Shown here in pieces: positions 1-39,808 of a stretch of 39,808 bases of DNA. A program made the translations under genes and the position numbers. The notes beneath the pieces were generated by a model that was not told where the DNA came from, did no database searches, and was given only the letters and a program-made list of their open reading frames with translations. The DNA is taken from the NCBI RefSeq assembly GCF_028292925.1, contig NZ_JAQGLK010000146.1:1-39808 (forward strand), in the 5' to 3' direction. Each line of letters opens with the position of its first letter. The first letter of the stretch is position 1. This stretch comes from Sphingomonas bacterium. GTDB lineage: Bacteria > Pseudomonadota > Alphaproteobacteria > Sphingomonadales > Sphingomonadaceae.

Positions 1-616
1 CGGCATCGCCCTTCACGAACTTGGACGAACCGTCCATCGAACCGTAAAAGTCGGCCTCGGTCGCGACATCCTGGCGGCGGGTCTTGGCTTCCTCGGGGGT
101 GAGCAGGCCGGCGTTGAGATCGGCGTCGATCGCCATCTGCTTGCCGGGCATGGCATCCAGCGTGAACCGCGCAGACACTTCGGAAACGCGGCCGGCGCCC
201 TTGGTGATGACCACCAGGTTGATGATCATGATGATCGCGAAAACAAAGATGCCGACGACATAGTCGCCGCCGATCAGGAAGCTGCCGAACGCCTCGATGA
301 CATGGCCGGCAGCCGCCTCCCCCTCATGCCCGTCGACCAGGACGACGCGGGCGGAGGCGACGTTCAGCGCCAGCCGCAGCAGGGTGGCAAACAGCAACAC
401 CGTCGGGAAGGAGGAAAAGTCCAGCGGGCGGGCGGCATTCAGCGCGACCATCAGCACCGCGAGGCTGATCATGATGTTGGCGACGAAGCCGATATCCAGC
501 ACCGTTGCCGGCACCGGCACCACCATCAGGCCGACGACAGCCAAAGTCGCGAGCGGCAGTATGGCGCCCCGCGCCGCCGAACCCCAAACCGCCTTGCCCA
601 CGTTCGAACCAGCCAC
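1..616 (-). CDS. flhA: Flagellar biosynthesis protein FlhA, N-terminal part (cut by window edge)
   Basis: FlhA is the inner-membrane export-gate protein of the flagellar type III secretion apparatus. About 205 N-terminal codons are present and the gene runs off the left end. The translation from GTG at 616 shows several hydrophobic segments (for example [17 protein letters not shown] and [20 protein letters not shown]). At about residues 141-164 it carries the FHIPEP family signature, with [20 protein letters not shown] readable. The GTG start is chosen because AGGGAGG lies 7 nt upstream and the alternative ATG just upstream is out of frame. It is the last visible gene of the leftward flgA-flgM-flgN-flhA series. 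The missing C-terminal cytoplasmic domain is outside the window, so integrity cannot be judged. Confidence 0.93.
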
Positions 617-674
617 GCATGCGCCTCCCTGTCGGAAGCATCATCAGCAAGGTTCGTGCCAAAGCGGCAGGGGA

Positions 675-1001
675 TCAGCCCCGTGGCAGCCGGATCCGCC
701 CGTCCCGTCCGTAGCCGGCCGCCGATCGGCCGCTGAGGCCGAGCAGCATCTGCAATCGCCGTCGGCCATGATCGGCAAGGTAGCCGAGGCGCAGGCGCGC
801 TCCCTCGGCCAGCCGGACGGCCCCCGTGGCGCGGGCCTTGAGTTCCGGCGTGGCATGCCAGACGGCGATGTTTCGGACTTGATCGACCTCGCGCGCGAGT
901 GCCCGCGACGCATCCTCGATCTCGGCGATGTCGCCATGGCTCAGCGCGGTGACGAGGCGGGCCTGCGCCGTGGCAAGCCGATCCAGCGCGGGCAGGCTCA
1001 T
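675..1001 (-). CDS. flgN: FlgN-like flagellar export chaperone
   Basis: A 108-residue, mostly helical, Ala/Arg/Leu-rich cytosolic protein. FlgN is the export chaperone for the hook-filament junction proteins FlgK and FlgL. The call rests on size, on composition (helical N-terminal half such as LDRLATAQARLVTALSHGDI), and above all on position: its start overlaps the end of flgM by 4 bp and flhA follows, a usual flgM-flgN order. FlgN is poorly conserved in sequence, so this is context-supported rather than motif-proven. Its likely clients flgK and flgL are encoded at 9325-11513. Confidence 0.7.
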   Translation of the reverse strand: MSLPALDRLATAQARLVTALSHGDIAEIEDASRALAREVDQVRNIAVWHATPELKARATGAVRLAEGARLRLGYLADHGRRRLQMLLGLSGRSAAGYGRDGRIRLPRG

Positions 1002-1273
1002 CGCGGCTGCGGCAGATCGAGATCCACCATCCGGCCGGCGATCGCGTCGGCATCGATCCGGTAGGTGCCGTCGGCAATGGCCGCGCGGATCGTGGCGATC
1101 TTGCCCGCATCGACCGGCGGACCGGCAGCGGCGAGATCGGCCGCGGGATTCGGCGCGGCGCCGGCCCCCGCGTCCACCGAACGCGTCTTGGCCATCGGCT
1201 CTCCGACCGTCACGCCGCTCGGCCTGAGCTGTCGGGGCGCGGGAATAACCGGGTACTGGATACCGTTGATCAT
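998..1273 (-). CDS. flgM: Anti-sigma-28 factor FlgM
   Basis: FlgM binds and inhibits FliA (sigma-28) until the hook is complete, then is secreted through the flagellar export channel. The 91-residue product starts MINGIQYPVI and ends with the FliA-binding helices, KIATIRAAIADGTYRIDADA followed by IAGRM, which fit the FlgM family pattern. ATG 1273 is preferred over an in-frame start 30 nt upstream because AGGA lies 7-8 nt before it and the N-terminus then resembles known FlgM proteins. It overlaps the flgN-like gene by 4 bp (translational coupling). A good sigma-28 promoter at 1326-1352 would give FliA-dependent feedback expression. Confidence 0.9.
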   Translation of the reverse strand: MINGIQYPVIPAPRQLRPSGVTVGEPMAKTRSVDAGAGAAPNPAADLAAAGPPVDAGKIATIRAAIADGTYRIDADAIAGRMVDLDLPQPR

Positions 1274-1325
1274 ATGCCGTCCTGTCTCCCCGGAAAGGGG
1301 CACATCGCGTTTCGCTATATGATCT

Positions 1326-1352
1326 GTAACGGCCGGCTTAGCGATTACTTAA
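1326..1352 (-). promoter_or_regulatory. Sigma-28 (FliA) promoter for flgM-flgN
   Basis: On the minus strand TTAAGTAA (1352-1345), an 11-nt spacer, and GCCGTTAC (1333-1326) match the enterobacterial FliA consensus TAAAGTTT-N11-GCCGATAA with correct spacing. The -35 box overlaps the flgA stop codon. Predicted transcription would begin about 45 nt before the flgM ATG. A second copy with the same architecture precedes motA at 11553, which strengthens both calls. Confidence 0.75.
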
Positions 1353-1857
1353 ATCCGGGGATCCGCACCTGCCCGGCATCCACGACTTCGGCGATGCGGG
1401 GCGGCGATTTGGCATCGGCGCGGACGCGGATACGGTCCCCCGGCGCGCCGTCCTGCTCGGCGATCGCCTGCAGCGAGACGGTGAAGGCGCCGGTGGCGAC
1501 CAGCATCTCGACGGGATCGCCGCGGCGAACGACGGGCTCGGCGCGCGCCCGCGTCGCCGTGCGCCCGGCGGCGCCGGCCGATCCCCCGCGGACGAGCGGC
1601 ACCCGCAGCCGCCAGCCCAGCGACGGGCAGCGGACGGTGACGGCACCGGCGACGGCGGGCTCCACCTCCGCCGCGGCGCAGGGCGCCAGGCGCAGGCGGC
1701 GATCGATCGCGTTCGCTGCGCCGCCGGGCTGGCCGATATCGGCACCGAGCGACACGGCAACCTTCCGGTCGAGCGCGTCCAGATCCTGAAAGCCGGGGAT
1801 CGCGGCGGAAATGCTTGCCGCGGTGAGCAGCAGGACGACGAAAATGTATCGCTTCAC
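1345..1857 (-). CDS. flgA: P-ring assembly chaperone FlgA
   Basis: FlgA is a periplasmic chaperone needed to polymerise FlgI into the P ring. The 170-residue product starts with a Sec signal peptide (MKRYIFVVLLLTAASISAA). Its C-terminal half is a SAF-type domain: VVRRGDPVEMLVATGAFTVS, then AIAEQDGAPGDRIRVRA and a closing RIAEVVDAGQVRI, the usual FlgA ending. It lies between the MotB-like gene (64 bp upstream) and flgM. The flgM sigma-28 promoter begins inside its last codons. Length is short but within the family range. Confidence 0.93.
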   Translation of the reverse strand: MKRYIFVVLLLTAASISAAIPGFQDLDALDRKVAVSLGADIGQPGGAANAIDRRLRLAPCAAAEVEPAVAGAVTVRCPSLGWRLRVPLVRGGSAGAAGRTATRARAEPVVRRGDPVEMLVATGAFTVSLQAIAEQDGAPGDRIRVRADAKSPPRIAEVVDAGQVRIPGFK

Positions 1858-1921
1858 GCGCGCGCTCCCGGCCGGCGTCGGCGCCGGCAGAGGTATCGTA
1901 GCAAGAGCCGCGCCAACCGGC

Positions 1922-2395
1922 TCAGGGCGCAGGCGCGATGGTCAGCATCTGGCCCGTGGCGGATTTCCCGCCGGGGAGCATGGCGATATCGATCCGGGCC
2001 GGCGCCAGCCCACCGGCGGCAACCGCGCGGGCAGCGGCGGCGGCGCGGGCGGCGGCGAGTTCCCACCCGTCGAACCGCGCGGTTGCGGCATCCAGCCCGC
2101 GGCTTTCGATCCGGACGGCTTGGCCACGCCGCGCCGCCTGCGCGCCCAGCAGTGCCAGCCGGGCCGCGGCATCCGGCCGCAGCACCGCCTCCCCCTTCTC
2201 GAACAAGGCGGCCGCGCGGTAGCTGCGCGCGTCCGTCGCCACGCCTGCTTTTGCCGGGGCACCGAAGGCGGCGCGGATGCTTGCGGCGGCGGCGGGATGG
2301 TTCTGGCGGGCGTGAAGCAGCACGAAGAAGCCGAGCAGCAGCAGGCACAGATCGGCAAAGCTGATCAGCCAGCGCGCATTGCCCGTGCCGGTCAT
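1922..2395 (-). CDS. Short MotB/OmpA-like protein (second stator-like B subunit)
   Basis: A 157-residue protein with one N-terminal membrane segment, ARWLISFADLCLLLLGFFVL. It contains an Asp (D15) in the position of the ion-carrying Asp of MotB/PomB. A reduced periplasmic OmpA/MotB-like domain follows from about residue 63 (FEKGEAVLRPDAAARLALLG). It is about half the length of an ordinary MotB, with a short linker and small peptidoglycan-binding domain. ATGA overlap with the MotA-like gene shows coupled translation. It is distinct from the full-length motB at 12500. Whether it powers flagella or another ion-driven process (TolR/ExbD-like) cannot be settled from sequence; flagellar context favours a stator. 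Confidence 0.75.
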   Translation of the reverse strand: MTGTGNARWLISFADLCLLLLGFFVLLHARQNHPAAAASIRAAFGAPAKAGVATDARSYRAAALFEKGEAVLRPDAAARLALLGAQAARRGQAVRIESRGLDAATARFDGWELAAARAAAAARAVAAGGLAPARIDIAMLPGGKSATGQMLTIAPAP

Positions 2396-3069
2396 ACCGC
2401 GTGCCGCAGCCGCACGCGGGGCGCGGTGGCTTCCAGCTCCGCAGCGGCGAGAATGGTAAGGCGGCGGCACGCGGCAAGACGCCACGCCGCCTCCTCCGCC
2501 GACAGCCGCTCCAGCCGAGCCGCGATCGGCCCGGCGATCACCGAGGAGAGCAGCACCCCGTGAAATGTGGTGAGCATCGCCATCGCCATTGCGGGGCCCA
2601 GGCCGGCAGCGTCGTCCATCGCGGCGAACATCGAACTCAGGCCCAGGATCGTGCCCAGCATCCCCATGGCGGGGGCGGCATCGGCGACGGCACGCCACAC
2701 CGCGGCCGCACGGGCATGGCGAGCCGACATCGCCTCGGCCTCCTCTTCCGCCCACAGCGAAAACGCGCCCGAACTTGGTGCTTCGGCAAGGTGGACGGCC
2801 GCCAGCCGCAGGAAGCGGCCCGCCGTTTCCACGCGGTCCACACAGGCGACGGAGCGCACCTCGGCAACCCGTTCGATCCGGGCGACCGCGGTGCGGGCGG
2901 CAGCGGCATCGGCCGCGGGGTCGGCGCGAACGAGCGGGCGGAGCGCCGCGAACGCCGCGGCAAGGTCCGCGCGCGTCGATCGCAACGCGGCGACGGCGAA
3001 GGCGCCGCCGAAGACGATCAGCAGCGACAGCGGATCCAGAAAGCGTGCCGCGACATCCAGAAAGCTCAT
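2392..3069 (-). CDS. MotA/TolQ/ExbB-family proton channel protein (second stator-like A subunit)
   Basis: A 225-residue membrane protein starting MSFLDVAARFLDPLSLLIVF. It carries the MotA/TolQ/ExbB channel core in its second half: APAMGMLGTILGLSSMFAAM (with the conserved Pro before the GxxGT-like turn), then MLTTFHGVLLSSVIAGPIAARLE. ATG 3069 is chosen because the longer open frame upstream runs into the control region of flgB. It is shorter than canonical MotA (the gene at 11632 encodes 287 residues). It is paired with the MotB-like gene by a 4-bp overlap and transcribed away from flgB, sharing the palindrome-bearing intergenic region. Confidence 0.82.
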   Translation of the reverse strand: MSFLDVAARFLDPLSLLIVFGGAFAVAALRSTRADLAAAFAALRPLVRADPAADAAAARTAVARIERVAEVRSVACVDRVETAGRFLRLAAVHLAEAPSSGAFSLWAEEEAEAMSARHARAAAVWRAVADAAPAMGMLGTILGLSSMFAAMDDAAGLGPAMAMAMLTTFHGVLLSSVIAGPIAARLERLSAEEAAWRLAACRRLTILAAAELEATAPRVRLRHAV

Positions 3070-3096
3070 GCGACCCCCAAAGCCCGACGGCAGGAC

Positions 3097-3131
3097 CGGC
3101 AATATCTTGCCGCCCCGGCAAGTTATTGCCG
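3097..3131. promoter_or_regulatory. Tandem palindromes, probable FlbD-type enhancer
   Basis: Two adjacent copies of CGGCAA-N4-TTGCCG (3097-3112 and 3116-3131) are separated by CCC, with centres 19 bp apart. Each copy is itself a palindrome, and the two copies are near-perfect reverse complements of each other (15 of 16). They sit about 98 and 116 bp upstream of the predicted flgB transcription start and about 28 bp upstream of the MotA-like start. That is the expected location for an enhancer bound by a sigma-54 activator. Resemblance to the ftr elements bound by Caulobacter FlbD is from memory of that family and is an inference. Confidence 0.65.
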
Positions 3132-3195
3132 CCACCGCTGCCACCGGCCTGCCGCCGCATCCCCCTGGCACGATCCCGTCCGCCATCGAACGAGT

Positions 3196-3211
3196 TGGCA
3201 CAAGCATTGCA
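3196..3211 (+). promoter_or_regulatory. Sigma-54 (RpoN) promoter of the flgB operon
   Basis: TGGCAC-AAGCA-TTGCA is an exact match to the -24/-12 sigma-54 consensus TGGCAC-N5-TTGCW. It lies 85 bp before the flgB ATG, giving a predicted start near 3221. An activator site is expected upstream and the tandem palindromes at 3097-3131 fit. A weaker palindrome, CGGCA-TTCGG-TGCCG at 3231-3245, lies just downstream of the predicted start and could be an additional site. Confidence 0.88.
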
Positions 3212-3296
3212 GAGCGATGTTCGACCGGGCCGGCATTCGGTGCCGCCACCACCAACAACGGCTCAGGCCGGCCGAGTTTTAGCGGGAAAGCGAGCG

Positions 3297-3653
3297 ATGG
3301 GCGCCAACGACCAACTGTTCGGAATACACGGCGCCTCGCTCGCGCTGCGCAGCCAGCGGCTGGCGATGCTGGCATCGAACATCGCGAACGCCGCGACGCC
3401 CAACTACAAGGCGCGCGACATCGATTTCGCCAAGGCGCTCGATCTGGCGACCGCGCAGGGCAAGGATGCGAACGAAGCCGCGTCGGCCAGCGTCGCCTAC
3501 CGCGTGCCGCTGCAATCCTCGCTCGACGGCAACACGGTCGAGCTCAACACCGAACAGACCGAATTCGCCGAGAATGCGGTGCAGTACCGCACCACCCTCT
3601 CGTTTCTCGAGGCACGGCTGTCGACCGTGATGCAGGCGATCCGTGGAGAATAG
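3297..3653 (+). CDS. flgB: Flagellar basal-body rod protein FlgB
   Basis: FlgB is a proximal rod subunit. The 118-residue product has the rod-protein N-terminal signature LAMLASNIANAATPNYKARD, followed by FAKAL, and a C-terminal helix (YRTTLSFLEARLSTVMQAIRG). ATG 3297 follows GGGAAAGCGAGCG. It is the first gene of the long rightward rod-hook operon. It is read from the sigma-54 promoter at 3196 and separated by 3 bp from flgC. Confidence 0.96.
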   Translation: MGANDQLFGIHGASLALRSQRLAMLASNIANAATPNYKARDIDFAKALDLATAQGKDANEAASASVAYRVPLQSSLDGNTVELNTEQTEFAENAVQYRTTLSFLEARLSTVMQAIRGE

Positions 3654-3656
3654 ACG

Positions 3657-4061
3657 ATGACCAACCCCATGTCGGTATTCGACATTGCCGGGCGCGCAAT
3701 GTCCGCGCAGCTCGTACGGCTGAACACCACCGCCTCCAACCTCGCCAATGCCGGCACCATCGCCTCCAGCAAGGGGGGCGCGTTTCGCGCGCTGAAGCCG
3801 GTGTTCGAAGCGGTCGGGGCGCAGCCGGGCGTGGCAACGGTGCGGGTCAATCAGGTCGTCGCCTCCACTACGGAGCCGACCTCCCGCCACGATCCGGACA
3901 ACCCGCTGGCCGACGCGGACGGCAACGTCTGGGAAGCCGGCGTCGATAGTGCGGCCGAGATGGTCGAAATGATCGAAACCGCCCGCCAGTATCAGAACAA
4001 CGTCCAGGTTCTGCAGACGGCGAAGACACTCACCCTGGACACGCTGAGGCTCGGCAAATGA
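3657..4061 (+). CDS. flgC: Flagellar basal-body rod protein FlgC
   Basis: A proximal rod subunit of 134 residues, the usual FlgC length. The N-terminal rod motif is MSAQLVRLNTTASNLANAGT. The C-terminal motif, NVWEAGVDSAAEMVEMIETA followed by RQYQNNVQVLQTAKTL, is typical of FlgC/FlgG-family termini. Its stop overlaps the flgD start (ATGA), so flgC and flgD are translationally coupled. Confidence 0.96.
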   Translation: MTNPMSVFDIAGRAMSAQLVRLNTTASNLANAGTIASSKGGAFRALKPVFEAVGAQPGVATVRVNQVVASTTEPTSRHDPDNPLADADGNVWEAGVDSAAEMVEMIETARQYQNNVQVLQTAKTLTLDTLRLGK

Positions 4062-4717
4062 CCAACGTATCCGCAATCGCCGGCAGCATGGCGACGACAG
4101 CGCCGACGGGCACGGCGGGCTCGACGCTGAACATGACGGACTTCCTGAAGCTGATGACGACGCAGCTGAAGACGCAGGATCCGTTCAACCCGATGGACAA
4201 CACCCAGATGGCTGCGCAGATGGCGCAGTTCTCGTCCGTCGCGGGCATTTCCGAGATGAACGCCAGCCTGAAAACGCTGGCCACGCAGCTTACCGGCTCC
4301 CGGATCGGCGATGCCGCAAGCTGGATCGGCCGCTCCGCGCTGGTCGAGAGCAACAGCGCGACTCCGCTGGCCGACGGCAGCTACGGGGGGCAGATCACGC
4401 TTCCCGCGGCCGCCGCCAGCGTGACGCTCAGCCTCGTCGATGCGGACGGCAACGTCGTCCACGGCATCGATCTCGGCCCGCAGCCGGCGGGGGCAGTCGA
4501 CTGGGCCTGGGCGGGCACGGACGCCGCTGGCAATCCCGCCGGCGGCGGTGCGCTCAAGCTCGTCGTCACCGCGCGCGACGCCACTGGTGCGGCAATCGCG
4601 CCGACGACGGCCAGTTGGGCCGCGATCGGCGGCGTCCAGTCCCCCGCCAGCGGCGCGACGAAGCTCGTCACCCCGCTCGGCCTCATCGATCCCGCCGACG
4701 CCATCCGCCTCGGCTGA
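4058..4717 (+). CDS. flgD: Hook-capping (scaffold) protein FlgD
   Basis: FlgD caps the growing hook and is discarded on completion. The 219-residue product shows the diagnostic N-terminal hook-capping motif, MTDFLKLMTTQLKTQDPFNP followed by MDNTQMAAQMAQFSSV, at about residues 24-60. A beta-rich FlgD Ig/tudor-like region follows (GGQITLPAAAASVTLSLVDA) and it ends LVTPLGLIDPADAIRLG. It overlaps flgC by 4 bp and is followed by flgE after 22 bp. Confidence 0.96.
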   Translation: MTNVSAIAGSMATTAPTGTAGSTLNMTDFLKLMTTQLKTQDPFNPMDNTQMAAQMAQFSSVAGISEMNASLKTLATQLTGSRIGDAASWIGRSALVESNSATPLADGSYGGQITLPAAAASVTLSLVDADGNVVHGIDLGPQPAGAVDWAWAGTDAAGNPAGGGALKLVVTARDATGAAIAPTTASWAAIGGVQSPASGATKLVTPLGLIDPADAIRLG

Positions 4718-4739
4718 CCTACTCCAGGGAGACACACCC

Positions 4740-5570
4740 ATGTCCTTCTACACCTCGCTCAGCGGCCTGAAGGCCGCGCAGACGGACCTGTCGGTCACGT
4801 CGAACAACATCGCCAATGTCGGCACCACCGGCTTCAAGAAGAGCCGCACCGAATTCGGCGATATCGTCGCCGCCTCCTCCCTCCAGTCGGCGGATTCACC
4901 GGGGCTGGGCACGCGGCTGCGCTCGATGGATCAGCAGTTCACGCAAGGCAGCTTCAAGACATCGGACCGCGCGCTCGATCTCGCCGTCTCCGGCCAGGGT
5001 TTCTTCGTCACGCACTCCGCCGAAGGAGGCGGCACGACCGCCCTCACCCGCGCCGGAGCGTTCCGGACGGATACGAACAACAACGTCGTCACTGCCGACG
5101 GTGCGTTCCTGCAGGTCCTCCCGGTCAACGATGCCGGCGAGGTCACCGGCACCGATCTGGCCAGCACGGTCAACCTGCGGGTTCCGCCAACCAATACGAC
5201 GGCCGGCCAGACCGCGAAGCTCGACAACCTGTCGATCGACGAGAAGGGCCTCGTCGTCGCCGCCTATGCCGACGGCAGCACGCTGAAGCTCGGCCGCATC
5301 GCCATCGCCACCGTCGCCAATCCCGATGGGCTGCGCCAGATCGGCAACGCCAGCTGGGCGGCAACCGGCCGATCCGGCGTGGCGGCAGTCGGCGGCGCCG
5401 GCAGCGATGGCCTGGGCGCGATCCAGTCCGGTGCGCTGGAGGAAGCGAACGTCGATCTGACGGAGGAGCTGGTTTCGCTGATCCAGGCGCAGCGCAATTT
5501 CCAGGCGAACGCCAAGGCGATCGATACCGCCAACCAGCTGACCGACACCGCCGTCAACCTGCGCAACTGA
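4740..5570 (+). CDS. flgE: Flagellar hook protein FlgE (compact form)
   Basis: FlgE polymerises into the hook. ATG 4740 follows CAGGGAGACACACCC. The 276-residue product begins MSFYTSLSGLKAAQTDLSVT with the rod/hook signature SNNIANVGTTGFKKSRTEFG. It has the hook segment QQFTQGSFKTSDRALDLAVS and the C-terminal helix LTEELVSLIQAQRNFQANAK. Enteric FlgE is about 400 residues; this one appears to lack most of the surface D2 region and has only a short middle. Position between flgD and flgF supports FlgE rather than another FlgF/G paralogue. Confidence 0.92.
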   Translation: MSFYTSLSGLKAAQTDLSVTSNNIANVGTTGFKKSRTEFGDIVAASSLQSADSPGLGTRLRSMDQQFTQGSFKTSDRALDLAVSGQGFFVTHSAEGGGTTALTRAGAFRTDTNNNVVTADGAFLQVLPVNDAGEVTGTDLASTVNLRVPPTNTTAGQTAKLDNLSIDEKGLVVAAYADGSTLKLGRIAIATVANPDGLRQIGNASWAATGRSGVAAVGGAGSDGLGAIQSGALEEANVDLTEELVSLIQAQRNFQANAKAIDTANQLTDTAVNLRN

Positions 5571-5584
5571 TCGGACCCTAGCCG

Positions 5585-6328
5585 ATGGATCGTCTTGCCT
5601 ATGCCTCCATGTCGGGGATGCGGACCGCGATGGCCCGCCAGGCCGCCACGGCGAACAACCTGGCGAACGCCAACACGGTCGGCTTCCGTGCCGACATCGC
5701 CACGGCCTCTGCACTGTGGGCGATGGGTACGGGCCTGAACAGCCGTGCGCTTTCCTCCGAAGAGGTCGTCGCCGCCGATATGCGCGGTGGCGCGATCTCG
5801 GAAACCGGCCGCACGCTGGACGTGGCGCTGCAGGACGACGCCATGCTGGCGGTGCAGGCGGAGGATGGCGAGGAAGCCTATACCCGCCGCGGCGACCTGA
5901 AGATCACCGAGACGGGGCTGCTCATCAACGGCGACGGTACGCCGGTGCTGGGCGAAGGCGGGCCGATCACGCTGCCGCCGCACGACAGCCTGACGATCGA
6001 CGCGCAGGGCATGATCAGCATCGTTCCCGAAGGCGGGGATCCCAAGACGCCGCAGGAGATCGACCGGCTGAAACTCGCCAGCCCCGCAGGATCGCGGATC
6101 GTGAAGGGCATGGACGGGCTGTTCCGGGTTCGCGGCGGCGGCGCGCTGCCCGCCGATCCCGATGCGCGGCTGGTGAGCGGCGCGCTGGAAGGATCGAACG
6201 TCAACACGTCGCAGGCACTGGTCGAGATGATCGAGGCGAGCCGGGCGTGGGAGACCCAGGTCAAGATGCTCGCCACCGCCAAGGATATCGACACCGATGC
6301 TGCGCAGTTGATGCGCCTGCCCGATTGA
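5585..6328 (+). CDS. flgF: Flagellar basal-body rod protein FlgF
   Basis: A rod subunit of 247 residues. It starts MDRLAYASMSGMRTAMARQA with the rod motif ATANNLANANTVGFRADIAT. It ends with the conserved C-terminal GALEGSNVNTSQALVEMIEA. It has the usual FlgF length and stands between flgE and flgG, 14 bp after flgE. No strong ribosome-binding site is visible before its ATG, so coupling to flgE translation is possible. Confidence 0.95.
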   Translation: MDRLAYASMSGMRTAMARQAATANNLANANTVGFRADIATASALWAMGTGLNSRALSSEEVVAADMRGGAISETGRTLDVALQDDAMLAVQAEDGEEAYTRRGDLKITETGLLINGDGTPVLGEGGPITLPPHDSLTIDAQGMISIVPEGGDPKTPQEIDRLKLASPAGSRIVKGMDGLFRVRGGGALPADPDARLVSGALEGSNVNTSQALVEMIEASRAWETQVKMLATAKDIDTDAAQLMRLPD

Positions 6329-6347
6329 TCGCGAGGAAAGACCCGAC

Positions 6348-7136
6348 ATGACCAACGCCGCCCTCCACGTCGCCCGCACCGGCCTCGATGCGCAGTCCGA
6401 ACGGATGCGCGTGATCGCCAACAACCTGGCCAACGTGAACACCACCGGCTTCAAGCGCGACCGCGCGAGCTTCGAGACGCTGGCCTATCAGGCGATGACC
6501 GCGCCGGGCGCGGCATCGTCGGCCGAGAACAAATATGCCATCGGCAAATCTCTGGGCACCGGCGTGCAGATGACCGGCACCGCGCGAATCGACAGCCAGG
6601 GCTCGCTCCAGACCACCGGCAATTCGCTGGACGTCGCGATCGAGGGCAACGGCTATTTCCAGGTGACGATGCCGGACGGCCGCATCGGCTATACCCGCGC
6701 CGGCAACTTCAACCTTTCGGCCGAGGGCAAGCTCGTCACGGCCGAGGGAATGCCGGTGGTGCCCGACATCACCGTGCCCGAGGGCGCGCAGACAATCACC
6801 ATCGGCAGCGACGGCACCGTCTCCGCCACGGTTCCCGGCCAGACCGAGCCGAGCGAACTCGGCAAGATCGAGACGGCGCGCTTCATCAATCCGGCGGGTC
6901 TGGAAAGCCTGGGCAACAATCTGCTCGGCGAAACCGCCGCCTCCGGCACGCCGCAGACCGGCGCGGCCGGGCTCGATGGCCGCGGCGCGATCCGTCAGGG
7001 CGCACTGGAAGGCTCCAACGTCAACGTCGTCGAGGAACTCGTCGACATGATCGAGACGCAGCGCGCCTACGAGGTCAATTCCAAGATGATCAAATCGACC
7101 GACGAAATGCTGCAATTCGTCAACCAGCAGTTCTGA
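6348..7136 (+). CDS. flgG: Flagellar distal rod protein FlgG
   Basis: The distal rod subunit. The 262-residue product is typical of FlgG: MTNAALHVARTGLDAQSERM at the start, then VIANNLANVNTTGFKRDRAS, the central GNSLDVAIEGNGYFQVTMPD, and the C-terminal GALEGSNVNVVEELVDMIET. GAGGAAA precedes the ATG at good spacing. Of the rod proteins it is the closest to textbook in the window. Confidence 0.97.
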   Translation: MTNAALHVARTGLDAQSERMRVIANNLANVNTTGFKRDRASFETLAYQAMTAPGAASSAENKYAIGKSLGTGVQMTGTARIDSQGSLQTTGNSLDVAIEGNGYFQVTMPDGRIGYTRAGNFNLSAEGKLVTAEGMPVVPDITVPEGAQTITIGSDGTVSATVPGQTEPSELGKIETARFINPAGLESLGNNLLGETAASGTPQTGAAGLDGRGAIRQGALEGSNVNVVEELVDMIETQRAYEVNSKMIKSTDEMLQFVNQQF

Positions 7137-7146
7137 GGTGGGCGAC

Positions 7147-7902
7147 ATGATCGATCGTCGCAGCTCGCCCGACCGCGGCCCGCCGATGGGCATGATGGAA
7201 CGTCGCGCCAACGCCAAAAACCGCCCGCCGTTCGTCACCGCCATCGTCATGGTCGGGCTCGCCATCGCCTGCCTTGCTGCCGTGCCGTCCCACGCCCGTG
7301 CGCGCGCCCTGGCCGCCGATATCGAGTTCGCACCGATGATGCCGGTGGGGCCGATCGCGATGCCGGCGGACGGGGCGATCTTCCACGCGGTCAACGGCTA
7401 CGCCCCGCTCACCTCCGGCGCACGCGCGGCGACGGTGGGCGATACGCTGACGATCGCGCTGGTGGAGCGGACGCAGGCGGTGAAGACCAATTCGGCCTCC
7501 ACCGATCGATCCGGCAATATCGGCATAGCCCCGCCGACGACCGGGCCGCTCAACTTCTTCAAGCCGACCGACATCTCGACCGGCGCCGGCGGCACCTTCA
7601 ACGGCAAGGGCCAGGCGACGCAGTCGAACGCGCTGACCGGCGAGGTGACGGTCACCGTCGCGCAGGTGCTGCCCAACGGCAATCTGATGGTCCGCGGGCA
7701 AAAGCTCGTCACGCTCAACCGCGGCGACGAACATATCCGCATCAGCGGCATCGTTCGCCCGGCGGATATCCTGCCGGACAACCGCGTGCTTTCCACCCGC
7801 GTGGCGGACGCGCGCATCACCTATTCCGGATCGGGCGAGATCGCGCGCGCCAGCCATCAGGGCTGGCTCGGCCGCTTCTTCTCCCGCGTCGCCCCGTTCT
7901 GA
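7147..7902 (+). CDS. flgH: Flagellar L-ring protein FlgH
   Basis: FlgH forms the outer-membrane L ring. The core motifs are clear: GARAATVGDTLTIALVERTQ, VTVAQVLPNGNLMVRGQKLV and ISGIVRPADILPDNRVLSTR followed by VADARITYSGSGEI. ATG 7147 is chosen because GAGG at 7135-7138 is 8 nt upstream; a GTG at 7138 is the alternative. The N-terminus has a hydrophobic stretch after about 30 residues (VTAIVMVGLAIACLAAVPSH). Its Cys lies in AIAC, a poor lipobox, followed by a signal-peptidase-I-like AHARA-type region (PSHARARA). Lipidation, usual for FlgH, is therefore uncertain. Confidence 0.94.
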   Translation: MIDRRSSPDRGPPMGMMERRANAKNRPPFVTAIVMVGLAIACLAAVPSHARARALAADIEFAPMMPVGPIAMPADGAIFHAVNGYAPLTSGARAATVGDTLTIALVERTQAVKTNSASTDRSGNIGIAPPTTGPLNFFKPTDISTGAGGTFNGKGQATQSNALTGEVTVTVAQVLPNGNLMVRGQKLVTLNRGDEHIRISGIVRPADILPDNRVLSTRVADARITYSGSGEIARASHQGWLGRFFSRVAPF

Positions 7903-7913
7903 GGATATTGGCC

Positions 7914-9014
7914 GTGCGCCTGCTTTCCACGATCTGCATCGCGCTCGTCGCGCTCGCCGCCGCCATTCCGGCGCAGGCCGAACGGATCAAGGATCTGGGC
8001 GGCTTCCAGGGGCTGCGCACCAATCAGCTGACCGGCTACGGCATCGTCGTCGGGCTGGCCGGCACCGGCGACGACAGCCTGGATTATGCGACGCTCGGCA
8101 TGAAGGGGGTGGCGCAACGATTCGGGCTGACGCTGCCGCCCGGCGTGAACCCCGCGCTGAAGAACGCGGCGGCCGTACTCATCACCGCCGATCTGCCGGC
8201 GATGGCCAAGCCGGGGCAGAAGCTGGACATCACCGTCTCCGCCATGGGCAAGGCCAAGTCGCTGCGCGGCGGGGCGCTGATCGTGGCGCCGCTCTACGGC
8301 GCGGACGGGCAGATCTATGCGATGGCGCAGGGCAACCTGGCGGTGGGCGGCCTGGGGGTCAGCGCGCAGGACGGATCGAGCGTATCGGTGAACGTGCCGA
8401 CTGCCGGGCGCATCCCCGGCGGCGCGACGGTGGAACGCGCCGTCGACAGCGGCTTCGCGCAGGCGCCCGAATTGCTGTTCAACCTTGGCGAGGCGGATCT
8501 CACCACCTCCGGCCGCATCGCGCAGGCGATCAACTCCGCATTCGGCCCAGGCCGGGCGCGGGCGATGGACGCGGTGACGATCGCCATCGCCGTGCCGCCG
8601 GGCGCGGAGGCGCGCACCCTGCTGATGGGACAGATCGAAAATCTCGACGTGTCGCCTGCCGACGCCCCCGCGCGGGTGATCGTGAATGCCCGCACCGGCA
8701 CCGTCGTCATCAACGGCGCGGTGCGGATCGCCCCCGCCGCGGTGGCTCATGGCAAGCTGACCGTCAGTGTCAGCGAAGACCCGCAAGTTTCGCAGCCTGC
8801 ACCTTTCAGTAAGGGTCAGACGGTAGTGACACCATCCAGCAGCATCGAAGTGGCGGAGCGCAAGGCGCAGATGGTCGATTTCCACCCCGGTGCCAGCCTG
8901 GCCGATATCGTGAAGGCGGTGAACGCGCTGGGCGCCTCGCCCGCCGATCTGGTCGCGATCCTGGAGGCGCTGAAGCAGGCGGGCGCGATGAAGGCGGAGC
9001 TGATCGTCCTGTGA
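7914..9014 (+). CDS. flgI: Flagellar P-ring protein FlgI
   Basis: FlgI forms the periplasmic P ring and depends on FlgA. From GTG 7914 (GAGG 9 nt upstream; a TTG at 7908 is too close to it) the 366-residue product has the signal peptide RLLSTICIALVALAAAIPAQA. The family opening ERIKDLGGFQGLRTNQLTGY-GIVVGLAGTGDD follows, and the C-terminal VDFHPGASLADIVKAVNALG-ASPADLVAILEALKQAGAM is typical. Its TGA overlaps the GTG start of the rod-binding protein. Confidence 0.97.
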   Translation: MRLLSTICIALVALAAAIPAQAERIKDLGGFQGLRTNQLTGYGIVVGLAGTGDDSLDYATLGMKGVAQRFGLTLPPGVNPALKNAAAVLITADLPAMAKPGQKLDITVSAMGKAKSLRGGALIVAPLYGADGQIYAMAQGNLAVGGLGVSAQDGSSVSVNVPTAGRIPGGATVERAVDSGFAQAPELLFNLGEADLTTSGRIAQAINSAFGPGRARAMDAVTIAIAVPPGAEARTLLMGQIENLDVSPADAPARVIVNARTGTVVINGAVRIAPAAVAHGKLTVSVSEDPQVSQPAPFSKGQTVVTPSSSIEVAERKAQMVDFHPGASLADIVKAVNALGASPADLVAILEALKQAGAMKAELIVL

Positions 9015-9328
9015 TCGCCCCCGTCGCCACCCCCGGCATCGGCGGCATCGCCGGCAGCACCGCCTCCCCTTCGGCGGAAAAGGACAAGCTGGCCTCAGCC
9101 GCCAAGGCGTTCGAGGCGGTGTTCCTGCGGCAGATGATCTCTTCGATGCGCTCGGCAAGCCTTGGCGACGAACTGTTCGGATCTTCGGCGGGCGAGCAGT
9201 TCCGCGACATGTCCGACGCGCGGCTGGCCGACAGCATGGCCGGTGGCAAGGGCTTCGGCATCGCCGAGTTGCTGCAAAAGCAGTTCGCCGCGCGCGCCGC
9301 CGCGCCAACCGGAGACACACCGAAATGA
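9011..9328 (+). CDS. flgJ: Rod-binding protein (FlgJ N-terminal domain only)
   Basis: A 105-residue protein starting at GTG 9011 inside the flgI stop. It carries the rod-binding domain of FlgJ: LASAAKAFEAVFLRQMISSM and GEQFRDMSDARLADSMAGGK, followed by GFGIAELLQ. The C-terminal glucosaminidase domain of enteric FlgJ is absent, as is common in Alphaproteobacteria. A separate lytic enzyme is therefore needed to open the peptidoglycan, and the transglycosylase at 13414-14301 is the obvious candidate. Its stop overlaps the flgK ATG. Confidence 0.92.
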   Translation: MIAPVATPGIGGIAGSTASPSAEKDKLASAAKAFEAVFLRQMISSMRSASLGDELFGSSAGEQFRDMSDARLADSMAGGKGFGIAELLQKQFAARAAAPTGDTPK

Positions 9329-10659
9329 GCGATCTGCTCCGCATCGGCGCATCTGGGATCACCGCGTATCGCAGTGCCCTTTCCGTCATCGCCGACAATG
9401 TCGCCAATGCGGAGACGCCCGGCTACGCGCGGCGCGATGTCGCCCTGCGCGAGACGACCGCGGCAAGCTCGGGCCCGCTATACCGCGCGTCTGTCACCGG
9501 CGGCGGCGTGGCGGCGGCTTCGGTGACGCGGGCATGGGACGCGTTCAAGGCGAGCGACGCGCGCGACGCCGGAAGCGATGCAGCCAGTGCCGAAACCCGC
9601 GCGCAGTGGCTGGGCGCCGTGGAGACTGCGCTACCCGATGGCGATAACGGCATTCCCGCGCGGATCGGCAGCTTCTTTGCCGCCGCCACCAGACTCGCGG
9701 CCGATCCCGGCGGCACCCTCGCCCGCAGCACCACGCTGTCCGCGCTCGGCGACGCAGCTGCGGCGATCCGATCGGGCGCGGCGGGGCTGGCCCGGGTGCA
9801 GCAGGGCATCGCTGCCGACGCCACCGCCACCGTCGCTTCGGCGAACACCAACCTCGCCTCGCTTGGGCAGGTCAACCGATCGATCGCGCGCGCGGCGGAG
9901 GGATCGACCGCCAAGGCCGCGCTGGCCGACGAACGCGATCGGCTGCTCGGCGATCTCGCCGGCCAGATCGGGATCGACGCGACGATCAGCGCGAACGGCA
10001 CCGTCGCCGTATCGCTGGCCGGTGCCCCGGATACACCGCTCGTCTCCGGCAGCGGTTCCGCCACGATCGGGCTGACGCTCGGCGAGGACGGCCGCGTCGC
10101 GCTCGACGTGGGCGGGGCCCGCCTGACCGCGACCGGCGGCAAGCTTGCCGGGCTCGCCGACGCCGCGGCCGCAACTGCGGATGCGACGGCCACGCTGAAC
10201 ACGCTGGCGGTCGATTTCGCCGGACAGATCAACGGCTGGCAGGCGCAGGGGCGCACCCCCGCCGGCGCGGCGGGCGCGCCGCTGCTCACGGTGGGTGCGA
10301 CCGCCGCCACGCTCGTCGTGTCGACCAGCGATCCTTCGGCCATCGCCGCCGCCTCCGCCGAGGGCAGCGCCAATGGCAACCTGGCCACCCTCACCGATCT
10401 GCGCGGCGCCGCCGGCGCGGAAGCGCGAATGTCCGCGCTGATCAACCTCAACGCCCAGGCGCTGGCGACCACGAGCGCGCAGGCCGGCGCCGCCGGCACC
10501 CGCCGCGATGCCGCTGCCGCCGCACGCGATGACGTGGCGGGCGTCGATCTCGATCGGGAGGCGGCCGAACTGATCCGCTTTCAGCAAGCCTATGACGGTG
10601 CCGCCAAGGTGATCCAGGTCGCCCGCGAAACGCTTCAATCCATCCTGCAGCTCTTCTGA
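9325..10659 (+). CDS. flgK: Hook-filament junction protein FlgK (HAP1)
   Basis: FlgK joins hook to filament. The 444-residue product begins MSDLLRIGASGITAYRSALS with VIADNVANAETPGYARRDVA, the FlgK N-terminal pattern. It ends AGVDLDREAAELIRFQQAYD followed by GAAKVIQVARETLQSILQL, typical of HAP1 proteins. It is about 100 residues shorter than the enteric protein, in the Ala-rich middle. Coupled to flgJ by ATGA; flgL follows after 11 bp. The FlgN-like protein at 675-1001 would be its chaperone. Confidence 0.95.
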   Translation: MSDLLRIGASGITAYRSALSVIADNVANAETPGYARRDVALRETTAASSGPLYRASVTGGGVAAASVTRAWDAFKASDARDAGSDAASAETRAQWLGAVETALPDGDNGIPARIGSFFAAATRLAADPGGTLARSTTLSALGDAAAAIRSGAAGLARVQQGIAADATATVASANTNLASLGQVNRSIARAAEGSTAKAALADERDRLLGDLAGQIGIDATISANGTVAVSLAGAPDTPLVSGSGSATIGLTLGEDGRVALDVGGARLTATGGKLAGLADAAAATADATATLNTLAVDFAGQINGWQAQGRTPAGAAGAPLLTVGATAATLVVSTSDPSAIAAASAEGSANGNLATLTDLRGAAGAEARMSALINLNAQALATTSAQAGAAGTRRDAAAAARDDVAGVDLDREAAELIRFQQAYDGAAKVIQVARETLQSILQLF

Positions 10660-10670
10660 GGATTCGCGCC

Positions 10671-11513
10671 ATGATCAGCGGCACCAGCACCCGCATCTCC
10701 GCCGAGATCGCCCGCCAGTCGGCGATGTCGCGCGATATCGCCAAGCTGCAGGAGCAGGTCTCGACCGGCAGGAAGCTCACCTCGCCGTCCGAGGATCCGG
10801 CGGGCAACGCCCAGCTCGGCACGATCCGCCGGAGCCAGGCCGACGACGCCGCCTTCGCCGTCAACACCGATGCCGCGGCGGCCACCGCGACCCGCGCGGA
10901 CAGCGCGATGTTCTCGCTCTCCACCGCGCTGGACCGTGTGCGCGAGCTTGCCGTGGCCGCCCGCTCCGCAACCTATTCGGAAGGCGACCGCAGGATTGCG
11001 GCGGCGGAATTGCGCAGCATCGCCGACGACATCACCCAGATGGCCGCCCAGAAGGATTCCCGCGGCCAGCCCCTGTTTCCGGAGGGCAATCCCCTGGCCA
11101 TTCCGATCGGCGAAGGCATGCAGGTCACCGCCACGGTGTCCCGCGCGCAGCTGTTCGGCAGCGGGGATGCTGGCCTTGCCGGGATCGTCTCGGCCGCGGC
11201 GGATGCGCTGGAGCTGACGGATGCGGATGCCCGCTCGGCAGCGACGGCAACATCGCTGGATGCGATCACCGCCGAATCGGACCGCGTCGCGCAGGTTCAC
11301 GGCGAACACGGGGTCCGCGCCGCACGGATCGACGCCCGCCGCGAGGCGCTGAGCGATCGCGCCATCACGCTGACCGACGAACGCACCGCGATCGAGGGGG
11401 CCGACGTGAGCGCCGCGATCGCGCTGATTACCGCCAAGCTCAACACGCTGGAGGCGGCGCAATCCGTGTTCGCCCGGCTCAACCGCCAGAACCTGTTCGA
11501 TATTCTCGGCTGA
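10671..11513 (+). CDS. flgL: Hook-filament junction protein FlgL (HAP3)
   Basis: A flagellin-like 280-residue junction protein. The N-terminal flagellin-type helix includes SAMSRDIAKLQEQVSTGRKL, followed by TSPSEDPAGNAQLGTIRRSQ. The C-terminal helix ALITAKLNTLEAAQSVFARL-NRQNLFDILG ends as in FlgL. GAGG lies before the ATG. It is the last gene of the sigma-54-driven operon; the next gene, motA, has its own sigma-28 promoter in the 118-bp gap. Confidence 0.94.
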   Translation: MISGTSTRISAEIARQSAMSRDIAKLQEQVSTGRKLTSPSEDPAGNAQLGTIRRSQADDAAFAVNTDAAAATATRADSAMFSLSTALDRVRELAVAARSATYSEGDRRIAAAELRSIADDITQMAAQKDSRGQPLFPEGNPLAIPIGEGMQVTATVSRAQLFGSGDAGLAGIVSAAADALELTDADARSAATATSLDAITAESDRVAQVHGEHGVRAARIDARREALSDRAITLTDERTAIEGADVSAAIALITAKLNTLEAAQSVFARLNRQNLFDILG

Positions 11514-11552
11514 TCGCGGCGGCCCGCCGAGATCGCGAAGGGGCCGGAAACC

Positions 11553-11579
11553 TTAAGTTTCGGCCATCGCGGCCGTTAA
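11553..11579 (+). promoter_or_regulatory. Sigma-28 (FliA) promoter for motA-motB
   Basis: TTAAGTTT (11553-11560), an 11-nt spacer, and GCCGTTAA (11572-11579) differ from the FliA consensus TAAAGTTT-N11-GCCGATAA at only two or three positions, with exact spacing. It lies 52 bp before the motA ATG in the only sizeable gap between flgL and motA. A late (class III-type) stator operon under FliA is the usual arrangement. Confidence 0.85.
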
Positions 11580-11631
11580 TGAAAGGGAGTGGGCGGATAC
11601 GCCCGGCGCGTACCTTCTGGGGGTTATTTCG

Positions 11632-12495
11632 ATGTTCGCAGCCGTGGGTCTGGTGGTGCTTCTGCTGATGGTGTTCGGCGGGTTCGCGCTTACCGGCGGC
11701 CATCTGGAACCGGTGCTGCATGCGGTGCCGCACGAAATGCTGATCATCGGCGGCGCCGCGGTCGGCGCGGTCATTGCCGGCAATTCGATGAAGGAACTCA
11801 AGCAGCTCGGCGGCGGCCTTGGCGCGGTGTTCAAGGGCCCGCGCTACAAGAAAAAGGATTTCCTCGACGCGATCTTCCTGGTCTCGAGCCTGATGAAGAT
11901 GCTGCGCGCCGACGGCCCTGTCGCGCTCGAGCCGCATATCGAGGATCCGAAGACATCGAGCATCTTCGCGGAATATCCGCGGCTGCTGAAGGATAGCACG
12001 CTGATCCACCTCATCACCGATACGCTGCGGCTGGTGGTCGTTTCGTCCGGCACGCTCGATCCGCGCGCGGTGGAAGAGGTCATGGATAATTCGCTGAAGA
12101 CGCATCACCACGATGCGGTGCGCCCGGCCGATCTGCTGCAGGGCCTGGCCGATGCGCTGCCGGCGCTCGGCATCGTCGCCGCGGTGCTGGGCGTGGTGAA
12201 GACGATGGGGTCGATCGATCAGCCCCCCGCTATCCTCGGCGGGATGATCGGCTCCGCGCTGGTCGGCACCTTCCTCGGCGTGCTGCTCGCTTACGGCATC
12301 GTCGGCCCGTTCGCGCAGCGTTGCCGCCAGGTGATCGAAAGCGACGCGGCGATCTATCACACCGTCAAGCAGATCATCATCGCCTCGCTCCACGGCCACC
12401 CCCTGCCGCTGGTGATCGAGGCGGCGCGCTCCGGCATCAGCCATTCGAACCAGCCGGCCTTCGCCGATGTGTTCGATGGCATGCGCGCGCGCTGA
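11632..12495 (+). CDS. motA: Flagellar motor stator protein MotA
   Basis: MotA is the proton-channel and torque-generating stator subunit. The 287-residue product has two N-terminal membrane segments (VGLVVLLLMVFGGFAL and EMLIIGGAAVGAVIAG), a charged cytoplasmic loop, and the MotA C-terminal channel helices, ALPALGIVAAVLGVVKTMGS (with the conserved Pro) and ALVGTFLGVLLAYGIVGPFA. Length is normal for the family. ATG 11632 lies downstream of a sigma-28 promoter. motB follows directly. Confidence 0.95.
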   Translation: MFAAVGLVVLLLMVFGGFALTGGHLEPVLHAVPHEMLIIGGAAVGAVIAGNSMKELKQLGGGLGAVFKGPRYKKKDFLDAIFLVSSLMKMLRADGPVALEPHIEDPKTSSIFAEYPRLLKDSTLIHLITDTLRLVVVSSGTLDPRAVEEVMDNSLKTHHHDAVRPADLLQGLADALPALGIVAAVLGVVKTMGSIDQPPAILGGMIGSALVGTFLGVLLAYGIVGPFAQRCRQVIESDAAIYHTVKQIIIASLHGHPLPLVIEAARSGISHSNQPAFADVFDGMRAR

Positions 12496-12499
12496 AACC

Positions 12500-13444
12500 G
12501 TGGCTTCGTCTGCCAAGCGCGGCCGCAACGAGCCGGAGCGGCCTACGATCATCATCGTCAAGAAGATCGTCGCGGAGGGCCATGGCGGCCATCATGGCGG
12601 CGCATGGAAGGTCGCCTATGCCGATTTCGTGACGGCGATGATGGCGTTCTTCCTGCTGCTCTGGATCCTCGGCGCCACGACGGAGAAGCAGCGCAAGGGC
12701 ATCGCCGATTACTTCACGCCGACCTTGGTCGAGATGAGATCCAAGTCGGCCGGTGCCAACGGCCCGTTCGGTGGCGATTCGCTGATGGCCAAGGAGAACT
12801 ACCCCCATCAGGCGGGGCAGACCGGCACGAAAAGCATCACCATCCCCAAGGACGCGACCGGCGGCGACAAGGAAGGCGCGGCGGCCAAGAAGGACCGCGA
12901 TCGCGCGCGCTTTGCCGCGCTCCGCAAGAAGCTGATCGAGAAGATCGACGCGAACGCCAAGCTGCGCGCGCTCAAGCGCAACATCCGCTTCATGGAGACG
13001 CGTGAGGGGCTGCGCATCGATCTGGTCGATCAGGCCGATTTCGCGATGTTCGGGCTCGGCAACGATCGCCTGCTGCCCGTCGCCGCAAGTCTGATGGCGC
13101 AGGTCGCGCAGGTGATCGGCGGCGTGCCCAATGCGGTGATCGTGCGCGGCCATACCGATGCGCTACCCTATGCATCCGGCCGCACCGTCAACAACTGGAC
13201 GCTGTCTTCGGCGCGGGCCGAGGCGACCCGGCAGGCGCTGGCGAGCAGCGGGGTTCCGGCGGATCGCTTTGCCCGGATCGAGGGTGTCGCCGAGCGGGAG
13301 CCCTATGTGCCCGCCAATCTGTACGATCCGCGCAACCGCCGCATGTCGATCACGCTGGCCTGGAGCGCGGACCTGAACCCGTTGCCCCAGAGCATGCGGG
13401 CCCGCGCGCCGGCTCAGGTGAGCGAGGCGGCGATCATCCGATAG
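12500..13444 (+). CDS. motB: Flagellar motor stator protein MotB
   Basis: MotB anchors the stator to peptidoglycan and carries the proton-binding Asp. The N-terminus has the typical basic run (PTIIIVKKIVAEGHGGHHGG). The single membrane segment WKVAYADFVTAMMAFFLLLW holds the conserved Asp. The C-terminal OmpA-like domain has VIVRGHTDALPYASGRTVNN. GTG 12500, 4 bp after motA, is preferred because the N-terminus then matches family length (314 residues); an ATG at 12467 inside motA is the alternative. The 3' end overlaps the convergent transglycosylase gene by 31 bp. Confidence 0.93.
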   Translation: MASSAKRGRNEPERPTIIIVKKIVAEGHGGHHGGAWKVAYADFVTAMMAFFLLLWILGATTEKQRKGIADYFTPTLVEMRSKSAGANGPFGGDSLMAKENYPHQAGQTGTKSITIPKDATGGDKEGAAAKKDRDRARFAALRKKLIEKIDANAKLRALKRNIRFMETREGLRIDLVDQADFAMFGLGNDRLLPVAASLMAQVAQVIGGVPNAVIVRGHTDALPYASGRTVNNWTLSSARAEATRQALASSGVPADRFARIEGVAEREPYVPANLYDPRNRRMSITLAWSADLNPLPQSMRARAPAQVSEAAIIR

Positions 13445-14301
13445 GCCAGCATGGCGTGCTTGGGATCGGGCCGAAGCAAATTGATCCGTCCGTGCCGTTC
13501 GGCCAGTGCCAGCAGCGTGGCATCCCCGCCACCGGCCCGCTTTGCCGCGGCCGATCCCGGCACGTCGACCAGCCGGACGCTGTCGGGATCTGCCCTGGCC
13601 ATCCGCACCGGCCGGTCGAACCCGTCGCCGCTGGGCACCGCCCCGGCCCCGCCGATCTTGCGCGCCATCAGCGCGTAGACCTGGGAAAGCGACCGTGGCT
13701 CGCCCGATTTCCGATAGAAGATGCTGTGGTTTGCCGCCGCCTCCCGCGGGAAGGCGGATGCGGCGGCGGCATCGGGATAGGCATCGGCCGCCTTCAGGAA
13801 GCGGCTGGCACCCTTCAGCCCGAGGAAATGCGCGAAGTAGAGATCGGCGCTGCGTGGCGGGCGGCCCAGCGCCTGGGTCAGCCCCGCGGCGTTGTCGCTG
13901 GCAAACTCGCCGGCCATCAGCGCGGAGGCTTCGGGATCGTTGCGCAGCGCGAAGATCGCCTGCGCCGCCGCAGGATCGCTGATCCGCCACTTGCCGTGGC
14001 TCCAGCCGATGCGGTCCGCCGCCCAGCCATAGCCATGTTCGGTGCCGTGCTGCTTCAGCACGCCCAGCCAGCTCTGGTCGATGAACTGGTACAGCCCGGC
14101 CGCGGACGAGCTTGCCGCCTTGGCCAAAGGATTCAGCCCGCTTTCGCTCTGCGCCTGGGCGAGAAGGTAGTTGAAGTCCACGCCGGTACGGTCCGCCGCG
14201 CGGGCAATGGCATCGCGCACCCCGCCGCGCGCGGTTCTGGCCACGGCATCGATCAAGCGGGCGGTCATGGCCGGGGCGAGCCTATCATAGCCTGCCGCCA
14301 T
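13414..14301 (-). CDS. Lytic transglycosylase (Slt-type) associated with the flagellar locus
   Basis: An Slt-like muramidase of 295 residues. The goose-lysozyme-like core has the catalytic Glu in YLLAQAQSESGLNPLAKAAS (E53), then SAAGLYQFIDQSWLGVLKQH. A hydrophilic C-terminal extension ends in PKHAMLAYRMIAASLT. There is no signal peptide: a TAA stop lies in frame 12 nt before ATG 14301 and the first 40 residues are amphipathic, not hydrophobic. The neighbouring FlgJ lacks a hydrolase domain, so this enzyme probably cuts peptidoglycan for rod passage, as SltF does in Rhodobacter. Convergent with and overlapping motB by 31 bp. Confidence 0.85.
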   Translation of the reverse strand: MAAGYDRLAPAMTARLIDAVARTARGGVRDAIARAADRTGVDFNYLLAQAQSESGLNPLAKAASSSAAGLYQFIDQSWLGVLKQHGTEHGYGWAADRIGWSHGKWRISDPAAAQAIFALRNDPEASALMAGEFASDNAAGLTQALGRPPRSADLYFAHFLGLKGASRFLKAADAYPDAAAASAFPREAAANHSIFYRKSGEPRSLSQVYALMARKIGGAGAVPSGDGFDRPVRMARADPDSVRLVDVPGSAAAKRAGGGDATLLALAERHGRINLLRPDPKHAMLAYRMIAASLT

Positions 14302-14457
14302 GGCCGAAACCGATTAACGCCGGTTTAAAGCCGCGCCGGCGCAGGGGGCACGCCGATACAAATCGCGACAATTGATCGCCGTCGCCGGCATATGCGTGCG
14401 ACAGGCGAGCGCCATTCTCTCCTCAACGCCGCTGGCGCCCACCAAGGAGTTGACCCC

Positions 14458-14838
14458 ATGAAGAAGTTCATCCTCGCTTTGCTCGCCGCCACCGTCGCCA
14501 CCAGCCCGGTGCTCGCCGCCCCCGATCGTGACCGTGACGATCGCCGCGTCGTTCAGACGCAGCGCACCGTCGTCAAGCAGAACGGCAATCGCGTCGTCAC
14601 CCAGAAGAAGGTCGAGATCCGCGGCGACGATCGCCGCCAGGCCCGCCGTTCATGGCGCAAGGGCGAGCGTTTCGAGAGCCGCTACGCCCAGAACTACCGG
14701 GTGATCTCCAGCCCGCGCCAGTATCGCCTGCGGGACGCGCCGCGCGGCTACCGCTGGGTCCAGTCGGGCAACGATGCGGTTCTGGTCGGCATCACCAGCG
14801 GCCTCATCGCCTCTGTCCTGGCCAACGCGATCCGCTGA
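14458..14838 (+). CDS. RcnB-like small periplasmic protein
   Basis: A 126-residue secreted protein with a signal peptide (MKKFILALLAATVATSPVLA), then a very basic, Arg/Asp-rich middle (APDRDRDDRRVVQTQRTVVK). The C-terminal module YRLRDAPRGYRWVQSGNDAV-LVGITSGLIASVLAN is typical of the RcnB family of Sphingomonads. RcnB of E. coli acts in Ni/Co homeostasis; most alphaproteobacterial relatives have no assigned role. ATG 14458 follows AAGGAG at 14444-14449. The 156-bp gap upstream must hold its promoter, but no clear motif was seen. Confidence 0.82.
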   Translation: MKKFILALLAATVATSPVLAAPDRDRDDRRVVQTQRTVVKQNGNRVVTQKKVEIRGDDRRQARRSWRKGERFESRYAQNYRVISSPRQYRLRDAPRGYRWVQSGNDAVLVGITSGLIASVLANAIR

Positions 14839-14849
14839 TCCGGAAAATC

Positions 14850-14928
14850 GGCTCCGGGCATCATGTCCGGGGCCGCCGGTCAGCCAGCGTAAAGCCGGCG
14901 GATGCAAGTCCGCCGATGAAGACCATCG
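14850..14928 (+). promoter_or_regulatory. Leader with overlapping, mutually exclusive hairpins upstream of TonB receptor
   Basis: Between the RcnB-like gene and the receptor start, four inverted repeats follow one another. GGCTCCGG (14850-14857) faces CCGGGGCC (14867-14874), with one wobble. CCGCCGG (14873-14879) faces CCGGCGG (14895-14901). CGGCGGA (14896-14902) faces TCCGCCG (14909-14915). CGATG (14914-14918) faces CATCG (14924-14928). The second and third stems share bases 14896-14901 and cannot form together. The first could also end rcnB-like transcription, although no T-tract follows. A cis-acting switch is an inference; no known riboswitch class was recognised. Confidence 0.4.
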
Positions 14929-14959
14929 CCCGCGTGGGGGCGGCACCATTGGGGAATGC

Positions 14960-17833
14960 ATGAACATCGCGACTTCGTCTTCGGCACTGCTCCTGGGCCT
15001 GACGCTCGGCTCCGCCGGCGCGGCACAGACCGTTCCGGCACCGGGCTCCCCGCCCGCCCCCCCGGCGGCGGCCGCAGCGGCCGCCCCTGACGACTCCGCC
15101 TGGGAAGAGGGCGAGGAGATCGTCGTCACCGGCGCACTGCCCCGCGGATCGGTGTCCGGCGACATTCGCCCGGAACAGCAATTGTCCGCAGCCGACGTGC
15201 GCTCCTATGGCGTCAGTTCGGTGTCGGACCTGCTCAACGAGCTTGCCCCGCAGACGAACGCCGGCGGCGGCGCGCCCGTCGTCCTGCTCAACGGCAAGCG
15301 CATTTCCTCATTCCAGGAAATTGAGGACATCCCGTCCGAGGCGATCGCCCGCGTCGAGATCCTGCCGGAGGAGGTGTCGCTCAAGTTCGGCTATCCGGCC
15401 AACCAGAAGGTGGTCAACATCGTTCTGCGCCAGCGTTTCCGCGCGCTGACCGCCGAGGCGCGCGCCGGTACTTCGACGCAGGGCGGCCGCAACAGCGGCA
15501 ACGCCAGCGCCAACCTGCTGCGCATCCGCGGCGACAACCGCTTCAATCTCGACGTAGAATACCAGGCCGCCGACCAGTTGCTGGAAAGCCAGCGCAACAT
15601 CCTGACGGCGGCGCCCCGCGCGCCCTATTCGCTCGCCGGCACGGTTGCAGGCCTGGGCGGAGGCGAGATCGATCCGGCTCTTTCCGCACTTGGCGGGGCG
15701 GCGGTGACGATCGCCGGCGTGCCCGCCGGCGCCGCGACGGCCGCGCCTGCCCTCGCCGATTTCGTGGCCGGTGCCGGCACGAACGCGGCCAGCGATCTCG
15801 GCCGGTTCCGCACCCTCAGCCCCTCCACCGAGAGCCTGAAGATCAATGCCGTCCTCGCCCGGACGCTGCCCGGCGACATCAGCGGCACGCTGAATGGCAG
15901 CATCGAACTGATCGACAGCGATTCGCTTCAGGGCCTCGCCGGGGCCAACCTGCTGCTGCCTGACAGCAATCCCTTCTCCCCCTTCGGCCAGCCGGTGCAG
16001 CTCTACCGCTATCTCGAGGAAGCAGGGGCACTCGGGCAGAGCGTGCGGGGCACCAACGCCCATCTCGGCCTGACCCTGAATGGCGAGATCAGGCCCTGGC
16101 GCTGGTCGTTCACCGGCAATTACGACCGAAGCGAAACGCGCACCGCAACGGAGCGGGGCTACGATCTGGGCGGCGTGCAATCGGCGCTGGTGGCGGGGGA
16201 TGCGTCGGTCAATCCGTTCGCCGGCTTCGCACCCGGCCTGCTGGGATCGGCGTTGACCGATCGCGCGCGGGCGCGATCCTCCGCTTTGGGCGGCGATCTG
16301 CTGCTCAGCGGCCCGCTCTTCACCCTGCCCGCCGGCCGCGTCACCGCGACGGTGCGCGTCGGTGCGTCGCAGAACGATTTCAGCAGCCGATCGCTGCGCG
16401 CCGGGATTGCGCGCTCCGCGGAGTTCGATCGCACCATCGCCAGCGGCCAGGCCAGCATCGACATCCCCGTCGCCAGCCGCCGCAACGATGTGCTGGCGGC
16501 GATCGGCGATCTCTCGCTCAACGCCAATGCCGGGGCGCAGCACCTCTCCGACTTCGGCACGCTCAGCAGCCTCGGCTACGGCGTGCGCTGGACGCCGATC
16601 CCGGCGATCCGCCTGATCGCGTCGGCTAACCAGGATCGCACCGCACCTTCCGGGCAGCAGTTGAACAACCCGCTGGTGGTGACGCCGAACCTGCCGCTGT
16701 TCGACTATACGACCGGGCAGACGGTGTTCGTCACGCAGATCAGCGGCGCCAACCCTGCCCTGCGCGCAAGCGAACGGAACGTCAGCCGCATCGCGCTCAC
16801 CCTGAAGCCGTTCGACAAGCCCGATCTGACGGTAACTGCCAACTATAGCCGCGCGCGTACCGACAATCCGATCGCCGGGTTCCCCAGCGCGACCCCGCAG
16901 ATCGAGGCGGCGTTCGCCGATCGCTTCATCCGCGACGAGGATGGCGCGCTCCTCCAGGTCGATGCGCGGCCGATCAACTTCGCCCGGTCGCGCAGTTCGC
17001 AGTTGCTCTGGGGCGTAAACCTTTCCGTGCCGCTCAAGTCCCGCATCCAGAAGGAGATCGAGGCGTGGCGAGCGGCGGGCGCCAAGCCCGAGGACCGCCC
17101 GGCCGATCTGCGCGCGCTGTTCGGCCGCGGTGACAGGCGGCAGCGCGACGGCGCCGCGCCGCAGACCGGCGGTGCGCGGGACGGCACGGAGGGCACCCCG
17201 CCCGGCACGTCCGATCCGGCAAGCTCTGCCGCCCGTGAGGGCACGCGCGCCGACGGCGAGCGCGGTGGCGGACGCGGCTTTGGCGGCGGCTATTCCGGCG
17301 GGGCGGGCGGTGGCGGACGCGGTGGGCGTGGTGGTGGTGGCGGCGGTGGGCGGCTGCAATTCGCGCTCTACCATACCTGGCACCTGACCGAGTCCGTGCT
17401 GATTGCGCCGGGCCTGCCCGCGCTCGACCTGCTGGACGGCGATGCCATCGGCAACAGCGGCGGCCAGCCGCGCCACGAACTGCAAGGCCAGGCCGGCTAT
17501 ACGAACAACGGGCTGGGGGCGCGGCTCAGTGCGAACTGGCAGAGCGGCACCCGCGTCGACAACGTACTCGGCGGCGGCAGCGGAACATTGCGCTTTTCCG
17601 ATCTTGCCACCGCGAACCTGCGGCTGTTCGCCAATTTCGGCCAGATGCCGCAGGTCCTGCGCGATCATCCCTTCCTGCGCGGGGCGCGGCTTACCCTGTC
17701 GGTCAACAACCTGTTCAACGCCCGGCAGAGCGTGAGCGACGGCAACGGATCGACGCCGCTGCGCTATCAGCCCGGCTACCTCGATCCGGTGGGCCGCACG
17801 GTCACGATAGGATTCCGCAAGCTGTTTCCCTGA
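14960..17833 (+). CDS. TonB-dependent outer-membrane receptor with glycine-rich insert
   Basis: A 957-residue outer-membrane receptor. ATG 14960 gives a signal peptide (NIATSSSALLLGLTLGSAGA), a Pro/Ala-rich linker, and EEIVVTGALPRGSVSG. The plug is readable as APVVLLNGKRISSFQEIEDI followed by PSEAIARVEILPEEVSLKFG. The barrel runs to TVTIGFRKLFP. From about residue 694 to 798 a hydrophilic, low-complexity insert (RRQRDGAAPQTGGARDG..., then about 30 residues that are mostly Gly) interrupts the barrel before GRLQFALYHTWHLTESVLIA. Substrate unknown. A perfect hairpin at 17843 follows the gene. Confidence 0.9.
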   Translation: MNIATSSSALLLGLTLGSAGAAQTVPAPGSPPAPPAAAAAAAPDDSAWEEGEEIVVTGALPRGSVSGDIRPEQQLSAADVRSYGVSSVSDLLNELAPQTNAGGGAPVVLLNGKRISSFQEIEDIPSEAIARVEILPEEVSLKFGYPANQKVVNIVLRQRFRALTAEARAGTSTQGGRNSGNASANLLRIRGDNRFNLDVEYQAADQLLESQRNILTAAPRAPYSLAGTVAGLGGGEIDPALSALGGAAVTIAGVPAGAATAAPALADFVAGAGTNAASDLGRFRTLSPSTESLKINAVLARTLPGDISGTLNGSIELIDSDSLQGLAGANLLLPDSNPFSPFGQPVQLYRYLEEAGALGQSVRGTNAHLGLTLNGEIRPWRWSFTGNYDRSETRTATERGYDLGGVQSALVAGDASVNPFAGFAPGLLGSALTDRARARSSALGGDLLLSGPLFTLPAGRVTATVRVGASQNDFSSRSLRAGIARSAEFDRTIASGQASIDIPVASRRNDVLAAIGDLSLNANAGAQHLSDFGTLSSLGYGVRWTPIPAIRLIASANQDRTAPSGQQLNNPLVVTPNLPLFDYTTGQTVFVTQISGANPALRASERNVSRIALTLKPFDKPDLTVTANYSRARTDNPIAGFPSATPQIEAAFADRFIRDEDGALLQVDARPINFARSRSSQLLWGVNLSVPLKSRIQKEIEAWRAAGAKPEDRPADLRALFGRGDRRQRDGAAPQTGGARDGTEGTPPGTSDPASSAAREGTRADGERGGGRGFGGGYSGGAGGGGRGGRGGGGGGGRLQFALYHTWHLTESVLIAPGLPALDLLDGDAIGNSGGQPRHELQGQAGYTNNGLGARLSANWQSGTRVDNVLGGGSGTLRFSDLATANLRLFANFGQMPQVLRDHPFLRGARLTLSVNNLFNARQSVSDGNGSTPLRYQPGYLDPVGRTVTIGFRKLFP

Positions 17834-17842
17834 AGACACGAT

Positions 17843-17869
17843 CGGCAGGGATGTTGGTTATCCCTGCCG
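17843..17869 (+). terminator. Hairpin terminator after TonB receptor
   Basis: CGGCAGGGAT (17843-17852) and ATCCCTGCCG (17860-17869) form a perfect 10-bp stem with a 7-nt loop, 10 bp after the receptor stop. There is no T-tract, as is common in GC-rich genomes. It separates the receptor from the nucleoside permease gene. Confidence 0.65.
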
Positions 17870-17970
17870 CACCGGCTTGCGAGGCATGCCCGTTCTGATA
17901 CCTAGCGCGCGCATCCACTCCCAAGAAGTGGAACATCCGGGAGAGGGCCTGCCACAGCGATCGGGGGCCC

Positions 17971-19098
17971 ATGCGGGGTGGTTTTCATCTTTTTCTGTTG
18001 AGCGTGGTGGCGATCGCCTCCGCGGGACGGGTCGATGCGCGTGCGCCCGCGGTCAAGCCGATCGAGATTCGCGTCGTCATCGTCACCGCGTTCGAGATCG
18101 GCGCCGATACCGGCGACCGCGCCGGTGAATACCAGGCGTGGGCCAGTGCGATGCCGCAGGCCCTGCCCTTCCCGGCCGGGTTCCGTGCGCTCCGCTACGA
18201 TCCGACGCGCCGCGCGCTCCTGCTCTCCACCGGCATCGGCACGAACCGCGCGGCGGCATCGACGATGGCGCTCGGGCTGGACGATCGCTTCGATCTCTCC
18301 CACGCTTACTGGCTTGTCGCCGCGATCGCCGGGGTCAATCCGGAGACGGCCTCGGTCGGGTCGGCGGCATGGATCGGCGATGTCGTGGATACCGATTACG
18401 GCTATGCGGTCGATCCGCGCGAGGCGCCTGCGGGATGGGGCACCGGCATGTTCCCGCGCGACCGCAAGCACCCCTACCAGGCGCCGCGCGGCAATAGCGA
18501 GTATAACCTCTTTCCGCTGAACAAGGGCCTGCGCGACTGGGCGTTCGGGCTGACGCGGGACAGCGTGCTGCCCGACACGCCCGTACTCAGGCAGATCCGC
18601 GCACCCTATGCCGCCTTCCCGGCGGCCCTCCGCCCGCCGAGCGTGACGACCGGCGCCGAAGCGACCGGGCAGACCTTCTGGCACGGCGCGCTGATGAACG
18701 CCCATGTCGATAGATGGGTCAGCTACTGGACGAACGGCGAGAGCCGGTTCGTGATGACCGCCATGGAGGATAGCGGCGTCGCAGGTGCGCTCGCGATGCT
18801 CGGCCGCAGCGGCCATGCCGATCCCGCCCGCCTGCTCGTGCTGCGGACCGGCAGCAACTATTCGATGCCACCCGGCGGAGGCGACGCCGTTGCCAGCCTG
18901 GTCGCCGAGGCCGGCGGCCTTTCCGCCCTGCAACCCGCGCTCGATGCCGCGTTCCTTGTCGGCAACCGCGTGGTCGACGCGCTGGCGGCCGGTTGGGCGA
19001 CGTACCGCGATGTCCTGCCGGGCCAGGGCGGCAATGCCAGGGCGGCGGACGCGAGCACCGGATCACCGGCAGCGGCCGGCGCCGCGCCGGCGCAATAG
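17971..19098 (+). CDS. Purine nucleoside permease (NUP family) protein
   Basis: A 375-residue secreted protein of the NUP family, named after a Candida purine-nucleoside transporter but without transporter-like membrane helices. It has a signal peptide (LFLLSVVAIASAGRVDA) and conserved family blocks: IEIRVVIVTAFEIGADTGDR, GEYQAWASAMPQALPFPAGF, LLLSTGIGTNRAAASTMALG, WLVAAIAGVNPETASVGSAA, and TMAL-like RFVMTAMEDSGVAGAL. Structurally such proteins resemble nucleoside phosphorylases; the true activity in bacteria is not established. It lies between two TonB receptors, 26 bp before the second, suggesting a shared uptake role for nucleosides or related molecules. Confidence 0.85.
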   Translation: MRGGFHLFLLSVVAIASAGRVDARAPAVKPIEIRVVIVTAFEIGADTGDRAGEYQAWASAMPQALPFPAGFRALRYDPTRRALLLSTGIGTNRAAASTMALGLDDRFDLSHAYWLVAAIAGVNPETASVGSAAWIGDVVDTDYGYAVDPREAPAGWGTGMFPRDRKHPYQAPRGNSEYNLFPLNKGLRDWAFGLTRDSVLPDTPVLRQIRAPYAAFPAALRPPSVTTGAEATGQTFWHGALMNAHVDRWVSYWTNGESRFVMTAMEDSGVAGALAMLGRSGHADPARLLVLRTGSNYSMPPGGGDAVASLVAEAGGLSALQPALDAAFLVGNRVVDALAAGWATYRDVLPGQGGNARAADASTGSPAAAGAAPAQ

Positions 19099-19124
19099 AC
19101 ATACAACAAAGGGGCAAGAGCGAC

Positions 19125-22100
19125 ATGCGGGATCTTCTCAGGGCAGGCAGCATCGCGGCGATCGCGGTCTGCATGGCGGGCGCGGCGCAGGCGCAGGAGG
19201 TCACCTCCTCGATCCGCGGCACCGTCGTCGCGGCGAATGCCCCGGTTGCCGGCGCGGCCGTCACCGTCACCCACGTCCCCTCGGGCACGGTCGCGACCAC
19301 CACCACCGGGGAGGACGGCACGTTCACCGCGTCCGGCCTGCGCGTCGGCGGTCCGTTCACGGTAAAGGTCGTCGCCCCGAATTATCCCGAGACGAGCATC
19401 ACCGGCGTGCAGCTGACCGCCGGACAGCCGCTTCGCTTGCCCGTCATGCTCGATCAGGGGGCGGAGATCGTCGTCACCGGCGGGCGCACCCGCGCCGTCG
19501 AACTTTCGAGCGGGCCGATCACCGCCCTCGGCCGTGAGGCGATCGAGGGTGTCGCCTCCGTCCAGCGCGACATTCGCGATCTCGCCAGGCGGGATCCGTT
19601 CGCCAGCATCGATCCCAATTCGCGCGGCATCGTGATCGCCGGCCAGAACCCGCGGCTCAACCGCTTCTCGGTCGACGGTCAGCGTTTCTCGGATAATTTC
19701 GGCCTGAACAATGGCGGCCTGCCCACCGCACGCGGCCCGGTGCCGCTCGACGCGATCGAGCAGTTCACGGTGAAGACCGCACCCTACGACGTGACCGAAG
19801 GCGATTTCCAGGGCGGCGCAATCAATGTCGTGCTGCGTTCGGGAAACAACAGGTTTTCGGGATCGGCCTTCTACACCTATAGCGACGACAGCCTGACCGG
19901 AGACCGCACCAAGCCCAGCTTCGCCAACCGGACCGGCAGCGTGAACCTGGACTTCAAGAGCAAGAATTTCGGCGGCTTCCTCTCCGGCCCGATCATCCGC
20001 GACACGCTGTTCTTCGCGCTCTCCTATGAAAACCTGAAGGAAAGCACGCCCGTCAACTTCGGCCTCGCCGGCTTTCCGAACGTCGTGCCGAACGTCACGC
20101 AGACGCAGCTCGATCAGATCGGCCAGATCGCACAGAGCCGCTACGGCTACGACACGCTCGGGCTGCTCAACTCGTTCATCGAGAAGGACGAGAAATATAC
20201 CGCCAAGATCGACTGGAACGTCACCGACGGCCAGCGGCTGAGCGCCACCTACATCCACAACAAGGGCGTCGTGGGCCAGGATCCGGGCTTCTCGACCGTC
20301 TCGCCCACCAGCCCCGCGCTCTCCTACGCGTCCAACCTCTACAATCGCCCGGAAACGGTGGATTCGGCCACGGTGCAGCTGAATTCCGACTGGTCGGACA
20401 ACTTCCATACCGAGCTGCGCGGCAATTACCGCGAATATGATCTGCTGCCCTCGGCACTCGGGGCGAGGTCCCTCGGCCAGTTCCAGGTCTGCCTCGATCC
20501 GACCGCGGCGACGCAGGCGAACGGCGCCGCCAACAGCAACCTCATCACCTGCTCCCAGGGCAACGCCGCCGCTCCGGGGGCGGCGCGGCTGTATTTCGGG
20601 CCGGATCAGTTCCGCCAGGCCAATCTGGTGCAGACCGTCAGCTACGGCGTCGATCTCGTCACCCGCTGGGAATATGGCGATCACAGCCTGAAGCTGCAGG
20701 TCGCCTACGATCACCAGAAGGCACGCAACGTCTTCGTGCAGAACGCGCTCGGCAGCTTTTACTTCGATTCCATCGCCGATTTCGCCGCCGGACGCGCCGG
20801 CACCTTCGCGCTGGGCGGCGCGATCACCGGCAACCTGGGGGATATCGAAGCCAACTTCCAGTACGAGCAGTGGCATTTCGGCCTGCAGGACAGCTGGGAC
20901 GTGACCGACCGCCTGAACGTCACCTACGGCGTGCGCAGCGATCTGTTCGCGATGGACGATCGCCCCCCGCTCAACACCGCCTTCCTTGGCCGCTTCGGCT
21001 TTCCGAACACGTTCCAGTATAGCGGCAAGACGGTCATCCAGCCGCGCTTCGGCCTGACGTGGAAGGCGACCGATCAGCTCGAGCTGCGTGGCGGCATCGG
21101 GCTGTTCTCGGGCGGGTCGCCGGACGTGTTCATCGGCAACAGCTTCTCCGTGCCGGGCGTCCTGAACAACGCGATCAACATCCAGCGCACCGCGGCGGAC
21201 TGCAACGTCCCGGCCAGCGTGCCCGATCGGGCGGCGATCTGCGCGGGCGCGCTCAACGGCGTCACGGGGGCGAATTTCTCGTCCGCGGTGCTGAACTACC
21301 TCAACACCAATACCGGATCGATCGCGCTGGCGCCGACCAACTCGATGGACCCGGACTACAAGCCGCAATCCACCTGGAAGACGAGCTTCTCGGCCGATTA
21401 CAGGCCCGAGTTCGACTGGCTGGGCTCGGGCTGGACGTTCGGTGGCGACGTCTATTACGGCTTCACCAACAACGCGCCTTATTATCTCGATCTGCGGCTT
21501 ACCCAAATCGGCACCCTGCCCGACGGACGGCCGCGCTACGGCACCACCACCGCGGGCAACCCGAACAACGATCTGTTCCTGACCAACACGAAGCGCGGCC
21601 ACTCGCTCGTTGCCGTCGCCCGGTTCGAGAAGCAGTTCGATTTCGATCTGAACGTGGGCGCGAGCTACACCTTCCAGGACGTGACCGAGTTCAGCCCGAT
21701 GAACGGCACCACCGCTTCGGGCTCCTACGGGCAGGCCGCGATGATCGATCCCAACCGCCCGGCCTATGGCACGTCGATCTACGAGGTGCGCAACAGCATC
21801 AAGTTCCACCTCGATTACGATCACGCCTTCTTCGGCGACTACAAGACGCGGTTCAGCCTGTTCGGGGAACGCCGCTCCGGCCTGCCGTACAGCCTGACGA
21901 TGAACGATCCGAACTTCGTCAACAGCCACTCCACCGTGTTCGGAGTGACGGGCACGAGCAACCGCTTCCTGCTCTACGTGCCGAACATGTCGTCGATCAC
22001 CGCCGACGCACTCGTCAGCTACGACAGCCAGGCGACGTTCGATGCGATGTCCGCCTACGTGAATGCGGCCGGGCTGAAGCAGGGCGCGATCGTGAAGAAG

Positions 22101-22439
22101 AACAGCCAGCGCGCGCCCAGCTTCTTCAAGATCGATCTCCACGTCGATCAGGAAGTGCCGCTGCCCGCCATCAGCACCGGCCGTATCAAGCTGTTCGCCG
22201 ACATGGAGAACGTGCTCAACTTCATCAACAAGGACTGGGGATCGCTCCGCCAGATCGGCGTGATCGGCAGCAGCACCTATGCGCCGCTGGTCAACGTCTC
22301 CTGCGTGGCGACGGGTACGGGCGCTTCGGCCAATCCGTGCGGCCAGTATCGTTACTCGAACTTCCTGTCGCCGACGCTCGTCAATCCGGGGCGGCTGTCG
22401 CTGTGGAGCCTGCGCGTCGGCGCCAAGTTCGAGTTCTGA
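19125..22439 (+). CDS. Oar-like TonB-dependent receptor with carboxypeptidase-regulatory domain
   Basis: A 1104-residue outer-membrane protein. A signal peptide (AGSIAAIAVCMAGAAQA) is followed by a CarboxypepD_reg-like beta-sandwich at about residues 27-115 (SSIRGTVVAANAPVAGAAVT). EIVVTGGRTRAVELSSGPIT comes next. The plug has LNRFSVDGQRFSDNFGLNNG and YDVTEGDFQGGAINVVLRSG, and the large barrel ends in LWSLRVGAKFEF with the usual terminal Phe. This architecture is that of Oar/SusC-like receptors of Sphingomonads; the substrate is unknown. Start ATG 19125 follows AAAGGGGCAAGAG. The 26-bp gap to the NUP gene indicates co-transcription. Confidence 0.92.
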   Translation: MRDLLRAGSIAAIAVCMAGAAQAQEVTSSIRGTVVAANAPVAGAAVTVTHVPSGTVATTTTGEDGTFTASGLRVGGPFTVKVVAPNYPETSITGVQLTAGQPLRLPVMLDQGAEIVVTGGRTRAVELSSGPITALGREAIEGVASVQRDIRDLARRDPFASIDPNSRGIVIAGQNPRLNRFSVDGQRFSDNFGLNNGGLPTARGPVPLDAIEQFTVKTAPYDVTEGDFQGGAINVVLRSGNNRFSGSAFYTYSDDSLTGDRTKPSFANRTGSVNLDFKSKNFGGFLSGPIIRDTLFFALSYENLKESTPVNFGLAGFPNVVPNVTQTQLDQIGQIAQSRYGYDTLGLLNSFIEKDEKYTAKIDWNVTDGQRLSATYIHNKGVVGQDPGFSTVSPTSPALSYASNLYNRPETVDSATVQLNSDWSDNFHTELRGNYREYDLLPSALGARSLGQFQVCLDPTAATQANGAANSNLITCSQGNAAAPGAARLYFGPDQFRQANLVQTVSYGVDLVTRWEYGDHSLKLQVAYDHQKARNVFVQNALGSFYFDSIADFAAGRAGTFALGGAITGNLGDIEANFQYEQWHFGLQDSWDVTDRLNVTYGVRSDLFAMDDRPPLNTAFLGRFGFPNTFQYSGKTVIQPRFGLTWKATDQLELRGGIGLFSGGSPDVFIGNSFSVPGVLNNAINIQRTAADCNVPASVPDRAAICAGALNGVTGANFSSAVLNYLNTNTGSIALAPTNSMDPDYKPQSTWKTSFSADYRPEFDWLGSGWTFGGDVYYGFTNNAPYYLDLRLTQIGTLPDGRPRYGTTTAGNPNNDLFLTNTKRGHSLVAVARFEKQFDFDLNVGASYTFQDVTEFSPMNGTTASGSYGQAAMIDPNRPAYGTSIYEVRNSIKFHLDYDHAFFGDYKTRFSLFGERRSGLPYSLTMNDPNFVNSHSTVFGVTGTSNRFLLYVPNMSSITADALVSYDSQATFDAMSAYVNAAGLKQGAIVKKNSQRAPSFFKIDLHVDQEVPLPAISTGRIKLFADMENVLNFINKDWGSLRQIGVIGSSTYAPLVNVSCVATGTGASANPCGQYRYSNFLSPTLVNPGRLSLWSLRVGAKFEF

Positions 22440-22446
22440 TCGGGGC

Positions 22447-22480
22447 ATCCGGCGCGGGGGTTCCCACCCCCGCGCCGGAT
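22447..22480. terminator. Perfect 15-bp hairpin between convergent genes
   Basis: ATCCGGCGCGGGGGT (22447-22461) and ACCCCCGCGCCGGAT (22466-22480) pair perfectly around the loop TCCC. It lies 7 bp after the Oar-like receptor stop and 10 bp from the end of the convergent flavoprotein gene, so it most likely terminates both transcripts. Confidence 0.85.
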
Positions 22481-22490
22481 CGCGCCTGCC

Positions 22491-23729
22491 TCAGCCCTGC
22501 AGGGCGGGCACGGGTGCGGCGCCGGGCGCGGCGGCGCCGGCAAAGATCTCCGCCAGCACGGCAACCGATGCCTCTGCGGCGGCGCGGTCCACCGTTTCAT
22601 TGGCGTCGTTGTAGCCGAAGCGGTCGTCCGCGCCGAGATCCTGGACGACGATGCCGTCGCGCCGCGCCAGCACGCTCAGATGCTTGTACGACAGCCCGTA
22701 ATTGACGCCTTCCTGCGGGATCAGCCAGGCGATCTGGCCGCGCACCGGAACGATGCTTTCATCCTTCCACAGCGCGCGCGCGCCGTAGCCGGTGCAGTTG
22801 ATGATCGTCTTCTGCTTCAGCCGCCCGAGATCGGCCGGTTCGTGGAACTCGGCATGTTCGATGCGCCCGCCCGCCGCCAGGAAGTCTTCGGTCAGCAGGT
22901 GGCTGAGCGTGGAGACGTTGAACGTCAGCGATGAATTGCGCCGCGCGAACGGCACCGGGAAAGGATGCTGGCCGGGCGCAAGTTCCTGCGCGCGCGGTGT
23001 AAGATCCCGCACCCGATCGCCCAGATCGATGAACCCGGCCATGGCCGACTGGCCGTGTGCCGCCCCGCCTGCCGGCATCGGCGGATCCTGCGACAGGCTG
23101 TAGCGATCGGTCCACTCCACCGGGTTGCCGGGCATGCCGAGATAGCTCTGGTAGGTCGCGAACGACTGGCGCGTCATCTGCTCCCACGCGGCGGCGAACT
23201 CCGGTCCGACCTGGTCGGTCAGGGCGACCCGCGAATCGGGGGACCAGGTTCCGGTGGCGCGCGCCGAGCGGACATCGGGGAAGCGTTCGCGGGCGTAGAT
23301 CGTCACCGATCTGGCGCCTGCGCGCTGTGCGGTCAGCGCGGCGGTCAGCCCGAGCGCGCCGGCGCCGATCACCGCGATATCGCCGGTGCCGCCCGCCTCG
23401 AACGCCTTGCGCACCGCGACCGCCGCCGATCCCCAGGAGAGCGACCAGCCGCTGCCGCCATGTCCGTAATTGTGGACGATGAGCTTGCGGCCGACCTGCT
23501 CCGTCTCGATCCGCGGGCCCACGGCGCGGAACGGGCGCAGGCACACGGTGATGCGGAACAGCCGGTCCGGCAGCGCGCGGATCGGCACGATCGGGCCGAC
23601 CGGATCGAACAGCGGCCCGGCAGCGCGGGCAGCGGAGCGCACCCCCGGCAGAGCGAGCAGCCCCAGTGCCCCCAGCCCCGCCGCACCCCCGTGCAGGAAC
23701 CGGCGGCGATCATATTGGCGTTCGTTCAT
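22491..23729 (-). CDS. Tat-exported D-amino-acid-oxidase-like FAD oxidoreductase, apparently circularly permuted
   Basis: A 412-residue flavoprotein with a twin-arginine signal (DRRRFLHGGAAGLGALGLLA). DAO-type features are present but in rotated order. The block ITVCLRPFRAVGPRIETEQV with LIVHNYGHGGSGWSLSWGSA (residues about 60-102) corresponds to the C-terminal end of ordinary D-amino-acid oxidases. It is followed by the FAD dinucleotide motif DIAVIGAGALGLTAALTAQR (about 117-136), which normally opens the protein. The middle DAO segment, INCTGYGARALWKDESIVPV with RGQIAWLIP, ends the chain. It probably oxidises an amino-acid-like substrate in the periplasm. Convergent with the Oar-like receptor and divergent from hemF. 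Confidence 0.82.
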   Translation of the reverse strand: MNERQYDRRRFLHGGAAGLGALGLLALPGVRSAARAAGPLFDPVGPIVPIRALPDRLFRITVCLRPFRAVGPRIETEQVGRKLIVHNYGHGGSGWSLSWGSAAVAVRKAFEAGGTGDIAVIGAGALGLTAALTAQRAGARSVTIYARERFPDVRSARATGTWSPDSRVALTDQVGPEFAAAWEQMTRQSFATYQSYLGMPGNPVEWTDRYSLSQDPPMPAGGAAHGQSAMAGFIDLGDRVRDLTPRAQELAPGQHPFPVPFARRNSSLTFNVSTLSHLLTEDFLAAGGRIEHAEFHEPADLGRLKQKTIINCTGYGARALWKDESIVPVRGQIAWLIPQEGVNYGLSYKHLSVLARRDGIVVQDLGADDRFGYNDANETVDRAAAEASVAVLAEIFAGAAAPGAAPVPALQG

Positions 23730-23844
23730 TCAGGCGCTCCCCCTTCGCGAAGTTGCAGGCACCCTCTCCCGCCGCGAGTGGACCACAGGGCCCCGGCGTC
23801 TTCAACCCGCATTCCCGGCGCACGCGCCATGGCCCGCGATCCTT

Positions 23845-23869
23845 GCCCGCACTCCTTGAATGTGCGGGC
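23845..23869. repeat. Inverted repeat in the divergent flavoprotein-hemF promoter region
   Basis: GCCCGCAC (23845-23852) and GTGCGGGC (23862-23869) form a perfect 8-bp inverted repeat with a 9-nt centre, in the 194-bp gap between two divergent genes. It could be an operator for hemF or a 5' hairpin. No FNR-type TTGAT-N4-ATCAA box was seen, although hemF is an oxygen-dependent enzyme. Confidence 0.35.
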
Positions 23870-23923
23870 GGGCGCTGGCATCGCCCGCTCCTACCGTTGG
23901 GAGTTTAGCGATGATCCTCCGCC

Positions 23924-24766
23924 ATGCTTGAGATCGACAGCGAGCAGCAGACCGCCCGCACCTGGTTCGAATCGCTGCGCGACCGGATCTGCGCCGAGTT
24001 CGAGGCGATCGAGCGCGAGGCCGGCAGCAATGCCCGGTTCGATTACACCGCCTGGGCCCGGCCCGACGATGCCGGCGGCGAAGGCGGCGGCGGCGTGCGC
24101 GGGGTGATGAAGGGGCGCGTGTTCGAAAAGGTCGGCGTCAACGTCTCCACGGTGGGAGGCGCGTTCGCCCCCGAGTTCGCCCGGACGATCCACGGCGCGG
24201 AGGAGGATCCCGGCTTCTTCGCCACCGGCATCAGCCTGGTCGCGCACATGGCCAACCCGCACGTACCCGCGGTGCACATGAACACCCGCTTCCTGACGAC
24301 CACCAAGCGATGGTTCGGTGGCGGCGCCGATCTCAACCCGCCCATCCCGTACCCGGAGGACACGACCGAATTTCACGGGGCGCTGCGCGCGGCGTGCGAG
24401 GCGCATGGGCCGGGCGACTATCCGCGCTTCAAACAGTGGGCGGACGATTATTTCTGGATACCCCACCGCAAGGTCCACCGCGGCGAAGGCGGCATCTTCT
24501 ACGACCATCTCGAGGGCGACTTCGCCGAGAACCTGGCCTTTTCGCAAGCGGTAGGCGAGGCGTTTTTGGAGGTGTTTCCGCGGATCGTGCGCCGCCGGAT
24601 GCAGCAGCCCTGGGACGATGCCGATCGCGCGCGGATGCTCGCTTTTCGGGGTCGCTACGCCGAGTTCAACCTGGTCTATGATCGCGGAACGTTGTTCGGG
24701 CTGAAGACCGGCGGCAACATCGATGCGATCCTGATGAGCCTGCCGCCCGTGGCGACGTGGGAGTAG
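23924..24766 (+). CDS. hemF: Oxygen-dependent coproporphyrinogen III oxidase
   Basis: HemF converts coproporphyrinogen III to protoporphyrinogen IX by two oxidative decarboxylations in haem biosynthesis. The 280-residue product has family blocks throughout: GGGVRGVMKGRVFEKVGVNV, VHMNTRFLTTTKRWFGGGAD-LNPPIPYPED, FWIPHRKVHRGEGGIFYDHL, and the C-terminal RYAEFNLVYDRGTLFGLKTG. Length is normal. The GNAT gene follows after 4 bp and is probably co-transcribed. Confidence 0.97.
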   Translation: MLEIDSEQQTARTWFESLRDRICAEFEAIEREAGSNARFDYTAWARPDDAGGEGGGGVRGVMKGRVFEKVGVNVSTVGGAFAPEFARTIHGAEEDPGFFATGISLVAHMANPHVPAVHMNTRFLTTTKRWFGGGADLNPPIPYPEDTTEFHGALRAACEAHGPGDYPRFKQWADDYFWIPHRKVHRGEGGIFYDHLEGDFAENLAFSQAVGEAFLEVFPRIVRRRMQQPWDDADRARMLAFRGRYAEFNLVYDRGTLFGLKTGGNIDAILMSLPPVATWE

Positions 24767-24770
24767 GCCG

Positions 24771-25358
24771 GTGGCGCTGACGCCGGTCGCACCCGGCCAG
24801 ATAGCGACGATCGTCACCTCGCTCCAGATGCTGCGCCCGCCCGCACCGCGGCCGATGCCGGCATCGCCGCTGCGGCTGGCACGGTGGCAGGTGCCCAGGG
24901 TGGCCCCCTATCGCGGGCTGTTCCGCCGCGTCGGCGAACCGTGGCTATGGTTCTCCCGGCTCGTGATGGACGACGCCGCGCTCACCGCGATCATCGCCGA
25001 TCCGGCGGTCGAGGTGCTGCCGGTGATCGACCGCGCGGGTATCGAACTCGGATTGCTGGAGCTGGACTTCCGGGAGAGCGGCCAGTGCGAACTGTCGTTC
25101 GTCGGGCTCGTGCCCGAACTGACGGGCAAGGGGCATGGCCGCTGGCTGATGGCACATGCGTTGTCGCTGGCGTGGCGGAAGGGCATCGAACGGGTGTGGG
25201 TGCATACGTGCACGCTCGATCACCCGGCCGCGCTCGGCTTCTACCGCAAAAGCGGGTTCGTGCCGTTCGCGACCGCAGTCGAGACGTTCGCCGATCCGCG
25301 GCTGGCGGGCGTCCTCTCGGCCGAGGCAGCCCCGCACGTGCCGATGATTGCCGCCTAG
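24771..25358 (+). CDS. GNAT-family N-acetyltransferase
   Basis: A 195-residue GNAT enzyme with GTG start 4 bp after hemF. The acetyl-CoA-binding motif A is LVPELTGKGHGRWLMAHALS (G-x-G-x-G turn), followed by motif B-like VWVHTCTLDHPAALGFYRKS with GFVPF. Acceptor substrate unknown. An Ala/Pro/Arg-rich N-terminal 45 residues precede the domain. Its last 4 bp overlap the convergent phosphatidyltransferase gene. Confidence 0.88.
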   Translation: MALTPVAPGQIATIVTSLQMLRPPAPRPMPASPLRLARWQVPRVAPYRGLFRRVGEPWLWFSRLVMDDAALTAIIADPAVEVLPVIDRAGIELGLLELDFRESGQCELSFVGLVPELTGKGHGRWLMAHALSLAWRKGIERVWVHTCTLDHPAALGFYRKSGFVPFATAVETFADPRLAGVLSAEAAPHVPMIAA

Positions 25359-26482
25359 CCCAGCCAGGACACGATCGCGCCACCCCGCGCCCGGATCGCC
25401 CAGGCCTGCCCCAGCCGGACGAGGTGGAACAGGCACGAAAGCGCCGTCCACCAGCCCAGCAGGATCAGCCCGGCATCCGGCCGGCCGACGAGAGTGGCAA
25501 AGAACAGGATCACCATGTTCGGGTTTCGCCGCGCGGTGACCAGCCGGAAAAGCGAATCGGCCTTCTGCCAGACATGGATGTGCATCCCGAACCACTGGAT
25601 GAACGCCCCCTCGATCAGCCGCTGGACGACATAGCCGCCGACGATCACCGCCAGCACAGCGGCGAATGTGGCATCCGGAATCGGGCGGCCATAGGCAGCA
25701 AGGCCGACACCCCACGCCCACCACCAGAACGGCGGATGGACCAGATCGATGCCATGATCGGCCACGTCCCCCCATTTCGAGGAGGTGATCGTGCAGCGGG
25801 CGAGCTTCCCGTCCACCGTGTCCAGCACCATGAACACCAGGCCCATCGCCATGCCCGACCAGTAATGCCCGTGCCAGAACGCGATCATCGCCGTGACGCA
25901 CAGGATCGCGCCCACGGTCGTCACCATGTTCGGGGTGGCGCCGACCCTTGCGGCAATGCGCGTGAGCACCAGCGCCCATTCCGGCCACAGATATTTGGTG
26001 AGCAGATCGGTCACGCCCTTGTATGCGCCGAAGTAACTTGCCCGCTCCGCCACGCGCACCGTATCGGGCTGGAGCCGCATCGCAAACGGCTGCTCGCGCT
26101 TGCGCAGCGTTTCGTTGAGCACCGTGGCCCCATCCTCGAAGCGGGTCACCGCCAGCGTCGTGGCGGCCAGCGGAGCATCCGCGGCGCTCGCCGTGGCGAC
26201 GGCGGCACGCTCCGCCGAATCGCGGACGTGCGCGATCACCGGCACGCCACCGATCGTCAGCACCTCCCCCGGCCTGTCGGCGAAATGGCGCAGCCAGAGC
26301 GGATCGAACACGAAGCCGCGATTGACGATCAGCGCCGCCCCCTCGCCCGCCGGATCTGCGGCGAAGCCCAGCTTCGCCGCGCGTGCCAGCCGGCGCAGCC
26401 GCTCGTCGATCGTCATGCCCCAGATCCGCGTGGAATTGCTGCCGACGGGCACGACGTTCAAGGCTTCGGCCAAGATGCTCAC
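25355..26482 (-). CDS. CDP-alcohol phosphatidyltransferase with extra N-terminal domain
   Basis: An integral-membrane enzyme of 375 residues. The CDP-alcohol phosphotransferase signature D-x2-D-G-x2-A-R-x8-G-x3-D-x3-D is complete, readable as VLDTVDGKLARCTITSSKWG then DVADHGID, at about residues 217-245, with membrane segments on both sides. The first 150 or so residues are soluble and resemble the layout of a degenerate nucleotidyltransferase fused to the membrane domain, as in inositol-phosphate cytidylyltransferase/DIPP-synthase fusions; this is an inference. Likely makes a phospholipid or polar-head product. Start is GTG 26482, with ATG 26416 possible. Divergent from the flippase gene. 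Confidence 0.85.
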   Translation of the reverse strand: MSILAEALNVVPVGSNSTRIWGMTIDERLRRLARAAKLGFAADPAGEGAALIVNRGFVFDPLWLRHFADRPGEVLTIGGVPVIAHVRDSAERAAVATASAADAPLAATTLAVTRFEDGATVLNETLRKREQPFAMRLQPDTVRVAERASYFGAYKGVTDLLTKYLWPEWALVLTRIAARVGATPNMVTTVGAILCVTAMIAFWHGHYWSGMAMGLVFMVLDTVDGKLARCTITSSKWGDVADHGIDLVHPPFWWWAWGVGLAAYGRPIPDATFAAVLAVIVGGYVVQRLIEGAFIQWFGMHIHVWQKADSLFRLVTARRNPNMVILFFATLVGRPDAGLILLGWWTALSCLFHLVRLGQAWAIRARGGAIVSWLG

Positions 26483-26609
26483 CTTCCTGGTGCGCCGGGG
26501 GCGCGGGATGGCCGCCCTCTTAGCCGCTCCACCGCGGTTCGCAATTGAGCCGGTCGGGGTAGGTGGCTATGAGCCTCGCCATGGCCCGGACGACCCCCGC
26601 GCGAACGTC

Positions 26610-27950
26610 GTGACGGCGGCACCGCCCCCCGCGGCGCCGGCGGGGCGCCAGGCGTCCTTGCGCAACATCCTGCTCAACACCGGCTGGATGCTGGGCGGCA
26701 AGGGCGTGAGCGCGGCGCTGAGCCTCGTCTATCTGGCGATCGTCACCCGCGCCCTGGGGGTGGAGGGGTTCGGCCAGTTCACGCTGGCACTCGGCATCGG
26801 GCAGGCGGTGGCGGGCCTCTGTTCGTTCCAGAGCTGGCAGATCATCGTCCGCTACGGCATGCCCCACCTGCATGCCGGGCGGGATGCCGCGCTTGCACGT
26901 CTGGTGCGCTTCGCCACCCTGCTCGATGTCGCCAGCGCCCTGTTCGGCGCGGTGCTGGTGGCGGCGGGCGTCCTGCTGCTGGGCGACAGGTTCGGGTGGA
27001 CGGCCGCGTTCCAGGCCGAGGCGGTGGCCGCCAGCATCCTGCTGGTCCTGTCGATGCACTGGACGCCGATCGGCATCCTGCGGCTGCACGATCGCTTCGC
27101 CACCGCCGAACTGTGCGACGCACTCACCCCGATCGGCCGCTTTCTGGGCGCGCTGGCGGTGTGGGCGGCCGGGCCGAGCGTGATCGGCTTTCTCGTCGTC
27201 TGGGCCCTGGCGGAGGCGATCACCGCGATCGCCTACTGGATCGCCGCCGTTCGCTTCGGCAAGGTGCGCTGGCGCCTTGGCGAGCCACTGCGCTGGAACA
27301 CGCTGGCTCGGGAAAACGAGGGGCTGATCGGCTATACCGCGACGACGAACCTCGCCTCCTCGCTCGATCTCGGCGGCAAGCAGCTCGCGGTTTTGCTCGT
27401 CGGCCTGATCGTGGCTCCGGCCGCCGCCGGCGGGTTCCGGCTGGCGCAGCAGCTGGCGCAGGCGCTGGCCAAGCTCTCCCAGCTGCTCGCCCGCGCGATA
27501 TTCCCCGAACTGGTGCGCAGCCGGGCGGCAGACGCGGGGGGCAATGCAGATTTCGATCGCCTGCTCCGCCGCACGGTGCGGATGTCCGCCGTCGGGGCCG
27601 GAATCGTCTTCCTGGCGCTGCTGCTGATCGGACGGCCAGTGCTGGGGCTCATCGCGGGGGAAGAGTTTCTCTACGTCTTTCCGGTGCTGCTTGTCCTCGG
27701 CACCGCCGCGGCGATCGATTTCGCCGCCGTCGGCTTCGAACCTGCGCTGATCGCGCTCGGCCGGCCCGGCCTTGCCCTGAAGCTGCGCTTCGTGGCGACG
27801 GCGGTCCTCCTCGCGCTCATGCTGATCCTGCCGCGTTGGCTGGGCTCGATCGGTGCGGCGCTGGCGATCCTGGCGGGTTCGATCGCTTCGTACCTGCTGC
27901 TCTGGCGGATCGTCCGCGCCCGGCTCGGCCGCGGCGCTCCATCGCATTAA
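26610..27950 (+). CDS. Polysaccharide/lipid-linked oligosaccharide flippase (Wzx-like, MOP superfamily)
   Basis: About 446 residues with a dozen or so hydrophobic segments. It opens SLRNILLNTGWMLGGKGVSA followed by ALSLVYLAIVTRALGVEGFG, the common N-terminal pattern of oligosaccharide flippases. It ends in a basic tail after LGSIGAALAILAGSIASYLL. Such proteins move lipid-linked glycans across the inner membrane. The start is uncertain: GTG 26610 gives the most family-like N-terminus, and ATG 26508 would add 34 odd residues. No strong ribosome-binding site decides it. It is divergent from the phosphatidyltransferase with about 130 bp between. Confidence 0.85.
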   Translation: MTAAPPPAAPAGRQASLRNILLNTGWMLGGKGVSAALSLVYLAIVTRALGVEGFGQFTLALGIGQAVAGLCSFQSWQIIVRYGMPHLHAGRDAALARLVRFATLLDVASALFGAVLVAAGVLLLGDRFGWTAAFQAEAVAASILLVLSMHWTPIGILRLHDRFATAELCDALTPIGRFLGALAVWAAGPSVIGFLVVWALAEAITAIAYWIAAVRFGKVRWRLGEPLRWNTLARENEGLIGYTATTNLASSLDLGGKQLAVLLVGLIVAPAAAGGFRLAQQLAQALAKLSQLLARAIFPELVRSRAADAGGNADFDRLLRRTVRMSAVGAGIVFLALLLIGRPVLGLIAGEEFLYVFPVLLVLGTAAAIDFAAVGFEPALIALGRPGLALKLRFVATAVLLALMLILPRWLGSIGAALAILAGSIASYLLLWRIVRARLGRGAPSH

Positions 27951-27986
27951 GCGAAGCGTAACCGCTTGGTTCTATTGGTCTCAAGA

Positions 27987-28020
27987 GATCCGGGCGAGGC
28001 CGGGATCCGGGCGAGGCCAG
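27987..28020 (+). repeat. 17-bp tandem direct repeat before a small ORF
   Basis: GATCCGGGCGAGGCCGG (27987-28003) is followed directly by GATCCGGGCGAGGCCAG (28004-28020), 16 of 17 identical. The second copy ends 4 nt before the ATG at 28025 and its GAGG/CAGG provides the only ribosome-binding-like sequence. The repeat may set translation of the small gene through alternate ribosome sites; that is speculation. Confidence 0.7.
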
Positions 28021-28024
28021 GCAC

Positions 28025-28228
28025 ATGCCATTGACCAAGGCGATCATGCTGGGTGGGATAGGCGGCATCGCCGTGCCCTTCACGATGAGCGGCATCGATG
28101 GCCCGCTCTCCGGCATGCTCGGAACGATCCTGATCCATGGGCCGGGCGGCACGGCGGTGCCCTGGTCATGGCCGGTCTTCTGCGTCGTCACGCTAGCGGC
28201 GTGGTGCCTGCTCCAGGCGGCGCGCTGA
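28025..28228 (+). CDS. Small hydrophobic protein of unknown function
   Basis: A 67-residue protein with two hydrophobic stretches (KAIMLGGIGGIAVPF and PWSWPVFCVVTLAAWCLLQA), so probably a two-pass membrane peptide. ATG 28025 follows a tandem repeat containing GAGG. The last 36 bp overlap the convergent beta-lactamase-family gene. No family was recognised; it is supported by start signal, codon-position GC bias and plausible membrane layout, not by homology. Confidence 0.5.
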   Translation: MPLTKAIMLGGIGGIAVPFTMSGIDGPLSGMLGTILIHGPGGTAVPWSWPVFCVVTLAAWCLLQAAR

Positions 28229-29485
28229 GGCTTCGTCGGGCACGCGCGCGGAGGTGCGGTGGCGCGGATTTTCCAGCTCCATCCAGTCCTGGAACGGCAC
28301 GCCGTACACCATGTCCATCACCTCCACCTCGATACCTACCGGCTGCGAGCTGGAGGAGTTCCACAGCGCGACGACGCCGGTCTTGAGTTCCGGATCGAAC
28401 AGGATCGACGAGCGGTGGCCACGCACCCCGCCGAGATGACCGATCACGCGATGCCCCAGATAATCATAGTCCCGCCAGCCAAGGCCGTAGCGGGCGTCGC
28501 GCAGCCGATCGCCGAACCGCCTGACGCGCCGCTGCTCGACCGGGGTCGCCACCCGCGGGCGGTGGATCGTGTCCAGCAACGCCGGGGAGAGAACGCGCGG
28601 GACCAGCCCCATCTGCGCCCGCATCCACAGCGCGAAATCGTAGATCGACGAATTGACCCCGCCCGCCGCCGGCACGCGGTAATATGCATCCGGCACCTCC
28701 AGCGGGCGCGACTTGCCGAGGTGCGGCCGCGCCCAGCTCCTGGCGCTCACCAGCCCATCGCGCGACACGCTGCCGCTGGTCATCGCGAGCGGATCGAACA
28801 AGCGGGCGCGCACCGCCGCCTCATATGGCAGCCCGGTTACCCGCTCGACGATCTCGCTGGCGGCATCGAAGGCGACGTTCTGATACGCGCTGCACGTGCC
28901 CGGATCGCAGATCCTGGGTAGTTCGGCGAAGCTGCTGCGGAGCGCCTTCGTGTCCGCCCCCTCCTCCAGCTTCAGGTCGTAGGCGTTCGATACGATGCCG
29001 ACCCGGTGGGACAGCACGTCGGCGACGCTGGTCCGCCACTCGCCGCGATCGGGCAGCTTAAGGGAGGGCGCCCACTTCGCGATCGGATCGTCCAGAGACA
29101 GCTCGCCCTGTTCCGCCAGCGCGGCAACCATCGTCGCGGCCAGCCCCTTGGAGACCGACGCCCAGCGGAACACCGTCTCTGCCGTCACCTTTTCGCCACT
29201 GCGGCCAACCGTCTCGCCATAGCCTTTGACGAAGTTGATCTTGCCGCCATCGATCACGGCCACCGCCAGACCCGCCATCTCGTCCTCGGCGACGAGGCGG
29301 CGGAGCCGTTCGTCCAGCCGTGCATAATCGATCCGGCCTGCCGCGATCGGCGGTGCATCGATCACCGCGACGGGCGCAGGCCGCGGCTGCTTCGGTGCGC
29401 GGTACAGCCCGGACAGGGCCCATGCCGCCGCAACGACGACGATGCCGAGCAGCACGGCAAGAAGAACGGCAATCCGGCGCGGCAC
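28193..29485 (-). CDS. Beta-lactamase-family serine hydrolase (class C/penicillin-binding-protein-like)
   Basis: A 430-residue exported or membrane-anchored hydrolase with an N-terminal hydrophobic anchor (IAVLLAVLLGIVVVAAAWAL). Catalytic motifs of the class C beta-lactamase/DD-peptidase fold are present: S-x-x-K as SVSK (S110, K113), Y-x-N as YQN (Y201-N203), and an H-x-G box near VIGHLGGVRG (about 355). These proteins are often esterases or peptidases rather than resistance enzymes, so a drug-resistance role should not be assumed. The 3' end overlaps a small convergent ORF by 36 bp. Confidence 0.9.
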   Translation of the reverse strand: MPRRIAVLLAVLLGIVVVAAAWALSGLYRAPKQPRPAPVAVIDAPPIAAGRIDYARLDERLRRLVAEDEMAGLAVAVIDGGKINFVKGYGETVGRSGEKVTAETVFRWASVSKGLAATMVAALAEQGELSLDDPIAKWAPSLKLPDRGEWRTSVADVLSHRVGIVSNAYDLKLEEGADTKALRSSFAELPRICDPGTCSAYQNVAFDAASEIVERVTGLPYEAAVRARLFDPLAMTSGSVSRDGLVSARSWARPHLGKSRPLEVPDAYYRVPAAGGVNSSIYDFALWMRAQMGLVPRVLSPALLDTIHRPRVATPVEQRRVRRFGDRLRDARYGLGWRDYDYLGHRVIGHLGGVRGHRSSILFDPELKTGVVALWNSSSSQPVGIEVEVMDMVYGVPFQDWMELENPRHRTSARVPDEASARRLEQAPRR

Positions 29486-29620
29486 GGCGCCCGTCTAGAA
29501 CAGCGGACCGGGGCCGGGGAATGGTAAAGATCGCTTGACGCCCCAAACCTTGCGGATGCGCTGCCGCTTCCCGGCGGCGCGGATCGGCGCTACGCCGGGA
29601 ATGGAGAACAGGGGCGGAGG

Positions 29621-30583
29621 ATGCCGTTGCGCCATGCCGTAGGAACGCCCCGCCAAGCCCGTTCCTGGCTGTCACGATCGCTGGTGATGGTAGTGCCGAT
29701 CCTGCTCGCCGGCTGCGTGCCGCGTCCGGAGCCGCCGCGCTTCCGGCCGGAGCTGGTGCTCGATATCGCCGATCCGATCGTCGAGGCGCGAATCGGGGGG
29801 ATCGCGCTGCGGCTGCGCGTCGATCTCGACCGGCGCAACTCGCTGGAACTCAACCCGGCGGCGGCGGCGCGGCTGCCCCTTGCGTTCGAGGAAGGCATGG
29901 GCCTGCTCGTCGGCCGCATCGAACTGACGGAACGCAACGCCGCGGCCCCCGTCACGTTCGACGGGGTTACCGTGCCGCTGACGCTTTCCACCTATGATCG
30001 CGATTGCTGCACCGGCAGCGATGGCGCGATCGGGCCGGATCTGCTGCCCTACGAACGCGTCCGTTTCGTCCGCAGCGGCGCCTTGGGCGGCGGGGCGGAA
30101 CTCCGCCTGCCGCTCGTCCGCCGGGCGGAGACGGGGCTTTCCGCCGTGACGCAGACCCAGGCGGGCGCGCTGTTCGTCGGCTTTTCCCTGAGCCAGGCCA
30201 GCACGCTGGCAACGGCCGCTGCAGGCGCGATCCTGGCCAAGGCGAATGGTGGCAGGTTCGTCGGCAATGGCTTCGATGTCGCACCCGCCTTCGGTGTCAT
30301 GCGGCCGGCGCGCACGATCGCGTTCGATCGGCCACCGCTGATCGCCGGGTTCCGCATCGCCGAGGTGCCGGTACGGATCGGCGATTTCCGCGGCGAGCAC
30401 GAACTCCCGCGGGAAGCGGCGCGGCGCGGCGATATCGTCGTCCAGCGCCACCGGCGCGCGCAGGTGGGATGGCCAGCGATCATGATCGGCCGCGACCGGC
30501 TGGATCGCTGCAGCGAGATCCTGTTCCGGCGTGAGCCGACGGAATTGACGCTGCGCTGCGCGTTCGATGCGGTGGCGCCGTGA
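29621..30583 (+). CDS. Aspartyl-protease-like (retropepsin-fold) lipoprotein
   Basis: A 320-residue protein with a lipoprotein signal ending LVMVVPILLAGC (Cys32). The body is beta-rich with two related halves, as in retropepsin-like periplasmic proteases: LRLRVDLDRRNSLELNPAAA resembles the first half. CTGSDGAIGPDLLPYERVRF resembles the GxDGLLGxDxL block that follows it in the family. The catalytic D-T/S-G triplet is not intact in the first half (DLDRRN), so it may be inactive. GGAGG abuts ATG 29621. Followed after 31 bp by the S41 peptidase gene, with which it may be co-transcribed. Confidence 0.6.
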   Translation: MPLRHAVGTPRQARSWLSRSLVMVVPILLAGCVPRPEPPRFRPELVLDIADPIVEARIGGIALRLRVDLDRRNSLELNPAAAARLPLAFEEGMGLLVGRIELTERNAAAPVTFDGVTVPLTLSTYDRDCCTGSDGAIGPDLLPYERVRFVRSGALGGGAELRLPLVRRAETGLSAVTQTQAGALFVGFSLSQASTLATAAAGAILAKANGGRFVGNGFDVAPAFGVMRPARTIAFDRPPLIAGFRIAEVPVRIGDFRGEHELPREAARRGDIVVQRHRRAQVGWPAIMIGRDRLDRCSEILFRREPTELTLRCAFDAVAP

Positions 30584-30614
30584 TCCCGCGGCGCACTGGT
30601 GCGTTAGGCCCGGC

Positions 30615-31754
30615 ATGAACACCCTGATCCTCGCCTTCCTGCTCGCCACCGCGCCCCCCGCCTACGACCCGGCACTGAATGCTGCGGTGTTCGATCGCGC
30701 CTGGTCGCTCGTCGACGGGCACTATTGGGATCGCGACAGGCGCGGTGCGGAATGGGAGGCGGCGCGCGCGCGCTTCCGCCCGCGGGCCATTTCCGCGGCC
30801 GACGGCCGTGCGCTCTACGCGGTGCTCCGCGAGATGCTGGCGACGCTGGGCGATAGCCACGTCTTCGCCGACGACCCGGCAAGCGTCCGCTTCGACGCCC
30901 TCCGCGAGGGCGGCACACACGGCGGTTTCGGCTTTGCGACGGCGGAGGCGGATGGCGGATGGCAGGTCTTCGCGATCCAGCCGGACAGCCCGGCGGCGGC
31001 ATCGGGGGTGCAGATCGGCTGGCGGCTGGTCAGCGTGAACGGCAGGCCGCCGCAGACGGACTACCATCCTGCGCCCGGCGAGGTCGCCAATCTGGTCTTC
31101 GCCGACGAGACCGGGCGCACCCACCCGCTGAGGCTGACGGGTGCGCTGCTGCCCCCGGTGCCCGATCGGCGCGCGACACTGCTGCCGGGCAACGTGCTGC
31201 TGATCGGCCTCGACTGGTTCGACGGGCGGCCAGATCGCTGGATAGCCGACGAGATCGCCGTCGCCGATCCGGCCGCGGTCATCCTCGACCTGCGGGAGAA
31301 TTACGGGGGCGAGGCGGTATCGGTGGCGCGGGTCGCCGGCGGCTTCTTCTCCCGCAAGCAGACGCTGCTGCGCCGGATCGGCCGCAAGGGCCCGCTCGAC
31401 GTGCCGACCTTGGGTGCAGGCCGCCGTGCCTTTGCCGGGCCGCTCGCCGTGCTGGTCGGCCCGCGCACCGCCAGCGGGGCAGAGGCGATCGCCGCCGCAG
31501 TCGAGGAGTCCGGGCGCGGCATCACGATCGGTCAGCGGACTGCCGGCGCGCTGACCGGCGCAGCCCGGTTTTCGCTGCCCGACGGGGGCGAGCTTTCCGT
31601 TGCCGAGTTCGACATCCGCACGTCGGCCGATCGCCGGCTGGAAGGGGTCGGCTTCACGCCGCGCCATGTCGTCGATCCCGGTTTCGCCGCGCTGCGCGCC
31701 GGACGCGATCCCGCGGTCGAGCGGGCGCTCGCGCTCCTTGCCCGGCAGGATTGA
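30615..31754 (+). CDS. S41-family peptidase with PDZ domain
   Basis: A 379-residue secreted peptidase. A short signal sequence (MNTLILAFLLATAPPA) is followed by a helical domain holding LREMLATLGDSHVFADDPAS. A PDZ domain follows (VFAIQPDSPAAASGVQIGWR-LVSVNGR), then the protease core VILDLRENYGGEAVSVARVA and VLVGPRTASGAEAIAAAVEE. The nucleophile is Ser287; Ser81-His82 matches the tricorn-type Ser-His pair. The CtpA-type Lys is absent (GQRTAGAL), which places it in the tricorn-like S41B group. ATG 30615 is chosen over the upstream frame for its signal peptide. Confidence 0.88.
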   Translation: MNTLILAFLLATAPPAYDPALNAAVFDRAWSLVDGHYWDRDRRGAEWEAARARFRPRAISAADGRALYAVLREMLATLGDSHVFADDPASVRFDALREGGTHGGFGFATAEADGGWQVFAIQPDSPAAASGVQIGWRLVSVNGRPPQTDYHPAPGEVANLVFADETGRTHPLRLTGALLPPVPDRRATLLPGNVLLIGLDWFDGRPDRWIADEIAVADPAAVILDLRENYGGEAVSVARVAGGFFSRKQTLLRRIGRKGPLDVPTLGAGRRAFAGPLAVLVGPRTASGAEAIAAAVEESGRGITIGQRTAGALTGAARFSLPDGGELSVAEFDIRTSADRRLEGVGFTPRHVVDPGFAALRAGRDPAVERALALLARQD

Positions 31755-31825
31755 AACGTGCGGCGGGAACTCCGCGTGGCCACGGCGTTTGACGAAGTGA
31801 GCTACGAACCGGAAGGAGGCACTGG

Positions 31826-32080
31826 ATGATTATCGTGGAGCGCGTGGCGCGGGTGCTGGCGGGGCAGCAATATAGCGGCAACGCCCATGGCGAGGCGCGG
31901 GATGGAACCTCTGCCTCCGATCTGGTCGACATGCACTGGCGCGATCATGTCGACGATGCCCTGGCGGTGCTGCGGACGCTGCGCGGCCCGGATGCGGAAA
32001 TGTGCGCGGCGGGGGCTGCGGCAGGCGCCGAACCAGCCGCGATCTGGGATGCGATGGTGCGCACCGCGATCAACGAATGA
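31826..32080 (+). CDS. Small protein of unknown function (84 residues)
   Basis: ATG 31826 follows an excellent AAGGAGG (7 nt spacing), so translation is well supported. The product MIIVERVARVLAGQQYSGNA...ends AAIWDAMVRTAINE. It is acidic, with no signal peptide or membrane segment, and probably helical in the second half (HVDDALAVLRTLRGPDAEMC). No family recognised. Own transcription unit: a hairpin terminator follows 13 bp after the stop. Confidence 0.65.
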   Translation: MIIVERVARVLAGQQYSGNAHGEARDGTSASDLVDMHWRDHVDDALAVLRTLRGPDAEMCAAGAAAGAEPAAIWDAMVRTAINE

Positions 32081-32093
32081 CGGCCGGGCGGGA

Positions 32094-32116
32094 GGCGGGC
32101 GACGTTCTCGCCCGCC
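32094..32116. terminator. Hairpin between convergent genes
   Basis: GGCGGGCGA (32094-32102) and TCGCCCGCC (32108-32116) form a perfect 9-bp stem with a 5-nt loop. It lies between the 84-residue gene and the end of the convergent SDR gene, and could terminate both. Confidence 0.7.
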
Positions 32117-32146
32117 CCCGCCCCCGGCCCCGCCCGCGCCCGGCGC

Positions 32147-32929
32147 TCAGCTTTCGCCGCTGCCGGGCTGGGCCATCTTGCGATGCTGTTCGGCGACCAT
32201 GCCGGCGGGCAGGATATGCGCGGCGGCAACCTGCAGCTTGTTCTTCAGCCCGTAAACGACGTGGCCGCTGCCGTTCATCAGCGCATCGAACCCGGCCTGC
32301 GCGACCTTGCGGGGATCGTCCTTCTCCTGCGTGCCGACCTTGGTATCCAGCATGTCGGCGCGATCGAAGAACTCGGTCTCCGTCGGCCCCGGCATCAGGC
32401 AGGTGACGGTGACGCCGCTATCCTTCAGCTCGGCGCGCAACGCCTCGGTGAAGCTGTCGATGAACGCCTTCGTGCCATTATAAACGGCCTGGAACGTGCC
32501 GGGCATGAAGCCGGCGATCGATCCCGTCGTCAGGATCTTTCCCTCGCCGCGGGCCTTCATCTGCTGCCCGACCTTCTGGAGCAGATAGATCGTACCCGTG
32601 ATGTTGGTGTCGATCACCTTGCGCCACTCGGCCACGTCCTGATCGAGGAAGCCACGGCCCAGGCCCCGCCCGGCATTGGCGAAGAGCGCATCGATCTGCC
32701 GGCCCCTGGCCGCAGCCAGCAGCGTGTCGACACCCTCCAGCGTGGAAAGATCGGCCTCTACCGCTTCCACGGTGCCGCCATGCGAGCGGATGTCGGCGGC
32801 AGACGCCTCGATCAGTGGTTCGTCGGCGGCGACGATCAGGTCATAGCCATTCTGGGCCGCGATGTGCGCCAGCTCCGCGCCGATGCCGGTCGACGCGCCG
32901 GTGACGATGGCGAATTTGCGTTCGGTCAT
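32147..32929 (-). CDS. Short-chain dehydrogenase/reductase (SDR)
   Basis: A 260-residue classical SDR. The Rossmann motif TGASTGIG is near the N-terminus (FAIVTGASTGIGAELAHIAA). NAG is in DALFANAGRGLG, the catalytic Ser in ILTTGSIAGFMPG, and Y-x3-K in AVYNGTKAFIDSF, with PG in CLMPGPTETEFFD. The substrate is unknown. ATG 32929 is preferred (AGGA 8 nt upstream) over an in-frame ATG 15 nt before it; the longer open frame runs into non-coding DNA. Confidence 0.92.
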   Translation of the reverse strand: MTERKFAIVTGASTGIGAELAHIAAQNGYDLIVAADEPLIEASAADIRSHGGTVEAVEADLSTLEGVDTLLAAARGRQIDALFANAGRGLGRGFLDQDVAEWRKVIDTNITGTIYLLQKVGQQMKARGEGKILTTGSIAGFMPGTFQAVYNGTKAFIDSFTEALRAELKDSGVTVTCLMPGPTETEFFDRADMLDTKVGTQEKDDPRKVAQAGFDALMNGSGHVVYGLKNKLQVAAAHILPAGMVAEQHRKMAQPGSGES

Positions 32930-33180
32930 GTGGGGGTTCCTCATGGCTTTGGCACAGGAGCGGCACATTGAACGCCGCACACGCGCTGGTCCGCCGATCA
33001 AGCGAGCCGGGGAAGCCAAGGTTCCGTAATCCCTGCACATTAGGGCGACCGCGGCTATAGGGCGCCAATCGGAACGGTGGCGCGGAGTCTGCGAATATCG
33101 GGCCGGCGGGAACAGCCGCCGCACGGCCGGGTTGTCCACCCGAACGCCGGATCATCACCGGCGACCGGGGAGACATTGTG

Positions 33181-33468
33181 ATGAGCGAACCACTCGAACT
33201 TCCGGAGTTGCAGGTTCCCGCGGATCCGGACGAGCCGTTCGACGTGCAGGCAGCCCGGCACACCGCCTTCATCCATGCCATCGCCCAGATCGCGCTGGTC
33301 GCGTCTTCGGAGACGCTCCGGGCGCTGCACCGCCGCAACCTCGTCGATGCCGACGATCTGGCGCCGATCCACGAAACCATTTCGCTGCTGCGCGATGCCC
33401 TCGGGCCGGCGTTCATCACCGAGGATCGGGAGATGTTCGAACATGCGGTGGCGTCCTTCCCTCGATAG
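33181..33468 (+). CDS. Small helical protein of unknown function
   Basis: A 95-residue acidic protein, MSEPLELPELQVPADPDEPF at the start, then a helical region (FIHAIAQIALVASSETLRAL and IHETISLLRDALGPAFITED). GGGGAGA lies before the ATG at 33181; a GTG directly before it is the alternative start. No signal peptide, membrane segment or recognised family. It stands alone between the SDR promoter region and the convergent GlcG-like gene. Confidence 0.55.
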   Translation: MSEPLELPELQVPADPDEPFDVQAARHTAFIHAIAQIALVASSETLRALHRRNLVDADDLAPIHETISLLRDALGPAFITEDREMFEHAVASFPR

Positions 33469-33493
33469 GGAACGGCGCCACCGATCATGCGGA

Positions 33494-33919
33494 TCAGTCG
33501 GGGCTGAAGCCGGCCGCCTTCACCCCCGCGAGGCACGCCACCTCGTCATTGTCGCCGGTGTCGCCGCTCGCGCCTACTGCGCCGAGGATCGTGCCGGACG
33601 GATCGCGGATCAGCACAGCGCCCGGCTGCGGCAGGAACCGACCCTGCGCCGTCGCCGCAAGCGTGACGAAGAAGTTGGGGTTGCCCTTGGCGTTCTCCGC
33701 CAGCTTGCGGCTGGGTGCCCCCATCGCCGCCGCGCCCCACGCCTTGCCGAGCGCCACGTCGAAGCGGAACATGCTCGCGCCGTCCTGCCGCGCCGCCGCC
33801 TTCACGTTGCCGCTCTCGTCCAGCACGACCACGGCGAGCGGCTGGAACCCGGCCTCGCCCGCCGCCGCCAATGCGCCGGCGATGATCGCATCGGCATCCT
33901 TCAGAGTAAGCGCCATCAT
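33494..33919 (-). CDS. GlcG/HbpS-like protein (DUF336 family)
   Basis: A 141-residue cytosolic protein of the GlcG/HbpS family: ALTLKDADAIIAGALAAAGE, then PLAVVVLDESGNVKAAARQD, FDVALGKAWGAAAMGAPSRK, and the closing ILGAVGASGDTGDNDEVACL-AGVKAAGF. These blocks are the standard family order. HbpS binds haem; most relatives have no assigned function and are often found beside oxidoreductases and lyases. It is divergent from the ThDP-dependent enzyme (103-bp gap), so a shared regulatory region is likely. Confidence 0.9.
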   Translation of the reverse strand: MMALTLKDADAIIAGALAAAGEAGFQPLAVVVLDESGNVKAAARQDGASMFRFDVALGKAWGAAAMGAPSRKLAENAKGNPNFFVTLAATAQGRFLPQPGAVLIRDPSGTILGAVGASGDTGDNDEVACLAGVKAAGFSPD

Positions 33920-34022
33920 TCTTCCCTTGCTTCGCCGGATCGCACCAGCCGTTTCGAATTATACTGCATAGCCAAGCCCAAGGCTCTAGCTGGTCGCAGA
34001 ACAGACGGGGAGGACATGCCGG

Positions 34023-35648
34023 ATGAAGGTCAGCGCCGCAATCGCCGACATATTGGCGCGCGAGGGGATCGACGTGATCTTCGGCTATCCGCGCAACGCC
34101 GTACTGGAACGCGCGGCCGAGATCGGCATCCGCCCGGTAATCGTCCGCCAGGAACGCACCGGGCTGCACATGGCAGACGCGCTCTCCCGCCTCAGCCGCG
34201 GCCGCCGGATGGGCGTGTTCGCGATGCAGCACGGGCCGGGCACGGAAAACGCCTACGGCGGCGTCGCGCAGGCCTATGCCGAAAGCGTGCCGGTGCTGGT
34301 GCTGCCGCAGGGTTACGGCCGTCGCACCGCGTTCGTGCCGGACAATTACAACGCCACCGTATCGATGCGCAGCGTGGCCAAGACGGTCGAGCCGATCCTG
34401 CTGGCGGACGAGACCGCTAACATCCTGCGCCGCGCCTTCACCCAGTTGCGCAACGGACGCTTCCGCCCCGTGATCGTGGAAATGCCGTACGACGTGCTGG
34501 ACGAGGAGATCGGCGACTTCACCTACGAGCCCGTCGTTCGCACCCGATCCGCACCCGATCCCGCGGCCGTGGCCCTGGCGGCACGCACGCTGGTCGCTGC
34601 CCGCCGGCCCGTCCTCCACGCCGGCCAGGGCGTCCACTGGGCAGAGGCGTATGACGAGCTGAAGGCGCTCGCCGAACTGCTCGCCGCCCCGGTATCGACC
34701 AGCCTGGAGGGCAAGAGCGCGTTTGACGAGACGCACCCGCTCGCACTCGGCTCGGGCGGCGCGGCGATCCCGCGGACGGTGCGCCACTTTCTTGACGAGG
34801 CCGACGTGATCCTCGGCATCGGCTGCAGCTTCTCCGATACCGCGTTCGGGGTGCGGATGCCCGAGGGCAAGACCGTGATCCACGCCACGCTCGATCCTGC
34901 CGATCTCAACAAGAAGGTGGTGTGCGCGCAGGCACTGATCGGCGATGCGAAGCTGACCCTGGCGATGCTGATCGATGCCTGCCGCGACCTGATCGATGCA
35001 CCGCGCGATTCCGCCCCCGCCGCCGCCGAAATCAAGGCGATCGAAGCCGAATGGCTTGCCGAATGGCTGCCGCTGCTCGAATCGACCGACGCCCCGATCA
35101 GCCCGTACCGGGTGCTGTGGGAGTTGCAGCGCACGGTGGACGTCGCGAACACGATCATCACCCACGATGCGGGGAGCCCACGCGATCAGCTGTCCCCGTT
35201 CTGGAAGACGACGACGCCGCTCAGCTATATCGGCTGGGGCAAATCGACGCAGCTCGGCTACGGGCTGGGGCTCGCGATGGGCGCCAAGCTCGCCTGCCCG
35301 GACAAATTGTGCATCAACGTCTGGGGCGATGCGGCGATCGGCTTTACCGGCATGGATTTCGAGACGGCAGTGCGCGAACGGCTGCCGATCCTGTCGATCC
35401 TGCTGAACAACCACGCCATGGCGATCGAGCTGCCGGTGATGCCGATCGCCACCGATCGCTTCCGATCGACCGACATTTCGGGCGACTATGCCGCGTTCGC
35501 CCGCGCGCTTGGCGGCTATGGCGAGCGGGTCGAGCGGCCGGAGGACATCGCCGATGCGATCCGCCGCGGCATCGCCGCCACACAGGCCGGCCAGCCGGCG
35601 TTGATCGAGTTCATGACCGCCAAGGAAATACGCGCATCGCGGCTTTAA
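34023..35648 (+). CDS. Thiamine-diphosphate-dependent enzyme (acetolactate synthase/decarboxylase superfamily)
   Basis: A 541-residue ThDP enzyme with the three-domain layout. The N-terminal PYR domain has the activating Glu44 in VIVRQERTGLHMADALSRLS. The central domain includes LAAPVSTSLEGKSAFDETHP. The C-terminal PP domain has the metal/diphosphate motif beginning GDAAIGFTGMDFETAVRERL and ending LLNNHAM. No FAD site is obvious. Exact substrate unknown; closest in style to benzoylformate decarboxylase or acetolactate synthase-like proteins annotated only as thiamine-pyrophosphate-requiring. Divergent from the GlcG-like gene. Confidence 0.87.
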   Translation: MKVSAAIADILAREGIDVIFGYPRNAVLERAAEIGIRPVIVRQERTGLHMADALSRLSRGRRMGVFAMQHGPGTENAYGGVAQAYAESVPVLVLPQGYGRRTAFVPDNYNATVSMRSVAKTVEPILLADETANILRRAFTQLRNGRFRPVIVEMPYDVLDEEIGDFTYEPVVRTRSAPDPAAVALAARTLVAARRPVLHAGQGVHWAEAYDELKALAELLAAPVSTSLEGKSAFDETHPLALGSGGAAIPRTVRHFLDEADVILGIGCSFSDTAFGVRMPEGKTVIHATLDPADLNKKVVCAQALIGDAKLTLAMLIDACRDLIDAPRDSAPAAAEIKAIEAEWLAEWLPLLESTDAPISPYRVLWELQRTVDVANTIITHDAGSPRDQLSPFWKTTTPLSYIGWGKSTQLGYGLGLAMGAKLACPDKLCINVWGDAAIGFTGMDFETAVRERLPILSILLNNHAMAIELPVMPIATDRFRSTDISGDYAAFARALGGYGERVERPEDIADAIRRGIAATQAGQPALIEFMTAKEIRASRL

Positions 35649-35718
35649 GCTCGGCCGTGACCTCGCCGGCGCACCATTCCCGCTCGACAGGAGAGCCCGG
35701 ACGTAGCATCGGGCGGCA

Positions 35719-36387
35719 ATGACTGCCGATCCCCTGCCGGGCTGGATCGAATCCGCCCTCGGCCACCGCCCGATCGATCCTGCCCTGTTCCGCCGCGCGC
35801 TCACCCATTCGAGCCACGGTGCGGACAATTACGAGCGCATGGAATTCCTGGGTGACCGGGTGCTGGGGCTCGTCGTGGCGACCTGGCTGTTCCAGCTGCT
35901 TCCCGACGAGCCGGAGGGCAAGCTGTCGCGCCGCATCAACGCGCTCGTCAGCCGCGAGACCTGTGCGGAGGTGGCGCGCGACATCGGCCTTGGCCCGCAC
36001 CTCCGCCTCGGCAAGCAGGCGCGGGACGATGGCGCGGCGGACAGCGACAATGTGCTGGGCGACGTGCTGGAGGCGCTGATCGGTGCGCTGTTTCTGGAGG
36101 GCGGTTTCGCCACGGCAGAAACCTTCGTTCGCCGCGCGTGGGGCAACCGCGTCGATGCCGGCCGCCGCGCGCCCCAGCATCCCAAGTCCGCGCTGCAGGA
36201 ACTGGCGGCAGCCAAGAACCTGAAGCCGCCGGTTTATGCGATGACCGGCCGCAGCGGCCCACATCATAGCCCCCTGTTCACCGTCACCGTCTCGATCGGC
36301 GGTGCCGGTGAGGCGAGCGCGGACGGTTCGTCCAAGCAAGAGGCGGAAACCGCCGCCGCCACCAAGCTCCTGGAGTCCCTGCGATGA
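35719..36387 (+). CDS. rnc: Ribonuclease III
   Basis: RNase III cleaves double-stranded RNA, including rRNA precursors. The 222-residue product has the signature ERMEFLGDRVLGLVVATWLF, the second catalytic segment DNVLGDVLEALIGALFLEGG, and a C-terminal double-stranded-RNA-binding domain (HPKSALQELAAAKNLKPPVY ... SSKQEAETAAATKLLESLR). Its end overlaps era by 4 bp (ATGA), the classical rnc-era pair. The lepB gene usually upstream is not present here; the ThDP enzyme is. Confidence 0.97.
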   Translation: MTADPLPGWIESALGHRPIDPALFRRALTHSSHGADNYERMEFLGDRVLGLVVATWLFQLLPDEPEGKLSRRINALVSRETCAEVARDIGLGPHLRLGKQARDDGAADSDNVLGDVLEALIGALFLEGGFATAETFVRRAWGNRVDAGRRAPQHPKSALQELAAAKNLKPPVYAMTGRSGPHHSPLFTVTVSIGGAGEASADGSSKQEAETAAATKLLESLR

Positions 36388-37319
36388 GCGACCAACCCGA
36401 TCTGCCGACCGATAGCGCGCCCCGGGCCGAGGAGCGATGCGGCCTCGTGGCGGTGGTCGGCGCGCCGAATGCCGGCAAGTCCACGCTCGTCAACGCGCTC
36501 GTCGGCCAGAAGGTCGCGATCGTCAGCCCCAAGGCGCAGACCACCCGCGCCCGCCTGCTCGGCATCGCGATGGAGGGGCCGGCGCAGATCCTGCTGGTCG
36601 ATACGCCGGGCATCTTCGAGGCAAGGCGCCGGCTGGACCGGGCGATGGTCGCCGCCGCATGGGGCGGCACGCAGGATGCCGATGTGATCGCGCTGGTGAT
36701 CGACGCCAAGACCGGGCTGACCGGCCGGCTGGAGCCGCTGATCGAGACGATCAAGGCGCGCCCCGAGCCCAAGATCGTCATCCTCAACAAGGTCGATATA
36801 GCGGACAAGGGCAAGCTGCTGGAAACCGCCACCCGCGTGCAGCAGGCGATCGACCCGGAAACGATCTTCATGGTCAGCGCCGCCACCGGCGACGGGGTGG
36901 CGGATCTGAAGTCCGCCCTTGCCGCGCGGGTTCCGGCCGGGCCGTGGCACTACCCGGAGGACCAGGTTTCCGACGCGACCGACCGGATGCTCGCCGCCGA
37001 GGTGACCCGCGAGCAGCTTTACCTCCAGCTCCACGCCGAGTTGCCCTACGCCAGCGCGGTGGACACGGAGAAGTATGAGGAGCGCAAGGACGGGTCGGTC
37101 GCGATCCACCAGCAGATCCTCGTCGGGCGCGATACACAGCGCGCGATCGTGCTGGGCAAGGGCGGCGCCCGCCTGCGCGAAATCGGCAGCCGATCACGCG
37201 CCCAACTGGCCGAACTGCTCGGCCGCCCGGTCCACCTGTTCCTGCACGTGAAGGTCCGCCCGGAATGGGAGGAGGACCGCACGCTCTACAAGGATATCGG
37301 CCTGGACTGGGTGGAATGA
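36384..37319 (+). CDS. era: GTPase Era
   Basis: Era is an essential GTPase in 16S rRNA maturation and 30S assembly. The 311-residue product has the G1 motif VAVVGAPNAGKSTLVNALVG, G2/G3 region KAQTTRARLLGIAMEGPAQI-LLVDTPGIFE, G4 ILNKVDIADKGKLLE, and the C-terminal KH domain HQQILVGRDTQRAIVLGKGG with VHLFLHVKVRPEWEEDRTLY. It is coupled to rnc. Confidence 0.98.
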   Translation: MSDQPDLPTDSAPRAEERCGLVAVVGAPNAGKSTLVNALVGQKVAIVSPKAQTTRARLLGIAMEGPAQILLVDTPGIFEARRRLDRAMVAAAWGGTQDADVIALVIDAKTGLTGRLEPLIETIKARPEPKIVILNKVDIADKGKLLETATRVQQAIDPETIFMVSAATGDGVADLKSALAARVPAGPWHYPEDQVSDATDRMLAAEVTREQLYLQLHAELPYASAVDTEKYEERKDGSVAIHQQILVGRDTQRAIVLGKGGARLREIGSRSRAQLAELLGRPVHLFLHVKVRPEWEEDRTLYKDIGLDWVE

Positions 37320-37330
37320 GCGCGGGCGGA

Positions 37331-38068
37331 TCAGCCGCCCAGAACCTCGTTCACCCACGCCGGCACCAGCGCGCTTGCGGCGCCGAGCCGCGTTTCCTCG
37401 AACAGCCAGCTGCCGGCTGAGGGCTCGAGGTTGAGTTCCAGCGTCGCCGCGCCATGATATTTCGCCGTCTGGACGAACCCCGCGGCCGGATAGACCGCCC
37501 CCGACGTTCCGATCGAGACGAACAGGTCGGCGCGGGAGACGGCCCGATCGATGACATCCATGCCGTAGGGCATCTCGCCGAACCAGACGATATCCGGCCG
37601 CAGTCCGCCGGCCCTGCGGCATTCCGGGCACACCGGGCCGTCGCCCAGATCCGCCGCCCACGGCATGCGCCGATCGCATGCCCGGCACCAGGCGGATTTC
37701 AGCTCGCCATGCATGTGCAGCAGCCGCCTCGCGCCTGCCCGCTCGTGCAGATCATCGACGTTCTGGGTGACGATCAGCAGATCGCCGCGCCATTCGGCAT
37801 CGAGCCGCGCCAGTGCGTCGTGCGCCGCATTGGGCGCGACGCCGGATAGCGCCGCCCGCCGCGCATCGTAGAACGCCTGCACCAGCCCCGGATCGCGCGC
37901 GAACGCCTCCGGCGTGCACACGTCCTCAACTCTATGGCTTTGTCGGGCACCATCAGAGTCCGTGTAATCCCAATAGGTTACCTGCCCTTTTGATCTGAAC
38001 GTGAGGATGCCCGACTCCGCCGAGATACCCGCGCCGGTGAGAATGACGATGTTTCGGATGCCGCTCAT
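37331..38068 (-). CDS. cobB: Sir2-family NAD-dependent protein deacylase (sirtuin) with replaced 5' end
   Basis: A 245-residue sirtuin, complete in motifs: NAD motif [14 protein letters not shown] (12-25), LIVTQNVDDLHERAGA, catalytic-His region HMHGEL, zinc ligands CRAC and CPEC, and IGTSGAVYPAAGF. FYDAR (Y67, R70) matches the Tyr-x-x-Arg of CobB/SIRT5-type deacylases. ATG 38068 is taken (a GTG lies just before). The first 48 or so codons (to HRVED, up to about 37928) use codons unlike the rest (CAT AGA GTT), and a second copy of the same N-terminal region lies at 38594-38722. The 5' end therefore appears to have come with inserted DNA. Confidence 0.93.
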   Translation of the reverse strand: MSGIRNIVILTGAGISAESGILTFRSKGQVTYWDYTDSDGARQSHRVEDVCTPEAFARDPGLVQAFYDARRAALSGVAPNAAHDALARLDAEWRGDLLIVTQNVDDLHERAGARRLLHMHGELKSAWCRACDRRMPWAADLGDGPVCPECRRAGGLRPDIVWFGEMPYGMDVIDRAVSRADLFVSIGTSGAVYPAAGFVQTAKYHGAATLELNLEPSAGSWLFEETRLGAASALVPAWVNEVLGG

Positions 38069-38092
38069 CACGCACTGATAACGGCGACCGGT

Positions 38093-38123
38093 AATGACCG
38101 GAAGTGGTGGTTAGCGGACATTG
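38093..38123. repeat. Palindromic repeat copy 1 (AATGTCCGC family)
   Basis: On the minus strand AATGTCCGC, a 12-nt centre beginning TAAC, and CCGGTCATT form an imperfect inverted repeat (7 of 9). The TAA in its centre is the stop codon of the lipoprotein gene. The 14 bp GTTAGCGGACATTG (38110-38123) recur exactly at 38593-38606. Such elements are likely dispersed REP-like repeats; genome-wide copy number cannot be seen here. Confidence 0.65.
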
Positions 38124-38551
38124 TCCGAGAGCGGCCTCGGTGGCGGCCCCGGAGGTGATCCGTCTGCCTCCCAAATGTGCAATCGTCGCTCTTCGATGCA
38201 CCAACCTTCCTCGCAGACCGCGCTCGTATCGAGCTTCCGACGTACGGCTTCCAAGGCCTCACAATCACTTGTCGGTCCGGAGATAAGAATTATGCTGGGC
38301 TTTGGACTCATGTGTTCAACAAGGGCGACAAGGTCCGAAATGACATTGAGCGGCTGATCAGTGCCATTCCACTTGACTGACTTCCCGCGCACCTCAATCC
38401 TGTTCACTCCCATTTCGAGCATCCGATATCCCGGGTCACGGAAGCTCCAGACACGCTCACGAGTCTCGCAGGCACCAGTATTCGAGTTGATACCGCACGC
38501 GGTCAATGAAGCCGCAATGGCGGCTCCGGCGAGATATCTGAGGTGCTTCAT
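38111..38551 (-). CDS. Small lipoprotein, possibly ExbD/TolR-like periplasmic domain
   Basis: A 146-residue lipoprotein: MKHLRYLAGAAIAASLTAC carries a lipobox (LTAC). The body has NRIEVRGKSVKWNGTDQPLN and a segment VEHMSPKPSIILISGPTSDC that loosely resembles the ExbD/TolR periplasmic fold; four further Cys could form disulfides. A proline-rich tail ends LSDNVR. The GC content and codon use (AGA, ATA, TCA present) differ from all flanking genes, indicating acquisition by transfer. No promoter room exists between its ATG and the upstream repeat (42 bp), so it is probably read from the sir2 relic promoter. Confidence 0.7.
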   Translation of the reverse strand: MKHLRYLAGAAIAASLTACGINSNTGACETRERVWSFRDPGYRMLEMGVNRIEVRGKSVKWNGTDQPLNVISDLVALVEHMSPKPSIILISGPTSDCEALEAVRRKLDTSAVCEEGWCIEERRLHIWEADGSPPGPPPRPLSDNVR

Positions 38552-38575
38552 GGCAGCGAGTTTACCACGTCGTGA

Positions 38576-38606
38576 AATGCCCGCTATTGGGCGTTAGCGG
38601 ACATTG
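38576..38606. repeat. Palindromic repeat copy 2 (AATGTCCGC family)
   Basis: On the minus strand AATGTCCGC, a 12-nt centre beginning TAAC, and GCGGGCATT pair at 8 of 9 positions. Its TAA terminates the truncated sir2 relic, exactly as copy 1 terminates the lipoprotein gene, so both reading frames end in Asn-Val-Arg-stop. It shares an exact 14-bp direct repeat with copy 1 at a distance of 483 bp. Confidence 0.65.
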
Positions 38607-38722
38607 GGGAAGCGCCTGTCCTCGACGCGGTGCCCCTCCCAAAGCCCCTCCGGGCCGCGGAAGGTGGCAAGCCCGCTTTCGGCCGAGATGCCGGCGCCGG
38701 TGAGGATGACGATATTGCGCAT
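38594..38722 (-). pseudogene. Truncated native 5' end of the Sir2 deacylase gene
   Basis: A 42-codon frame begins [20 protein letters not shown] and continues [15 protein letters not shown], the standard sirtuin N-terminus and more canonical than that of the intact gene downstream. After HRVED the frame reads into the repeat element (RRFPNVR-stop). GC-rich codon use matches the chromosome, so this is judged the original start of sir2, cut off by the insertion. It may still be transcribed and translated as a short peptide. Confidence 0.82.
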
Positions 38723-38908
38723 TCCCCCTCCATAGCGAGGTTTCGGGCGGTGTTCGAGCGGGTCCGTTCCGCCGCAGCCGACCAGCCCCACCGCGTTCGC
38801 CTCAGCCGGTGCCCTCGCCCCCGCACGCCGCATGCCGCGCCGCGCCGCGCCGTTGCGCCGTTCGTCCGCCTGCGCCATGAGGCACCCGAACCTGGAGGGC
38901 GCACGCAC

Positions 38909-39676
38909 ATGACACGGATCGGCATCCTCGGGGCAAGCGGGCGGATGGGGCGCGCCATTGCGGCGGTCGCGGCGGAGGGCGGCATTGCGGTCGCCGGCGG
39001 CGTCGATCGGCCGGACGTTCCCAGCGAGATCGCGCCGGGGCTGAGCTTCGAGACGGACGCCACGGCGCTGGCGCGGCTCAGCGACGTGCTGGTGGACTTT
39101 TCCGCCCCCGCTGCGCTCGACGCGCATCTTGCGGCGGCGTGCGCCGCGAATGTGCCGATCGTGATCGGAACCACCGGGCTCGGCCCCGAACACCACGCCC
39201 GGATCGAAGCGGCAGCGGCCGTCATCCCCGTGCTGCAGGCGGCGAACACCTCTCTCGGCGTCAATCTGCTGGCGCACCTCGTCCGCGAAACCGCAGCGCG
39301 GCTGGGTACGGACTGGGACATCGAGATCCTGGAGATGCACCATCGCCACAAGGTTGATGCGCCGTCCGGCACGGCACTGCTGCTCGGCACGGCGGCGGCG
39401 CAGGGGCGCGGCGGCACCCTGGAAGAACTCAGCCGCTACGATCGCCTCGGCGTCGAGGCGCGGCGGGCGGAAGGCACGATCGGCTATGCATCGCTGCGGG
39501 GCGGATCGGTGGCGGGGGATCACGTCGCGATATTCGCGGCCGATGGCGAACGGATAGAACTCGGCCACCGCGCCGAAAGCCGGGCGATCTTCGCGCGCGG
39601 TGCGGTGCAGGCGGCCTTGTGGCTCGCCGGGAAACCCGCCGGGCGATACGCAATGACCGACGTGCTCGGGCTCTAG
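38909..39676 (+). CDS. dapB: 4-hydroxy-tetrahydrodipicolinate reductase
   Basis: DapB performs the NAD(P)H-dependent reduction in the diaminopimelate/lysine pathway. The 255-residue product has the nucleotide-binding start [40 protein letters not shown], and the catalytic block [20 protein letters not shown]. It ends [11 protein letters not shown], the typical DapB C-terminus. ATG 38909 follows GGAGGGCGCACGCAC; the longer upstream frame overlaps the sir2 relic promoter region. nth follows after 16 bp. Confidence 0.97.
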
Positions 39677-39692
39677 CGGCGCACGCACGCCC

Positions 39693-39808
39693 ATGAAGAA
39701 GGCAGACATCTTCGAATTCTACCGGCGGCTGGCGGAGATCGATCCGGCGCCGGAAACCGAACTTCGCTACGTCAACGCCTACACGCTGCTGGTGGCGGTG
39801 GCGCTTTC
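39693..39808 (+). CDS. nth: Endonuclease III, N-terminal part (cut by window edge)
   Basis: Nth is the bifunctional DNA glycosylase/AP lyase of base-excision repair. Only 38 codons are present: [20 protein letters not shown], then [19 protein letters not shown], which matches the conserved N-terminal region before the LSAQ-TD segment of the family. The catalytic Lys, helix-hairpin-helix and iron-sulfur cluster lie beyond the window. It is 16 bp after dapB and probably in the same operon. Confidence 0.88.

Follow-up and report, generated by a model that had tools for sequence, protein, structure and literature searches.

The window, i.e. the whole stretch of 39,808 nucleotides from a Sphingomonas bacterium that was analysed (contig NZ_JAQGLK010000146.1), harbours a sir2 gene that is interrupted after the codons RV by a 696-nt insert of lower GC content that brings in a gene for a lipoprotein and a sir2 5′ end of foreign origin (Table 1). 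Read on the minus strand from dapB to era, a relic of the native 5′ end comes first, then the lipoprotein gene with one copy of a repeat on either side, and finally a complete sir2 with a different N-terminus (38068-37331, minus strand). The start of sir2 was taken to be the ATG at 38068; the list of open reading frames starts it one codon upstream at a GTG. The first 35 codons of the relic are standard GC-rich sir2 codons, after which seven more codons and a stop follow, and the frame terminates at NVR-stop within the 31-nt repeat. Because the relic and the new gene both contain GAGGAC, the insert is 696 nt long, and this short identical core with its non-palindromic dinucleotide is present at both ends. 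Both reading frames match Sir2 (PF02146, E 1.3e-37 for the new gene). From FR to VED the loop counts 21 residues in the new 5′ end versus 10 in the relic of the window, and is thus 11 residues longer. By eye, the lipoprotein frame shows a lipobox (SLTAC).

The original prediction for this DNA, a foreign insertion that splits sir2, restores it with a new 5′ end and brings a lipoprotein, was confirmed (GC content 0.57 for the 696-nt insert versus 0.70 for the native body). The 42-codon relic ending inside a repeat and the GAGGAC common to relic and new gene were found as described there.

Table 1. Features of the interrupted sir2 locus, in positions of the window
Feature	Position	Strand	Remarks
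Relic ORF, native sir2 5′ end	38594..38722	-	42 codons; PF02146 E 1.7e-05
GAGGAC, left copy, relic side	38618..38623	-	attL-like
GAGGAC, right copy, new-gene side	37922..37927	-	attR-like
Putative cassette	37928..38623 (equivalently 37922-38617)	-	696 nt, GC 0.57
Hairpin repeat 1	38576..38605	-	AATGTCCGCT-N10-AGCGGGCATT; contains relic stop codon
Cargo, small lipoprotein gene	38111..38551	-	146 aa; co-oriented with sir2
Hairpin repeat 2	38093..38122	-	contains stop codon of lipoprotein gene
25-nt right-end motif	38091..38115	-	GCTAACCACCACTTCCGGTCATTAC; begins exactly 47 nt before new sir2 ATG
Foreign sir2 5′ end from cassette	37928..38068	-	codons M1-V47; GC 0.55
Extended loop after FR	37931..37993	-	predicted in part as beta-hairpin
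Native sir2 body	37331..37927	-	GC 0.70; in frame with relic and with new 5′ end
era, native flank	36384..37319	+	synteny dapB - sir2 - era - rnc
dapB, native flank, relic side	38909..39676	+

The same interruption recurs at eight other loci

When a strict DNA pattern for the long loop was searched in a collection of 84,980 species, three loci were found, in S. aracearum, RYN_517 (genome G001) and Sphingomonas sp. UBA1000. When 396 genomes from the order were searched with a profile (E <= 1e-10), one locus besides the window was found, that of S. aracearum WZY 27 (G495, NZ_QQNB01000001.1); here a long-loop sir2 is preceded by a standard relic at a distance of 1.45 kb. Among 201 genomes from the genus of G495, 14 harbour a long-loop sir2 (E <= 1e-7); a relic was found upstream in seven of them (G495, G645, G627, G786, G680, G733 and G626) and was not found in the other seven (G702, G758, G641, G670, G777, G726 and G648). 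In the genus of UBA1000 the long loop is present in one of six genomes, UBA1000 itself, where a relic (...HRIED) is followed by a PhyH-like gene and the long-loop sir2. Together with the window this makes nine relic loci; the eight beyond it, all in Sphingomonas or close relatives, have a native 5′ relic, then a different cargo, then a long-loop sir2.

At all nine loci the relic and the body, when joined, give an in-frame standard sir2 with no stop or indel, although for G786, whose relic has decayed at its end, a single junction base was supplied by hand. The inserts measure 503-1600 nt and lie at one fixed site in the 5′ part of the gene, at the same codons each time. In every case the insert lengthens the sir2 loop, and the GC content of the new 5′ end (0.51-0.60) is below that of the sir2 body (0.68-0.74). 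These values and the mosaic structure described below indicate that the inserted DNA supplies a new 5′ coding end which restores the frame. Chance does not account for a relic combined with an in-frame junction at this codon, since eight other loci show both. The GAGGA core is unaltered on the relic side in five of the nine (the window, G495, UBA1000, G627 and G626) and on the new side in eight, G733 having GAAGA. The match of the relics to sir2 ends at differing points within a stretch of about 20 nt, and since the relic-side core is altered in G645, G680, G733 and G786, the exact break is known only to about 20 nt. The fragmented metagenome assembly of the window genome (G000; 224 contigs, 95% complete) could have produced such a locus as an assembly chimera; with the same architecture in S. 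aracearum WZY 27 and several well-assembled genomes, we consider this hardly credible.

Relics occur at nine of 21 long-loop loci and at none of 47 standard loci (Fisher 6e-6), in a scan of up to 2 kb upstream of sir2 in which the long-loop loci came from directed searches, five of them being near-copies in the tree (G702, G758, G641, G670 and G777), and the standard loci from general sampling. The classification of 70 loci gave 20 long (nine with relic), 47 standard and three other loci, the latter two classes with no relic; L205, classed as other, is long by eye and brings the long-loop total to 21. Two non-YWD loops do not count as long. In 12 of the 21 long-loop loci no relic is visible. 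One of these is the locus of the congener G001, dapB - GDT1-like gene - long-loop sir2 - era - rnc, in which neither relic nor lipoprotein was found. The divergent 5′ end therefore exists without this insert: its presence was predicted correctly, but it is not unique to the interrupted gene. Eight genomes with no lipoprotein match at the locus carry both the new 5′ end and a relic, an outcome that the original prediction had counted against itself; as each of them holds another cargo in the same slot, the claim is refined and not refuted.

Cargo genes differ between the inserts

As cargo, the window carries the lipoprotein, G495 a serine recombinase and UBA1000 a PhyH-like dioxygenase; the other six inserts encode small proteins, several of which look membrane-like by eye and none of which passed the Pfam cut-off. 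When eight cargo proteins were compared to Pfam, PhyH alone passed it. A PADLOC search with five of the nine cargo proteins gave nothing convincing (the recombinase scored best, at E 0.015). If the relic is left aside, seven of the nine inserts have their longest ORF in the orientation of sir2, whereas in G627 and G786 it is anti-sense. In G680 a longer anti-sense ORF overlaps the relic and was left out of this count. The stop codon of a co-oriented ORF overlaps the new sir2 start in G645 and G626. The distance from such a stop to the start is 4 nt in G786 and G680 and 42-52 nt in the window, G733 and UBA1000; the recombinase gene of G495 ends 280 nt before the new start.

The lipoprotein and the hairpin repeats were both considered as marks of the element. 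No match to the lipoprotein is present at the eight other relic loci. Its relatives are weak and occur in 17 genomes of the family besides G000 (18 of 298 counting G000), the best of them distant (28% identity, E 3.7e-12), and none were found in the plasmid, phage and genome_contigs sets. The lipoprotein was therefore rejected as the key to mobility and does not define the element. The repeat AATGTCCGCTAAC has two exact copies in the window genome, both inside the insert, and belongs to a sphingomonad hairpin family; a search of Rfam gave no match. Such hairpins flank the cargo of the window, one is present in the G733 insert, and a scan of the other seven inserts found none. They were rejected as cassette borders and are treated as baggage of the cargo. 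A hairpin lies within 300 nt at five of 18 loci of the lipoprotein family, and 13 hairpins were counted in 59 kb around these loci, versus four in 195 kb of sir2 loci and one in the reversed control.

Shared ends and exchange between close relatives

A 25-nt motif taken from the right end of the G733 insert was searched (up to five mismatches) in 462,040 positions from 16 sources on both strands. It occurs in eight places, each exactly 47 nt before the ATG of a long-loop sir2: G733, G702, G758, G641, G670, G777, UBA1000 and the window. This motif ties the cassette of the window to cassettes of other genera. The left ends of the nine cassettes are not all alike. A left-end motif taken from G645, AATCGATTATCGC, is found there with no mismatch, in G786 and G626 with one and in G627 and G680 with two; at up to one mismatch there are three places in the 462,040 positions, the number expected from the left ends of G645, G786 and G626. 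Since the right-end and left-end motifs mark different loci, there are at least two cassette sub-types, with G495 in neither.

Close relatives differ at this very site. G733 and G702 share 93% identity in a 10.9-kb flank and 88% in sir2 and the new 5′ UTR, while the 673 and 657 nt between flank and sir2 do not match each other; no relic was found in G702. G645 and G648 are sisters by their sir2 bodies and 90% identical over a 4.3-kb flank, and the encoded loop and all DNA from flank to sir2 (1.6 versus 4.5 kb) differ. On the tree of sir2 bodies the long label needs eight changes, at least six of them on well supported branches; the count is approximate, as L205 is labelled standard in this tree. 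Because of this mislabelling and the five G702-like near-copies, the loci and label changes are not all independent. In 60 random pairs of standard-classed loci, drawn from rows including L205 and two unusual loops, similarity is higher in the 5′ end than in the body (mean +0.05). In most of 55 long-loop pairs it is lower in the 5′ end than in the body, to which variable extra loop codons contribute in part.

Mosaic genes of this kind could also arise when DNA from another sphingomonad, taken up by transformation and comprising the upstream gene of the donor together with a divergent 5′ end of sir2, is joined by a homologous crossover in sir2 and an illegitimate one at GAGGAC. The new 5′ end is indeed homologous to sir2, the junction in the window is just 6 nt, the relic ends vary within about 20 nt, and long-loop alleles free of relics exist in G232, G309, G046 and G128; the mosaicism of 5′ ends against bodies fits as well. 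What speaks against such events is that all nine loci break at the same codons, where a better conserved stretch upstream would presumably be the likelier place for a crossover, that every locus has another cargo but parts of both ends in common with others, and that G495 combines a dyad with a recombinase (see below). Homology-facilitated illegitimate recombination, one of two explanations offered by the original prediction, is disfavoured because nine different inserts, with in-frame empty sites, break sir2 within the same 20 nt or so, and we regard it as quite unlikely to be the main explanation. The other, a small non-autonomous cassette, was the better guess and right in kind: nine loci hold nine different inserts.

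A serine recombinase and a candidate attachment site

The G495 insert encodes a 374-aa serine recombinase with PF00239 Resolvase, PF07508 Recombinase and HTH_7 domains; the protein gave no hit for a zinc ribbon. No protein combining Resolvase, Recombinase and zinc ribbon is present in the window. An element-encoded integrase was found only in G495; the window insert encodes none, and no match was found in G000. The absence of a recombinase from the insert, remarked on when the sequence was first read, holds for the window and the searched parts of its genome, but the sister insert in S. aracearum encodes one. Full-length relatives were not found in the other 15 of the 16 long-loop genomes examined, including G000 and UBA1000, nor in 397 genomes of the family (the best four candidates or fewer in each), plasmids, phages or viral contigs. 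As it was found in one of 16 long-loop genomes, and not in G000, the recombinase could simply be one more passenger. At another place in the G495 genome, a frame of 230 codons is 84% identical to the C-terminus of the recombinase, and the G495 protein may be chimeric.

In the rebuilt attP of G495 we found a near-palindrome centred on the GA of TCGAGG, with 15 of 18 arm pairs; none of 1000 shuffles was as good. The dyad of UBA1000 is weak (11 of 18 pairs, 24 of 1000 shuffles as good). That of the window, with eight of 18 pairs and 672 of 1000 shuffles as good, shows no dyad arms, and in the window and six other sites no dyad stands clearly above the shuffles (82 to 812 of 1000). The right arm of G495 pairs with the left arms of UBA1000, G645, G627, G786, G680 and G626 at 11-15 of 18 positions (shuffle mean about 8), in a cross-control run in which the anchor was misplaced in two sites. 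This pairing with six other cassettes indicates that the arm on the coding side is conserved and the other side varied or decayed. Eight of nine cassettes have GTT as the codon in the presumed recombinase arm, and the window has GCC (Ala). Among the other Val codons, GTT accounts for six of 37 in the new 5′ ends (p 9e-5, for an arm codon chosen after the alignment was seen and with some cassettes sharing alleles) and six of 123 in the bodies; the DNA, and not only the peptide, therefore seems to be conserved. A candidate site pattern would be GTT..RAAAAAG.CACCGGGTC|GA.

Site-specific insertion might instead be driven by another enzyme, such as the tyrosine integrase that an ICE or a phage satellite encodes, or a resolvase encoded elsewhere in the genome, with the G495 recombinase as mere cargo. 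A recombinase in one of 16 carriers, a dyad missing at seven of nine sites and the possibly chimeric nature of the G495 protein (the C-terminal copy elsewhere in its genome) would fit this, but the sole strong dyad sits in the insert that bears the recombinase and is centred on the shared core. We consider another enzyme unlikely. No phage or plasmid source of the long 5′ end was recognised among the matches listed (20 of 776 and 30 of 49 records), and the strict pattern was not found in IMG/VR. Ten rows of the phage search were nearly gap-free through the loop; the one examined, a Sir2-like protein of phage V5, has a short loop.

Integron cassettes are small promoterless single-ORF units at one dock, with attC sites of the form RYYYAAC...GTTRRRY and a crossover at G|TT. 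An integron integrase could in principle insert such cassettes at a genomic secondary (attG-like) site, and the single small ORFs found here, mostly co-oriented and of no known function, resemble them. On inspection of the nine junctions, however, neither attC nor G|TT features were seen: the crossover is GTC|GAGG, GTT precedes the core on none of nine relic sides and two of nine new sides, and the paired motifs of G495 run GTTAGA...TCTAAC, the reverse of the attC order. In addition, no array was seen in the stretches read. An integron origin was already disfavoured and is very improbable.

The sirtuin encoded by the restored gene

The sirtuin of the window belongs to the Sir2 NAD-dependent deacylases by its family match and CobB-like fold. 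Its nearest solved relative is E. coli CobB (1s5p, E 1.2e-69). An AlphaFold (AF2) model, built on an alignment of four sequences, has a mean pLDDT of 75.6, and its best matches in the PDB are CobB (TM 0.71, rmsd 8.1); given this rmsd, it resembles CobB only broadly. Within the extended loop the model places strands at residues 32-36 and 42-46. The loop lengthened by the cassettes is the part that closes over NAD in Sir2 enzymes, so that acquiring a gene may also re-tune the deacylase. The extended loop may affect NAD or acyl-lysine binding. Its extra length is probably the price paid for having a recombinase half-site within a coding region.

Discussion

The window contains one representative of a recurring family of single-gene cassettes docked in sir2. 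In this family, insertion recurs at the same site, the frame is restored, the cargo is different each time and the ends are partly common. The sequence comparisons make site-specific docking in sir2 well supported, and the 5′ part of sir2 in Sphingomonadaceae probably serves as a specific site at which a family of small mobile cassettes docks. Read from left to right, a cassette would begin with a short left end, continue with a single cargo gene, in most cases co-oriented, and close with a replacement for the 5′ end of sir2 that has a start codon of its own. Recombination would take place at the conserved ...GTC|GAGGA... (codons RVED), leaving the native promoter and the first 35 or so codons behind as a relic that soon stops, and fusing the 5′ end that the cassette brings to the native body in the correct frame. 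Orientation and spacing suggest that the cargo would be transcribed from the old sir2 promoter, as in a promoter trap. The restored sir2 would be re-initiated from the cassette, with translational coupling where the cargo stop overlaps the sir2 start.

As for the motor of the cassettes, a serine recombinase acting in trans would be the likeliest. Strand exchange would then occur on the GA core, as suggested by one member, G495, and one cassette of the family carries such a recombinase as its cargo. Put together, the system might be a gene-cassette platform, in which a serine recombinase shuttles promoterless single-gene cassettes, each with a replacement start, into one housekeeping gene. The cargo would be read from the promoter of the dock, and the dock gene would survive and gain a remodelled cofactor loop. 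We propose this tentatively, as a possibility that falls somewhat short of an even chance.

Large elements that encode an integrase of their own are known to restore the gene that they disrupt. The work of Hochhut and Waldor (1999) is said to be the original one on SXT/R391 in prfC. According to the passages of PMC10866021 and PMC8409611, the SXT/R391 ICE inserts site-specifically in the 5′ end of prfC, and both IMEVchUSA3 in dusA and SXT in prfC disrupt the 5′ end of the gene and supply a promoter and an N-terminus; the principle of restoration is therefore already known. Like SXT/R391, the sir2 cassettes insert at a specific site within the 5′ end of a gene that is conserved. As portrayed in these passages, however, SXT/R391 is large and conjugative and has its own tyrosine integrase, whereas the sir2 cassettes are 0.5-1.6 kb long, carry one cargo and mostly lack a recombinase. 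Likewise, the IMEVchUSA3 and dusA islands are mobilizable elements of many genes with an integrase, and the passages of PMC8409611 do not describe exchangeable single-gene cassettes.

Elements with large serine recombinases resemble G495, as far as the parts of PMC10083194 at hand go, in having attB in a host gene, an identical centre of attP and attB, and Resolvase and Recombinase domains. Compared with what these parts describe, the sir2 cassettes differ in that the enzyme is present on one of nine inserts and the host gene is restored, and the G495 enzyme differs in its 374 aa, HTH_7 and lack of a zinc-ribbon hit. The word sir2 occurs zero times in the main text of PMC10083194. Prophage HK022 at torS likewise changes a neighbouring host gene through element DNA; in the portion of PMC6814406 concerned it acts by transcription from a phage promoter, and a new protein end is not told there. 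Going by titles and abstract openings, the open-licence literature contains no report of sir2 as such a dock. Compared with IMEVchUSA3 and SXT, the sir2 cassettes differ in size, in having one exchangeable cargo, in usually lacking a recombinase and in their target, sir2.

Integron cassettes are the closest functional analogy, being likewise small, promoterless, single-ORF units at one dock and probably read from a resident promoter. In contrast to integrons, the dock of the sir2 cassettes is a housekeeping gene, attC was not seen by eye, and the cassette carries the repair end of its dock. The unit here is one gene plus a repaired dock start, with nine inserts at nine loci and sister species that differ between nearly the same flanks, and there is a real chance that sir2-docked cassettes deserve a category of their own. 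If they work as proposed, they would represent a second bacterial cassette-capture system besides integrons, with a ready promoter and built-in repair, like an integron whose attI is a living gene.

DNA in front of sir2

In genome G648, approximately 4.5 kb of other DNA separates the long-loop sir2 from the dapB-side flank, whereas the corresponding interval of its sister G645 is 1.6 kb and holds the relic and the cargo. The front of sir2 may be a wider insertion hotspot. The congener G001 harbours a TMEM165/GDT1-like gene, named by eye, between dapB and its long-loop sir2; this gene could be an ancient cargo that has outlived its relic. In the long-loop sir2 of G232, the reading frame shifts near residue 142-157, reflecting either a pseudogene or a sequencing error.

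The lipoprotein carried by the cassette in the window matched RMMBL with an E-value of 0.0017, which is sub-threshold by the Pfam cut-off, and this match is probably due to chance. The hairpin repeats belong to a family found in Sphingomonadaceae (ATGTCCGCT-N10/11-AGCGGACAT), the strict pattern of which was matched in 8 of 199 genomes. In G168, more than 12 copies lie within 19 kb with small genes in between, one of which is a relative of this lipoprotein.

At their C-termini, the recombinase encoded in the sir2 insert of S. aracearum and a frame of 230 codons at another site in that genome are 84% identical, and this sequence likeness suggests that the recombinase is a chimeric enzyme.

Coordinates of the features discussed
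Feature	Stretch	Position
Hairpin copy	window	38093-38122
Hairpin copy	window	38576-38605
Cargo lipoprotein	window	38111-38551
Other DNA, G648	L205	8318-12871
TMEM165/GDT1-like gene, G001	L002	852-1421
Long-loop sir2, G232	L080	6748-7478
Hairpin cluster, G168	L106	G168:C1:366000-385000
S. aracearum recombinase	L118	7292-8416
C-terminal look-alike, S. aracearum		G495:C7:1055931-1056176
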